A DNA stretch of 48,656 nucleotides from Candidatus Diapherotrites archaeon LH_S9. GTDB lineage: Archaea > B1Sed10-29 > WALL01 > JAGXON01. The stretch is taken from assembly GCA_023659865.1 (NCBI GenBank), contig JAGXON010000006.1:1-48656 (forward strand), written 5' to 3'. How positions within the stretch are numbered: the stretch's first letter is position 1; each line of letters opens with the position of its first letter. Below the pieces are notes generated by a model that was not told the origin of the DNA, searched no databases, and worked only from the letters and a program-made list of their open reading frames with translations. The position numbers were made by a program, and so were the translations under genes. Below are positions 1-48,656 of this stretch, in pieces.

Positions 1-504
1 GTATTGGAGGGTCACTATGCAGGAAACGAAGAAGCCTATGAATACTCCGATAATGGTTAAAAGCGCTATTGTGATAGTGTCAGTGAGGAAAAGAAATCCG
101 ATGAAGAGAACAAATGCTGCAACTATCACTGTTCCAAATAAACTTATCACGAACGCGATAGCAGAGTACTGATCTGGATTGTAGGGCATGTAAGCGCTTT
201 TTAGGTCGTGTTGAAGTGTTTGTGTGAACGGTAGATTCAATAGTTTTTTGCTGAAGATCTCGAGGAACCCTAGGTATGTGTAGAGGTATCCGGTTATCTT
301 TGCCGCGATGTTTTTTGATCCCCTAAGGTCTTTAGGTTCTTTTTCCGATATTTTTGCTTCTTTACCTCTTTCTATTCTTTCTCTTAGTGATTCTGGTTCT
401 TCTTTTTCTTCTTCTGAGTATCCTCTTTCCTTATATTTACCTTTCAGTCTCTTAACTATTGATTGTACCGTGTCTTCGTCGTATTCTTTGCTGTCTTCCG
501 CCAA
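1..504 (-). CDS. TadC/type II secretion F-like membrane protein (N-terminal part, runs off the window)
   Basis: Reading the minus strand from a TTG at 504-502 gives an open frame to the window edge (168 codons seen). The first ~70 residues are charged and rich in Glu and Lys. Later come an amphipathic stretch and two strongly hydrophobic segments in the last ~60 residues. The start lies 4 nt beyond the stop of the secretion ATPase at 509, so the two genes are translationally linked; an in-frame TTG at 519-517 is an alternative start and no ATG is in frame. An ATPase followed by a multi-spanning membrane protein is the standard arrangement of archaellum/pilus (ArlI-ArlJ, TadA-TadC) machines, where this protein would be the inner-membrane platform. 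The conserved T2SF core is outside the window, so the family call rests mainly on context. Confidence 0.6.
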   Translation of the reverse strand, partial: MAEDSKEYDEDTVQSIVKRLKGKYKERGYSEEEKEEPESLRERIERGKEAKISEKEPKDLRGSKNIAAKITGYLYTYLGFLEIFSKKLLNLPFTQTLQHDLKSAYMPYNPDQYSAIAFVISLFGTVIVAAFVLFIGFLFLTDTITIALLTIIGVFIGFFVSCIVTLQY

Positions 505-508
505 GTTA

Positions 509-1642
509 TCACGCCACAAATTTATGTAATTCCATACAGACGTTTTCCATTCCTTCAACGTCTTCTTTAACAAGTTTTTCGAGGAATTTTTTTCTTTTCT
601 CCACTTCTTGCTCTATTTCTGCGTGAGAGGCTCCTGTGAACTTTTGTAGTTTTTGCAGGAACTGGCTTGGAACTCCAGTTGAGTTAATCTTGTCTGCTGC
701 TGCATCTCGCTCGAAGAGGTAAATAAAATTTGGTTCTTCTTCTATAACACCAGTTAATTCTGCTACCTGTGTCACTCTTCTTATCGTTCCTTTTCTCCTG
801 TCGTGAATCTTTTTCTGAACAACTATTAAATCTAAAGCGGAAAGCATTGTTTCTGGAACTTTCATAGGTGGATTAGTTAACCTTACCATTGTTTCTTCTG
901 CATTGTTAGCGTGAACTGTTCCTAAAGAACCGTCGTGTCCCGTGTTCATAGCAGTGAACATAGAGTGTGCTTCTTTTCCTCTTACCTCCCCAACTACAAC
1001 TCTATCCGGTCTCATCCTTAAAGAGTTTTTGACGAGCGTGTCCATATCTACTTCGCCCTTTCCTTCTATGCCTGGTGGCCTAGTCTCGAATCTCACCCAG
1101 TGTTCTATTGGTAACTGTATTTCTGCTGTGTCCTCAATTGTAACTATTCTTTCTCCTCTTTGGATAAATGATGCTAGAACGTTGAGTGTCGTGGTTTTTC
1201 CTGATCCTGTTCCTCCTGTCACGAGAATATTAGCGGGTTTTGATTGCATTCCTTCTACACAAACCCATAGGAATGCGGCTAGTTCAGGGTTGAGTGTTCC
1301 TTTCTTGATTAAGTCAACTACAGTAAATGGGTTTTCTCTGAATTTTCTTACAGTTATCGTGGCTCCTTCCAAACTAATTGGAGGAATTGTTGCGTTCACT
1401 CTGGATCCGTCAGGAAGTCGAGCATCTAGCAATGGGTTTTGAGTGTCTACTCTTCTTCCTACGTCTCTGGCTATCCTTTCGATAATGTCTCTTATGTCCT
1501 TCTCTCTTCCAAACTCAACATTGGTCTTCAGAGTCTCGTAGTTTCTATGGAAAACGTAAACTGGTTTTTTTGGACCTATAACCATTATTTCTTCTAGATT
1601 TGGGTCCTTCAGCAGTACGTCTATTGGCCCGTATCCTATCAT
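509..1642 (-). CDS. Secretion/pilus assembly ATPase, GspE-VirB11 type, C-terminal part downstream of a frameshift
   Basis: This 377-residue frame carries the complete RecA-like ATPase domain of the type II/IV secretion ATPases: Walker A GGTGSGKTT, an Asp box with the RMRPDR signature followed by VGEVRG (Walker B region), and the His box around GTVHANN. These enzymes hydrolyse ATP at the cytoplasmic face to drive pilus or archaellum assembly. The frame opens inside the N-terminal domain (GYGPIDVLL is an internal motif), so the ATG at 1642 is not a natural start. Its N-terminal part is in another frame at 1545-2054. Skipping one base in the C7/A7 run at 1675-1688 joins the two into one protein of about 515 residues, normal for the family. 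The TadC-like gene follows 4 nt downstream. Confidence 0.85.
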   Translation of the reverse strand: MIGYGPIDVLLKDPNLEEIMVIGPKKPVYVFHRNYETLKTNVEFGREKDIRDIIERIARDVGRRVDTQNPLLDARLPDGSRVNATIPPISLEGATITVRKFRENPFTVVDLIKKGTLNPELAAFLWVCVEGMQSKPANILVTGGTGSGKTTTLNVLASFIQRGERIVTIEDTAEIQLPIEHWVRFETRPPGIEGKGEVDMDTLVKNSLRMRPDRVVVGEVRGKEAHSMFTAMNTGHDGSLGTVHANNAEETMVRLTNPPMKVPETMLSALDLIVVQKKIHDRRKGTIRRVTQVAELTGVIEEEPNFIYLFERDAAADKINSTGVPSQFLQKLQKFTGASHAEIEQEVEKRKKFLEKLVKEDVEGMENVCMELHKFVA

Positions 1643-2054
1643 TTCTCTTACTACTGTTTTTGCGTAGAAATCGATTTTTTTGGGGGGGTATGCCTAGTTC
1701 TGGGGATGAATCAATGATTTCAAGGACTCGTTTCTTGTAGAATTCTCTTCTTTCTTCTGGGTCCTCTATTTCTTCAGGACTTTTTGTAATGAGTTTAGTT
1801 GCTGCTTCTTTTATCGTGTCAAGTATTTCTCTTTCTGGTCCTACTGGACGCGGTACTGGAACGGTGTACACCATCTCGTTTTTTTCAGGTATCCGATATA
1901 TTTTGTACGGACCGTATTCTTCTACTAGTTCTTTTTCTGAGGGAAGTTCTTCCTTTATTCCTTTTTCGAATTCTTCTGGTATTTCTTCTTCAGGCTCTTC
2001 TCTTTGTTTATCTTCTTTTCTCGAGTCAGAAACCATGTCATTTAGGTATCCCAT
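1545..2054 (-). CDS. Secretion/pilus assembly ATPase, N-terminal part upstream of the frameshift
   Basis: This frame encodes an acidic N-terminal extension, then the N-terminal domain of the secretion ATPase up to ...SSPELGIPP at about 1690. Past the homopolymer it becomes a basic, low-complexity tail with no family resemblance, which marks the shift. ATG at 2054 is preferred because GGTG lies 6 nt upstream; GTG at 2063 is in frame but would bury that site. A TATA-like TTTAAA lies around 2100-2106. The protein probably acts as a hexameric motor with the membrane protein at 1-504. Whether the gene is truly broken, read by +1 slippage at CCC-C, or only mis-sequenced cannot be decided here. Confidence 0.8.
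   Translation of the reverse strand: MGYLNDMVSDSRKEDKQREEPEEEIPEEFEKGIKEELPSEKELVEEYGPYKIYRIPEKNEMVYTVPVPRPVGPEREILDTIKEAATKLITKSPEEIEDPEERREFYKKRVLEIIDSSPELGIPPQKNRFLRKNSSKRNDRIRANRRTAEGPKSRRNNGYRSKKTSLRFP
1675..1688 (-). other. Frameshift site, homopolymer C7-A7 in the secretion ATPase
   Basis: On the minus strand seven C are followed directly by seven A. With six of either, the frame continues from GIPP into KKIDFYAK and on into the ATPase domain. As written, the reading frame moves and the protein is split. The required change is +1 (skip one base). Confidence 0.85.
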
Positions 2055-2116
2055 GCGCAGCACCAGTGGTAATCAACTGTTTGAATAAAAAGGCAACATC
2101 GTTTAAATAGGTATGC

Positions 2117-3943
2117 TTATCCCCGGAATTTAGGTCTGTTGCTCAGTAGTTTGGGCAAGGGCAAGGGCTCAGTGGGCTTTTTTCTTGTTTTCTTATCCAG
2201 CCGTTGAATGAGTTTCTTCAAACCCATTTTTTCTTGTCCTTCTCCCCGGATTCGGACGCTGAGTTGCCCGGAGTTCTTTTCATCGCTACCGAATACTATA
2301 GTGTACGGAACCCAGTCTTTTTCTGCTTTCCTAACCTTCTTGCTCACACTCTCCTGCCTGTCATCAACATCGGCCCTGAAAGGAATTTCGTCCGCCAGTT
2401 GTTCAGCATCTTTCAAGAACTCGTCTGAAACCGGGATAACTCTTACTTGTGTTGGCGCGAGCCATACAGGCCATTCAGGTTTTTCTTTTTTTGCTTGGTG
2501 CTCGAGTAACGCGAACAGGTTTCGGTCAATCCCGCCGGAAATGCTGGCATGAAGCAATAAAGGCGTTTTCTTGTCCCCGTTTTCGTCCGTGTATTCGATT
2601 CCAAATCTTTTAGAGTTCTCGACATCTATCTGTACTGTGGACAGTGCCGCTGCTTTGTTCGTTGAGTCCACAACGTTCAGCTCGAATTTTGTGGAGAAGT
2701 AGAAGAATCTTTTGTCCCACATCTCAACCAGAATAGGTTTCTCTAGAGTTTGCGCGAGTTCTTTTGCAAAGTTTTGCTCGTAAAATGATTTAACGAACCT
2801 TAGCCCCATCTCCGTATCGAGATCAAGTGATTCCAGCCAGTCAAGACTCATTCTGAATTGCTTGAGGAACTCTTGTTTGGCTTGTTCCTCGTCTTTGACA
2901 AGAGTGTGCATGTCCGGCATCGTGAACGCTCTTAGTCTTCTGAGTCCAGATAATTCTCCTTTCTGTTCTCTTCTGAACGATTCAGCCATTTCAAAGAGTT
3001 TGATTGGCATGTTCTTGTAGGAAATGACCATGTCTTTTCCCATGAGATACTGGCCAAAGCATGCCGCGAACCTGAGAAAATACTCGTCTTTCCCTGAGAA
3101 GACGTCGTATCTTCTTGCTGGGAACCTGTTGATGTATTCTTTGAGTTCTTCGTGATCTTTTGAGTACATTAACGGGGTTTGTACTTCCATTGCTCCATAT
3201 TTTTTGACTTGTTTTGTCAGCTGTTTTTCAAGCAGGTTCTTGATCATCTTCCCTTTCGGGTACCATCTAAGGTTTCCTGGATCGCTGCCTGGCTCGTAAT
3301 CAACTAGCTCATGCTCCTGCATCAGTTTAATGTGCGCTGGTTCTTCAGAAGCTTTTCTTGATCCTCCTGACTCGTATTCATAGAACTTTTTGAGTTCTTC
3401 GTGTCCAGAGAAATCGAATTCGTTTACTGGTATTAAAGAACCGTCTGGCTTGAGTATATAGAGCTCTGATTCTTCTTCTTTCTCGGCTTTGAGTGCCTCG
3501 GATTCCGCTTCCTTTTTTTCTTCTTCCGGTAATATTTCTCTGCTCAGCTCTGCTAGCGGGTGTCCTTTGACTTTTACCTCGAATTGTTTGTAGTATCCGA
3601 ACGGTGATTTATGAATATCTAGATCTGTTTTGTTCAGTTCTGACTCTATTTCATCTATTGATTTTTCAGCTGTCTTTGGAGAAGAAGGATTTCCAGTCAG
3701 GTGAACCCACGGGTACAAAACTATTTTTTTGGTGCCTACTTTGCCTGCAATCTCTTTTATTTCTTTTGCAGCTTTTTCAGCTACTTGGGAAACGTTTTTC
3801 TTGTCTTGTTCCTCGGATCCTATGAAAACAACTAGGCACTCTTCTATCCTCTCGGATTCCATTGGAATGTCTTCAACGTTTTTAAGTGCTTTTTTGATCG
3901 GCTTAAACTCTATGTACTCTGAATGCGCTGTCAGTAGTTTCAT
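2117..3943 (-). CDS. thrS: Threonyl-tRNA synthetase, archaeal type
   Basis: Charges tRNA-Thr with threonine in the cytoplasm. At 608 residues it has the archaeal layout: an N-terminal D-aminoacyl-tRNA-deacylase-like editing domain (first ~140 residues, including the YPWVHLTG stretch) in place of the bacterial TGS/editing domains, then a class II catalytic core and a C-terminal anticodon-binding domain. Visible class II motifs include the motif 2 region SFRREQKGELSGLRRLRAF and a motif 3-like SGGIDRNLFALLEH. The start has a good ribosome binding site (GGTGA, 5 nt upstream) that overlaps the stop of the small gene at 3948-4136, so the two are co-translated. A fossil transposon end sits about 25 bp upstream of that small gene and may supply or have displaced the operon promoter. 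Confidence 0.95.
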   Translation of the reverse strand: MKLLTAHSEYIEFKPIKKALKNVEDIPMESERIEECLVVFIGSEEQDKKNVSQVAEKAAKEIKEIAGKVGTKKIVLYPWVHLTGNPSSPKTAEKSIDEIESELNKTDLDIHKSPFGYYKQFEVKVKGHPLAELSREILPEEEKKEAESEALKAEKEEESELYILKPDGSLIPVNEFDFSGHEELKKFYEYESGGSRKASEEPAHIKLMQEHELVDYEPGSDPGNLRWYPKGKMIKNLLEKQLTKQVKKYGAMEVQTPLMYSKDHEELKEYINRFPARRYDVFSGKDEYFLRFAACFGQYLMGKDMVISYKNMPIKLFEMAESFRREQKGELSGLRRLRAFTMPDMHTLVKDEEQAKQEFLKQFRMSLDWLESLDLDTEMGLRFVKSFYEQNFAKELAQTLEKPILVEMWDKRFFYFSTKFELNVVDSTNKAAALSTVQIDVENSKRFGIEYTDENGDKKTPLLLHASISGGIDRNLFALLEHQAKKEKPEWPVWLAPTQVRVIPVSDEFLKDAEQLADEIPFRADVDDRQESVSKKVRKAEKDWVPYTIVFGSDEKNSGQLSVRIRGEGQEKMGLKKLIQRLDKKTRKKPTEPLPLPKLLSNRPKFRG

Positions 3944-3947
3944 TCGT

Positions 3948-4136
3948 TCACCGCACTAGTTCCCTGAGTTTGTCTAACGAAACTTTAGTTCTTTGCTCGA
4001 ACATCTTAACTGCTTTCTGAGCTTTTTCCTCGTCCGCTTCTTTGAACTTTTCGAGCAGTTCTTCTACCTCGTCTTCAGGGGCCACTCTTTTCAAGAAGAG
4101 TTTCAGCGTATCAAGTTGGCTTTTTCGTGCAGACAT
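3948..4136 (-). CDS. Small charged helical protein upstream of thrS
   Basis: A 62-codon frame that begins MSARKSQLDTLKLFLKR and is almost entirely predicted helix with heptad-like spacing (EDEVEELLEKFKEADEE). It ends 4 nt before thrS, and its last codons contain the thrS ribosome binding site, which argues that it is translated. No motif identifies a function. About 20 bp upstream lies the end of a tnpB-type element, so its promoter must be very short or lie within that end. A role linked to thrS is only a guess from position. Confidence 0.6.
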   Translation of the reverse strand: MSARKSQLDTLKLFLKRVAPEDEVEELLEKFKEADEEKAQKAVKMFEQRTKVSLDKLRELVR

Positions 4137-4160
4137 GAGTAAAAATATCTATCTAAGGAT

Positions 4161-4210
4161 GTGAACTACCCACTGCCAAAATCAAAGATTTTGGAGGCGG
4201 CTTCCTGATT
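4161..4210 (-). repeat. IS605-type right end, copy 1 (reRNA-scaffold-like)
   Basis: On the plus strand it reads GTGAACTACCCACTG, the hairpin CCAAAATC-AAA-GATTTTGG, then GGCGGCTTCCTGATT. The same order recurs at 46976-47036, and in diverged form at 4505-4555. It lies directly after the tnpB remnant, as expected of the 3' end of such an element. Confidence 0.7.
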
Positions 4211-4217
4211 CAACCAC

Positions 4218-4514
4218 TTAACTTGCAGGAACGTGTTGCAGTTCCCGTAGAGGTCTAGTGTCCACAGGCGTAGATTCGGGTCGTCCCGACCCTAACTTAT
4301 CTAGTCCTCTTTCCAAGATGTTTAATGAGGCGTTGTAGTCACGGTCGATATCTTGGCCGTGTTTGTGTTCTTGCGAAGTGCCTCGTGGGTTCACTTTGAC
4401 TACTGTCTTACCAGCTCTCTCAGCCTTGTAAGACAGCAGCTCTGTGAATTTCGATGTCATATTGTATATTACCCTACTACTATATAAACATTGTGCCAAT
4501 TCATCCACCGCCAA
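4218..4514 (-). pseudogene. tnpB C-terminal remnant lacking the zinc finger
   Basis: The frame retains the end of a TnpB (IS605 OrfB) RuvC-like nuclease: SKFTELLSYKAERAGKTVVKVNP, then RGTSQ, then DRDYNASLNILERGL. In intact TnpB the four-cysteine zinc finger lies between the TSQ and DYNA motifs; here it is replaced by EHKHGQDI, so the finger has been deleted. The RuvC Asp before YNA is kept, but all upstream catalytic regions are missing. The first ~22 residues do not look like TnpB and probably come from read-through of an older element end. At 98 codons against about 400 in the family, this is not a functional nuclease. Confidence 0.8.
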
Positions 4515-4556
4515 ATATTCTATTTGGAAGTAGACTTCTTGGCGAAACAGTTAAAT
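4505..4556 (-). repeat. IS605-type right end, diverged copy 2
   Basis: The plus strand has CCACCG, a perfect hairpin CCAAATA-TTC-TATTTGG (4511-4527), then AGACTTCTTGGCGAAACAGTTAAAT. The last 17 bases recur exactly at 47020-47036, so the two places share ancestry beyond the hairpin. Confidence 0.65.
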
Positions 4557-4565
4557 AATTTTCCA

Positions 4566-6077
4566 CTAAAGCGTTTTCTTCATGTACGGTCCTTTTAACT
4601 CGTAGCCTTTCTTACGGTAGTAGTTCCGCACTCCGACTCCAGAAGTAACCGAGATGTTGCTGAAACCCCATTCCCGTGCCTGCCTTTCAGCTTCATCAAG
4701 CAATCGGGTTCCTAGCCCCTTGTGCTGGATTTCACCAGTTTTGCCAACACGAGTTTCCGGCCCGTAAACGTGAAGTTCTCTAACGAGTGCAGAGTCCTCA
4801 AGTTCTTTTCTAATTGCTTCAGCAGGTTTCCGAAGCCTTAAAATACCGTACAAAGCGTTATTGTCGTCAGTGAAACTCAAAAAACATTCTTCTCCTCCAG
4901 AAGCATCATAGAACTGTCTTCCGAGCTCAGGCTCGCCAGAAGTCTTTGTTCTCCCTGCTTCACGACATCGAATGCACTTACAATCTCCTTGAATCAGCTG
5001 CCTCAAGTTGCTTGCCTTTACTCCTTCTTCAACATAGTCAAAAGGAACGTCTCGCATCACCCGCATCACTCGAACCCATTCAGGAAAGCTTTTTCGCGCT
5101 TCTGAAAGAATTTCAACGGCTCTCTCAGTGTCCAGCGGCTGCCACTCGCCTGACTCGTACAGCTCGTAAATCTCTTTTCCAACGAACTCTTTCTCAAGAA
5201 GCAGACACGGATAGATCTTGAGCATGTCTGGCTTGAACCTCGAATCCTGAAAAACTTTTTCAAACATTTCAACGTCTTTCTGCTTCGAAGAAAAAGGCAT
5301 TCCAGGCATCAAGTGATAAAGAACTTTCAGTCCCGAGTCCTTCAATCTCTTCGTCGCTTTAACCACGTCTTCAACTGAGTGGCCTCTATTTACTTTCCTG
5401 TAAATCTTGTTGTCAAGGTTCTGCACTCCTAGCTCGACTCTGGTCACTCCGTAATCCAGTGCCCTTTTCACCTGGCTTCTGTTGCAGTAATCAGGCCTAA
5501 GCTCTAGAGTAAGGCCAACGCACCTGTGTCTTGCTTCTTCGTTCTTCTTCTGGGCCTCAGTAATCTTTTCTGAGTCTTCTTTGTTCAAAGCGTTGAATGC
5601 TTCGAGCACGAAGTTATCCTGGTACTCTGTTTCCAGCGATGTAAATGTTCCGCCCATGAATATGAGTTCTATCTTGTTCGCTGGATGGCCTGATTCCTGT
5701 ATCTGTCTGAGTCTTTGCTGAACTTGTTTACGTGGGTTGAAGTCTGCTTGTTTGGCTCTGAGCGCTGCTGGTTCGTAACCAGTGTAGCTTTTTGGAGCGT
5801 TGCCTTGCGGGCAGTAGATGCAGTTTCCTGGGCACTCGGCTGGTTCAGTCATTATTGCTACTACTGAAACTCCTGAAAGTGATCTGGTTGGTTTTTTCTG
5901 CAGCAAGTGCTTTACTTCCTGCTTTTCTTGAGCGTATTTGAGTATTTCTGGGTTAGAAGGTAGTTTGTGTAGATTCATTTCTCCGGCTAGTTGTTTTTTT
6001 CTTTTTTCAAGTTCTTCTCTGTCGGTGATTTTACCTGCTTTTATTTCTGAGATTATCTTTTCAGCAAATTTTTTCAG
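4566..6077 (-). CDS. elp3: Elp3-type tRNA uridine C5-carboxymethyl-modifying enzyme (radical SAM plus acetyltransferase)
   Basis: Modifies wobble U34 of tRNAs using acetyl-CoA and S-adenosylmethionine. The radical SAM cluster motif CPGNCIYCPQG and the C-terminal GNAT domain with its acetyl-CoA loop (LGTRLLDEAERQA) are both visible. The first ATG is at 5978, but the frame continues upstream for 33 codons (KKFAEKIISEIKAGKITD...) with clear resemblance to the Elp3 N-terminal tRNA-binding region. No ATG, GTG or TTG lies there, but a CTG at 6077-6075 stands 5 nt after GGTGAT, and an in-frame stop overlaps that site. A CTG start giving about 503 residues is therefore my choice; ATG 5978 would remove a conserved part. 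The upstream secreted-protein gene stops 12 nt before the CTG. Confidence 0.9.
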   Translation of the reverse strand: MKKFAEKIISEIKAGKITDREELEKRKKQLAGEMNLHKLPSNPEILKYAQEKQEVKHLLQKKPTRSLSGVSVVAIMTEPAECPGNCIYCPQGNAPKSYTGYEPAALRAKQADFNPRKQVQQRLRQIQESGHPANKIELIFMGGTFTSLETEYQDNFVLEAFNALNKEDSEKITEAQKKNEEARHRCVGLTLELRPDYCNRSQVKRALDYGVTRVELGVQNLDNKIYRKVNRGHSVEDVVKATKRLKDSGLKVLYHLMPGMPFSSKQKDVEMFEKVFQDSRFKPDMLKIYPCLLLEKEFVGKEIYELYESGEWQPLDTERAVEILSEARKSFPEWVRVMRVMRDVPFDYVEEGVKASNLRQLIQGDCKCIRCREAGRTKTSGEPELGRQFYDASGGEECFLSFTDDNNALYGILRLRKPAEAIRKELEDSALVRELHVYGPETRVGKTGEIQHKGLGTRLLDEAERQAREWGFSNISVTSGVGVRNYYRKKGYELKGPYMKKTL

Positions 6078-6088
6078 TTGAAATCACC

Positions 6089-6853
6089 TTACGTTCCGAA
6101 GAGTCCTAGAACGGCGTAGAAGGGAGCAAGAGTGGATGGGACGAGGGGAAATCCTCTCCCGATGTTTTTGAGTTTTGATTCTATTGAAGGTTTAGCTATC
6201 ACTGTTTTCTCGATCTCTTTGTTTATTGCAGGGTTTGCTTCAGTGGTTACCTTAATTTTCGCGTTGTAGAATCCTCTTTCCGGTAACGTGAAGTTGACTC
6301 TTGTTCTTTTCATGGATTTTGCGGGAATCGTGTGCACGACTTCTTTTGTCTTAAAAGAAGGAAAGAAAGGTATCGAGAGCGTTAACTTGTACTGTGCTTG
6401 GGCCTCTGCCTTGTTGGTTACGCCTATCTCGATGTTGGACTTTTTTTCGGCGTAGATTTCTTTTTCTTCCGCCAGTGAATCCACTGCAATTAACTCGTCC
6501 GGGTTTTTCGTGACGTAAATTTGAACCACTGTTTCAGCTGGTTCAGTTAAGGTTTCACGGTCTTTCAGAAGAAGTTGGAAGGTGTAAGAGCCTGTTTCAG
6601 TGTCTTTTGGGACATTCATGTGGTAGTAGAGGAAGTTAGAGTCTTTGGTTAGGTTGGTCTCCCAGTTTTCTCCTTCCTGCATGTCTATCAAATCAAATTG
6701 AACATACTCATCTTCTCTAGTGCCCCGGTTAAACTGGAGGATAACTTCTTGTCCTGGACCTACTGGCTTTATTTCAATCGGTTCCAATGCTACTGCTGTA
6801 GTGAAGAGAGTAAAAAGCAGTGCAAGGACGCAGGTTGTTTTTTTTAATCCCAT
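6089..6853 (-). CDS. Secreted or membrane-anchored beta-sandwich protein
   Basis: It has 254 residues with an N-terminal signal peptide (positively charged GLKKT, a hydrophobic stretch, then AVALEP). The body alternates short beta-type strands and resembles tandem Ig-like modules (NFTLPERGFYNAKIKVTTEAN is typical). The C-terminus ends in a moderately hydrophobic segment that may be an anchor. No catalytic motif is seen. Its start overlaps the CYTH gene end by about 10 nt, so it belongs to the 4566-8155 operon although its partners are cytoplasmic. It could be an S-layer-associated or adhesion component; that is inference from the fold type only. Confidence 0.7.
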   Translation of the reverse strand: MGLKKTTCVLALLFTLFTTAVALEPIEIKPVGPGQEVILQFNRGTREDEYVQFDLIDMQEGENWETNLTKDSNFLYYHMNVPKDTETGSYTFQLLLKDRETLTEPAETVVQIYVTKNPDELIAVDSLAEEKEIYAEKKSNIEIGVTNKAEAQAQYKLTLSIPFFPSFKTKEVVHTIPAKSMKRTRVNFTLPERGFYNAKIKVTTEANPAINKEIEKTVIAKPSIESKLKNIGRGFPLVPSTLAPFYAVLGLFGT

Positions 6854-7362
6854 GATTTTTCCTTTTTTTTGTCTCCTAATAATTCTATGTAACTTTCCTT
6901 TATTGCTTTTTCGGGTGACACGCCAAGTTTTTCAAGTGTTCTTTCAACTTTTTTTTCGGCTTCTTCCGCGTTCTCTGCAAGTACTTCCACTTCAATATAT
7001 TTACCGAGGTGTTTGACGTCGTCAACACAAATGTTGGCTCCGTCAAGATCGTACTCTTTCCTGTGTTTTTCCTTGTAGTACTCTGGTTCGTATCCGAGGC
7101 CTTTGATTATTTGTTTTATTTTTCCTTTGCACTCGGCTTCTATCTCTTTTCTGAGTTTCGTGTTCTCTGATTTGATGGATTCTTTGAGCGTGAGGATGTA
7201 GTAATTGTCTTGTTCTCGGACTCGAAGTACTTTTGTGTCATGGTCGTAGTAAATGTCTTTCTGGTGCTCTTCAGCTTTTTTTCTGGCTCCGAGTTTGATG
7301 AGTTTTTCTTCGATGTCTTCAGGTGCTTTTGCTTTCACTTCCGCTTCAAGAATAGTCGTCAC
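6844..7362 (-). CDS. CYTH-domain protein (class IV adenylate cyclase/thiamine triphosphatase fold)
   Basis: At 172 residues it matches the CYTH superfamily. The N-terminal ILEAEVKAK corresponds to the ExExK signature, followed by alternating charged strands such as VLRVREQDNYYILTLKE and, near the end, YIEVEVLAE. These tunnel-fold enzymes bind triphosphorylated substrates and metal ions; archaeal members are annotated CyaB-like or triphosphatase, usually without a proven substrate. It starts with GTG at 7362, overlapping the previous gene by 17 nt. Substrate unknown. Confidence 0.85.
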   Translation of the reverse strand: MTTILEAEVKAKAPEDIEEKLIKLGARKKAEEHQKDIYYDHDTKVLRVREQDNYYILTLKESIKSENTKLRKEIEAECKGKIKQIIKGLGYEPEYYKEKHRKEYDLDGANICVDDVKHLGKYIEVEVLAENAEEAEKKVERTLEKLGVSPEKAIKESYIELLGDKKKEKSWD

Positions 7363-7708
7363 CCCAGATCACTTTTTTTATTTCTTCTTCCGAACCATCT
7401 ATTTCGAGTTCAATCGGCCCTAGCGGGTGTTCTTCGTACACGTTCAAGTCTTTCTGGCTTGCAGCTTGTTTGTTGAACTTTAGAGTGGTCTTTTCGTTGA
7501 AGTAGTTTCTTTCCGCTATGTCTTGAACAGTGTCCCGAATCTTTTTTTGCTCGAGAAGTTCGGTGAGTTTCCTTAGGTTTTTTGTTCTGCTAACAAGTTC
7601 GTTGTCTTCCAGCTCGAACTCTTTTTCCGGAAAAAGGTAGTGAAGAGCTTTCCTTACTTTTTGTTCGGATTCCGTCTTGTTGACTTGAGCAAAGATCTTG
7701 GCTTGCAT
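7346..7708 (-). CDS. UPF0201-family predicted RNA-binding protein
   Basis: A 120-residue protein with the features of the archaeal UPF0201 family: a start resembling VNKTESEQKVRKALHYLFPE, a central ERNYF..NKQAAS region and the conserved end EEHPLGPIELEI. The family is thought to bind RNA but has no established function. Its ATG abuts the TAG of the Lrp gene (no gap), and its end overlaps the CYTH gene. Confidence 0.75.
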   Translation of the reverse strand: MQAKIFAQVNKTESEQKVRKALHYLFPEKEFELEDNELVSRTKNLRKLTELLEQKKIRDTVQDIAERNYFNEKTTLKFNKQAASQKDLNVYEEHPLGPIELEIDGSEEEIKKVIWGDDYS

Positions 7709-8155
7709 CTAATCTTCTTCTTCTTTTATTTCGGAGACCACTATGCTTGGCCTGGACTCCAGTATCCCGTTTATGTTGTTTAATTTGTCTTCCGTGAATT
7801 CTTTGAAGTGCGGGACGTCCTGGCAGTATGCTTTTGCGATTATGTCGTAAACCCCCATACTTACAAAAACGTCTTCAATCGGCTCTGAATCAAGTAGTTT
7901 TTCTGCAACTTCGTTCACTTTATTTGACCTGGTTTTCAAGAAAATGAATGCTGAAACGGATTTCCCTAGCTTTTCTCTGTCAAGTACTGCAGTAAATTTC
8001 TTTATTACGCCTTTATCGACTAACTTGTCGACTCTTTTCTTTATGGCAACGTCGGAGAAACCGAACTGACGCGCTATCTCTGAGAAAGACATCCTAGCAT
8101 CCTTTTTAAGTAATTTCAGTATCTTTCGATCGATCTCGTCGATTTCTTCTCCCAT
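7709..8155 (-). CDS. Lrp/AsnC-family transcriptional regulator
   Basis: A 148-residue protein with an N-terminal winged helix-turn-helix (IDRKILKLLKKDARMSFSEI, then IAxQFG-type turn) and a C-terminal RAM ligand-binding domain (VFVSMGVYDIIAKAY). It starts at ATG 8155 with GAGG about 6 nt upstream. It is divergent from the NrdD-like gene, with 50 bp between start codons holding a TATA box (8172-8180) for the latter; autoregulation or control of that gene is possible. It heads the minus-strand operon that continues to elp3. Confidence 0.9.
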   Translation of the reverse strand: MGEEIDEIDRKILKLLKKDARMSFSEIARQFGFSDVAIKKRVDKLVDKGVIKKFTAVLDREKLGKSVSAFIFLKTRSNKVNEVAEKLLDSEPIEDVFVSMGVYDIIAKAYCQDVPHFKEFTEDKLNNINGILESRPSIVVSEIKEEED

Positions 8156-8171
8156 GCTACCTCAGTGGAAA

Positions 8172-8180
8172 TTTTATAAA
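8172..8180 (+). promoter_or_regulatory. TATA box of the NrdD-like gene
   Basis: TTTTATAAA centred 30 bp before the ATG at 8206, which predicts an almost leaderless transcript. No ribosome binding site precedes the ATG. Confidence 0.6.
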
Positions 8181-8205
8181 TCTTTAGGTATAAAAAACAG
8201 TTGTA

Positions 8206-10146
8206 ATGAATGTCAGCAAAGTAGTGCAGGATAAATGTAAGAAGGCAGGAATCTCTTTCTGGCTTGCAAGCGAAGTCGCACTAGAACTGGAGGACGAGAT
8301 AGGGCCCGAGCTAACAGAAGAAGAGACAAACAACAGGATAATAAGCAAATTAAGGGAGAAGAATGAGGAAGAAGGAAGAAAATTCGAGAACTATCACAAC
8401 ATTTACGTCAGGACTTCAAAAGGATTGATCGAATCATTCGATAAAGAAAAGATACTTGAATCCATGCTGAAAGAAACCACTTTATCTAAAACAGTTTGCG
8501 AAGAAATATCAAACGAAGTAGAATCAGACGTAAGACGACTAGGCCTCAGGAAAATCAGTGCACCAGCAATCCGGGAAATGGTGAACTTCAAGCTCTTAGA
8601 AAGAAAGTACAAGAAAGCAAAAGACGATTACGCAAGAATTGGTTTACCCGTATACGATGTGAAACAAGCCATAAAACAGCCACCGAACCCTGAAGCGGTT
8701 CACAAGAAATTTGGAGACGCTGTATCAAAAGAATACACTTTAATCCAGTTACTCCCTGAAGAAACATCGAACGCTCATCTAACAGGTTTGATACACATCC
8801 ATGACCTAGCCTACTTCCCTACGAGACCAACTTCGCTTCAGAATGACTTCAGATGGTTCCTTCAAAAAGGCGTTGCGACTGAAGGAGCCGGAAAGCACAA
8901 CGCCGTTACCGGGCCAGCAAAACATTTGGATGTAGCCGTATCGCACGCAGTGAGAATACTTATTTCAGGAGAAACTCATTTGTCTGGCGGGCAATCATTC
9001 GACTTTTTCAATCTTTTCCTAGCACCTTACACTATAAATTCTTCAGATAAAGAGCTTGAGCAAGCAGTTCAAACGTTCATTTACGAACTGAACCAGATCT
9101 ACGCTGTTAAAGGAGGACAGATTCCGAACACCTCTCTGAACTTTGACTTAGAGGCTCCGGAGTTCCTGAAGAAAGAGAAAGCGATTCTGCCAGGTAATAA
9201 GGTAAGTCAGGACACTTACCAGGATTACGAAAAGGAAGCCATAAGGATCTTGAACACTTTCCTGAGGGTGATGAGTAAAGGAGACTTTGAAGGAAACGAG
9301 TTCGCGGTCCCAAAAATATGTTTGAAGGTCAAGGAAGGAGCAATACCGCTTCACACTGAAAAAAGAATAAAAGAATTCCTAGAAACATCACCTCTCCACA
9401 TAATAAATCTTAGGAACAATAAAATGAAAGACAACACAAACATGGTGGCCCCAAGTCAGCTGATTCCTTCAAGAAAACGTAGATGGTTCCAGACACTAAG
9501 AACAGGGGTACTGCAGGAAGTTTCGATAAATCTTCCGAGAATAGCTTTCGAGTCCAGAGAAGACACAGAGTTTTTCAGCAAGCTCGATAAATCTCTGGAG
9601 ATGAGCGAGAAAGCCTGCAAGAAAAAACAAGAGATAATAAGGAAAAGACTTCAAAAAAACAAATCGCTTCCGTTCCTCACACAGGAGTATAAGGGAGAAG
9701 AATACTATTCTCTTGAAAACTCTCACAGCACGATAAACCTAGTGGGAATGGATAACACAATCCAGGAGTACAAGGGAAAAGACCTCACAGAAAAAGAAGG
9801 AAAAGAATTTGCCGAAAAAATACTCAACTACACGACTAAAAAACTTGATAACTTCAACAAAGAAAAAAACACGAGACTGCTGCTAGGTAATGTGAAAGCA
9901 GAGAAAGCAAGCAAGAGATTCAGCAAACTGAACCAAAAAAGATTCGGAGTGAAAGAAGTGTTCCCAAGAAAAGGCTTCAGCCACAAAAAAACAACTGGAT
10001 GGGTTGACAACGAGATAAAACTCCAGAAATACTGCTTTGGCGGATCAAAACTCGAAATAACACCCGGAGAAGACCCAGTAGAAACCATTTACCAGACGAT
10101 CGACAAAAAACCATTATGCTTTAAAACCCAAAAAAAATCAAAGTGA
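8206..10146 (+). CDS. NrdD-like (class III ribonucleotide reductase family) protein lacking catalytic residues
   Basis: The 646-residue chain has an N-terminal ATP-cone (about 66-145) and then the class III reductase barrel: HIHDL at 197-201, GGQSFDFFNLFLAPY at about 261-275, and LRTGVLQEVSINLPRI at 431-446. Functional NrdD needs an entry-strand Cys, a finger-loop Cys pair just before the RTG-INL motif, a four-Cys zinc site and a C-terminal glycyl-radical motif (R-x-x-G-Y). Here the first is Ser (RPTSLQND, Ser210), the finger loop reads NMVAPSQLI with no Cys, and the protein stops at residue 646 before both the zinc site and the radical glycine. The rest of the fold is well kept with no internal stop, so it is under selection. 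I infer a pseudoenzyme, perhaps a nucleotide sensor; it cannot be a normal class III reductase. Confidence 0.85.
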   Translation: MNVSKVVQDKCKKAGISFWLASEVALELEDEIGPELTEEETNNRIISKLREKNEEEGRKFENYHNIYVRTSKGLIESFDKEKILESMLKETTLSKTVCEEISNEVESDVRRLGLRKISAPAIREMVNFKLLERKYKKAKDDYARIGLPVYDVKQAIKQPPNPEAVHKKFGDAVSKEYTLIQLLPEETSNAHLTGLIHIHDLAYFPTRPTSLQNDFRWFLQKGVATEGAGKHNAVTGPAKHLDVAVSHAVRILISGETHLSGGQSFDFFNLFLAPYTINSSDKELEQAVQTFIYELNQIYAVKGGQIPNTSLNFDLEAPEFLKKEKAILPGNKVSQDTYQDYEKEAIRILNTFLRVMSKGDFEGNEFAVPKICLKVKEGAIPLHTEKRIKEFLETSPLHIINLRNNKMKDNTNMVAPSQLIPSRKRRWFQTLRTGVLQEVSINLPRIAFESREDTEFFSKLDKSLEMSEKACKKKQEIIRKRLQKNKSLPFLTQEYKGEEYYSLENSHSTINLVGMDNTIQEYKGKDLTEKEGKEFAEKILNYTTKKLDNFNKEKNTRLLLGNVKAEKASKRFSKLNQKRFGVKEVFPRKGFSHKKTTGWVDNEIKLQKYCFGGSKLEITPGEDPVETIYQTIDKKPLCFKTQKKSK

Positions 10147-10150
10147 TAAC

Positions 10151-10636
10151 ATGGAAAAAAGAATACCTCTAGACGATTACTTCATGGAAATCGCCCACAT
10201 AATCTCAAAAAGATCCACATGCCTACGACACAAAGTAGGAGCAATAATAACAAAAGACAAACAGATAATAACCACAGGATACAACGGAGCAGCACGAGGA
10301 ATGCCTCACTGCCTAGACGTCGGTTGCCTGAGGGACGAAAAAAACATTCCTTCAGGAGAAAGACACGAAATCTGCAGAGCCGTTCACGCCGAACAGAACG
10401 CCATAATACAGGCAGCTAGACAAGGAGCATCCATAAAAGGAGGAACCCTTTACTGCACAATCAATCCTTGTATTATATGTTCAAAAATGATAGTTAATGC
10501 AGGCATAACAAGAGTAGTTTACGAAGAAGAGTACAGCGGAGAACAAAAAGGCATAAAATTCCTTGAAGACGCAGGAGTAAAAGTAGAAAACTACGAAACA
10601 GACAGAATGGACCGATACACTACTGAAAAATTCTAA
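10151..10636 (+). CDS. Deoxycytidylate (dCMP) deaminase
   Basis: Converts dCMP to dUMP, feeding thymidylate synthesis. The 161-residue protein has the zinc-dependent cytidine-deaminase fold signature: HAEQNAI (His ligand and catalytic Glu) and PCIICSKMI (two Cys ligands). An insert with CLDVGCLRDE and further His/Cys is typical of the dCMP deaminase branch (ComEB-like). It lies 4 nt after the NrdD-like gene, and GTGATAAC before the ATG serves as ribosome binding site, so the two are one transcription unit. Together with the dUTPase at 42075-42566 it makes a dUMP supply route. Confidence 0.92.
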   Translation: MEKRIPLDDYFMEIAHIISKRSTCLRHKVGAIITKDKQIITTGYNGAARGMPHCLDVGCLRDEKNIPSGERHEICRAVHAEQNAIIQAARQGASIKGGTLYCTINPCIICSKMIVNAGITRVVYEEEYSGEQKGIKFLEDAGVKVENYETDRMDRYTTEKF

Positions 10637-10642
10637 GAAAAA

Positions 10643-10652
10643 TTTTATAAAT
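10643..10652 (+). promoter_or_regulatory. TATA box in front of a noncoding hairpin pair
   Basis: TTTTATAAAT lies just after the dCMP deaminase stop and ends about 22 nt before the first hairpin, the usual archaeal TATA-to-start distance. No gene starts within 500 bp, which favours an RNA product. Confidence 0.45.
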
Positions 10653-10671
10653 AAGAAAGAACACCTTATAT

Positions 10672-10726
10672 AACGCAGTCTTTTAGACTGCTGGGAGTGT
10701 ATTCTCCTCTCCCCTACACTCCCAAA
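10672..10726 (+). ncRNA. Candidate structured RNA with two back-to-back hairpins
   Basis: Hairpin 1 is GCAGTC-TTTTA-GACTGC (10675-10691), a perfect 6-bp stem. Hairpin 2 follows at once: a perfect 10-bp stem TGGGAGTGTA/TACACTCCCA (10692-10701 with 10715-10724) closing a 13-nt pyrimidine loop. They are preceded by a TATA box at the right distance. There is no T-run after the stem on this strand, so a simple intrinsic terminator is less likely. Family unknown. Confidence 0.45.
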
Positions 10727-10961
10727 AATTAATCTTCCAGAAACCAATCTCTCCAACCAAAATCAAGTTAGGAAATCTAACCAAAAACCTTTTAAATGAA
10801 GTTTGAATTAAGGAATATGCAGGGAGTGATTTGAAATCCAAAGCAAAAAGTGATTACAAGTAACAAATACTAACAAAGGTCTTCACCCCTAACACCCAGG
10901 TACAACGGCACCTCGAAAAAAACAACACGATTGACCTCCATCCCTCACCCACCCAAATCCC

Positions 10962-10997
10962 GGGGGAGTAAAACCACCCAGCGCTCCCCCTTTACTC
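10962..10997 (+). promoter_or_regulatory. Candidate switch: two overlapping, mutually exclusive stems
   Basis: GGGGGAG (10962-10968) can pair with CTCCCCC (10984-10990), while GAGTAAA (10966-10972) can pair with TTTACTC (10991-10997). The two stems share bases 10966-10968, so only one can form in full at a time. It lies 160 bp before the NrdG-like gene, whose own TATA box is downstream, so it more likely belongs to a separate RNA than to that mRNA. Confidence 0.35.
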
Positions 10998-11127
10998 TTT
11001 CTCTTTGGAAAAAGACACAAATCAAAACATAGCCCCCATGATCAAAAAAGCACTGAACATGCACAACCTCACAAGAACATGCCCGTAGTGTCTTCAGTAC
11101 TCTTCGAACTAACAATAGCAAACAAAA

Positions 11128-11135
11128 TTTTTATA
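11128..11135 (+). promoter_or_regulatory. TATA box of the NrdG-like gene
   Basis: TTTTTATAA-type box centred about 26 bp before the ATG at 11158; no ribosome binding site is present, so the mRNA should be leaderless. Confidence 0.65.
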
Positions 11136-11157
11136 ACCTCTTTCTTTAACTAAAAAC

Positions 11158-11856
11158 ATGGAGATAGCGGACTACAAAAAACAGTCAAGGAACTACTGGA
11201 AAGGAAAAATAAGTTTTGTCATTTTCGCGAACAAGTGCAACTACAATTGCCCTTACTGCTTTGTTCCTGAAGTCGTGAAAGGAAAAGAACCAATCGAAAC
11301 CAAGAAAATAATGAAAGAACTCCATAGAGTAAGAGCTGGAGTAGACGCAATAGTTATCACTGGTGGAGAACCATGCTTATACAAAGACCTGCCTATACTG
11401 GCAAAAAAGTTCAGTATGAAGAACCTGCCAGTCAAAGTATGGACCAATGGAACCAGGCCAAGCGTGCTGAAGAACCTTGTTAAGAGAAAAGTAGTGGACT
11501 TTATAGCAATGGATTTGAAGGCACCGTTCCAAAAATACGGAGAAATAACTGGAACAAAGGAACCGGAAACAAAAAAAGTGAGGAAAAGCAAAAAGTTTCT
11601 TGAACAATCAGAAATCGATCACGAGTTCGTGACCACATGGAGCCCTGACCTAACAGAAAAAGACGTAGTAGAAACAGGTAACGAAGTAAAAACTAGGTGG
11701 ATTCTCCAAAAATTCGAGCCAAAAAACTGTTTGAACAAAGAGTACTGTAAAAAAGAATCAAAAAGCCCGGAAGAAATGGAGAAAATCGCTAGAAAAGTTA
11801 AAAACCCGGAAGAAGTTAGAATAAGAGCGGGTAGGATGGAGAAAGTGATAGAATGA
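11158..11856 (+). CDS. NrdG-like radical SAM activating enzyme
   Basis: A 232-residue radical SAM protein with the iron-sulfur motif KCNYNCPYCF (Cx3Cx2C) and the SAM-binding ITGGEPCLYKDL segment. Its layout matches the anaerobic ribonucleotide reductase activating protein family (NrdG2/PflA-like), which installs the glycyl radical on NrdD. The NrdD-like protein 1 kb upstream has no glycyl-radical motif, so a partner elsewhere or another role must be considered. Its end overlaps the thpR start by 4 nt (ATGA). The C-terminal third, with two more Cys (KNCLNKEYCKK), is less typical. Confidence 0.85.
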   Translation: MEIADYKKQSRNYWKGKISFVIFANKCNYNCPYCFVPEVVKGKEPIETKKIMKELHRVRAGVDAIVITGGEPCLYKDLPILAKKFSMKNLPVKVWTNGTRPSVLKNLVKRKVVDFIAMDLKAPFQKYGEITGTKEPETKKVRKSKKFLEQSEIDHEFVTTWSPDLTEKDVVETGNEVKTRWILQKFEPKNCLNKEYCKKESKSPEEMEKIARKVKNPEEVRIRAGRMEKVIE

Positions 11857-12383
11857 GATGTTTCATAAGCACTCCAATATCAAAAGAGATACGGGACAAA
11901 CTCAAGAGAATTCAAGAAAAATTAAAGGAATCTAGAACGAGAATGAAACTAGTGGAACCTAAAAACATGCATAACACCCTCAAGTTCCTTGGAGACATCA
12001 ACGGAAAACAAAAAAAGAAAGCAATAAAAGCCCTGGAGAGCATAGAGGCAAACAGTTTCGAGCTGGAAGTGAATCGCTTCGGAGCCTTCCCTAACCAAGA
12101 CTACATAAAAGTACTTTGGGCAGGCGTAGGAAAAGGAGAAAAAGAAATGAAAGACATAAGACAAAAATTGGACGAGAAACTGCCCGGATTCGAGGAAAAA
12201 CACGAGTATACCCCGCACATAACGATCGCAAGAGTTAAATCAAAACCAGACAAAACAATAACTAATTTATTCAACGAACGAATATCAAAACAAATGCAAG
12301 TAAAGAAAATCAGGCTGATGAAAAGCAAACTAAAGAAAACCGGGCCAGGATATACTGAGGTGCACGCAATTGAATTGGATTAA
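11853..12383 (+). CDS. thpR: RNA 2',3'-cyclic phosphodiesterase (LigT/2H family)
   Basis: The two catalytic HxT motifs of the 2H phosphoesterases are present: HNTLKFLG at about residues 31-38 and HITIARV about 85 residues later. Length (176) is normal. The enzyme opens 2',3'-cyclic phosphates on RNA ends and is thought to act in tRNA splicing/repair. It is translationally coupled to the radical SAM gene and overlaps the next gene by 14 nt. Confidence 0.92.
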   Translation: MRCFISTPISKEIRDKLKRIQEKLKESRTRMKLVEPKNMHNTLKFLGDINGKQKKKAIKALESIEANSFELEVNRFGAFPNQDYIKVLWAGVGKGEKEMKDIRQKLDEKLPGFEEKHEYTPHITIARVKSKPDKTITNLFNERISKQMQVKKIRLMKSKLKKTGPGYTEVHAIELD

Positions 12384-13884
12384 AACAATTTTAGCGATAA
12401 TGCTCATAACAGCAACTGCAAGCGCAGTAACAATAACTCAAAAAAAATCAAACAATACAATAATAAGCGCAAAAAAATACGTTGCCAGAGTAAACCAGGA
12501 AGAAAAAGCTTTCAAAGTAAATAACATCGGTAAATACGCTCTCTACCCCCAAATAACCATTAGAGAAACAAGTTTAAGTCCAACAGAAGCCAAGATCGAA
12601 GAAAAAACAGGAGAAACAGCAAAAGAATTTAGTGTGAGCTACCCTGAATCCGTTGAAAACGAAGTCTACGTCTCGAACGGAATAAAGTATAAAGAAGACT
12701 GTATAGAACAAAAAATAGTGCTAGAAAACACTGGCTCTGAAGACGTAGGCGCAACCATAGACCTCAGCAAAGCTGAAAAAACTTACAGAGTCTATTTCCC
12801 ATTTCAACAGAATGAAAAAGCAAGATACGTTGCAATATCCTCACAAGAAGAAGAACTAACAGGGCCAGTAACAGTAATAGAATTCACAGGGCCTCTGCCA
12901 ACCTATCCCCCAGCAAGTGTTCAAGAACGTAAGCCAAGGCTTCAAAACGTGCTTAAATGGAACCTGGATCTTGATGCTGGAGAGATAATAGAAATAAAAG
13001 CAAGTTACTCCGGAGCAGTCATCACAGAACCAGAAAAAAGAGAGTTCAGTTTCCCTTCAGAAAAAAATTATCTTCTGGGCGTGACCCATGACTCCTTACT
13101 TAACGTGAGCAATCAGGAGATCACGGAAGAAGAACTTCCTCCAACACCACCAGAAGTTAGCGGAAGAGAAATGCTGGACAAAATAAACAAGACATTAACA
13201 GAAGAATTTCAGTCCTCAAACCAAACCAGCTTTGAAACAATCCCTGGATCAATTGAACTATCTAAAGAAAATCTTTCATCTCTCGAAAAAGCAATAATAT
13301 TCAGAGAAATGAGCAAAAAGAAAAAAATCCCTTCAGAACTTGTCATAGAATCAGAAAACGGAAAGTACTATGCAAAAGCAAGATCTTTTGTTGGAAACAT
13401 CAAATACGAGTACCTGCCTGCAGGCAAAAATCCTGGAGCAAAAGAGGTTTACACAGAACCTCAACTGACGGAATGCAGGTCAAGTAATCTTATGAGCTGT
13501 CTTGGAAGAGAGACAGGAGGACAATTCCAATTATGTGCCGGAAAAGTATGCGTACACGTTGCTATAATCATTTTCCTCTTGCTGATACTTTTTGGAGCTC
13601 TACTGGCTGGAATAAACTACAAGACTGAATTCTTTTATAGTTTAGTTAAAAAAACAAAAGCCGGAGAGGAAAAAATAGAAGAGGAACTGGACGGGGGATA
13701 CAAAATAACTGATGAAGAGTTTCAAGCAAGCAATCCTCTCCAAAAATTTGTGATTGAGCAGATAAATTCAAAAGGGGTGTACAACGCAGAGAAATACGCT
13801 GAGAACAGTCCTTACCCTGAAGTTCTTTTGGATAGTACTGTAGAAGGATTGCTGGAAAAGAACGTGATCAAAAAGATCGGTTAA
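12370..13884 (+). CDS. Exported, membrane-anchored protein with a cytoplasmic winged-helix-like tail
   Basis: The start is TTG at 12370, chosen because GAGGTG lies 7 nt upstream inside thpR; the N-terminus (WIKTILAIMLITATASAV) is then a clean signal peptide. A long extracellular beta-rich region follows (to about residue 390), then one transmembrane helix (HVAIIIFLLLILFGALLAGI, about 395-415), then a charged cytoplasmic tail ending in a helix-turn-helix-like segment (NPLQKFVIEQINSKGVYN). Four Cys sit just outside the membrane helix. Single-pass proteins with this layout are common near archaeal pilus genes; the convergent neighbour is a secretion ATPase. No enzyme motif is seen. Confidence 0.7.
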   Translation: MNWIKTILAIMLITATASAVTITQKKSNNTIISAKKYVARVNQEEKAFKVNNIGKYALYPQITIRETSLSPTEAKIEEKTGETAKEFSVSYPESVENEVYVSNGIKYKEDCIEQKIVLENTGSEDVGATIDLSKAEKTYRVYFPFQQNEKARYVAISSQEEELTGPVTVIEFTGPLPTYPPASVQERKPRLQNVLKWNLDLDAGEIIEIKASYSGAVITEPEKREFSFPSEKNYLLGVTHDSLLNVSNQEITEEELPPTPPEVSGREMLDKINKTLTEEFQSSNQTSFETIPGSIELSKENLSSLEKAIIFREMSKKKKIPSELVIESENGKYYAKARSFVGNIKYEYLPAGKNPGAKEVYTEPQLTECRSSNLMSCLGRETGGQFQLCAGKVCVHVAIIIFLLLILFGALLAGINYKTEFFYSLVKKTKAGEEKIEEELDGGYKITDEEFQASNPLQKFVIEQINSKGVYNAEKYAENSPYPEVLLDSTVEGLLEKNVIKKIG

Positions 13885-15301
13885 CTTCTTCAAGTAACGC
13901 TTCTCTATCCGAATAAAACTTTTTCACAGTCTTTTCAAACGAAAGTCCTTTTTTGATAACCCACTCAATTATTGCCTGTCTTAACTCTATTTCTTCAACC
14001 ACTTCCTGCCTGGATTTAGCAGTACCGAAAGCAATCTTGTCCAAGATACCTGAAGAAAGATACTTTGAATTAACTTCATCCTTTTCTTTGTCCCATTCAA
14101 ACAACTGATTAGTCGCAGCAGAGTTCCCGCTTCGCCTAACTTCTGAAACTTCAGTCACCCGCCTGATCGTTCCTTTACCCGGCCAGTCAAACCTGTGCTG
14201 AACAACAATTACATCTAGCAAAGGAAGCATTGACTTAGGAACATTCATAGGTGGTGTTTTAAGCCGAGTAAAAGCTTCAGATACGTTGTTAGCGTGGATT
14301 GTTCCCATAGATCCAGCGCAGCCCACGTCCATCGCGGTGAACAATGACTCGGCTTCTTCGCCCCGAACCTCTCCAACAATTATCCTGTCAGGACGCATCC
14401 TGAGAGAGTCCTTTATCAAATCGGACATACTAGCCTGCCCCATCACTGTTTCTAGCTGAATCCAGTTATCTCTACCTTCTGCACTGAGTTCGAGAGTATC
14501 TTCGATACTAATGATTCGTGAATCAGGCCTTATGACTGAAGAAAGAGTGTTCAGCGTTGTAGTCTTGCCTGAACTTGCTCCTCCTGTAATTAAAACGTTC
14601 ATTGGCCTTACTTTAAGTCCTTCAACGCAGGTCCAGAGGAAAGCTGCAATATCAGAACTCATGGTCTCGTTCTGTACCAAATCAGTTAATTGGAAGGGTT
14701 TTGAAGAAAATTTCCGGATTGTAAGCACTGGTGAGATTGATGCAGGGGGAAGAGTGACATTTACTCTTGTCCGATTCCGTAGGTTCAAATCAAGGAAAAG
14801 TTTGTCTTCAGATTCTTCTTTTGACATTTTTCCTACAAGAGCCTCTAATTCTCTCTTTGAATCTATCACGAGATTAGTTTTAAGCATTCCTCTCCTCCTG
14901 TGAAACACGTAAACAGGTTTGTGCAGACCATTCACCATAACTTCCTCGAGTTCATCATCGTGAACAAGTTTTTCTAGTTTTCCAAAACCAATAAGTTCGT
15001 TAGTTATTCTTTCAATCAACTCGTTCTCGTGTTCTATGCCTTCAAGGCTTTGAACAAACTCTTTTACTTTTTTTCTTGCCTTTATCCTCTCCGAGAACTC
15101 GAAAGAAAGGTTTTCTTTTATATTGTCAATCAGTCCCTCTTTAACTTCAGTCATCAGCTCGGCTTCTTCCTTTTCCTTAAGCAAGAGCTTCTGAAGGTCT
15201 TCAGTAGACGTTTCTTTAACCAAACAGCCGAGAACTGCTTCAACAACTTTTTTTTCTTTCTCGTTGAACTCTGGAATTTCCACTGAATAATTTTCGGGCA
15301 T
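13868..15301 (-). CDS. Secretion/pilus assembly ATPase, GspE-VirB11 type (second copy)
   Basis: A complete 477-residue relative of the broken ATPase at 509-2054. N-terminal domain with YVFHRRRGML, Walker A GGASSGKTT, the RMRPDR-IVGEVRGEE segment, and the His box GTIHANN are all present. It should power assembly of an archaeal pilus, archaellum or Tad-like machine. It differs from the first copy enough (for example ASSGKT against TGSGKT) to be a paralogue rather than a recent duplicate. Its 3' end overlaps the convergent exported-protein gene by 17 nt. No membrane platform gene lies beside it. Confidence 0.93.
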   Translation of the reverse strand: MPENYSVEIPEFNEKEKKVVEAVLGCLVKETSTEDLQKLLLKEKEEAELMTEVKEGLIDNIKENLSFEFSERIKARKKVKEFVQSLEGIEHENELIERITNELIGFGKLEKLVHDDELEEVMVNGLHKPVYVFHRRRGMLKTNLVIDSKRELEALVGKMSKEESEDKLFLDLNLRNRTRVNVTLPPASISPVLTIRKFSSKPFQLTDLVQNETMSSDIAAFLWTCVEGLKVRPMNVLITGGASSGKTTTLNTLSSVIRPDSRIISIEDTLELSAEGRDNWIQLETVMGQASMSDLIKDSLRMRPDRIIVGEVRGEEAESLFTAMDVGCAGSMGTIHANNVSEAFTRLKTPPMNVPKSMLPLLDVIVVQHRFDWPGKGTIRRVTEVSEVRRSGNSAATNQLFEWDKEKDEVNSKYLSSGILDKIAFGTAKSRQEVVEEIELRQAIIEWVIKKGLSFEKTVKKFYSDREALLEEVNRSF

Positions 15302-15357
15302 ACTCCTCTACCAGTAATCAATAAAAATCATCAGTAATTTAAAAAACCTAGTAAACC

Positions 15358-16614
15358 ATGAAAACTATTAAAGACCTCAAACCAACAGAAAAAGAAAAAG
15401 AAAAGGAATCAGGGCTAGTTAAAAAGATAAAGAGTAAGATAAAAAAAATAAGCGGAAAAAACGCCGTTCTAGTCGGATCAGTCGCAAAAAAAACGTGCTT
15501 AAGCGGAGACAAAGACCTAGACATATTCATATTGTTCGACAAAAACGTTCCAAGAGAAAAACTGGAAAAAGAAGGCCTTGAAATCGGGAAAAAAGTGTGC
15601 GAATCTCTGGGAGAAGAAGCAGAAGTACACTACGCAGAACACCCTTACACCAAAACCAGCGCGGAAGGCTACGACATAGACCTAGTTCCGTGCTACAAAA
15701 TAGAGAAAGGCGAGAAAATCATTTCAGCAGTCGACAGAAGCCCACTACACACTGAATACGTTAAAAACAACCTGGAAAACCCAAACCAGACCAGGCTCCT
15801 GAAACAATTCCTGAAAGAAATAGATGCCTACGGAGCAAAGATAAGTTCAGAAGGATTTTCAGGCTACTTAGCCGAACTGCTCACCATAAAATACGGTTCA
15901 TTCAAAAAAGTGCTCGAGAACGCGGCCAACTGGAACAAGAGAGAAGTCATAGATCTTGAGAACCATCGTAAGTCAGAAGAGCTGAAAAAAGAGTTCAAAG
16001 ACAACCTGATAGTCATGGATCCAGTAGACAAAAGAAGGAACGTGGCGGCTGCAGTCAGTAAAGAAAACTACGCTAAATTTATTTTGATGGCCCGACAGTA
16101 TCTTAAGAACGATGAAATTCCTGAAAAAACAGGGATAGAGAAGAATAGAGGAAAAATTTACGTTCTGAACTGGGACATAGAAAAAGAGATTCCTGAAGTC
16201 CTATGGGGCCAATTAAGACGTTTCAAGAAAAAGTTAGTCAAAAGCCTTGAAAGACACGAATTCAATGTCCTGGACTCGCTGTCATGGACTGACTCAGAGG
16301 AAAAAGCTCAGATAATCATCGAACTAGAAGTATGGGATTTGCCCGAAGTCAACGACCATGAAGGACCACCAATATACGACAGAAAGCACATGAAACAATT
16401 CCTGCAGAAGTACGATAAAGTCATGTTCAAAGGCGAGAAAGTCGTGACCGAAAGAAAAAGAAGATTCACAAAAGCAATCCAGATCATTGAAAAACTGTTA
16501 AAAGAAGTCCCCTCCCACCTAGCAGAATACAATCCCAAAATACTCGAGGATAAAAAAGCTCTTAAAACAGAAGTAGGCCAAAAGTACTCGAAGAAGCTCT
16601 GGAGGATCAAGTGA
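15358..16614 (+). CDS. cca: CCA tRNA nucleotidyltransferase, archaeal class I
   Basis: Adds or repairs the CCA end of tRNAs; none of the tRNA genes here encode CCA. The nucleotidyltransferase motif GSVAKKTCLSGDKDLDIFI supplies the GS and DxD residues, with the third acidic residue in YDIDLVP. Length (418) is typical. The last 74 codons plus the stop and the start of asnS are repeated in tandem just downstream (275-bp period). The gene itself is intact. Confidence 0.93.
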   Translation: MKTIKDLKPTEKEKEKESGLVKKIKSKIKKISGKNAVLVGSVAKKTCLSGDKDLDIFILFDKNVPREKLEKEGLEIGKKVCESLGEEAEVHYAEHPYTKTSAEGYDIDLVPCYKIEKGEKIISAVDRSPLHTEYVKNNLENPNQTRLLKQFLKEIDAYGAKISSEGFSGYLAELLTIKYGSFKKVLENAANWNKREVIDLENHRKSEELKKEFKDNLIVMDPVDKRRNVAAAVSKENYAKFILMARQYLKNDEIPEKTGIEKNRGKIYVLNWDIEKEIPEVLWGQLRRFKKKLVKSLERHEFNVLDSLSWTDSEEKAQIIIELEVWDLPEVNDHEGPPIYDRKHMKQFLQKYDKVMFKGEKVVTERKRRFTKAIQIIEKLLKEVPSHLAEYNPKILEDKKALKTEVGQKYSKKLWRIK

Positions 16615-16934
16615 TCGAAATGGATTTCAAGAAGATAAAGGAAGCAAAAAAAGACAAAAAGAGAATGAAACAATTCCTGCAGAAGTACGATAAGGTCATG
16701 TTCAAAGGCGAGAAAGTCGTGACCGAAAGAAAAAGAAGATTCACAAAAGCAATCCAGATCATTGAAAAACTGTTAAAAGAAGTCCCCTCCCACCTAGCAG
16801 AATACAATCCCAAAATACTCGAGGATAAAAAAGCTCTTAAAACAGAAGTAGGCCAAAAGTACTCGAAGAAGCTCTGGAGGATCAAGTGATCGAAATGGAT
16901 TTCAAGAAGATAAAGGAAGCAAAAAAAGACAAAG
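16390..16934 (+). repeat. 275-bp tandem duplication across the cca/asnS junction
   Basis: Bases 16390-16659 recur at 16665-16934 with one difference that I can see (a silent A to G in a Lys codon). The unit holds the last 75 codons of cca, the GGAGG ribosome site, the GTG start and about 16 codons of asnS. The junction is A-rich with short matches (GACARAAAG), suggesting slippage or microhomology. Confidence 0.9.
16611..16889 (+). pseudogene. Chimeric 92-codon ORF created by the duplication
   Basis: It begins exactly like asnS (GTG with GGAGG 5 nt upstream, about 17 codons) and then runs in frame into a copy of the cca C-terminus starting MKQFLQKYDKV. It therefore has a working ribosome site and would be translated unless the mRNA is cleaved. 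The product is a short AsnRS leader fused to the CCA-enzyme tail domain. No function is expected; it is a by-product of a recent event. Confidence 0.7.
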
Positions 16935-18169
16935 AAAAAACCGCCTTACGTGGCTGGGTTTACAGGCAGAGAGCAAGCAACAAAGTAGCTTTCATCGTCC
17001 TCAGAGACAATTCAGGCATAATCCAGTGCGTGGCAAAAAAAGGAGACTCTTTCTTCGAAAAAGCAAGCAAAGTAAGCATCGAGTCAAGCATTAAAGTCGA
17101 AGGAAAAGTCAAAGAAGATGAGAGAGCTCCAGGCGGTTACGAGCTACGGCTCACGGGCTTTGAAGTAGTCGGTGAAGCAGAAAGGTTCCCGATCACTCAA
17201 GACCAGTCAAAAGAATTTTTGAGAGATAAGAAACACCTCTGGCTTCGATCAAGGAAGAGCACTGCCATGCTAAAGATAAGGAGCACTATATTTGGAGCGA
17301 TAGATGAATTCTTCCGAAAAAAAGGTTACTACGAGTTCCAGAGTCCGATGTTTGTTTCAACAGCAGCAGAAGGAGGATCAACTCTCTTTGAAGTAGATTA
17401 CTACGACAAGCCAATTTACTTGACGCAAACCTGGCAATTATACGCAGAAGCAGCGATATATTCACTGGAAAAGCTTTACACGATAGCTCCTTCATTCAGG
17501 GCAGAAAAAAGCCGGACATCCCGGCACCTGACCGAGTACTGGCATGCAGAAGTTGAAACTGCTTGGCAAGAATTTGAAGGACTTCAGGAACAAGGAGAAG
17601 AACTCGTTTCATTTATCTGCAAAAAAGTTCTCGAAGAAAACGAAGACGAACTGGACGTTCTAGAAGTCGATAAAGATTACTTGAAAAGCATAGAGCCTCC
17701 TTTCCCTAGATTGAGGTACGAGGAAGCACTTGAATTGCTGGAGGAAGAAGGAATGGAAGTAAAAAAAGGAAAAGATCTTTCGACACCTCAAGAGAAAAAG
17801 TTAACGGAGATACATGACAAGCCAGTGTTCATCACGCACTACCCAAAAAAAATTAAAGCTTTTTACATGAAAGAAGCTCCAGAAGATTCTTCAAAGGTCT
17901 TAGGATACGACTTGCTGGTCCCGCACGTTGGAGAACTTATCGGAGGAAGCGAAAGAGAAGAGGACCAGGAAGAACTGAAAAGAAGGCTGCAGGAGGAAGA
18001 GGAGGATATAGATGAATACGATTGGTTCATGGACACAAGAAAATATGGTTCAGTACCGCACTCCGGATTCGGTTTAGGTGTAGACAGATGCGTTCAATGG
18101 ATTTGCGGGCTTGAAAGCATTCAGGAAGCAATAGGTTTCGCAAGAACTCCTGATAGAGTTAAACCTTGA
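16886..18169 (+). CDS. asnS: Asparaginyl-tRNA synthetase (AspRS/AsnRS class IIb)
   Basis: Charges tRNA-Asn. It has an N-terminal OB-fold anticodon domain (about residues 20-110) and a class IIb catalytic core with motif 2 SFRAEKSRTSRHLTEYWHAE and motif 3 GFGLGVDR. The FRAEKSRTSRHL and ..EGGSTLFEVDYY.. stretches agree with archaeal AsnRS rather than AspRS (which has FRAEEHxTxRHLNE). Length 427 is normal. Start GTG 16886 is chosen for its GGAGG; ATG 16895 is possible. Its first ~16 codons are also present in the chimeric ORF upstream. Confidence 0.87.
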   Translation: MIEMDFKKIKEAKKDKEKTALRGWVYRQRASNKVAFIVLRDNSGIIQCVAKKGDSFFEKASKVSIESSIKVEGKVKEDERAPGGYELRLTGFEVVGEAERFPITQDQSKEFLRDKKHLWLRSRKSTAMLKIRSTIFGAIDEFFRKKGYYEFQSPMFVSTAAEGGSTLFEVDYYDKPIYLTQTWQLYAEAAIYSLEKLYTIAPSFRAEKSRTSRHLTEYWHAEVETAWQEFEGLQEQGEELVSFICKKVLEENEDELDVLEVDKDYLKSIEPPFPRLRYEEALELLEEEGMEVKKGKDLSTPQEKKLTEIHDKPVFITHYPKKIKAFYMKEAPEDSSKVLGYDLLVPHVGELIGGSEREEDQEELKRRLQEEEEDIDEYDWFMDTRKYGSVPHSGFGLGVDRCVQWICGLESIQEAIGFARTPDRVKP

Positions 18170-18170
18170 T

Positions 18171-21100
18171 TTAAGATTCTTCAAGGTATCCAATAATATC
18201 GTCAAAAGCTTTCAAAATCTTTTCAGTTTTTTCCTTGGCTTCTTTTTCAGATTTTTTTGTCTTTTTTCTGCTTTTTTCTTCTTTTTTGGATGCAAGCCTT
18301 TTTCTGAGCTCTTCTGCCCTTGAAACTTTTTCTTTTTCTTTCTTAGCCTGAAGCTTTTTTCTTGGCTTTTCGGTTTCCGAGACTTCTTCCACTAGTTGAC
18401 TTATATTCTTCTTTTGTGTTTTTCCTTCAGCTATTTTTGAGTACTTAACGAGTTTTTCTGGTTTTATTCCTATTCTTGCAGCTTCTCTGACGATCTCTTC
18501 TTTTAGAGTTTCTTCTGCTTCTTTTCTGGTAACTTCTTTTGGAAGTCCTGATTCTATAACTTCTTTAACAGCCCACTCGAAAAATTCTTGTTGTCTTTCA
18601 TCTATTTCAGATTGTCTTCGTCTTATTTCGTGTTCTGATTTTTCTTTTAGAACCTTTGAATCTGTTTTGCTTTTTAGTTCTTTTATTGAATTTATTTCTC
18701 CGGATACTTTACTTATTGGAGATGTTCCAAGGTCTTCAGAAACGAATTTCGCGATTTTGGCAAGGCTGTGAGGAGTTAAATTGATTTTCTTGAGGTATTT
18801 GGCTGCTTCCTCCCCTACCTTCTCATTTATTTTCTCCGGGTTCACCTCTCTTATTCTCTTTAAGTCTATTCCTACTGCCTCTTTTATCATTTTCACTAAC
18901 TTGTTATCAAGTACTGATTGAGGTAGACCGGAGTCAACAGCGGTTTGTATAATCCAATCCAAAAGGTCTGTCTTTCTTTTGTCGAAAACTTTTTCTCTTT
19001 TCTTTATCTGTTTCTTTGCTCTTTGATCGAGTAGTTTCACTTTTGTGTTTTCTGAGGCTTTTTTCAGTCCTTTTATTTCTGCGATCAGTTCTTTTACAGG
19101 TCTTTCTTTCAACTCGTTTTTTTCAGACAGGCGGACGTACAGAACAAAGTTCCTTGGTTTTAAGCCGAATTCTTTTGTGCGGTTCAAGACTTCTGGTTCA
19201 AGCGCTTTCTTGATCTCTTTTTCTACTGGGCGTTCCTTTAGTTCTGCTTCTTTTGTTTTGTTCTCCAGCCAGTCGAACACTTGGTCTGGCTTGTTTTTCA
19301 GAATACTTTCTCTTCTATCTATTTCTTGTTTAATTTTTTTTCTAAAGGATTGGAGGGGTGTTGAATCTCTTAATTGTTTGAGTGTGGTTACGTCTTCTAT
19401 GGTGTTGTTTACTCCTTCTGATTTTATTTTTTTCTTAGTTTTCTCTGTGGATTTGACGAAGTTAACAAAATTCCAGGGGTTTAAACCTATTTTTTTTATT
19501 TGCTGGAAAGTGGTTTTTCTGAAGAGCTTTTTTGCTTTTCTCTTGGTTAATTCGCCTGAAAATTTTGTTACTTTTTCTTCCAGCCATTTCAAGAAATCAA
19601 GGTTTCTTTCATCCAAGTGTTTTTCTCTTTTTCTTATCTGATTTTTTATATCTTTTTTAAAGAATTCCTGCTTTTTTTCAGGTTCTAGTTTTTTTAGTTC
19701 TTCAAGGTCTGAGATTAATTCCCCTATTTTCTTTGATGGTTCAATTTCTTCTTTTGTGAATTCTGTTAGTTTTGAAATGCTTTTTATTTTGAATCCAAGT
19801 CTTTTTGATTGTTTTAGTGTTTCTTTGCCTAGCTTTTCTTTGATTACTTCTTCAGACGGTTCTTTCATTTCCGTGGCCTGTTCTTTTAGGTACTCATAGA
19901 TTTGTTTTTTCTTTGTGTCTAGAATGTTTTCTCTTTGACTTATTTTTTCCTGGATTCTTTGTTTGAAGAGTTTGGATTCTGTCTTGTTCAGAAGTTTTCT
20001 TAGGCTTGATAGTTCTTCTATTATGATCCATGGATTATCTTTCTTGATTTCTTCCGGTGTTTTTCCCGTTAGATGAAGGTATTTAACTAGGTTTTCAGGG
20101 TTTAATTTTAACTCTTCCATTCTACAGATTACTTCGCTCGCTAGTTCTCTCTCTGCTTCTTCTTTGCTGAAGGTTCCGGTTAATTCAGATTCTTTCACTG
20201 CTTTTACAAGCCAGTCAAAAAGTTCGTTGACTCTTTCATCTAGAATTTGGTTTCTTCTGGCTATTTCTTTGTCTACTCTGTTTTTGAAAAAGTCTTTTTT
20301 TGCTCTTTTCTTGAAATCTTTTAGTTGCTTGACTTCTTCTACTACTTCTCCGATTGTTTCCTGTTTCAATCCTTTTTTTGTCTCTATTTTACTGAGTTTT
20401 ACGAATTCAGGTAGAGGTACTTCAAGTCTTTTTATTTCAATGAATGTTTCGTCTTCAAGTTTTTCTTTCAGTTCTTTTTTTGTGTTTTCTTCTGAAATGT
20501 CTGCTTCTCCAACTTGTTGGACGAGCCAGTTGAAAAGTTCTTCTTTTTTTCTTAAGAGTATTTTTCTTCTTCTTTCTATCTCTTTTTCTTCTTTTTGAGA
20601 AAAGAAGTCAGATTCTGTTTTTTCCTTAAGTTCTTTCAGCTCTCTTACTTCTTTGATTAAAACTTTAATTTCTTTTTCTTCGAGAAGTTTTTCTTCGTGG
20701 TACGATAAGTAGTCTAAAAAAGTTTCAGAATCTACGCCTATATCCTCTAGGGATCTCAAAACTCCCTCGCTCAATTGTTTCTTTTCTTCAGGTTCTTTTT
20801 CTTGTTTTCCAACAGATGCTTTAAGTTTTTCGAAGAAACTTTTTTCCTCTTCTTTTTTCTCCGTGTGTAAGAAATCTTTTTCTTCAGCTTCTTTCAACAG
20901 CCATTGAAAAACTTCTTCTTTTCTTCTTCGAAGAATTGAATCTCTTCTCTTTATTTGCTCATCTAATTTATCTTCCAGTATCGGGAACTCAGTTCTTTCT
21001 TTCAGCTCTTTAAGTTTCTTCATCTCCATCATAACTTTCTTTACTTCTTTTGCTCCTATCGTGGAAACGGATTCTCCTGCTAATAGGCTGTAACCTAGAG

Positions 21101-22088
21101 ATACATGTGTTTTTATCCCCTCCATTTCAGCAAGTTCTCCAGTAGAAAATCCTTTTTCTTCAAGAAGAGAATCTACTTTTCTCGTAAATCCTTTTTGAGC
21201 TCTTTTCCCCCCCCATAACGTAGGTATAACGCGGTATATAGTTTCGATCAAACCTGTTCTTTTTTCAATACTCTTTATAGTTTCTTTATCAAGTTCTCTT
21301 AAGTCAGAGATTGCCGAGTTTATAGCTCTCTTTTTTAGAGCTATTTTGCTCAAAATAGTTTTTTTGTACTCCCCTGCATCTATCTCAGGAACTTTCTTTT
21401 TTTCAATAGCTTTCTCAGGCTTTTCTTCTTCAGGAACAACATCTATTTCTTGCTTTACGTCAGCCAATTTTTCTCTGAATTCATCCAGGTCAAATTCTTT
21501 TTCCTTGGCCCTTCCTTTAACAACTTCTGTATGAATTGAGTCTATCAACCTCTCCATGTCTAAGGGTAAAGAAGCATAGTTCCCTGTAGTTTCTTTAACG
21601 TGCACGTTATCACGCCAGTCCACTACTTCAGCCCAAAGCTTATACCTTCTTCCTTTTACCACGCACTTGATGCTGATCTCGTACCTGGATGATTTTGCTC
21701 TCATAAGGTAAACAAAGTTTTTTGCTTTTCCTTCCTCAGCGTCTTTTAGAATACCTTTCCAGAAAAGAATTGGTTCCGGGAAATCAACTATTATAGACGA
21801 TGCTCCTTCGCCAAAACTTTTGTAAAAAGATGAAAACGAATTCAAAACCCTTAGATTGATAAAAACGTACTTGTAGAAACGTATAACTGAGAAAAAAGCC
21901 GTAATGAACAGTATGGCAGGAGAAAATATTACAAGGTACTGTATGGTTAACGAAAAAACTCCTGCGTAAATGCCTAGTCCTAAAAAGACTGCTCCAAAGA
22001 CTATGAAGGTTACGAGAAAATTAGGGAGCATGGCGTTGAAGAGCATTTTCTGGAGCTTGAGCGGGCTCAAATTTTTATGTAACTTCAT
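18171..22088 (-). CDS. Giant membrane-anchored repeat protein
   Basis: About 1305 residues from the ATG at 22088; the frame extends to 22163 but would then run over the divergent gene start. Near the N-terminus are two transmembrane segments (PNFLVTFIVFGAVFLGLGIY and YLVIFSPAILFITAFFSVI), followed by a small folded region and an acidic linker. From about 21050 to 18405 the chain is about eight degenerate repeats of 100-130 residues, each with a helix like LKELKEKT, then EIxRRxxILxxR, then FDWL, then a GLxPxNFVKY-like end. A Lys/Glu-rich tail closes it. I know no family with this repeat. A membrane-tethered scaffold, adhesin-like fibre or structural protein is possible. It ends 1 bp from convergent asnS. 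Confidence 0.75.
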   Translation of the reverse strand: MKLHKNLSPLKLQKMLFNAMLPNFLVTFIVFGAVFLGLGIYAGVFSLTIQYLVIFSPAILFITAFFSVIRFYKYVFINLRVLNSFSSFYKSFGEGASSIIVDFPEPILFWKGILKDAEEGKAKNFVYLMRAKSSRYEISIKCVVKGRRYKLWAEVVDWRDNVHVKETTGNYASLPLDMERLIDSIHTEVVKGRAKEKEFDLDEFREKLADVKQEIDVVPEEEKPEKAIEKKKVPEIDAGEYKKTILSKIALKKRAINSAISDLRELDKETIKSIEKRTGLIETIYRVIPTLWGGKRAQKGFTRKVDSLLEEKGFSTGELAEMEGIKTHVSLGYSLLAGESVSTIGAKEVKKVMMEMKKLKELKERTEFPILEDKLDEQIKRRDSILRRRKEEVFQWLLKEAEEKDFLHTEKKEEEKSFFEKLKASVGKQEKEPEEKKQLSEGVLRSLEDIGVDSETFLDYLSYHEEKLLEEKEIKVLIKEVRELKELKEKTESDFFSQKEEKEIERRRKILLRKKEELFNWLVQQVGEADISEENTKKELKEKLEDETFIEIKRLEVPLPEFVKLSKIETKKGLKQETIGEVVEEVKQLKDFKKRAKKDFFKNRVDKEIARRNQILDERVNELFDWLVKAVKESELTGTFSKEEAERELASEVICRMEELKLNPENLVKYLHLTGKTPEEIKKDNPWIIIEELSSLRKLLNKTESKLFKQRIQEKISQRENILDTKKKQIYEYLKEQATEMKEPSEEVIKEKLGKETLKQSKRLGFKIKSISKLTEFTKEEIEPSKKIGELISDLEELKKLEPEKKQEFFKKDIKNQIRKREKHLDERNLDFLKWLEEKVTKFSGELTKRKAKKLFRKTTFQQIKKIGLNPWNFVNFVKSTEKTKKKIKSEGVNNTIEDVTTLKQLRDSTPLQSFRKKIKQEIDRRESILKNKPDQVFDWLENKTKEAELKERPVEKEIKKALEPEVLNRTKEFGLKPRNFVLYVRLSEKNELKERPVKELIAEIKGLKKASENTKVKLLDQRAKKQIKKREKVFDKRKTDLLDWIIQTAVDSGLPQSVLDNKLVKMIKEAVGIDLKRIREVNPEKINEKVGEEAAKYLKKINLTPHSLAKIAKFVSEDLGTSPISKVSGEINSIKELKSKTDSKVLKEKSEHEIRRRQSEIDERQQEFFEWAVKEVIESGLPKEVTRKEAEETLKEEIVREAARIGIKPEKLVKYSKIAEGKTQKKNISQLVEEVSETEKPRKKLQAKKEKEKVSRAEELRKRLASKKEEKSRKKTKKSEKEAKEKTEKILKAFDDIIGYLEES
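18405..21050 (-). repeat. Eight degenerate ~110-residue protein repeats
   Basis: Units begin near KKLKELKERTE, RELKELKEKTE, KQLKDFKKRAK, SSLRKLLNKTE, EELKKLEPEKK, TTLKQLRDSTP, KGLKKASENTK and NSIKELKSKTD. Each is followed 12-20 residues later by an I-x-[RKQ]-R motif and then a [FLY]-x-[WY]-[LIA] motif. Divergence is high, so the repeats are old and the DNA is not repetitive. Confidence 0.75.
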
Positions 22089-22135
22089 CAGAAAAAGTAT
22101 TACAAGCAACTTATTTAACTTTTTTAGGTGATTCA

Positions 22136-22555
22136 ATGAAAAAAGGCATGGCATTCGGTTCATTCAGAGTCCTTCACCCAGGACACCTCCACTATCTGCA
22201 GAAAGCAAAACAAAAATGCGATAAATTAGTGGTAGTAGTAGCAACAGACAAAAACATAAGAAAGACGAAAGGAGAACCAATAATACCGGAAGGACAAAGA
22301 CTTGAATTGATAAAAGCCCTTAAACCGGTTGACAAAGCAATAATCGGAAGCAATACAGACATGTACCAGCCAGTAAAGGAAGAAAACCCTGATATACTCG
22401 TGCTAGGTCCGGATCAAGAAGTTAGCGAGGAAAAAATAAGAAAAGAGCTAGAAAAACGTGATCTAGATCCTGCAATAATCCGTTTAGACAAAAGAACCAG
22501 TGAAGAACTTCATGAGACAAGCAAGATAATCAAGAAGATTACAAATCGGTTCTAG
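22136..22555 (+). CDS. RibL-like FAD synthetase (cytidylyltransferase family)
   Basis: A 139-residue single-domain nucleotidyltransferase with FGSFRVLHPGHLHYL (the HxGH motif) and a C-terminal DKRTSEELHETSKI segment that stands in for the ISST[KR] motif. Archaeal RibL makes FAD from FMN and ATP and has this size and pattern, though sequence alone cannot exclude a glycerol-3-phosphate cytidylyltransferase. The start has GGTGAT 4 nt upstream. It is divergent from the giant repeat protein. Confidence 0.78.
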   Translation: MKKGMAFGSFRVLHPGHLHYLQKAKQKCDKLVVVVATDKNIRKTKGEPIIPEGQRLELIKALKPVDKAIIGSNTDMYQPVKEENPDILVLGPDQEVSEEKIRKELEKRDLDPAIIRLDKRTSEELHETSKIIKKITNRF

Positions 22556-22566
22556 AAAGAAGTAAG

Positions 22567-22679
22567 CGCCCCTGCCGGGAATTTCTTTAATTCACGGAAC
22601 ACTCTCGTCCCGCAAAATTTTTCGAACCCGGGCCTACAGCTCCGCAAGCTGTTGTTCTATCCGGCTATACTACAGGGGC
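22567..22679 (-). tRNA. tRNA-Arg(GCG) with an intron in the T-loop
   Basis: The minus strand folds into a cloverleaf: acceptor GCCCCTG/CAGGGGC, anticodon arm ACAGC-TTGCGGA-GCTGT (anticodon GCG), T-stem CCGGG/CCCGG, discriminator G. The 47 nt between the T-stem strands (22580-22626) are 40 more than a normal 7-nt T-loop. The insert forms its own hairpin (TTTGCGGGA with TTCCGTGAA). Removing it gives a standard 73-nt tRNA. CCA is not encoded. Confidence 0.88.
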
Positions 22680-22837
22680 ATCCGCAACACTTTCTTCTAA
22701 GCTGAAGACGAAGTGCGCTGAACTCGCCTGCATCATTTAAAAACATGATCGAATAAAACTGTAACAGTTCTTGGAAACATAGTTTTTTAAGTTCAAGAAA
22801 ACGAAACTTTCAAGAATTATTAGAAAAAGTGATTTTA

Positions 22838-22993
22838 ATGAAGTGCACATCATGCAACAAAGAAGTGACAGACGATTACGTTAGTTTCCCGTGCCCTGAT
22901 TGCGGTACAAAAATAGTCAGGTGCTACTCTTGCAGAGAGCTATCAACAAAGTACAGCTGTCCTAACCCAGAATGCAGTTTCGAGGGACCGTAA
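22838..22993 (+). CDS. Small zinc-ribbon protein (HVO_2753-like) upstream of aEF1B
   Basis: A 51-codon frame with four CxxC-type knuckles: CTSC, CPDC, CYSC and CPNPEC. This is the short archaeal Zn-ribbon protein thought to act in translation, and it is usually found beside the aEF1B gene, as here (13 nt away). Start ATG 22838 has GTGAT about 4 nt upstream. Likely co-transcribed with aEF1B; a TATA-like TTTTTTAAG is near 22783. Confidence 0.88.
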   Translation: MKCTSCNKEVTDDYVSFPCPDCGTKIVRCYSCRELSTKYSCPNPECSFEGP

Positions 22994-23006
22994 AGGAGAT
23001 GAAAGA

Positions 23007-23258
23007 ATGGGAGAAGTTATAGCAGAAATCAAGTTACTTCCTTCTGAAGACACTGACTTCGAGGAAATGAAGTCAAAAGTCCAGGAAACAGTTAAAGCAG
23101 AAAGACTTCAGGAAATACCAATAGCATTCGGCCTTAAGGCCGTGAAAGTTACTGTAAAAGTTCCTGACGCGGAAGGAGGAACCGAAGAAATCGAAAAAGA
23201 TTTAGGCAACTTGAATGAAGTCAGGAGTGTTAAGGTAGTAGGTTTAGGGAAGACCTAA
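23007..23258 (+). CDS. ef1b: Translation elongation factor aEF1B (EF-1 beta)
   Basis: The 83-residue protein is the archaeal guanine nucleotide exchange factor for aEF1A. It shows the start VIAEIKLLPSEDTDFEEM, the central IPIAFGLKAV motif and the end VRSVKVVGLGK that define the family. GGAGA stands 7 nt before the ATG. It overlaps the convergent Mut7-C gene by 4 bp through shared stop codons (CTAA). Confidence 0.95.
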   Translation: MGEVIAEIKLLPSEDTDFEEMKSKVQETVKAERLQEIPIAFGLKAVKVTVKVPDAEGGTEEIEKDLGNLNEVRSVKVVGLGKT

Positions 23259-23674
23259 GGAACTTCTTTAAAAACTTTTCTTATTTTTTTCCAGTGACTG
23301 CCCTTCCAGTACTTCTGACCACAGTCTAAGCATCTCCAGCCATTTTCGACTCCTTCAGGCAGTCCTTTAGTCGTTTCCTCTAGTTTCCCGTTGCATAAAG
23401 AGCATCTTCTTGGCTTTATGCTCCAGTCAATATCGAACTCTTTACCTATCAACCTTAACTGATCTTTAAGATCATCTGGAACCAGTAAAACGTTTTCTTT
23501 TCTTTCCGAAAGCTCTTTATCTCGAGTTAAAACAACTCTGTTCTCTGAAACAGCTTTTTCAAGTATTTCGTCGTCTGAAATGTTTTTAGGAGCTAGTTCA
23601 ACGTCTTGACCAGCGATCCTCAGCCATCTCGCTAGTTTCCCTAGCATAGTATCGGAAAGGAAGTAATGCATCAA
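23255..23674 (-). CDS. Mut7-C RNase-domain protein (PIN-like with zinc ribbon)
   Basis: A 139-residue Mut7-C/DUF82 family protein: N-terminal DTMLGKLARWLRIAGQDV, a VVLTRDKEL acidic motif typical of PIN-like nucleases, then a C-terminal zinc ribbon (CSLCNGK and CLDCGQKYW). The family is predicted to cleave RNA; its archaeal target is unknown. Two ATGs at the start (MMHYF) are equally possible. Confidence 0.88.
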   Translation of the reverse strand: MMHYFLSDTMLGKLARWLRIAGQDVELAPKNISDDEILEKAVSENRVVLTRDKELSERKENVLLVPDDLKDQLRLIGKEFDIDWSIKPRRCSLCNGKLEETTKGLPEGVENGWRCLDCGQKYWKGSHWKKIRKVFKEVP

Positions 23675-23692
23675 CAGTTTAGTGGGAAAAAA

Positions 23693-23701
23693 CTTTTAAA
23701 A
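23693..23701 (+). promoter_or_regulatory. TATA box of the DUF202 gene
   Basis: CTTTTAAAA centred 28 bp before ATG 23725; this supports that ATG as a leaderless start over the TTG at 23707. Confidence 0.5.
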
Positions 23702-23724
23702 TCCAGTTGGTTAAGCTAAAACGT

Positions 23725-23952
23725 ATGGTAAACCAAGAAGTTTGGAAGACCTTGATGGCGAACGAGAGGACAATGCTACAGTACGCGATGACCGCTTTAC
23801 TAGTAATCGGTCTAGGATTCTACTTATCAAGAATGAAGTGGGTCGCAGGATTCCTGATGGCGGTTGGAGTGATGCTAGCTTTGAACGGAGTACTGAACTA
23901 CTTGATTAGAAGGAAAAAAGTACTGGAAGAGAACAAGGGAAAAACGTTCTGA
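23725..23952 (+). CDS. DUF202 small membrane protein
   Basis: About 75 residues with the DUF202 signature WKTLMANERTMLQYAMTALL followed by two transmembrane helices and a basic tail. DUF202 proteins are membrane components of unknown role, sometimes linked to VTC-type domains. The leaderless ATG is preferred because of the TATA box spacing. Confidence 0.82.
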   Translation: MVNQEVWKTLMANERTMLQYAMTALLVIGLGFYLSRMKWVAGFLMAVGVMLALNGVLNYLIRRKKVLEENKGKTF

Positions 23953-23964
23953 TCAAGTCCTTTC

Positions 23965-24531
23965 TCAAACTTTTGTAAATATTCCTTCTAAACAGTATAG
24001 AGATAACTTGCCTTTTTCAGGACACTTCTCATCTAGGTCACAATCTTTACAAAGCTCTTCCAATCTTTCTTCCGGCAAATCTAGTGTTCCTCTTTCCTTG
24101 TGCTTCTTGTACAGCAATTTAAGATACTTCCCATCTGCGATCCTAGGTGTACCGTAGTAAGCAGCTCTCATACCTCCTTTATCGGTCATCCATTCATACA
24201 ATCGTTTACTTCCTTTGGAAGAGTTACAGCTCTGACATGCCCAAACACAATTTTCCTCTTTGTCTTTTCCTCCTCTAGACGTAGGTAACAGATGATCCTG
24301 TGTTAAGTTCTCTTCTTTTTTTCCGCAGTAAATGCATTCGTTCATCTTTTCTCGTTCTTTAACGTACTCTCGGATTGAGCTTGACCAAGTAATTTCACCG
24401 CTCTGCAATTTTTTGAAACGGTCCATCACAAACCCATAACTTGTTTTACCTACATCTGCTGAATCTGCGATTATTTTTGCATACTGCCAGTAGATCAGAT
24501 CCTTTATGGTTTTTACAGCACTTGGAGGCAT
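23965..24531 (-). CDS. HNH endonuclease
   Basis: The 188-residue protein has an HNH nuclease core: CIYCG, then QDHLLPTSRGG (catalytic His), then NCVWACQSCN-SSKGS. Two further Cys pairs near the C-terminus (CKDCDLDEKC) may bind metal. An N-terminal helical domain of about 60 residues is unassigned. It ends close to the DUF202 gene (convergent) and lies downstream of a type IIG gene on the same strand with 166 AT-rich bases between. It may be the nuclease half of a restriction system or an independent passenger. Confidence 0.85.
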   Translation of the reverse strand: MPPSAVKTIKDLIYWQYAKIIADSADVGKTSYGFVMDRFKKLQSGEITWSSSIREYVKEREKMNECIYCGKKEENLTQDHLLPTSRGGKDKEENCVWACQSCNSSKGSKRLYEWMTDKGGMRAAYYGTPRIADGKYLKLLYKKHKERGTLDLPEERLEELCKDCDLDEKCPEKGKLSLYCLEGIFTKV

Positions 24532-24697
24532 ATTTATCCCACTACTAAAAATACGGGAAAGAGTTATTTAAAATTTACGTACAACGCCTTATAACTAACT
24601 TTAAAACTATCTTTTTAACTCAAACTTATTTATCTTTACTATACTACAGAATTATCGGATGAACCTGTGAAATCTATTTTTTTGGTTGTGGCTTTGG

Positions 24698-27600
24698 TTA
24701 TGATTGTTTTGAACTTTTTTCAATAGTTTTTATTTCTTCGTCGGTTAAGTCGTATAGTTCGTATACCTTCTGGTCTATCTCGTTATCTGTTTTTTCTATT
24801 TTTTGTTCCAGGTCTTTGGTTTCTTGTTGTAGTTCCTCCCATTCGTTAACTACTTTTCTAACCACCTGGTCTTTATCGTAGTCAGGTATCTCTATCTGCA
24901 ATACTTTTTTTATAAGGTTACCGCTGTAGTTGTTATTGATTTCCTGTAGTTGTTCTTCAGTTAAGTCTTCCAGGTAGTACTTGATATATTGTCTTCTGTA
25001 TTCATCGTTTTCTTCGAATTTAAGCAGTTCGTATTTACCGCTACTGGATTTTTCTGAGTAAAGAGTAATTATATTAGCATTTATGTTTACTGTGAAGTCT
25101 CTTACTTTTCGAGCTCTACCTGAATAGATTTTGTTATTAAATTCTTTATTTTCCAATATATCAACTAATTCAGATCCATCAAAAGAAGTATACTTGTCTA
25201 TATAATTATTGAAAGTAGATTCTTTTAGCTCTGATAACTGTTTATATAACTCGGTGATTTTACTTGCTTTTTTGCCAAAAGAATTTTGCCTCTTCTTGTT
25301 AATTTTAGGAATTGGTAATTTCTCTATAAAGATCGCAAAACCCCTTGAAGCCCCTGAACCCAGTCGAGTAGATATTCTCTTATGATAAAAATTTATGGCT
25401 TTCGAATTCAATAAGGCCAGAAGATATTTATTACCACAGTTTAAGAAAAATGCAGAGGCCAGAACATATTTATTATCATGGTTAGAATACATTTTTTTAT
25501 CGTCATAACAAAAAGTTAATCTTTCAGAAATATCTCTGTATACTATTTTTGGTTGTTCAAAATCTTGGTAGTAATTACAGGGTCGGAGCTCCCACCAATA
25601 ATCCCCCTGGTCATCCCTTTTATAGAGTCCTCTCCCTTTAGTATTTATTTGACCTTGTTCAATTTTATCTCCGATATTTTTTAAGTGTCTGTGGATTGCT
25701 GGATATGTTTTCTTAAAGTACTCTTCTGGTTCAACATTTCCTCTATTTCTATTAGTCCAGCCACCTTCAATCTTAATCAACCACTTGTTTCTAAATTTGT
25801 ATCTATAACGGGAAATATCTTTATTCCTTAAAAGAGGCTTTATAATCTCTGCACCTTGAGGGTTCTTTTTTATAAGCTCATTTCTCTTTTCTTCATCAAC
25901 AACAAACGCCTTATTATAGCCAGTCGTAACACCACGTTCAGCATCAATGTTCCATTCCTTCAAAGGAATTCCTCTATCTTCTATTTTCTCCATAATTTCA
26001 CGTTCCTTCAAAGTTGTGAAAGCCCAGCCATGCTTGTCTAATACCTTTTGAGGCATTCTGTTATTCTTGTTGTATGCGATGTTGTGTTCAGGGTTGGGGT
26101 TTGTTTTTTTAACTACTATGACACAGGGGTCTACCGAAACATCTGGGAAAACTTCTTCTGAAGAGTAATCAACATAGTTCTCAATCTGATTATTCAACAA
26201 ATATTTTCTTAGTTTTTTACCGTATCTTGCTCTTGTAAATTTATTCGAAACAATAAAAGAAAAATACCCTTCAGGCTTCAAAAGCTCAATACCCCGCTCG
26301 AAGAAATATACGTATAAATCTGCTACTCCACTATAAACCTCATAATTCTTTTCCAGGTAAGGTTTCATCCATTTAATCTTTTGCTGCTTAACATAAGGGG
26401 GGTTTCCAATAATTACGTCAAATCCCCCTTCAGCCATTATTTCAGGGAACTCTTCCTCCCACTTAAATGCTTTACCCTCCTCCGCGACTTCCGGATCATC
26501 AATTACGGAATCACCGCATTTAATATTGTCATCAAGATTGGTAAGAGGTTTCTTTTTGTTCGCAGTTTTTAGCCATAAAGATAGTTTAGTTATTTCAACT
26601 GGTTCCTCGTTTACATCCACTCCATACAAGTTGTTAGTTAATATACTCCTTTGTACAGCTTCTGAGGAAGGAATTCTGGTCTGGTATCCCTTGTCACCGT
26701 CCTTACCACCACTTTTAAGCCAATCTTTTCGTTTATTTAGCCATTTGTGCTCTTTCAATAGGTAGTCAAAAGCCTGATTTAAGAAGGCGCCACTGCCACA
26801 GGCGGGATCCAGTATCTTGATTTCTTTAAGCCTTTCCTCGTATTTATCATAGAAGTCAAGGTGTTGGTCAGTGTACTGAGTTTTCCAGGATTCGCTTCCA
26901 GCCTCTTTTATATCAGGTAGATCATGATATCCTAATTCTTCTTTAATATCGCCCAGGTATCCTCCTACCGCATTTTCTACAATATAACTGGTTATATATT
27001 GACGAGTGTAATAGATCCCTTCTTTTTTTCTTCTTGATTTATTCTTATCATACTCGTTTCCTTTGATGTCTGCTTTTAGTTTTCCTATATCCCATATAGA
27101 CCGTTCAAATATATGTCCTAAAATATTTACATCTACATCACTGTCAAAATCATAATCAGATATATCGTATACTACTTCAAAGAAGTCATTTTTGATTTTC
27201 AAGTTATCCATTACTTCATCATATCCAAATAAACCCCCGTTAAAAGTATTAATATCCTTATCAGAGTTACCTTTATCTATACCTCTAAATACTCTTTTAA
27301 TTTCTTGCCATACTTCAGTATCAGTATGTGTAAGAGAGTCTTCAGCCCAGTCTTCAGCCCGTTCTATAGCATTATATAATAAATTATTCGGAAGTAAGCC
27401 TTTATCCTCGCAAAAACAGATGAAAATAATTCTATCCAGAAATTTCTGTGCTTTTTCCAGTAGTACTTCAGAATCAATATCCTCATTATTTTCTTTTAAA
27501 TGTTCAAAAAGCTCAATTCTTGTATTTTTATATGAGTTATAAAATTCATCCGAAATATCTTTTTCTTGTTTATAAGCCGCTTCAGATAACTCTAAAGTTT

Positions 27601-28204
27601 GACTTTTTCCCCTTTTAGAGAGCAGATTATTTTTACAGAGTAAGTAGTGGAACTTTTTAAATTCATTTTCATCCCCTAATTCATCCAGGTGGAAGACTTC
27701 ATAATATTCTTTACTTCTCCCAACTTTGTATAATCTAATTTCGGTAAAATTGGAAACAATATACCACTTACATTTATCTAATTCACTGGTATAGCTAAAA
27801 GCTTGATCTATCGGAGATTTATAGGTAGCGCCTTCTCTGTTTTGATCTTTTTCTAGGGGAACTTGAGGACCTTTAAGCTCAATTACAGCTCGGTGCTCCT
27901 CCTCGACTTCATCATTTTTTCTGTGATAAAAACCTAAAGTGCCGTCAGGAGTTTTAGAACTCATATCTGTAGAACGTTCAATGTCCATAGTCCATTCATC
28001 GGTATGTAGTTTGTTTTCATATCCTAGTATGTCCCCAAATACTGTGTTCAAAAAATCTGATTGCAGTCTTCTTTCGTTTAGTTCCTGAATGCTTCGTGAA
28101 CTTTTCTGCCAGTCTTTTATCTCTTCTCTTTTTTCTTCCATATTCTCGATAGAATAATTTTCTATTCTTTGATCCAACATTTTTTTGTTAAATAAACCAG
28201 GCAT
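24698..28204 (-). CDS. Type IIG-like restriction-modification enzyme (fused nuclease and N6-adenine methyltransferase)
   Basis: At 1168 residues it has an N-terminal PD-(D/E)xK-like nuclease region (TPDGTLGF, then AVIELKGPQ), a helical connector, a methyltransferase with SAM motif ILDPACGSGAF (residue ~460) and catalytic motif IIGNPPYVK (~620), and a C-terminal target-recognition half with TGYNKAF and RYRYKF regions followed by coiled coil. One polypeptide thus methylates adenine and cleaves DNA. Base use is clearly more AT-rich than the surroundings (many ATA, TTA codons), which suggests transfer. Its partner may be the HNH gene downstream. The recognition site cannot be read from the sequence. 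Confidence 0.9.
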   Translation of the reverse strand: MPGLFNKKMLDQRIENYSIENMEEKREEIKDWQKSSRSIQELNERRLQSDFLNTVFGDILGYENKLHTDEWTMDIERSTDMSSKTPDGTLGFYHRKNDEVEEEHRAVIELKGPQVPLEKDQNREGATYKSPIDQAFSYTSELDKCKWYIVSNFTEIRLYKVGRSKEYYEVFHLDELGDENEFKKFHYLLCKNNLLSKRGKSQTLELSEAAYKQEKDISDEFYNSYKNTRIELFEHLKENNEDIDSEVLLEKAQKFLDRIIFICFCEDKGLLPNNLLYNAIERAEDWAEDSLTHTDTEVWQEIKRVFRGIDKGNSDKDINTFNGGLFGYDEVMDNLKIKNDFFEVVYDISDYDFDSDVDVNILGHIFERSIWDIGKLKADIKGNEYDKNKSRRKKEGIYYTRQYITSYIVENAVGGYLGDIKEELGYHDLPDIKEAGSESWKTQYTDQHLDFYDKYEERLKEIKILDPACGSGAFLNQAFDYLLKEHKWLNKRKDWLKSGGKDGDKGYQTRIPSSEAVQRSILTNNLYGVDVNEEPVEITKLSLWLKTANKKKPLTNLDDNIKCGDSVIDDPEVAEEGKAFKWEEEFPEIMAEGGFDVIIGNPPYVKQQKIKWMKPYLEKNYEVYSGVADLYVYFFERGIELLKPEGYFSFIVSNKFTRARYGKKLRKYLLNNQIENYVDYSSEEVFPDVSVDPCVIVVKKTNPNPEHNIAYNKNNRMPQKVLDKHGWAFTTLKEREIMEKIEDRGIPLKEWNIDAERGVTTGYNKAFVVDEEKRNELIKKNPQGAEIIKPLLRNKDISRYRYKFRNKWLIKIEGGWTNRNRGNVEPEEYFKKTYPAIHRHLKNIGDKIEQGQINTKGRGLYKRDDQGDYWWELRPCNYYQDFEQPKIVYRDISERLTFCYDDKKMYSNHDNKYVLASAFFLNCGNKYLLALLNSKAINFYHKRISTRLGSGASRGFAIFIEKLPIPKINKKRQNSFGKKASKITELYKQLSELKESTFNNYIDKYTSFDGSELVDILENKEFNNKIYSGRARKVRDFTVNINANIITLYSEKSSSGKYELLKFEENDEYRRQYIKYYLEDLTEEQLQEINNNYSGNLIKKVLQIEIPDYDKDQVVRKVVNEWEELQQETKDLEQKIEKTDNEIDQKVYELYDLTDEEIKTIEKSSKQS

Positions 28205-28289
28205 TGTTTTACTCCCTATTAATTTGTCTTCCTATTAACTTGTTAATTTTATGAAACACTTTTTTTATAAAGTTCCTGAAAACCTTTGA

Positions 28290-28913
28290 TCAAGGCTCCA
28301 CAAACGGCACGAACCTGCAAGGGCAACCTAAATCCTTTTCTTCAAAGCCGTCAGAAGTTCTTTCAATCAAAGTAAGCATCTGAACTCCTCTACCAACCGG
28401 AATAACCATTTTCCCTCCTTCTCCCACCTGTTCCTTTAAAGGAAGAGGAACTTCTCTTGCTCCGCAAGCCACAAGAATCCTGTTAAAAGGAGCTGCAGCC
28501 CTGTAACCGAAGTAACCGTTTCCGTGATGTACTTCAACGTTCTCGTACTTGCTTAAAGCATCCGAAGCTTTTTTTACCAGTTCTTCAACGAGTTCGATCG
28601 TGTGAACCTGACCGTTAGAGCCAACAAGTTCTGCGAGAACAGCTGCCTGGTAGCCGGACCCTGCTCCAATCTCAAGCACATTATCGCCTTCCTGGACTTC
28701 CAGGGCTTCAGTCATGATAGCAACCATGTGAGGAGCGGAAATCGTTTGGTTTCCTCCTATCGGAAGCGGTTTATCCATGTAAGCAGATTTCCCGTATCTT
28801 TCTGGAATGAATTCTTTTCTATCCACTTTTTTCATTGCCTTCTCTAGCTTACTGTCTGTCAAGACCTCTTTGTTTTTCAAGTAGTTCACGAGTTCCTCGT
28901 TCGATTCAAGCAT
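28290..28913 (-). CDS. pcm: Protein-L-isoaspartate O-methyltransferase
   Basis: Repairs isoaspartyl residues in ageing proteins using SAM. The 200-odd residue protein has the family motifs ERYGKSAYMDKPLPIGGNQT, the TISAPHMVA active-site segment, and the SAM loop VLEIGAGSGYQAA. ATG 28913 is preferred because GAGGT precedes it by about 6 nt; TTG 28919 is in frame. It overlaps the HD gene and closes the trm56-tfe-HD-pcm operon. Confidence 0.95.
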   Translation of the reverse strand: MLESNEELVNYLKNKEVLTDSKLEKAMKKVDRKEFIPERYGKSAYMDKPLPIGGNQTISAPHMVAIMTEALEVQEGDNVLEIGAGSGYQAAVLAELVGSNGQVHTIELVEELVKKASDALSKYENVEVHHGNGYFGYRAAAPFNRILVACGAREVPLPLKEQVGEGGKMVIPVGRGVQMLTLIERTSDGFEEKDLGCPCRFVPFVEP

Positions 28914-29382
28914 CTTCAACCTCTTTCTTCAAATCCTGCATTCTTTTCCTAGCTTTTTCAGGCAACTCAGAGCCTCTGGATTTCTGTTTCAAGCCAACTA
29001 CTTTAGTTCCCTTGGTTTCGTTGTCTGCGTGAGCGATTATTTTTTCTTCAAGTGTTTCAGGGATAAAGTTTTTTTCCGGGAGACCGTTCTCTACTGCTTC
29101 TTCCTTGGTCAAGCCTGCCCCGATATGGGTTTCGCAAACCCTAGCTATTTTTTCTTCTCCTAGTGAACGCATTAATTCTGCTCCAGCCACTCCGTGACGT
29201 ACGCTGTGCGTAACGGTTCTGCCGATATCGTGAAGTAAGCCTGCAACTTCAACGAATTCACTGTCTGCGTCTTTCTCTTCCGCTATCTTTTTAGCGTGTT
29301 CAGAAACAGTTTTACAGTGTTCTAACAGTCTCTTTGGTGCTCTACATTCTTTGAGAAGTTCCAGAGCTTCTTTCCGGTTCAA
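28906..29382 (-). CDS. HD-domain phosphohydrolase
   Basis: The 158-residue protein belongs to the small archaeal HD family (TIGR00295-like): CKTVSEHAKKIAEE supplies the first His, LLHDIGR the HD doublet, and a later HADN the final Asp. Substrate is not known; nucleotide or tRNA 2',3'-cyclic ends are common targets of HD enzymes. Start is TTG with GGAGTGAT upstream, coupled to the tfe stop. Confidence 0.85.
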   Translation of the reverse strand: MNRKEALELLKECRAPKRLLEHCKTVSEHAKKIAEEKDADSEFVEVAGLLHDIGRTVTHSVRHGVAGAELMRSLGEEKIARVCETHIGAGLTKEEAVENGLPEKNFIPETLEEKIIAHADNETKGTKVVGLKQKSRGSELPEKARKRMQDLKKEVEDA

Positions 29383-29389
29383 GAAATCA

Positions 29390-29899
29390 TCACTCCATCT
29401 CGGAAACCATTTCTTTGATGTCGTCTATCCTTTTTTTCAGTTCCTCTTTTCTTTCATCGCTGTCGACATTGTTCAGTTCCGAGCTGCATTTCGGGCATCT
29501 GAAATCGTACTCAACCGCTAGCTCGAACGGAAGTCTCTCACAGCCTTTTTTACATTCAAAGAAAACGTATTTTTCCTCGTCCTCCAGCTCAGTTTCCAGC
29601 CCTTCCAGCTTTTCCTCCCAGTTCTCTTTAATAAGCTTTCTAAGCTTGCCTTCCTCGATAAACCATGTATAAGTACACCAATTGGTGTCGTCTGCTTTTT
29701 CTTTTGTGTAGGAGACCACACCTTTGTAATGAAGCTGGTTAAGCAAGGCTCTTATCTCGGAAACGTCTATGCCTAGCTCATCAGAAATATCTTTGTCTAT
29801 TACTCCACCTTCACATCCTTTTGCGACCTTGAAGGCCTTCTCTCCTAGAATATCGCTTAAGAATTCCTGGATTCGATTGTCCTCTAGATCAATAGGCAT
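29390..29899 (-). CDS. tfe: Transcription factor E, alpha subunit
   Basis: Archaeal TFIIE-alpha homologue that helps open the promoter with TBP, TFB and RNA polymerase. It has the N-terminal winged helix (ISDELGIDVSEIRALLNQLH, then GVVSYTKEK) and the C-terminal zinc ribbon (FFECKKGCERLPF, then FRCPKCSSEL). Length 169 is typical. A short leader follows an AT-rich promoter region shared with trm56 upstream on the same strand. Confidence 0.95.
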   Translation of the reverse strand: MPIDLEDNRIQEFLSDILGEKAFKVAKGCEGGVIDKDISDELGIDVSEIRALLNQLHYKGVVSYTKEKADDTNWCTYTWFIEEGKLRKLIKENWEEKLEGLETELEDEEKYVFFECKKGCERLPFELAVEYDFRCPKCSSELNNVDSDERKEELKKRIDDIKEMVSEME

Positions 29900-29923
29900 A
29901 GTTAAATTGGAAATAAAGTATTA

Positions 29924-30439
29924 TTAATTAGTGAGGGACTCCACATCCTTTGACCTAGCGCTTGGATTGATCTTTCTTTCAGCTCCTTCAAAATCCTTGT
30001 AAAGCCCTTCAGGTCCAAAAAACTCGTAAAGAAAAACTCCTAAAGCAGAAACCTCGCTATGAGGCTGATTACCAACGCTTAAATTGAAATCGCTTTCGTC
30101 AAAAACCTGGGACGGTACTTTCTTTCCACCAACAACAACCAAAAGATCTTCAGACAGCTCGGGCACCTTTTTCTGAAAATCCTCTCCATACATCGACAGA
30201 TGCACTATCTGGCCGTCAAATTCCTTGAAAACCTTTTTCCAGGATTCAGAGTGCTTTAACTGGAATCTTCCTCCCCAAGAATCAACTACTTTTTCAACAG
30301 ATTCCTTAAATCCCTTGTCCTGCACTCCAGTGTAAATTAGTTCTTCAGCTCCAAAAGCCCTTGCAACAAGAGCCAGATGAGTACTAATTCTTTTATCTCG
30401 AACAGGCCTATGACCTAACCTTAAAACCTTTACAACCAT
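29924..30439 (-). CDS. trm56: tRNA (cytidine-56-2'-O)-methyltransferase aTrm56
   Basis: Methylates the ribose of C56 in the T-loop of archaeal tRNAs. The 171-residue SPOUT protein begins VVKVLRLGHRPVRDKRISTH, the family signature, and carries the knot region VVVGGKKVPSQVFDESDFNLSVGNQPHSEVSA in outline. The ATG lies about 12 nt after ATTTATATAC, a TATA that may serve either this gene or the divergent tRNA-Lys gene 41 bp away. Confidence 0.95.
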   Translation of the reverse strand: MVVKVLRLGHRPVRDKRISTHLALVARAFGAEELIYTGVQDKGFKESVEKVVDSWGGRFQLKHSESWKKVFKEFDGQIVHLSMYGEDFQKKVPELSEDLLVVVGGKKVPSQVFDESDFNLSVGNQPHSEVSALGVFLYEFFGPEGLYKDFEGAERKINPSARSKDVESLTN

Positions 30440-30480
30440 ACAACATTTATATACAGAGACAGAGAATAAAAAACCTTAAT

Positions 30481-30570
30481 GGGCCCGTAGCTCAGCCTGG
30501 CTAGAGCACGAGGCTTTTAACTCTAAAGGAAGAAACCTCGGAGTCGCGGGTTCAAATCCCGTCGGGCTCA
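30481..30570 (+). tRNA. tRNA-Lys(TTT) with a short intron
   Basis: Acceptor GGGCCCG/CGGGCTC (one G-T pair), T-arm GCGGG-TTCAAAT-CCCGT, anticodon loop CTTTTAA (anticodon TTT) interrupted at 37/38 by about 15 nt (ACTCTAAAGGAAGAA). The anticodon can pair with AAAG inside the intron, as in bulge-helix-bulge precursors. No CCA encoded. Confidence 0.92.
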
Positions 30571-30579
30571 CTAAAAAAA

Positions 30580-30669
30580 GCGCCAGTAGTCTAGTGGTAG
30601 GACCCAAGCTTGCCAATACCTAAAAAAAGTAAATAGCTTGAGGCCCGGGTTCAAATCCCGGCTGGCGCA
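30580..30669 (+). tRNA. tRNA-Gly(GCC) with a short intron
   Basis: Acceptor GCGCCAG/CTGGCGC, anticodon stem CAAGC/GCTTG, loop TTGCCAA (anticodon GCC), T-arm CCGGG-TTCAAAT-CCCGG. About 19 nt are inserted near position 37/38. Pairing of the intron with the anticodon is weak, so the exact boundaries are less certain than in the Lys genes. Confidence 0.9.
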
Positions 30670-30684
30670 CTTGGTGCCAAAAAA

Positions 30685-32295
30685 ATGCGTTTAAAGATCT
30701 TTATCACTTTAATTCTTGTCCTCGCGTCAGCAAGCGTTTGCCAAGCCAACAACATTTATTCAACAGGAGAAACCAGGATCACTCTCCAGATGAAGGGAGA
30801 AACAGAAAATTCGATGAAGCTTTATACTCCTCAAGAAACAAGAAGACAGACCCTAATAAACTCAACCATAGAAAAATACGATGAAGACGAGTACGGAAAC
30901 AAATACACCTCAGTAAACAAAGATTACGATGAAAGGTTCTGGATCAGAGTGAATGGCGGAAAACCCTTTATAACAAAAAACAATTTCTTCCCGGTCACGG
31001 ACATAACCAAACAAGAGCACCTGCAGAGCACTGAGTACTCCATGATAACCAAAGAAATACGAAATAAAGCTGGAGAGATAACAAAAAACTCTGAAACAGA
31101 ACTCGAGGCCGTTAGAGACCTAACACTCTGGGCGAACAACAGGATAACTTATAATTCAAAGTACAGCAGTGCGGTTCTTTCAAGTTCAGAGATCCTGCAA
31201 ACTCGTTCAGGAGTTTGCGATGAGTACACTAATCTGTATGTTGCTCTAGCAAGAAGCGTTAATCTTCCTTCCAGAGTAGTGAGCGGGATAGCGTTCACTG
31301 GATCAGAGTGGGTGAAGCACGCTTGGGCTGAAACCTATGTTGGAAACAAATGGGTTCCAGTAGATCCAACGTTCGGTGAAGTAGGCCAGATAAATGCAAT
31401 GCACATCAAGCTGTATTCAGCCCCTAGCTACATTCGCTATATCCCTCAGGACACGAAAACTTCTGAAAAAGTTCTCCAAATAGAGAAAAAAGAATATGAA
31501 ATAAGTCTGGAAAAAAAACATTCTTTAAGCAGCACAGAACTAGCTCCTAAACAGCCTTTCCAGCTCAAAATGAATTTAACCAACAAAGAAAACACGATAC
31601 TGACTCCTACCTACTTCGTTCAAACCACAGAAGGTATAAAAGTGATGAACCCAAGAAAGATAGTCTTGATCAATCCAGGAAAGACGAAAGAAGTTGTGTG
31701 GGATATGATAGCGCCTTACGGGGAAAGAGAAAAGTATTATCTTAACTTGAAAGGGCCAAAAACAGACGAACTCATAAAATTAAATGTTAACCAGGAGCTA
31801 AGCGCTGAAGAACACTCTTTGCTCGAGATAAAAGATGTTTTCACTCACAAGACAGACGGAGGAGTTCAAATAGAAAGCACGATACAAAACAAAGGGAACA
31901 AAGACCTCGAGAGCGTGGAACTCGTGCTCGAAGCCAGTGAACTAGGAGAAATACATCGAAGCCTTTCAATACCTTACGGAGAAACAAGAGAAGTGAACTT
32001 CTTCTTCCCGAAAGCCGTTGGAGAACACAACTTTGAACTGAAGGCAATAACTGGAAACAGAACAACAAGTTACTTCGGGACCATTTCAGTAGAATTCAGG
32101 GAACAAGAAAAAGAAAATTTATTAATCAGCACGATAAAATACCTAAAGCAGAATACAGCAACAATATTCGCAGCAATCACCATCCTCCTGATAATCGGAA
32201 TCATCACCCTCATACTCCACCCGTACAAAGAAGGACCGAAAATCCCGTTCGAAGAAAAAGAGGAATGGGAAAAACTCATGAACATCAAAAAATAA
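30685..32295 (+). CDS. Transglutaminase-like exported membrane protein
   Basis: It has 536 residues: signal peptide (LKIFITLILVLASASVCQA), an N-terminal region of about 120 residues, a transglutaminase-like core with the Cys-His-Asp triad (SGVCDEYTNLYVALAR; HAWAETYVG; VPVDPTFGEV), two or three Ig-like modules, one transmembrane helix (ATIFAAITILLIIGIITLIL) and a short cytoplasmic tail. It is probably a cell-surface peptidase or protein-crosslinking enzyme. GGTG lies 9 nt before the ATG, just after tRNA-Gly(GCC). Its TAA stop touches the first base of tRNA-Gly(TCC) with no spacer. Confidence 0.85.
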   Translation: MRLKIFITLILVLASASVCQANNIYSTGETRITLQMKGETENSMKLYTPQETRRQTLINSTIEKYDEDEYGNKYTSVNKDYDERFWIRVNGGKPFITKNNFFPVTDITKQEHLQSTEYSMITKEIRNKAGEITKNSETELEAVRDLTLWANNRITYNSKYSSAVLSSSEILQTRSGVCDEYTNLYVALARSVNLPSRVVSGIAFTGSEWVKHAWAETYVGNKWVPVDPTFGEVGQINAMHIKLYSAPSYIRYIPQDTKTSEKVLQIEKKEYEISLEKKHSLSSTELAPKQPFQLKMNLTNKENTILTPTYFVQTTEGIKVMNPRKIVLINPGKTKEVVWDMIAPYGEREKYYLNLKGPKTDELIKLNVNQELSAEEHSLLEIKDVFTHKTDGGVQIESTIQNKGNKDLESVELVLEASELGEIHRSLSIPYGETREVNFFFPKAVGEHNFELKAITGNRTTSYFGTISVEFREQEKENLLISTIKYLKQNTATIFAAITILLIIGIITLILHPYKEGPKIPFEEKEEWEKLMNIKK

Positions 32296-32368
32296 GCGAC
32301 CGTGGTCTAGTTTGGTATGACCTTGGCCTTCCAAGCCACTAACCCGGGTTCAAATCCCGGCGGTCGCA
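32296..32368 (+). tRNA. tRNA-Gly(TCC)
   Basis: Intron-less: acceptor GCGACCG/CGGTCGC, anticodon loop CTTCCAA (anticodon TCC), T-arm CCGGG-TTCAAAT-CCCGG. The anticodon stem has one mismatch at 27-43 (T-C). It begins immediately after the stop codon of the transglutaminase-like gene. Confidence 0.9.
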
Positions 32369-32379
32369 TTCAAAGGTAA

Positions 32380-32453
32380 GGGCAGGTAGCTCAGCTTGGG
32401 AGAGCGCCAGGTTGAAGACCTGGGTGTCGAGGGTCCAAATCCCTCCCTGCCCA
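32380..32453 (+). tRNA. tRNA-Phe(GAA) with C at position 55
   Basis: Acceptor GGGCAGG/CCTGCCC, anticodon arm CCAGG-TTGAAGA-CCTGG (anticodon GAA), no intron. The T-loop reads TCCAAAT where TTCAAAT is nearly universal, so base 55 is C instead of the T that becomes pseudouridine. Confidence 0.93.
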
Positions 32454-32471
32454 CTCCACATTCTCGTGCTC

Positions 32472-32563
32472 GGGCCCGTAGCTCAGCCTGGCTAGAGCAC
32501 TAGGCTCTTAAGAAACGTTTCAGAGGAACCTAGTAGTCGCGGGTTCGAATCCCGTCGGGCCCA
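32472..32563 (+). tRNA. tRNA-Lys(CTT) with a short intron
   Basis: Acceptor GGGCCCG/CGGGCCC, anticodon stem CTAGG/CCTAG, loop CTCTTAA (anticodon CTT), T-arm GCGGG-TTCGAAT-CCCGT. A 17-nt intron at 37/38 holds a GAAAC-GTTTC palindrome and an AGAG that pairs with CTCT of the anticodon loop, a good bulge-helix-bulge. It lies 18 nt before the gene pair ending in lysS. Confidence 0.93.
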
Positions 32564-32581
32564 CTAAAGAACGTGACTAAA

Positions 32582-33013
32582 ATGGGTTTACCTGAAAGCG
32601 TTTTCCGAAAAAAAGAAAGCAGGAAAGAAAACAAAGAAAAGAAATGGAATAGACTAAAATCTGAAAGAAAAGACATCCACTTGATATTGTCAGAGAGCTA
32701 TCCAGAGCTGCACACGGATGGAATGGTTTCAGCGCTTCATCCAATATATCGAGCACTGGTCAAGAAAGTAAAGGCAGAGAAAGAAAACGTAGACAAGGGT
32801 GAAGCAGAGCCGATAGCGCAGGAAGCACTTGAAGAAAATTACGTGAACAAGCTCAAAGGATACGACCTGGACTTAAAGTTCCTTCAGAACAAGAACAAGA
32901 AAGAGGTTAAGAACTTCGTCAAGAAGAACTTGTTTGAAGAAGAAGAAAAGCAAGAAAGGTACGAAAAAGCCTTTAATTGGATGGAAGAAGAGTACAATGA
33001 CCTGAGGCTTTAA
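32582..33013 (+). CDS. Charged helical protein of unknown function, upstream of lysS
   Basis: About 143 residues starting MGLPESVFRKKESRKEN. It is rich in Lys and Glu, mostly helix, with HLILSESYPELHTDGMVSAL as its most distinctive stretch. No known motif. ATG 32582 is preferred over GTG 32573 because GTGAC then sits at ribosome-site distance. It ends 2 nt before lysS, so it is co-translated and may relate to tRNA or synthetase function, but that is only positional inference. Confidence 0.65.
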   Translation: MGLPESVFRKKESRKENKEKKWNRLKSERKDIHLILSESYPELHTDGMVSALHPIYRALVKKVKAEKENVDKGEAEPIAQEALEENYVNKLKGYDLDLKFLQNKNKKEVKNFVKKNLFEEEEKQERYEKAFNWMEEEYNDLRL

Positions 33014-33015
33014 CA

Positions 33016-34578
33016 ATGCACTGGGCAGATAAATACGCGAAAGAAATTATTGAAAGAGATCCCGACAAAGAAAGATACGTCGTGGAAAGCGCTATCACGC
33101 CAAGCGGCGTAGTTCACGCAGGAAACTTCAGAGAGATACTGACTCAGGACTTCGTTTACCGGGCTCTGAAAAGAAAGAGAGAAAAAGCAAAGTTCATCTA
33201 CGTCTGGGATGACTTCGACAGATTCAGAAAAGTCCCGAAAGGCGTTCCCGACAACTTCTCTGAATACATAGGGCTACCAGTGAGCAGTACTCCAGATCCT
33301 TGGGAGTGCCACGAAAGCTATTCAGAGCACTTCATCGCTCAAGCTGAAGAAGAAGCCAGAGAACTCGACATCGAAGCAGATTTCATAAAGATGTCGGAAG
33401 AGTACCCAAAAAGCATTTTCGCAGACGAGATAAAAACCGCTCTAGAGAAAAAAGAACAGATAAGACAGATCCTGAACAAGTACAGGAGCAAGCCAAGGCC
33501 AGAAGGCTGGATGCCAACCAGAACCTACTGCGAGGAATGCGGAAAAGACACAACGCAACAAGAGTACCTCGGAGACTACAAAATCAAGTACAAGTGCAAG
33601 TGCGGTCATGAGAACACGTTCGACTTCAGGAAAAAAGGAATAATCAAGTTAAAATGGCGAGTGGACTGGCCAATGCGCTGGAAACACTACGGAATAGATT
33701 TCGAGAGTGCTGGAAAAGAGCATCATGCTTCAGGAGGATCTTGGGACACAGGAATAGAGATATCAAAACAAATTTACAAGAATGTCCCGCCAGTTGGACC
33801 AATGTACGAGTTCATAAAATCTGGTAAAGGAAAGATGTCGTCTTCTGAAGGAAACGTCGTCAGAATAAACGACTTGCTTGAAGTTTACGAGCCAGAAATT
33901 GTTAGATACCTTTACACTCGGAAGATAAACACCACTATCAAGATTCCGTTCGATCAAGGCATAATCAACGAGTACAACCGGTTCGATAGAGCTGAAAGAG
34001 TTTATTGGGGAGCAGAAGAAGAGAAAAACGAAAGAAAAAAAGAGAACCTGGTTAGATCCTATGAATTAAGCCAGATCAAGCCAGAAGACGAGTGGAAGTT
34101 TTTACCGCAACCGGATTTCGCGTTCTGCACAATTATATCGCAGACAACAAAAGACAAAGAAAAAGCAATCAAGTTACTGGAGGAAGCTGGACACGTTCCA
34201 GAAGACCTGGACGAGAAAGCAGTAAAAAGAATAAAGAAAAGACTTGGTTTAAGCAAGAACTGGGCAGAGAAACACGCTCCAGAACAATACAAAATTAAGG
34301 TACTGGAAGAAGTTCCAGAAGAAGTAAAGCAAAAACTCTCAAGCAAACAAAAAAAAGCACTCGAAAAGATATGGGAAGCCGTGAGTCAGAGCCGCACAGA
34401 AAAAGAGCTGAAAGACGAGTTCAGCAAAGCAATTGACGAACTAGACATTCAGCCAAAAAAATTTTATGAAGCAGCATACCTAGTGCTATTGAACAAGACT
34501 CAAGGCCCTAAACTGAACAGGTTCCTGAAAACAATTGATAAAGAGCTCCTGCAAAAGCGTTTCCTGGAACTAAGCTAG
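33016..34578 (+). CDS. lysS: Class I lysyl-tRNA synthetase
   Basis: Charges tRNA-Lys using the class I (archaeal-type) enzyme. Signatures: a HIGH variant in PSGVVHAGNFREIL, a zinc-binding set (TYCEECGKDT with CKCGHENTF), and the KMSKS equivalent GKGKMSSSEGNVV. Length 520 is standard. It stands in a cluster with two tRNA-Lys genes, both 3' neighbours of the same putative transcript. It ends on CTAG shared with the convergent KaiC-like gene. Confidence 0.95.
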   Translation: MHWADKYAKEIIERDPDKERYVVESAITPSGVVHAGNFREILTQDFVYRALKRKREKAKFIYVWDDFDRFRKVPKGVPDNFSEYIGLPVSSTPDPWECHESYSEHFIAQAEEEARELDIEADFIKMSEEYPKSIFADEIKTALEKKEQIRQILNKYRSKPRPEGWMPTRTYCEECGKDTTQQEYLGDYKIKYKCKCGHENTFDFRKKGIIKLKWRVDWPMRWKHYGIDFESAGKEHHASGGSWDTGIEISKQIYKNVPPVGPMYEFIKSGKGKMSSSEGNVVRINDLLEVYEPEIVRYLYTRKINTTIKIPFDQGIINEYNRFDRAERVYWGAEEEKNERKKENLVRSYELSQIKPEDEWKFLPQPDFAFCTIISQTTKDKEKAIKLLEEAGHVPEDLDEKAVKRIKKRLGLSKNWAEKHAPEQYKIKVLEEVPEEVKQKLSSKQKKALEKIWEAVSQSRTEKELKDEFSKAIDELDIQPKKFYEAAYLVLLNKTQGPKLNRFLKTIDKELLQKRFLELS

Positions 34579-35330
34579 TCTTCGTCAAAAATTGATTCTG
34601 TACCAGTCAACTTTATTCCTGAATCCGTGATGTGCAACGGGATAATGTCTTCAACGTGCTTGGTTCCTCTCATCTTCCGGACGTAAAGCGTTCTGTTCGA
34701 TGCAGTGCCAACCCCTAGGTAATGAAGCAAGATAACTGCGTCTGCAACGTACTCTTCTACTCCGTACTTCGAGAAGGTCATCGGGCCTTCTCCAAGGCTT
34801 TGCTCAGGAATTTCTGAGATGAAGATGGATGTTAACCCGCTTTTTCTAACTAAGTAAGATAGTTTGAGTATCAGTGACCTTATCTTGTCCTCGTTCCCCG
34901 TCCTGAAACCAAATGCCGGGATCGAGTCAATTACAAGCCTTTTGGCTCCAATCCTGTCCGCGGTCTGCATTATCTTGAGAACCATTTTATCAAAACTAAG
35001 GTTCTCCGCAGAGATCGAGAACTCTTCTTTTGACTCCATACCTGTTTTCGAGCCAGTCAAGTCAAGCATGACAAGTTTATTCTGGTTTTCAAGTTCTCTT
35101 ATGTCCCAGCCAAATCTTAGCATATCTTTTCTTATCGTCTTCGGGTCTTCGTCTACCGTAACGTACACTCCTGGCTCATCGTGCTCTTTTGCACCGTGAT
35201 AAAGATACTGTAAGCCGAAAATCGATTTTCCTGTTCCAGTACCCCCGGAAACTAGAACTGTTCTCCCTTTAGGGAATCCGCCTTCAATCATTTTGTCCAG
35301 GCCGTGAATACCAGTTGGAACTCTTTCCAT
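34575..35330 (-). CDS. KaiC/RadA-like RecA-superfamily ATPase
   Basis: A single KaiC domain of about 250 residues: TGIHGLDKMIEGGFPKGR, Walker A SGGTGTGKS, and a Walker B region RLVIDSIPAFGF. Archaeal single-domain KaiC proteins act in signalling or motility control rather than circadian timing; some sit beside archaellum genes. ATG 35330 is preferred because GTGAT lies 4 nt upstream; ATG 35339 is in frame. Possible regulation of the pilus ATPases in this window is speculative. Confidence 0.88.
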   Translation of the reverse strand: MERVPTGIHGLDKMIEGGFPKGRTVLVSGGTGTGKSIFGLQYLYHGAKEHDEPGVYVTVDEDPKTIRKDMLRFGWDIRELENQNKLVMLDLTGSKTGMESKEEFSISAENLSFDKMVLKIMQTADRIGAKRLVIDSIPAFGFRTGNEDKIRSLILKLSYLVRKSGLTSIFISEIPEQSLGEGPMTFSKYGVEEYVADAVILLHYLGVGTASNRTLYVRKMRGTKHVEDIIPLHITDSGIKLTGTESIFDED

Positions 35331-35526
35331 ACATATCACATTTGGTTAACAGAACAAGAATATAAAAATATTCGCTTCAAATCTTTCAAAAAATCTGTTC
35401 ATCCAGTTCATTCAAAACATCTGCCAGTACACTCAAAATTCCTTTTTTCTATGTTAAGAGTAGAGACAATCCTGAGAGAAGATTCACCAACAGTTATTAA
35501 TGTTCATTTCTTTTTCTCGTATATCA

Positions 35527-36788
35527 TGGAGATAGATGTCGACAAGGTCCCTGGCCCGAAGAGTAAGAAATTGCTCGAGAAGAACAAGAGAATTAATGGT
35601 GGCTGGTCTCTTCCCGTCCCTACAGTTTATTCCGAGGGAGAAGGATGTTATTTTAAGGACGTGGATGGAAACGTTTTCCTGGATTTTTCTTCCCAGATAG
35701 CTACCAAGCCTCTAGGTTACTCTCACCCTGCCTTGAACAAGGTCCTGGAAAAGTACGATGAAGCTCCTGTAAAACTCGCTGGCCAGGATTTTCTTACCGA
35801 GGAACACGTCGACCTAATCGAAGAGCTGATTGACGTTTCTCCCCCTAGACTCAATTCCGCTTTCCTTGTCAACAGTGGAGCCGAAGCAGTTGAGAACGCT
35901 TTAAAGGTTTCTATGGATAGTGAGACTGTATCTTACGGTGTTTCGTTCAATAACGCTTTCCATGGCAGGACTTTAGGAGCTCTTTCTTTCACCAATTCCA
36001 AACCGGTTCAGAAGAAAGGATTCTGGAGTTTTCCTGCCCGAAACATTCCTTTTGATAAAAGTGCTCCAGAGGTCTTGAAGAAAGTGATAGAAAAAGAAGG
36101 AAAAGAACCTTGTTTCGTGATCGCTGAAGTAATACAGGGAGAAGGGGGATACAACTTTCCTCCTGAAGGAATATTAAAAGGGATCAGAAAGATAACAAGA
36201 GAGAAAGATACTCCACTGATCTTTGACGAGATCCAGTGCGGCATGGGTAGGACAGGAGAGTGGTGGGGGTTTCAGAACTATGATGTCGAGCCTGACGTCT
36301 TTTCTTCCGCCAAGGCACTGCAGGTTGGAGCCACTGTTGCTCCCAAAGAATCTTTTCCTGAGGACCCAGGAGCCTTAAGCAGCACCTGGGGAGGAGGATC
36401 CTTAGTAGATATGGCTTTAGGGAAAGAAATCATAAAAACAATAAGGGAAGAAAACCTTTTATCTAACTGCAAGAAGATGGGAGAGTACCTCGTCAAGCGA
36501 TTGGAGGAGCTAAGCGAAAAGCATTCTCACCTGCTTGATCCTCGAGGTCTTGGATTGATGTGCGCCTTCGACCTTCCTGACAAAGAAGTCAGAGACCATC
36601 TAGCAAATCACCTGGTTCGTAAAGGAGTGATAGTTCTTGGAGCAGGCCAGAGAACGATCAGAATCATCCCGCCTTACATTGTTTCCAAAGAAGAGATAGA
36701 TGAAGCTATTCGAGTAATTGACGAGTCTCTTGACGCTATACGCGAAGAGTTACCCCCAGCAGATTCTTACGCGGAGCACACTATTTAG
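35527..36788 (+). CDS. Class III aminotransferase, 4-aminobutyrate aminotransferase-like
   Basis: PLP-dependent transaminase of about 420 residues: substrate/cofactor stretch NSGAEAVENALK, VIQGEGGYNFPPEG, IFDEIQCGMGRTG, and the PLP lysine in FSSAKALQVGA. GabT, ornithine and lysine-epsilon aminotransferases share these, so the amine donor is not settled; the neighbouring aldehyde dehydrogenase favours 4-aminobutyrate. The frame is open upstream to 35304 but the conserved start is ATG 35527; nothing before it resembles the family. Its GC use is a little higher and codon choice less A-rich than nearby genes, a hint of transfer. Confidence 0.85.
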
Positions 36789-38230
36789 TCTATTCCTTGA
36801 GCTTTCTGAAGCTGGCCCGAGTAATCAACGTAAACCGTTTTCGTTTCAGTGAACTCCTCTACGCCTTCAATACCTGCTTCTCGAGTTCCGTTCCCAGTCT
36901 TTTTCACTCCACCAAAAGGTAAATGCACTTCACTTCCGATAGTGGAGGAATTAACGTAAGTCAATCCAGCATCCAAATCCCGAATAGCATTAAAGGCCTT
37001 CGAAACATTTTCCGTGTAAATAGATGTACTTAAACCGTAGTCAACTCCATTAGCTATCTCTATCGCTTCCTCAAGCGAACTAGCAGTCAATACCGATACT
37101 ACTGGCCCAAATATCTCTTCTTGAGCTATAGCCATATTCGGCTCGACGTTCGTGAATATCGTTGGATCAAAAAAAAGCCCTTCTCGTTTTTCTCCACCGA
37201 TAACAAGTTCAGCTCCTTCTTCCTTTCCTTTTTGAATGTAATACTCTGTTTTTTCGACTGCGTCCTCGTTAATCAATGGACCTATATCACATTCCATACC
37301 ATTACCGACCGACAGCTTTTTTGTTTCTTCCACGAACTTATCCATGAACTCTTGCTCAACATCCTCATGCACGATAACTCTTGAAGCAGCAGTACATCGC
37401 TGACCAGTGGTTCCAAACCCACCCCAGATCGCTCCTTCAACTGCAAGATCTAAATTGGCGTCATCCATCACTATTATTGGATTCTTCCCTCCTAGTTCAA
37501 GACCAACGTTTTTTAGGCCTGCTTTCCTGGATATTAGCTTGCCTACTTTCCTTGATCCAGTGAAGGATATGCTCTTAAGATCCGGGTGCTCGACCATCGG
37601 TGTTCCAACGTTGCTTCCTGAGCCCGTAACCAGGTTCACCACACCTGAAGAAACTCCTGCTTCTTCCAGGATTTTCACAAGCTCCACGGCGCATAAAGGG
37701 GTGCCGCTCGCGGGTTTGAAAACTACTGAGTTCCCGCAAATCAGTGCAGGCGAAAGCTTCCACGCTGGAATAGCTATCGGGAAATTCCAAGGGGTTATCA
37801 ATCCAGAAGGACCTACTGGTCTTTTCACAGTCATGGCAAACTTGTTCTCGAGTTCGCTGGTTGTAGTATGGCCTAAAAGCCTTCTTCCTTCTCCTGCCAT
37901 GTACTTAAATATATCTATTGCTTCTTGAACGTCTCCTTTTCCTTCGCTTATCTGTTTTCCCATCTCCCGGGTGACGAGTTCTCCAAGCCGTTGCTTGTTT
38001 TCTTCCAGAAGTCCTGCAACTTCCAGGAGAACATCCCCTCTTTCCGGAGGAGGAGTAAGTCTCCATTCATCAAAAGCGTTGCAAGCTGCTTTAACTGCTT
38101 TATCAACGTCTTTCTTGTTCCCTGACTGAACTTCGCCTAGTTTTTTTCCTGTAGCTGGATTGAATGACTTGAATGTTTTTCCTGAAGTTGATTCAACCCA
38201 TTCCCCGTCTATAAACAGTTTATGAACCAT
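36785..38230 (-). CDS. NAD(P)-dependent aldehyde dehydrogenase, succinate-semialdehyde dehydrogenase-like
   Basis: ALDH superfamily enzyme of about 481 residues with the cofactor region TPWNFPIAIPAWKLSPAL, the catalytic Glu in LELGGKNP and the catalytic Cys in TTGQRCTAASR. Oxidises an aldehyde to the acid. ATG 38230 is chosen for GGTGG 5 nt upstream over ATG 38251. Facing the aminotransferase tail to tail with overlapping stops, it probably completes a GABA to succinate route; the opposite orientation means separate promoters. Confidence 0.9.
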   Translation of the reverse strand: MVHKLFIDGEWVESTSGKTFKSFNPATGKKLGEVQSGNKKDVDKAVKAACNAFDEWRLTPPPERGDVLLEVAGLLEENKQRLGELVTREMGKQISEGKGDVQEAIDIFKYMAGEGRRLLGHTTTSELENKFAMTVKRPVGPSGLITPWNFPIAIPAWKLSPALICGNSVVFKPASGTPLCAVELVKILEEAGVSSGVVNLVTGSGSNVGTPMVEHPDLKSISFTGSRKVGKLISRKAGLKNVGLELGGKNPIIVMDDANLDLAVEGAIWGGFGTTGQRCTAASRVIVHEDVEQEFMDKFVEETKKLSVGNGMECDIGPLINEDAVEKTEYYIQKGKEEGAELVIGGEKREGLFFDPTIFTNVEPNMAIAQEEIFGPVVSVLTASSLEEAIEIANGVDYGLSTSIYTENVSKAFNAIRDLDAGLTYVNSSTIGSEVHLPFGGVKKTGNGTREAGIEGVEEFTETKTVYVDYSGQLQKAQGID

Positions 38231-38369
38231 TTTTCCACCGTAAACAAACAAGCAGCGAATTCTTAAAAACCTTTGTCAATGTCCTGAAAAAAAAGAAAAA
38301 CTAGACGGAGAACAATGGTGGAAGAACTGAAAGAAGAAACATAAAAGAGAACTGTAGGAAGATAGAGGC

Positions 38370-38576
38370 ATGTCCACAAGACACTACCAAATAGACTTCT
38401 ACAGAAGCAGGAACAAAAAACGTGTCTGGCAAGTCCACTTACCAAAGTACATAAATTTCTTTGGTCATCGCGGAAAAAAAGAAGGTTCACGCCCTCCAGC
38501 AGAAAACTTCATGGAACTGGAAAGAATCATAGACTCTAAAAAAAGAGTACGACTCTATCTAACTATCTTGCCGTGA
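38370..38576 (+). CDS. Small basic protein, possible leaderless gene
   Basis: A 68-codon frame starting MSTRHYQIDFYRSRNKKRVW. It fills the gap between the dehydrogenase and the MBL gene, and its last 22 bp overlap the convergent MBL gene. ACATAAAAG lies about 26 bp before the ATG, which fits a leaderless start. Composition is basic and aromatic, perhaps nucleic-acid binding. No family is recognised and it could be spurious. Confidence 0.45.
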   Translation: MSTRHYQIDFYRSRNKKRVWQVHLPKYINFFGHRGKKEGSRPPAENFMELERIIDSKKRVRLYLTILP

Positions 38577-39106
38577 CCAGGCAAAAGAACACTGTAATCC
38601 AATGAATCCAGTTTATCCAACGACTTTTCCATATCCTTAGAGCCTCCGGTAGGCCGATCAACTTTTCCGTGACCGCTGGCGTACTTCGTGTCACCTGAAA
38701 TAAGGTACTTCCCTTTCTTCAGGCAGACGGACCCAGCTGAATGTCCCGGCGTGTGAATCACTTGCCATCCCCTTATTTTCTTCTTTAATGGTTTTGCTTG
38801 AACTGGTTCAAGCGATTCGTTGAAGAGGTTGGCGCAACTTACTTTGTCGTTTCCTTGCTGCAGTACCCAGACCTCAGACTCGTGGATGAATACCGGAACG
38901 TTGAAAAGATAGTCTGCTCCCGAGTGATCGAAGTGACAGTGCGTGTTCACAACCAAGTCAATTTCATCAATTTCTTCTAGTTTAGGAGCCTTTGACGGTA
39001 GGCCTGGATCAACGAGAATGTTTTTGCTTCCTTTCAGCAGATAGGAGTTGCAGTCAAAGTCTTTTTCTTTTCCTTTGAAGAAAATTATTTCACCTAGATC
39101 TTGCAA
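38555..39106 (-). CDS. Metallo-beta-lactamase-fold hydrolase (glyoxalase II-like)
   Basis: Small MBL protein (183 residues) with the HxHxDH motif in NTHCHFDHSGA, a further His in HTPGHSAGSV, an Asp in SGDTKYA and the last His in LPGHGKI. Probably a hydrolase of thioesters or similar. The start is TTG at 39106 with GGTGAT 4 nt upstream. Substrate unknown. Confidence 0.88.
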   Translation of the reverse strand: MQDLGEIIFFKGKEKDFDCNSYLLKGSKNILVDPGLPSKAPKLEEIDEIDLVVNTHCHFDHSGADYLFNVPVFIHESEVWVLQQGNDKVSCANLFNESLEPVQAKPLKKKIRGWQVIHTPGHSAGSVCLKKGKYLISGDTKYASGHGKVDRPTGGSKDMEKSLDKLDSLDYSVLLPGHGKIVR

Positions 39107-39138
39107 TAAATCACCTTCGGAAAAACAGGGCCCTCACA

Positions 39139-39147
39139 TTATAAATA
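39139..39147 (+). promoter_or_regulatory. TATA box of the rpa-radA operon
   Basis: TTATAAATA centred 28 bp before ATG 39171, predicting a leaderless rpa mRNA. Confidence 0.6.
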
Positions 39148-39170
39148 ACTTATCGAGACAAAATAAACGA

Positions 39171-40448
39171 ATGTCCGAACTTAATCTAGAAGAAGTTAGA
39201 TCAAAAATAAGGGGAGAAACAGACCTCACCGATGAAGACATAGACAAAAAAGTCGAGGAAAGAAAAGAAAAGTACGGTGGACTCCTCAACGACAAAGGAG
39301 CGTTGTTCTCAATAGCTAAAGACAATGGAATAGATGTTGAGTCAGGTCACGAGCCTGAACCAACCGAGGTAGCCGACCTAGACCCACAGATTCAGAACGT
39401 GACCATCAAGGGCACGATCAAAAAAATCTATCCAGTTAAAGAATGGAAAAAAGAAGATCGGGAAGGCAGAGTAGGAAACATCGAGGTCAAAGACAACACA
39501 GGAGAAGTCAAAATAGTTCTATGGAACGACAAATGTGACATGATAGAAGAAAACGAGCTAGAGGTCGGAGACAAAATAAAGATCGCTAACGGAAGACTCA
39601 AGGAAAGAAACGGAAAAATCGAGATATCGAGCGGGGACATAACCACAATCGAGGAAGAAGACTTGCCTGAAGTAACTCAAGAAGTAAAGGAAATAAAGGA
39701 TCTCGAGCCGGGAATGCAGGAAGTTAACTTGTTCGCAAAAGTTGGTGCAGCATTCCCAGTAAAAGAATTCGAGAGAAACGGCAAACCCGGCAAAGTAGCT
39801 AATGCAATAATCTACGACGGTGAAAAAGCTCGACTAGTGCTCTGGAACCAGAATGCCTCGTGGACAAAAAAGCTGGAGCAAGGGGACACAATAAAAATAG
39901 AGGGAGCATACACAAAAGAAAACAACGGTAGAACAGAACTTCATCTAGGTTGGAGGGGACGAGTAGTGCCCGAGCCCTCGAACGCACCGGAATTGCCTGA
40001 TCCACCGAAAAAGACAAATAAAAGAAAGAACATAAAAGAACTAGAAGAAGGCGATACTTACACCGATGTCTTTGCAGTCATAGTTGACACTTACTCACCC
40101 AATCTCGTTAAACTTTGTCCAAAATGCAGGAAAAAAGCAGAAGACGAATGCCCTAAATGCGGAGAAAAAACCGTTCCAGTACTGATTCAGAACCTCGTGC
40201 TGGACGACGGGACAGAAGTCATAAGAGCAGTCGCATTCAGAGAAAAAGCAGAAGAACTAGTTGGCTTCAGTCCAGATGAATACGCTGAAAACCCTGAAGT
40301 CTTCGACAAAAAAGCCTTGCTCGGAAAAGAAATGATCTTCAGCGGACAAGTCAAGCTCAACCCCGTCAACAAAGAAAAAGAGTTCATTATTCACAATGCA
40401 GAGGAAACAAACCCTGAAAAAGAGTTGAAAAAATGGCAGACGAAATAG
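39171..40448 (+). CDS. rpa: Replication protein A (archaeal single-stranded DNA-binding protein)
   Basis: Binds single-stranded DNA in replication and repair. About 425 residues: an N-terminal helical region, three OB-fold regions with repeated motifs (KIYPVKEWKKEDREGRVGNI, later FPVKEFERNGKPGKVANAI, later FAVIVDTYSP), and a C-terminal zinc finger (CPKCRKKAEDECPKCG). The open frame reaches back to 39048 but ATG 39171 begins the family-like sequence and has the TATA box. It overlaps radA by 16 nt, so both are one operon. Confidence 0.92.
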   Translation: MSELNLEEVRSKIRGETDLTDEDIDKKVEERKEKYGGLLNDKGALFSIAKDNGIDVESGHEPEPTEVADLDPQIQNVTIKGTIKKIYPVKEWKKEDREGRVGNIEVKDNTGEVKIVLWNDKCDMIEENELEVGDKIKIANGRLKERNGKIEISSGDITTIEEEDLPEVTQEVKEIKDLEPGMQEVNLFAKVGAAFPVKEFERNGKPGKVANAIIYDGEKARLVLWNQNASWTKKLEQGDTIKIEGAYTKENNGRTELHLGWRGRVVPEPSNAPELPDPPKKTNKRKNIKELEEGDTYTDVFAVIVDTYSPNLVKLCPKCRKKAEDECPKCGEKTVPVLIQNLVLDDGTEVIRAVAFREKAEELVGFSPDEYAENPEVFDKKALLGKEMIFSGQVKLNPVNKEKEFIIHNAEETNPEKELKKWQTK

Positions 40449-41371
40449 AGGATCTCTCCGGAGTAGGAGAAACGACAGCCAAAAAATTAACAGAAAACGG
40501 CTACAAATCAATCGAACAGATAGCCGTAGCAGCAACAGGAAAACTAATGGAAGACACTGGACTAGGAGAAAAAACCGCTAGAAAAATAATCAGTGCCTCA
40601 AGAGAATCTCAGGACATGGGATACGCTACCGCAAAAGAAGTGCTGGAAAAAAAAGACGAAATACGACAAATAAAAACTGGTTCAGACAAACTCAACAAAC
40701 TACTAGGAGGGGGGGTAGAAACACAATCAATAACCGAGCTATACTCAAAATTTGGTACTGGAAAAACCCAGCTAGCTTTCCAGCTCTCAGTTAACGTTCA
40801 AAAACCAAAAAAGGAGGGAGGACTAGGAAAAAACGCATTATTCATCGACACTGAAGGAACATTCAGACCAGAAAGAGTAAGACAAATGGCAAAAGCAGGA
40901 GACATGGATGAAGACGAAGTCCTCAACAAGATATTCCTTGGAAGAGCTTACTCTTCAGACCACCAGATGCTTCTAGCGGAAAAAGCCAGCGGCATGATAG
41001 AAGAAAAAAACATCGGACTAATAATCATTGACTCTTTAACTGGTTTATTCAGAGCAGAGTACGTTGGAAGAGGGCAACTAGCAGAAAGACAACAAAAACT
41101 TAACAGACACATGCACACCCTGCAAAGACATGCATCAACACACAATACAGCAGTGCTCGTCACAAACCAGGTAATGGCAAATCCTGGACTCATGTTCGGA
41201 GACCCAACCACCCCAATCGGCGGACACATCGTTGGACACGCCAGCTCCTTCAGAATATACTTAAGGGAAAGCAAAGGAGAAAAAAGAATAGCAAGGCTCG
41301 TAGATAGTCCTTGTCTCCCGGACGGAGAGTGCGTTTTCACCATAACCCAGAAGGGGATTGAAGACAAATGA
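40433..41371 (+). CDS. radA: Recombinase RadA
   Basis: Archaeal Rad51/RecA-like recombinase of 312 residues: an N-terminal helix-hairpin-helix domain (GVGETTAKKLTENGY), Walker A of type FGTGKTQ, the RLVDSPCLPDGE end and the DNA-loop segment VTNQVMANPG. Forms filaments for strand exchange. Coupled to rpa upstream, and overlaps the phosphoesterase start by 4 nt (ATGA). Confidence 0.97.
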   Translation: MADEIEDLSGVGETTAKKLTENGYKSIEQIAVAATGKLMEDTGLGEKTARKIISASRESQDMGYATAKEVLEKKDEIRQIKTGSDKLNKLLGGGVETQSITELYSKFGTGKTQLAFQLSVNVQKPKKEGGLGKNALFIDTEGTFRPERVRQMAKAGDMDEDEVLNKIFLGRAYSSDHQMLLAEKASGMIEEKNIGLIIIDSLTGLFRAEYVGRGQLAERQQKLNRHMHTLQRHASTHNTAVLVTNQVMANPGLMFGDPTTPIGGHIVGHASSFRIYLRESKGEKRIARLVDSPCLPDGECVFTITQKGIEDK

Positions 41372-42078
41372 GGATATTTGCGATATCTGACTTCCACGGA
41401 AGAACAGATCTTCTACCGGACCTGAAGAACGCAGTCCAAGAAGAAGATCCTGATGTAATAGTTTTCACTGGAGACATAGTCAAAGGTCATGCAAGAGGAG
41501 ACGAGTGGCTGAAAGCAAAATCAGAGGGAAGAAAACCAAGGAAAACCGAGAGGATAAGGAAAGAAGAAAAAGAAGATAAAAAGTTCTACAACGAGTTCTT
41601 CAGCGCAATCAGAAAAACAGGAGTGCCCCTAGTTCTCATTCCTGGAAACATGGACTCTCCGAAAAAAAGGTTCGACAAAGAACAAGATTATGGGACTTCA
41701 GTGCACCGAGAAAGAACAAAGGAAGGAAACCTGACTTTCTCAGGGTTCGGAGGACAAATAGGTGAAAAAAGAGAAGATTACTTCATACTCCAAAGACCTC
41801 CACACGAAGTAACCGTGAAAAAAGCAAAAGTGTTACTCTTCCATCAACCACCAATAGGGAAAGTAGACCTGGATGACGGAGAGCACAAAGGCCACAAAAA
41901 AATAAACAGCATGATTGATGACGTAGACGCAATGATGGTTTTCTGCGGACACGCTCATCACGCTCAAGGAGCTCAAATGATAGACAAAAGCCTTGTAATA
42001 AACCCAGGAGCACTTAAATACAAGAACTACGTCTTGATAGACGATAAGGAACTAGAACCAGAGTTCAAAAAACTTTAA
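41368..42078 (+). CDS. Calcineurin-like metallophosphoesterase
   Basis: The 236-residue protein has the metal-binding motifs SDFHG, FTGDIVKG, PGNMD and a final CGHAHHAQ, with a long charged insert after the second. It is in the rpa-radA operon, so a role on DNA or nucleotides is possible but not shown. Its TAA is shared as TTAA with the convergent dUTPase. Confidence 0.88.
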   Translation: MRIFAISDFHGRTDLLPDLKNAVQEEDPDVIVFTGDIVKGHARGDEWLKAKSEGRKPRKTERIRKEEKEDKKFYNEFFSAIRKTGVPLVLIPGNMDSPKKRFDKEQDYGTSVHRERTKEGNLTFSGFGGQIGEKREDYFILQRPPHEVTVKKAKVLLFHQPPIGKVDLDDGEHKGHKKINSMIDDVDAMMVFCGHAHHAQGAQMIDKSLVINPGALKYKNYVLIDDKELEPEFKKL

Positions 42079-42566
42079 TCGCTAAAAATTCCTTTGTAAA
42101 GCTGTTCAGGAGCACCAGAAATCCATAAGAAAACAATTTGACTTATTCTAGCGTCTTCATATAACAAAAGCCCGTTTGACCCTACTTTCAAAAGAAACTC
42201 GCTTTTTCCCTCGAATCCAGAATCCCAGAAGCCATGCGAAACCGAGCAACCTGATCTAAGCAAAGAACTTCGGGACTGAGCAAACCCAGCAATTCCAGAA
42301 GGAATAGAAACCCGTTCATTCGTCCTGATCTTATACCCCCCTTCCTCTAACTCAAATTTTCCTTGCTCAGAATCAACCTCGCGAGCGCCTGGAATTCTTC
42401 TTCGCTCGTTCGAAAAATCTATTTCACCGCGAGAACTTATCTCAAAAACTTTTTCAACAGTGAAGTCAAATCCGTGGGGCTGGATCTGCCTCTCTAAATC
42501 AATGTAACCAGACACAAGGTCTTTTTCTTCAATAAGCTTTCTTATCTCTTTATCCGTCAAAAACAA
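42075..42566 (-). CDS. dut: dUTP diphosphatase of the DCD/dUTPase superfamily
   Basis: Cuts dUTP to dUMP, protecting DNA from uracil. The 163-residue protein has ARSRSSLLRSG-type motif (SRSSLLRSG), FWDSGFEGKSEFLL and the ARISQIVF segment. dCTP deaminase needs a Glu in the ITLEL segment; here the place is SEFLLK without it, and the WDxGFxGxSE pattern matches the archaeal dUTPase branch. Paired with dCMP deaminase at 10151 it gives two routes to dUMP. Confidence 0.83.
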   Translation of the reverse strand: MFLTDKEIRKLIEEKDLVSGYIDLERQIQPHGFDFTVEKVFEISSRGEIDFSNERRRIPGAREVDSEQGKFELEEGGYKIRTNERVSIPSGIAGFAQSRSSLLRSGCSVSHGFWDSGFEGKSEFLLKVGSNGLLLYEDARISQIVFLWISGAPEQLYKGIFSD

Positions 42567-42571
42567 TTAGA

Positions 42572-43516
42572 TCACCCGTAACCAAGTTCTTCAGCTGTTT
42601 TTTCAACCCCCTGCGCTACATTAAATTCAGGAGAAAATCCAAAATCCTTCTCGGCACGAGTAGTGTCAACTCTCCGGTTCCTGATAAGTCTCTCCACACT
42701 GCTCCTCATCAAAGTCAGTCTCGGGGCCTCTCCCTTCAAAGTTGAAACAAATTCGTGCAAGAAAGCCCTTGATTTAGCTAAACTAACAGGGATCTGTCTA
42801 TCAGGCAGCTCAGTCCCAAGAGCGTCACAAATCTCTTTATAGGTCTCTAAATAAGTTTTGCACTCCGGACCAGCAATATGATATATCTCGTTCCTGGCCT
42901 TCGGAACAAAAGCACTGGCAAGTGCTTCAACCAAATCATCAACGTAAACCAAGTGAAAATCGTTTTTACCGTCCCCGATGATTGGGTACTGGTTTAAAGC
43001 TGCTTGGAATATCTCGTTCCAGAATTCGTTCGGACCAAGAGCGATCGTAGAACGGAAGATAGTGTAATCCATGTTTTCTCGAAGTCTGTAACGCATCACA
43101 AGCCTTTCAGCTTCTGCCTTGCTTCTCTCGTACTTCGTTTCAGGACTATACGGCATTTCTTCGTTCAAAGGTTCTTCAGATCCACCAAGAACTCCTACAC
43201 TGCTCAAGAAAACAAACCTGTCGATTTTTCGATTGGTGCAGAAATCAAGCAAGTTCCTGGTTCCGTTAACATTTACTTCCCATAGATCTGGAGACGATTC
43301 GTCCAGTACCGCAGCCAGATGAAAGACTGCGTCAAAATGTTTTCTTTTCAAGCCCTTCAGGCCTCCTGCATAAGTCAGGTCTCCTTGAACGACTTCAACG
43401 TTCGGGAAACTGGCAGGGGAATGCGTTAAAGCAATGACACTGTTATCGTTCTCGACCAGTTTCTTGACAAGTCTCTTTCCAATAAAGCCGTTTGCACCGG
43501 TTACGAGTATCCGCAT
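42572..43516 (-). CDS. NAD-dependent sugar epimerase/dehydratase (extended SDR)
   Basis: Extended short-chain dehydrogenase of about 314 residues starting MRILVTGANGFIG (Rossmann GxxGxxG), with the catalytic YxxxK as YERSK and the substrate region RNRRVDTTRAEKDFGFSP. Probably works on a nucleotide sugar for surface glycans. ATG 43516 is the family start; the frame upstream only overlaps the divergent promoter. A TATAAAA at 43525-43531 may serve either gene. Confidence 0.88.
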   Translation of the reverse strand: MRILVTGANGFIGKRLVKKLVENDNSVIALTHSPASFPNVEVVQGDLTYAGGLKGLKRKHFDAVFHLAAVLDESSPDLWEVNVNGTRNLLDFCTNRKIDRFVFLSSVGVLGGSEEPLNEEMPYSPETKYERSKAEAERLVMRYRLRENMDYTIFRSTIALGPNEFWNEIFQAALNQYPIIGDGKNDFHLVYVDDLVEALASAFVPKARNEIYHIAGPECKTYLETYKEICDALGTELPDRQIPVSLAKSRAFLHEFVSTLKGEAPRLTLMRSSVERLIRNRRVDTTRAEKDFGFSPEFNVAQGVEKTAEELGYG

Positions 43517-43567
43517 AAATAAACTTATAAAATCAGGAAATATAAAGATTAAAAGACAGTGATCAAA

Positions 43568-44311
43568 ATGGAAAAAACCGAAAAAAGAATCAATCAAAAA
43601 ATAGAGGAAGACGGAGCAATACTCTTATCACTAATAGATCCTGCAGACCAGACTCCAGAAAAAGGAACGAAGATGGCAGTCGAAGCAGAAGAAGGAGGAG
43701 CAGATATCATACTCGTAGGGGGATCAATCGGAGCACAAGGTCAACGCCTGGACAAAACAGTGAAGATGATAAAAGAAGAAGTAGAAGCACCGATAGTTCT
43801 CTTTCCAGGAGGAACAGGAACACTAACACCTTACGCTGACGCAATATACTTCATGCAAATGCTTAACTCAAGAAACGCTTACTGGACGTCAACCGCACAA
43901 ATCTCAACAGCACCAGTAATAGAGGAAATGGGCATCGAAGCAATCCCAACCACGTACCTCGTGCTTGAACCAGGAGGCGCAGTCGGCTGGGTGGGCGACG
44001 CAAACCCAATACCTAAAGATAAACCTTACATAGCAGCTTCAGCAGCACTTGCTGGAGAAAAACTAGGATCAAGACTGATAGTTACAGACTCAGGTTCAGG
44101 AGCACCAAGCCCAGCACCAGCAAAACTCGTTAAAGCAGTTGCAGACGCAATAGACGTAAAATACTTCTATGGTGGAGGAATAAAAACAGTAGACCAGGCA
44201 AGAAAGATCGTGAAAGCAGGAGCAGACGGAATACAAATCGGAACAGCTTTCGAAGAAACAGGAGAAATAGGGAAAAAAGTCTCGAAATTCGTCAAAGCCA
44301 TAAAAAAGTGA
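43568..44311 (+). CDS. Geranylgeranylglyceryl phosphate synthase
   Basis: Forms the first ether bond of archaeal membrane lipids from glycerol-1-phosphate and GGPP. TIM-barrel protein of about 247 residues with LIDPADQTP, GGSIGAQGQRLD, LFPGGTGTLTPYADAI, YLVLEPGGAVGWVG and the phosphate-binding YFYGGGIKT-ADGIQIGTAFE ends. ATG 43568 has GTGATC before it; GTG 43559 is the alternative. The next gene starts 4 nt later with GTGATG as its ribosome site. Confidence 0.95.
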   Translation: MEKTEKRINQKIEEDGAILLSLIDPADQTPEKGTKMAVEAEEGGADIILVGGSIGAQGQRLDKTVKMIKEEVEAPIVLFPGGTGTLTPYADAIYFMQMLNSRNAYWTSTAQISTAPVIEEMGIEAIPTTYLVLEPGGAVGWVGDANPIPKDKPYIAASAALAGEKLGSRLIVTDSGSGAPSPAPAKLVKAVADAIDVKYFYGGGIKTVDQARKIVKAGADGIQIGTAFEETGEIGKKVSKFVKAIKK

Positions 44312-44315
44312 TGTA

Positions 44316-45572
44316 ATGGAGCTAATCTCCTTCGCACAAAGCATAATCTTTTCCCTAGCCATAGGCGCGTTAATGGGAACAGAAAGACAACACTCAAAAA
44401 AGCAAGAGATAATCGGTCTAAGAACCTTCTCCCTCATATCCGTGCTCGGATGCCTACTAGGCATATTCTCCAGACCGGATTTCCTGGACAGTCCTTGGCT
44501 CGTAATAACTGGATTCCTAACCATATCAGCACTGACAATTATATTCTACAGACGAAGCCAAAAAAAATACGAAGAAATAGGGCTAACAACCGCTATAGCA
44601 ATGATCCTAGCGTTCGTACTTGGTACTTTCGTTGCATTCGGAAGAATAACCGAAGTAGTATTCGTCACTATCACAGTAACCTTCGTCCTATTCGCTAAAG
44701 AAAGACTTCACGCACTAATACGAAACATAACCCACAAAGAACTTCTGGACATCCTTGAGATCACAGCACTCGTTGGAATCCTTTACCCACTGATCCCGAA
44801 AGAACCGCTAACACTAGGAAAGATATTGATAGACCTGCAATCCATCTGGTTTCTGATAGTCCTAATATCAATCGTGCACCTGATCGGATTCATAGGATCA
44901 AGATTCCTCTCAGAAAAGAAAAGCGTAGAAGCAATAAGCTTCCTAGGAGGACTAGTAAGCACAAAAGCAGTTTTCGCTAACCTGATAAGACTCTACAGAA
45001 AAGACAGGAAGACAATAAAATTAATCTCTTCAGGATTCATCATGAGCGCGTCAACAGCATTGCTGCGCGGAGCCGTGCTCATAGGGATATTCATTCCTGC
45101 CTCACTTGTTTTCCTTGGACCGCCAGCAGTGATTAGCTCAATACTTTTCGCTGGAATCGCCCTGACAAGAAAAACCGGGAAAAAACCCATAATAAAAGTA
45201 AAATCTCCTTTTGGGGTGGAAAAAGCTGCAATCTTAGCCATAAAGATAGGAGTACTGCTGCTTTTCCTTGGAGCAATAAAAGCATACCTTCCTTCAGGAT
45301 CCTTCTACATCGCTTCCTTCCTAGGAGGAGTATTCAGCGCTGCAGCAACTGTAGCATCAATAGCTACCCTGGCTAAAACCGGGCAGATAATGATGAAGGA
45401 AGCGATTTACGCTACAGGCCTCACTATAGGAGCGCAACTAGCTATAGCCCCCTTCATAATATCTTTCTGGCTGGGAGAAACAAAGCCAGTGAAAAAAATT
45501 ATGCCTTACCTGCTGCTGGGAACAGCAGTATTTGGAGTAACGCTAGCAGGAACCCTCATGCTCTTCTCGTGA
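44316..45572 (+). CDS. MgtC/DUF4010-family membrane protein
   Basis: 418 residues with about twelve hydrophobic segments. The N-terminus (IGALMGTERQHSKKQEIIGLRTFSLIS) is the MgtC/SapB signature, and the C-terminal half (LGGLVSTKAVFANLI, FLGGVFSAAATVASIATLA) is the DUF4010 part. Presumably a transporter or regulator in the cell membrane; substrate unknown. Sits between lipid-synthesis and phosphoesterase genes in one operon. Confidence 0.87.
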   Translation: MELISFAQSIIFSLAIGALMGTERQHSKKQEIIGLRTFSLISVLGCLLGIFSRPDFLDSPWLVITGFLTISALTIIFYRRSQKKYEEIGLTTAIAMILAFVLGTFVAFGRITEVVFVTITVTFVLFAKERLHALIRNITHKELLDILEITALVGILYPLIPKEPLTLGKILIDLQSIWFLIVLISIVHLIGFIGSRFLSEKKSVEAISFLGGLVSTKAVFANLIRLYRKDRKTIKLISSGFIMSASTALLRGAVLIGIFIPASLVFLGPPAVISSILFAGIALTRKTGKKPIIKVKSPFGVEKAAILAIKIGVLLLFLGAIKAYLPSGSFYIASFLGGVFSAAATVASIATLAKTGQIMMKEAIYATGLTIGAQLAIAPFIISFWLGETKPVKKIMPYLLLGTAVFGVTLAGTLMLFS

Positions 45573-45576
45573 AACT

Positions 45577-46281
45577 GTGAAAAAAATATTATGGGGAGAA
45601 AGAGCCGTTCTACTGAACAAGAAAACACTCGTCATCGGAGACCTGCACATAGGCATAGAACAGAGCATGAAAGGAGTTAACCTCCCGTCAAATACAGAGA
45701 AAATGCTGGAAAGAATCAAAAAACTGAAAGAGAGCGTTGAACCAAAAGAAATAGTCATAATTGGCGACCTGAAACATAAAATAGCTTCCGTCAGCGCCCA
45801 AGAAAAAAAAGAAATCCCGAGGTTCCTGAAAAAAGCATCAGAAAGCATGGACCTGAAAATAGTTCTAGGTAACCACGACGGAGGCCTCAAAAAATACTTG
45901 AAAAACTTCGAAGTGCATCCTTCCGCAGGTTTCACGCACGGAAAATACTATTTAATGCACGGTAACGCCAAACCAAAAGGACTGGAAAACGAGGAGGTGA
46001 TCGCATCCCACTGGCACCCCATACAAAGATTTGGAACAGGTTTTGGGACAAAACTAACCGAACCAATATGGGTGGAAGCAAAACTCACCGAAGAACTCGG
46101 AGGCAATAAAATATTAATCCTCCCCACCTTCAATAAACTGCTCGGAGGAATAGAACTAAAAAAAATATCCACGCAATGGATAAACCTCGAAGGAGCAAAA
46201 AAATACCTGACAGACGGAACATACATAGGAAAAGAGGAAAAAAATGCAGAAACAAGCAATAATAGTAAGAACAGACCTTGA
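45577..46281 (+). CDS. Metallophosphoesterase, COG1407-like
   Basis: The 234-residue protein has VIGDLHIGIEQ, IIGDLKHK, VLGNHDGGL and the late HGNA and SHWHP metal ligands of the calcineurin-like superfamily; the spacing fits the archaeal ICC-like group often found with DNA repair genes. Start GTG at 45577, 4 nt after the previous stop. Overlaps pth2 by 38 nt. Confidence 0.85.
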   Translation: MKKILWGERAVLLNKKTLVIGDLHIGIEQSMKGVNLPSNTEKMLERIKKLKESVEPKEIVIIGDLKHKIASVSAQEKKEIPRFLKKASESMDLKIVLGNHDGGLKKYLKNFEVHPSAGFTHGKYYLMHGNAKPKGLENEEVIASHWHPIQRFGTGFGTKLTEPIWVEAKLTEELGGNKILILPTFNKLLGGIELKKISTQWINLEGAKKYLTDGTYIGKEEKNAETSNNSKNRP

Positions 46282-46591
46282 AATGGGAAAAGGAAAAACC
46301 TGCTCGCAAGTAGCGCACGCATCTCTACAGAGCTACATGAAAACCAAAGAAAAGAACCCTGAATGGGTAGAACAATGGACAAGAGAAGGACAGAAAAAAA
46401 TAGTCCTGAAAGTCAGTTCAAAAAAAGAACTGGAAGAACTATTCAAAAAAGTTAGAACAAGACTCCCTTGCTCCAAAATAACCGACGCAGGCCACACGCA
46501 AATAGAACCCGGCACAGTAACCGCCGTAGGTATAGGGCCAGCACCAGAAGGAAAAATAGATCAATACACTTCTAAATACAAATTACTTTGA
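46244..46591 (+). CDS. pth2: Peptidyl-tRNA hydrolase, Pth2 family
   Basis: Frees tRNA from stalled peptidyl-tRNA. The 115-residue protein matches archaeal Pth2: IIVRTDLEMGKGKTCSQVAHAS, a LKVSSKKELEELF helix, and DAGHTQIEPGTVTAVGIGPAP. GAGG lies 5 nt before the ATG inside the upstream gene, which supports this start despite the 38-nt overlap. Confidence 0.96.
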   Translation: MQKQAIIVRTDLEMGKGKTCSQVAHASLQSYMKTKEKNPEWVEQWTREGQKKIVLKVSSKKELEELFKKVRTRLPCSKITDAGHTQIEPGTVTAVGIGPAPEGKIDQYTSKYKLL

Positions 46592-46607
46592 ACTAAAGAG
46601 GATTCAA

Positions 46608-46979
46608 ATGAGTTACAGAAAAGGAAGAGCATTCGAATACAGATGCAGAGATGAATTCAGAGACAAAGGACTTGACTCAGATAGGAAAGCAGGAAGCGCA
46701 CCGTATGACCTGATAGTCAGGAAAGGAAGCCGGATACTGTACATTTGCGAGTGCAAAAAGACCATGAAGGACAGAATATACGTGAAAAAAAAGGATATTG
46801 AAAAAGTGATAAAAGAAGCAGGAAAGAAAAAAGTAGAGCCCTTATTCCTCTACGGGTTCAACAGAACCCCTGTGTACATGAAAAAACCAGAGGAACTAGA
46901 AACAACCGGTAAAATGTACAAAGTAGAGGACTCTAACAAAAACAAAAAACTATCAGATTACCTGGAAGAAAATCTGTGA
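46608..46979 (+). CDS. hjc: Holliday junction resolvase Hjc
   Basis: Archaeal resolvase of 123 residues: YRKGRAFEYRCRDEF (catalytic Glu), AGSAPYDLIV (Asp), CECKKTMKD (ExK). Cuts four-way junctions as a dimer. GAGG precedes the ATG. Its TGA stop (46977-46979) lies inside the first bases of a solo IS605-type end, so the element fixed where the protein ends. Confidence 0.94.
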   Translation: MSYRKGRAFEYRCRDEFRDKGLDSDRKAGSAPYDLIVRKGSRILYICECKKTMKDRIYVKKKDIEKVIKEAGKKKVEPLFLYGFNRTPVYMKKPEELETTGKMYKVEDSNKNKKLSDYLEENL

Positions 46980-47036
46980 ACTACCCACTACTAAAATCAA
47001 AGATTTGGGAGGTGGCTTCCTGGCGAAACAGTTAAA
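46976..47036 (-). repeat. Solo IS605-type right end at the hjc stop codon
   Basis: The plus strand reads GTGAACTACCCACTA, an imperfect hairpin CTAAAATC..GATTTGGG, then GGTGGCTTCCTGG and CGAAACAGTTAAAT. It matches the end of the tnpB fossil at 4161-4210 and shares the last 17 bases with 4540-4556. No transposase is attached, so it is a remnant or a short non-autonomous element (or a free reRNA scaffold). Confidence 0.75.
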
Positions 47037-47067
47037 TTCATAGAAAAGAAAAAAACAAGGAGATAAA

Positions 47068-47598
47068 ATGGCAATAGGCATTACCGTAAAAGAAGATATG
47101 ACAGAAAGCGTTTCAACAGTTAAGCCAAAAGACACTACAGAAAGAGTGCTAAAAAAAATAGTGGACCTAGACATCGGCGCAGTGATCGTGGTAAAAGACC
47201 AGAAACCAATAGGAATAATCACGTCAACAGATCTTCTAAAAAAAGTGTTCTACAGAGGTAAAAACCCAGAAGAAGTTAAAGTAGAAGACATAATGACTCA
47301 TCCAATCCGAACAATAGACGCTAACACAGATATAAAAGAAGCAACAGAAATAATGAGAGATCTAGGAATAAAAAGACTTCCTGTAACAGAGAACGAAAAA
47401 CTGGTTGGAATAATCTCGGAAACCGATCTAATCGCAATAGATCCTGCAGTACACGAAATAATCGCAGAAAAAGCAGAAACAAAAAGGTTCACCCCACCAG
47501 AGCAAGAAAGCTTCACAGGAATATGCGAAGACTGCGGAAGCTACTCCGAGAACCTCAGAGCAAAAGAAGGAAGACTTGTATGCCCAGAATGCCGGTGA
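47068..47598 (+). CDS. Two-CBS-domain protein with C-terminal zinc ribbon
   Basis: The 176-residue protein has a CBS pair (ITVKEDMTESVSTVKPKDTT; later VEDIMTHPIRTIDANTDIKE) and ends in a zinc ribbon CEDCGSYSENLRAKEGRLVCPEC. CBS pairs bind adenine nucleotides; the ribbon suggests contact with nucleic acid or protein. Ribosome site AAGGAG 6 nt before the ATG. It overlaps the start region of the next CBS gene, so the two are co-translated and likely act together. Confidence 0.88.
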   Translation: MAIGITVKEDMTESVSTVKPKDTTERVLKKIVDLDIGAVIVVKDQKPIGIITSTDLLKKVFYRGKNPEEVKVEDIMTHPIRTIDANTDIKEATEIMRDLGIKRLPVTENEKLVGIISETDLIAIDPAVHEIIAEKAETKRFTPPEQESFTGICEDCGSYSENLRAKEGRLVCPECR

Positions 47599-47602
47599 TA
47601 AA

Positions 47603-48397
47603 ATGTTAAAAGCAAAAGATGTAATGAGAGAAAAAGTTTTTGCAGCAGAAGAAAACGCTCCAATAGCGCATATAAAAAACCTTTTCCTGAAACACGACAT
47701 AGGAAGAGTATTGATAACAGGAGACGAAGGAATAGAAGGCATAGTCTCCGCATGGGAAATAGCAAAAAGGTACTACGAGGATGACGACATAAAAGAAGAC
47801 ATAAAAGCAAAAGAAATCATGAGACCTATAGAATACGTTGAAGAAAACAAAGAGCTCAAAAGAGTAACAGAAAAAGTACTGGAAAACGGAGAAGTAATAG
47901 TAACAGAAAAAAGTAATCCAACAGGTATAATAACAAAAACAAACCTCGTAGAACAGTTCGCAAACCTTCACGCAGGAGAAAAAAGAGTAAAAGACATGAA
48001 AACCAGCGAATTAATAGGTATAGAAAAAAGCAGCTCAGCATTTCAAGCAATAAAAAAAATGAAGGAAAAAAAGATAAAGAAACTCACAGTAAAACCCAGA
48101 GTATCAGGCATACTCACACAAAGAGATCTGGCACTAGCCTCAAAAGGAATGAGACCAAGAAAACTAGTTTATCACACGCAAGCAAAAGGTAGAGTAGTCG
48201 AAGTCAAGCCAATAATAGTGGAAGACCTGATGAAAGAAAACGTTGAAACAATACCTGAAAAATCCGATGCATCCAATGCAGCGAACCAAATGCTATCAAG
48301 AGACATAGGGAGCCTTATCACAACAAAAGAAGGCAAACCCACAGGAATAATAACCAAAACCGACATAACTCAAGCACTACTGAACATTTATAAATGA
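47603..48397 (+). CDS. Four-CBS-domain protein
   Basis: About 264 residues with four CBS motifs (KDVMREKVFAAEENAP; AKEIMRPIEYVEENKEL; KDMKTSELIGIEKSS; VEDLMKENVETIPEKS), forming two Bateman modules. Usually a ligand-sensing regulatory subunit. ATG 47603 is chosen because GGTGAT precedes it by 3 nt; the TTG at 47576 would overlap the zinc ribbon of the previous gene. No enzyme domain is attached, so its target is unknown. Confidence 0.88.
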   Translation: MLKAKDVMREKVFAAEENAPIAHIKNLFLKHDIGRVLITGDEGIEGIVSAWEIAKRYYEDDDIKEDIKAKEIMRPIEYVEENKELKRVTEKVLENGEVIVTEKSNPTGIITKTNLVEQFANLHAGEKRVKDMKTSELIGIEKSSSAFQAIKKMKEKKIKKLTVKPRVSGILTQRDLALASKGMRPRKLVYHTQAKGRVVEVKPIIVEDLMKENVETIPEKSDASNAANQMLSRDIGSLITTKEGKPTGIITKTDITQALLNIYK

Positions 48398-48401
48398 AAA
48401 C

Positions 48402-48410
48402 GTTTATAAA
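48402..48410 (+). promoter_or_regulatory. TATA box for the terminal candidate RNA
   Basis: GTTTATAAA sits 5 bp after the stop of the CBS gene and about 25 bp before the first of two related hairpins. Confidence 0.5.
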
Positions 48411-48428
48411 AAAAACACTGGATTAAAG

Positions 48429-48540
48429 GTGGCTCCTCGAGGAAACAATGAAAGAGAGTCAACATAATCCATAACAGCCCTATGAGTCAGCTTCCTGAGG
48501 AAACAATGAAGCGAAGTGTTACAATAGGGCAACAATCAAA
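48429..48540 (+). ncRNA. Candidate small RNA with two related motifs
   Basis: Two diverged copies of CTCCTSGAGGAAACAATGAA-like sequence lie 58 bp apart (shared GAGGAAACAATGAA at 48439 and 48497). Copy 1 has the palindrome CCTCGAGG; copy 2 lies inside a 7-bp closing stem GCCCTAT/ATAGGGC (48477-48530), followed by AACAA. A TATA box is at the right distance. Both copies resemble the CTTCCTGGCGAAACAGTTAA part of the IS605-type ends in this window. H/ACA-type or reRNA-derived RNA are both possible. Confidence 0.4.
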
Positions 48541-48656
48541 ATTAAAAAAAAAGGCAAGGAATGGGAGAAATCAGGTTTCACACCATCAAAAAGACTTTGC
48601 TCACTCATCTCAAACCATGAGAAAACTTAAAAAAATATTTACAGACCTTCAAAAGG
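48541..48656. other. Intergenic tail, nothing recognised
   Basis: A-rich sequence with no frame of coding character before the window end. Confidence 0.5.

Follow-up and report, generated by a model that had tools for sequence, protein, structure and literature searches.

What can a protein with the fold of a class III ribonucleotide reductase (RNR) do once every catalytic element of that enzyme has gone? The question is raised by an open reading frame at positions 8206-10146, on the forward strand, of the 48,656-nucleotide stretch of archaeal DNA that was analysed and is called the window here. The window is contig C35 of a 671 kb genome that is 66% complete. The frame starts with ATG at 8206, stops with TGA at 10144-10146 and encodes 646 amino acids, as the initial annotation had it; its product is referred to as pseudo-NrdD. 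The Pfam NRDD profile matches residues 156-587 (8671-9966, forward strand; 264 bits, E 3e-78, profile positions 4-434 of 562), a remnant of the reductase barrel, and the Pfam ATP-cone profile matches residues 66-138 (8401-8619, forward strand; 34.3 bits against a cut-off of 25.8). Both domains are thus as recognisable as that annotation stated. Against NCBIfam TIGR02487 (NrdD) the protein scores 247 bits, under the equivalog cut-off of 326. Residues 1-60 (8206-8385, forward strand) are a remnant of a first ATP-cone, as judged from an alignment with dual-cone NrdDs and from a model of the N-terminal part: the helices are present, the first strands are absent, and upstream of residue 65 the model holds helices only. 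A full-length AlphaFold model, built on a four-sequence alignment, was poor (pLDDT 54, pTM 0.34); in a Foldseek search with it class III RNRs rank first at a TM of about 0.19, which is not structural proof.

In the NrdD of P. copri, Cys416 at the tip of the finger loop is the radical initiator and Cys171 on strand 1 is the second catalytic Cys (PMC11226230). Both are absent from pseudo-NrdD when it is aligned with intact NrdDs. Ser210 (codon 8833-8835, forward strand) was initially annotated as replacing the "entry Cys"; the Ser does stand in a Cys column, but the residue replaced is the strand-1 Cys and not the radical initiator. The finger loop, NTNMVAPSQLIP (9427-9483, forward strand), has no Cys, the thiyl Cys included, and the chain stops at 10144-10146 ahead of the zinc site and the glycyl-radical motif, so that both are missing. 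The alignment bears out the annotation on the loop and on the short chain, and every loss it listed is real, but the list overlooked one: the NxN flap, which is the substrate cover in NrdD, is deleted at 8677-8688 (forward strand). This deletion occurs in every member of the pseudo-NrdD clade, and the flap is present in nearly all other NrdDs compared.

The protein might still be an active reductase if it received a glycyl-radical domain in trans, on the pattern of the phylum's split canonical NrdDs, and such domains do occur as separate small ORFs in several of the genomes studied. However, every clade member lacks the NxN flap and the two catalytic Cys, which makes this reading highly improbable. 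An NRDD search of the own genome, together with inspection of the locus, found no glycyl tail near the pseudo-NrdD gene; the sole tail found lies on contig C37, with a canonical NrdD. Since it was found only there, the 3' frameshift restoring the tail that had been raised at the outset was rejected; restoration of catalysis by a trans tail was rejected as well.

The split canonical NrdDs were seen in the same genome (L053 7856-10052, contig C37) and at L041 5301-7418, L043 4207-6336, L054, L055 and L063. The large ORF of these genes stops close to the zinc site or at it, and the glycyl-radical motif (e.g., MCNEEVEVYSRVVGYFRP...) is encoded by a second, separate ORF of 47-61 aa that has a start codon of its own. 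A second type places the motif on a separate protein of 88-107 aa with a Cys-rich, zinc-finger-like N-terminus (L059 2738-3002 and L060 3012-3335; separate tail matches in G062, G041, G071, G074 and G019). A trans-acting glycyl-radical domain may be common in these genomes, and no description of a split glycyl-radical NrdD was found in the open-access literature searched. One canonical NrdD (L063 2373-5396, G015) is also interrupted, precisely at the Cys pair of the finger loop, by an intein-like insert of about 300 aa.

Searches of the class and of the phylum covered the same 19 genomes each time, many of them draft metagenome assemblies. Orthologues of pseudo-NrdD are present in 17 of the 19; all lack Cys at the catalytic positions, and none has a tail where its sequence extends that far. 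All ten other genomes of the order carry one at 49-58% identity, in frames that are open without stops and about 655 aa long unless cut at contig ends, and six further genomes of the class carry divergent versions. Between orthologues dN is 0.18-0.28 and dS is 3.8 or saturated; in the G005/G007 comparison, pseudoenzyme and canonical NrdD have similar dN/dS. So many joint catalytic losses in a metagenome-assembled genome could point to a decaying pseudogene or an assembly artefact, a reading to which we give next to no credence in view of the open frames in ten further genomes of the order, the low dN/dS and the conserved promoter layout. By these comparisons, pseudo-NrdD is not encoded by a pseudogene and did not arise through sequencing error. 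The initial annotation had judged sequencing error unlikely and had proposed a pseudoenzyme of long standing that selection maintains, one possible role being that of a nucleotide sensor acting via the ATP-cone. The former judgement is upheld by the same losses in orthologues of 17 of 19 genomes and by a dN far below dS; the latter agrees with the phylum-wide clade, the low dN/dS, the invariant cone residues and the helix-turn-helix (HTH) fusions in relatives described below. Its suggested search for a clade with the same losses found them in all close homologues, and no intact homologue above 58% identity was found, where it had named a level above 80%.

The pseudo-NrdD clade is monophyletic (SH-aLRT 100), and the canonical NrdDs encoded by these genomes fall outside it. 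The clade is nested within a 29-row group of archaeal NrdDs with dual ATP-cones (SH-aLRT 99), and descent of pseudo-NrdD from such proteins is clear. Elsewhere in the group, L114 and L147 are intact, L121 and L127 are partly decayed, and L106, L107, L134-L136, L138, L139, L142, L143 and L146 are fully decayed. Separate partial decay is seen in L101, which has lost both Cys and retained the tail, and in family f37, which has lost the flap, the finger-loop Cys and the tail and retained the strand-1 Cys. The status calls of distant copies come from one added alignment, and long branches disturb the tree built from all decayed copies together, which does not separate one loss from several.

The part that purifying selection has kept most strictly is the ATP-cone with its link to the barrel. 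Mean identity is 73% in the cone, 53% in the C-terminal barrel and 37% at the C-terminus. Residues V68-R69-T70-S71, F78, I83, E90, R123, R144, G146 and P148 show little or no variation among pseudo, decayed, fused and intact proteins, and the R144-x-G-x-P element sits just past the cone. Within the order the HIHD and GGQS motifs of the barrel are retained and the finger loop is rewritten with conserved residues of its own, whereas class-level and other archaeal copies have not retained the barrel motifs and have retained the cone. For the N-terminal model (pLDDT 79), NrdR cones were the top fold match by probability (0.98), but with an E-value of 0.23, and no match in that fold search had an E-value below 0.1. 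The ATP-cones of NrdD bind ATP or dATP, which changes the oligomeric state between dimer and tetramer (PMC11226230), and in NrdR an ATP-cone governs transcription (PMC9110341). We infer that the cone of pseudo-NrdD likewise binds ATP or dATP, with a change of oligomer.

The conserved partner of the gene lies upstream. A divergent Lrp/AsnC-type transcription factor is encoded at 7709-8155 on the reverse strand, with HTH_AsnC-type (PF13404) and AsnC_trans_reg (PF01037) domains above cut-off. The two genes share an intergenic region of 50 bp (8156-8205) with a TATA-like TTTTATAAAT at 8172-8181; the pseudo-NrdD start codon follows about 25 nt past it, which is consistent with a leaderless message of the archaeal type. 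The Lrp gene stands head-to-head with pseudo-NrdD in 16 of the 17 phylum genomes, mostly across a gap of 14-92 bp. In the seventeenth (G018), a TnpB-like ORF lies between pseudo-NrdD and an Lrp fragment at the contig end; this ORF (L050 8499-9752) is of IS605 type. The chance that a random neighbour is a divergent Lrp gene is roughly 0.1-0.5% per genome, a rough figure for genomes that are related. Paired genomes usually hold several Lrp-like genes, and in those searched the adjacent one is the top whole-genome match to a profile of the phylum Lrps, except in G040, where the Lrp ORF is frame-broken, and in G018, with its fragment.

The same arrangement with decayed NrdD genes was found in 13 sampled genomes from seven other archaeal families (f11, f29, f32, f40, f44, f47 and f50), and a divergent Lrp beside an intact dual-cone NrdD in 2 of 17 sampled genomes (G069 and G117). 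Outside the phylum the numbers are small when counted by family: about 7 of 11 with decayed copies are paired, and 2 of 8 with intact ones. As G069 and G117 are intact yet paired, the Lrp may at first have been an ordinary regulator of an RNR gene. Neither an Lrp neighbour nor a fused HTH accompanies some of the decayed copies (f37, f43 and f55). Several relatives carry an intergenic palindrome, GGTTCG-N5-CGAACC or close variants, which is plausibly an Lrp site; it was not seen in the intergenic region of the window itself. A genome scan for this palindrome gave matches at control level and none recognised at RNR promoters, so that only autoregulation of the pair is suggested by it. The layout is probably autoregulated, and archaeal Lrps often regulate a divergent neighbour as well as themselves (PMC2995911).

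In other lineages, dead NrdDs are themselves fused to DNA-binding domains. L110 (G021) and L064 (G014) combine an ArsR-like winged helix, an ATP-cone and a decayed NrdD (Pfam HTH_20, ATP-cone and NRDD), with a zinc-ribbon-like motif at the terminus, and L065 (G016) joins an IclR-like winged helix to a degenerate NrdD barrel (HTH_IclR 9e-8; profile comparison E 2.6e-6). No Lrp gene was found beside L110; the flanks of L064 and L065 are short or were read separately. Working RNR genes are often close by. In 4 of 4 genomes of family f13 class II nrdJ immediately follows a fusion-type gene in the same orientation (the fusion sequence was read in G021 only), the fusion gene of G014 is convergent with nrdJ, a decayed NrdD gene overlaps nrdJ in three genomes of family f37, and G070 has nrdJ close by in the same orientation. 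A canonical nrdD adjoins pseudo-nrdD in G005, G007 and G012. Dead NrdDs thus occur together with DNA-binding domains and with live RNR genes.

Besides pseudo-NrdD, the phylum genomes that carry it encode either a class II RNR or an intact NrdD. Six of them (G001, G003, G008, G011, G014 and G018) have a class II RNR and no canonical NrdD and still retain the gene, which weakens the idea of a dedicated class III RNR subunit. No NrdR was found in the phylum: four weak TIGR00244 matches (18-21 bits against a cut-off of 124.65) cover ATP-cone regions of NrdD-like genes, among them pseudo-NrdD of the window, at 18.9 bits over the cone only.

Downstream, a dCMP deaminase gene (10151-10636, forward strand; Pfam) starts 4 nt past the pseudo-NrdD stop, as first annotated, and is probably co-transcribed here. 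The accompanying suggestion of a new system formed with this deaminase did not hold, since the gene is directly downstream in the window genome only; as a conserved partner it was rejected, and the Lrp gene that does have this place had gone unmentioned. In G009 the start of a dCTP-deaminase-like gene lies downstream of pseudo-NrdD (L045, about 4770 to the contig end), a second deoxynucleotide link. Past the deaminase gene, in the unannotated stretch 10641-10730, a TATA-like box accompanies two strong hairpins that lie side by side (71 nt, about -25 kcal/mol); this is a possible small RNA, for which Rfam gave no match. Further on, an NrdG2-like radical SAM protein (11158-11856, forward strand; NCBIfam and tree) forms a branch apart from canonical NrdG2s and is likely the former activase of the dead NrdD. 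Its orthologues in G005 and G007 have lost the CX3CX2C motif, which fits an activase of a dead NrdD that is decaying or retained for binding alone. At L041 3753-4313 and L043 2274-2864, NrdG2-like genes without this iron-sulphur motif lie near an intact NrdG2 and may encode a pseudo-activase.

Taking the sequence data on the locus and its relatives together, we consider that pseudo-NrdD is probably a former dual-ATP-cone class III RNR that lost catalysis and became a nucleotide-sensing regulator working with Lrp, an archaeal analogue of NrdR. ATP or dATP would occupy its cone, and at high dATP or ATP the oligomeric state would shift; this state would then control the divergent Lrp, or Lrp and pseudo-NrdD together on DNA, at the shared promoter. 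The pair would be autoregulated by nucleotide levels, and the genes of dNTP synthesis would probably be regulated as well. In other lineages the fused winged helix takes the place of the Lrp pairing.

Two other roles have to be weighed against this one. Pseudo-NrdD could be an allosteric partner of working RNRs that regulates their activity in mixed oligomers with NrdD or NrdJ, Lrp merely setting its expression. The adjoining nrdD genes in three genomes, the overlap with nrdJ in f37 and the regulation of NrdD by ATP-cones through dimer-tetramer changes (PMC11226230) fit such a role. But pseudo-NrdD persists in genomes whose sole RNR is class II and in others that have class III alone, enzymes which dimerise differently, the winged-helix fusions indicate DNA, and linkage to Lrp is far more constant than linkage to RNR genes; we regard it as possible but unlikely. 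We are more doubtful still that pseudo-NrdD is an ordinary target, regulated by its neighbour as archaeal Lrps often do (PMC2995911), with an unrelated role such as nucleotide binding or buffering or a new reaction in the barrel. Conservation of new residues in the rewritten finger loop, and of the HIHD and GGQS motifs within the order, would suit a new reaction or binding role, whereas the loss of barrel motifs from more distant copies that keep the cone, and the replacement of Lrp by a fused winged helix, would not.

The nucleotide-sensing regulator bears on a wider problem. NrdR is rare in archaea (PMC9110341), which raises the question by what means most of them adjust RNR expression to their nucleotide pools; pseudo-NrdD is a concrete candidate regulator with a defined partner and a defined promoter. 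The broader proposal, on which we are evenly divided, is that in archaea without NrdR, dead proteins derived from RNR serve as transcriptional nucleotide sensors, either paired with a dedicated Lrp or as winged-helix fusions. An enzyme would here have turned into a regulator of its own pathway, with intermediates surviving in a graded series from the intact L114 through the partly decayed L127, L121 and L101 to a pure sensor and a DNA-binding fusion. As many archaeal genes that match NrdD are not reductases, censuses of RNR classes by Pfam or BLAST overcount class III. In the open-access papers searched in full text, no description of such dead NrdD proteins was found.

Among known systems, pseudo-NrdD resembles NrdD (TIGR02487, PF13597; P. 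copri 8p23, S. thermophilus 9d3x) in its fold, by sequence, and in its N-terminal ATP-cone, and differs in lacking the strand-1 Cys, the finger-loop Cys, the NxN flap and the zinc/glycyl-radical domain, all of which NrdD has. An ATP-cone outside the catalytic subunit is also known from NrdB, but there the RNR works and the cone belongs to its radical-generating subunit (PMC5794259). The divergent Lrp has both defining Pfam domains and the probably autoregulated layout of archaeal Lrp/AsnC regulators, whose tabulated effectors are amino acids (PMC2995911); what differs here is its stable linkage to an RNR-derived protein. The closest likeness in proposed logic is to NrdR (TIGR00244), the bacterial RNR repressor, in which an ATP-cone reads ATP or dATP and controls the transcription of nucleotide genes. 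NrdR joins its cone to a Zn-ribbon DNA-binding domain, whereas pseudo-NrdD has no Zn-ribbon and carries an NrdD barrel, and its DNA binding would come from a separate Lrp or, in relatives, from a fused winged helix.
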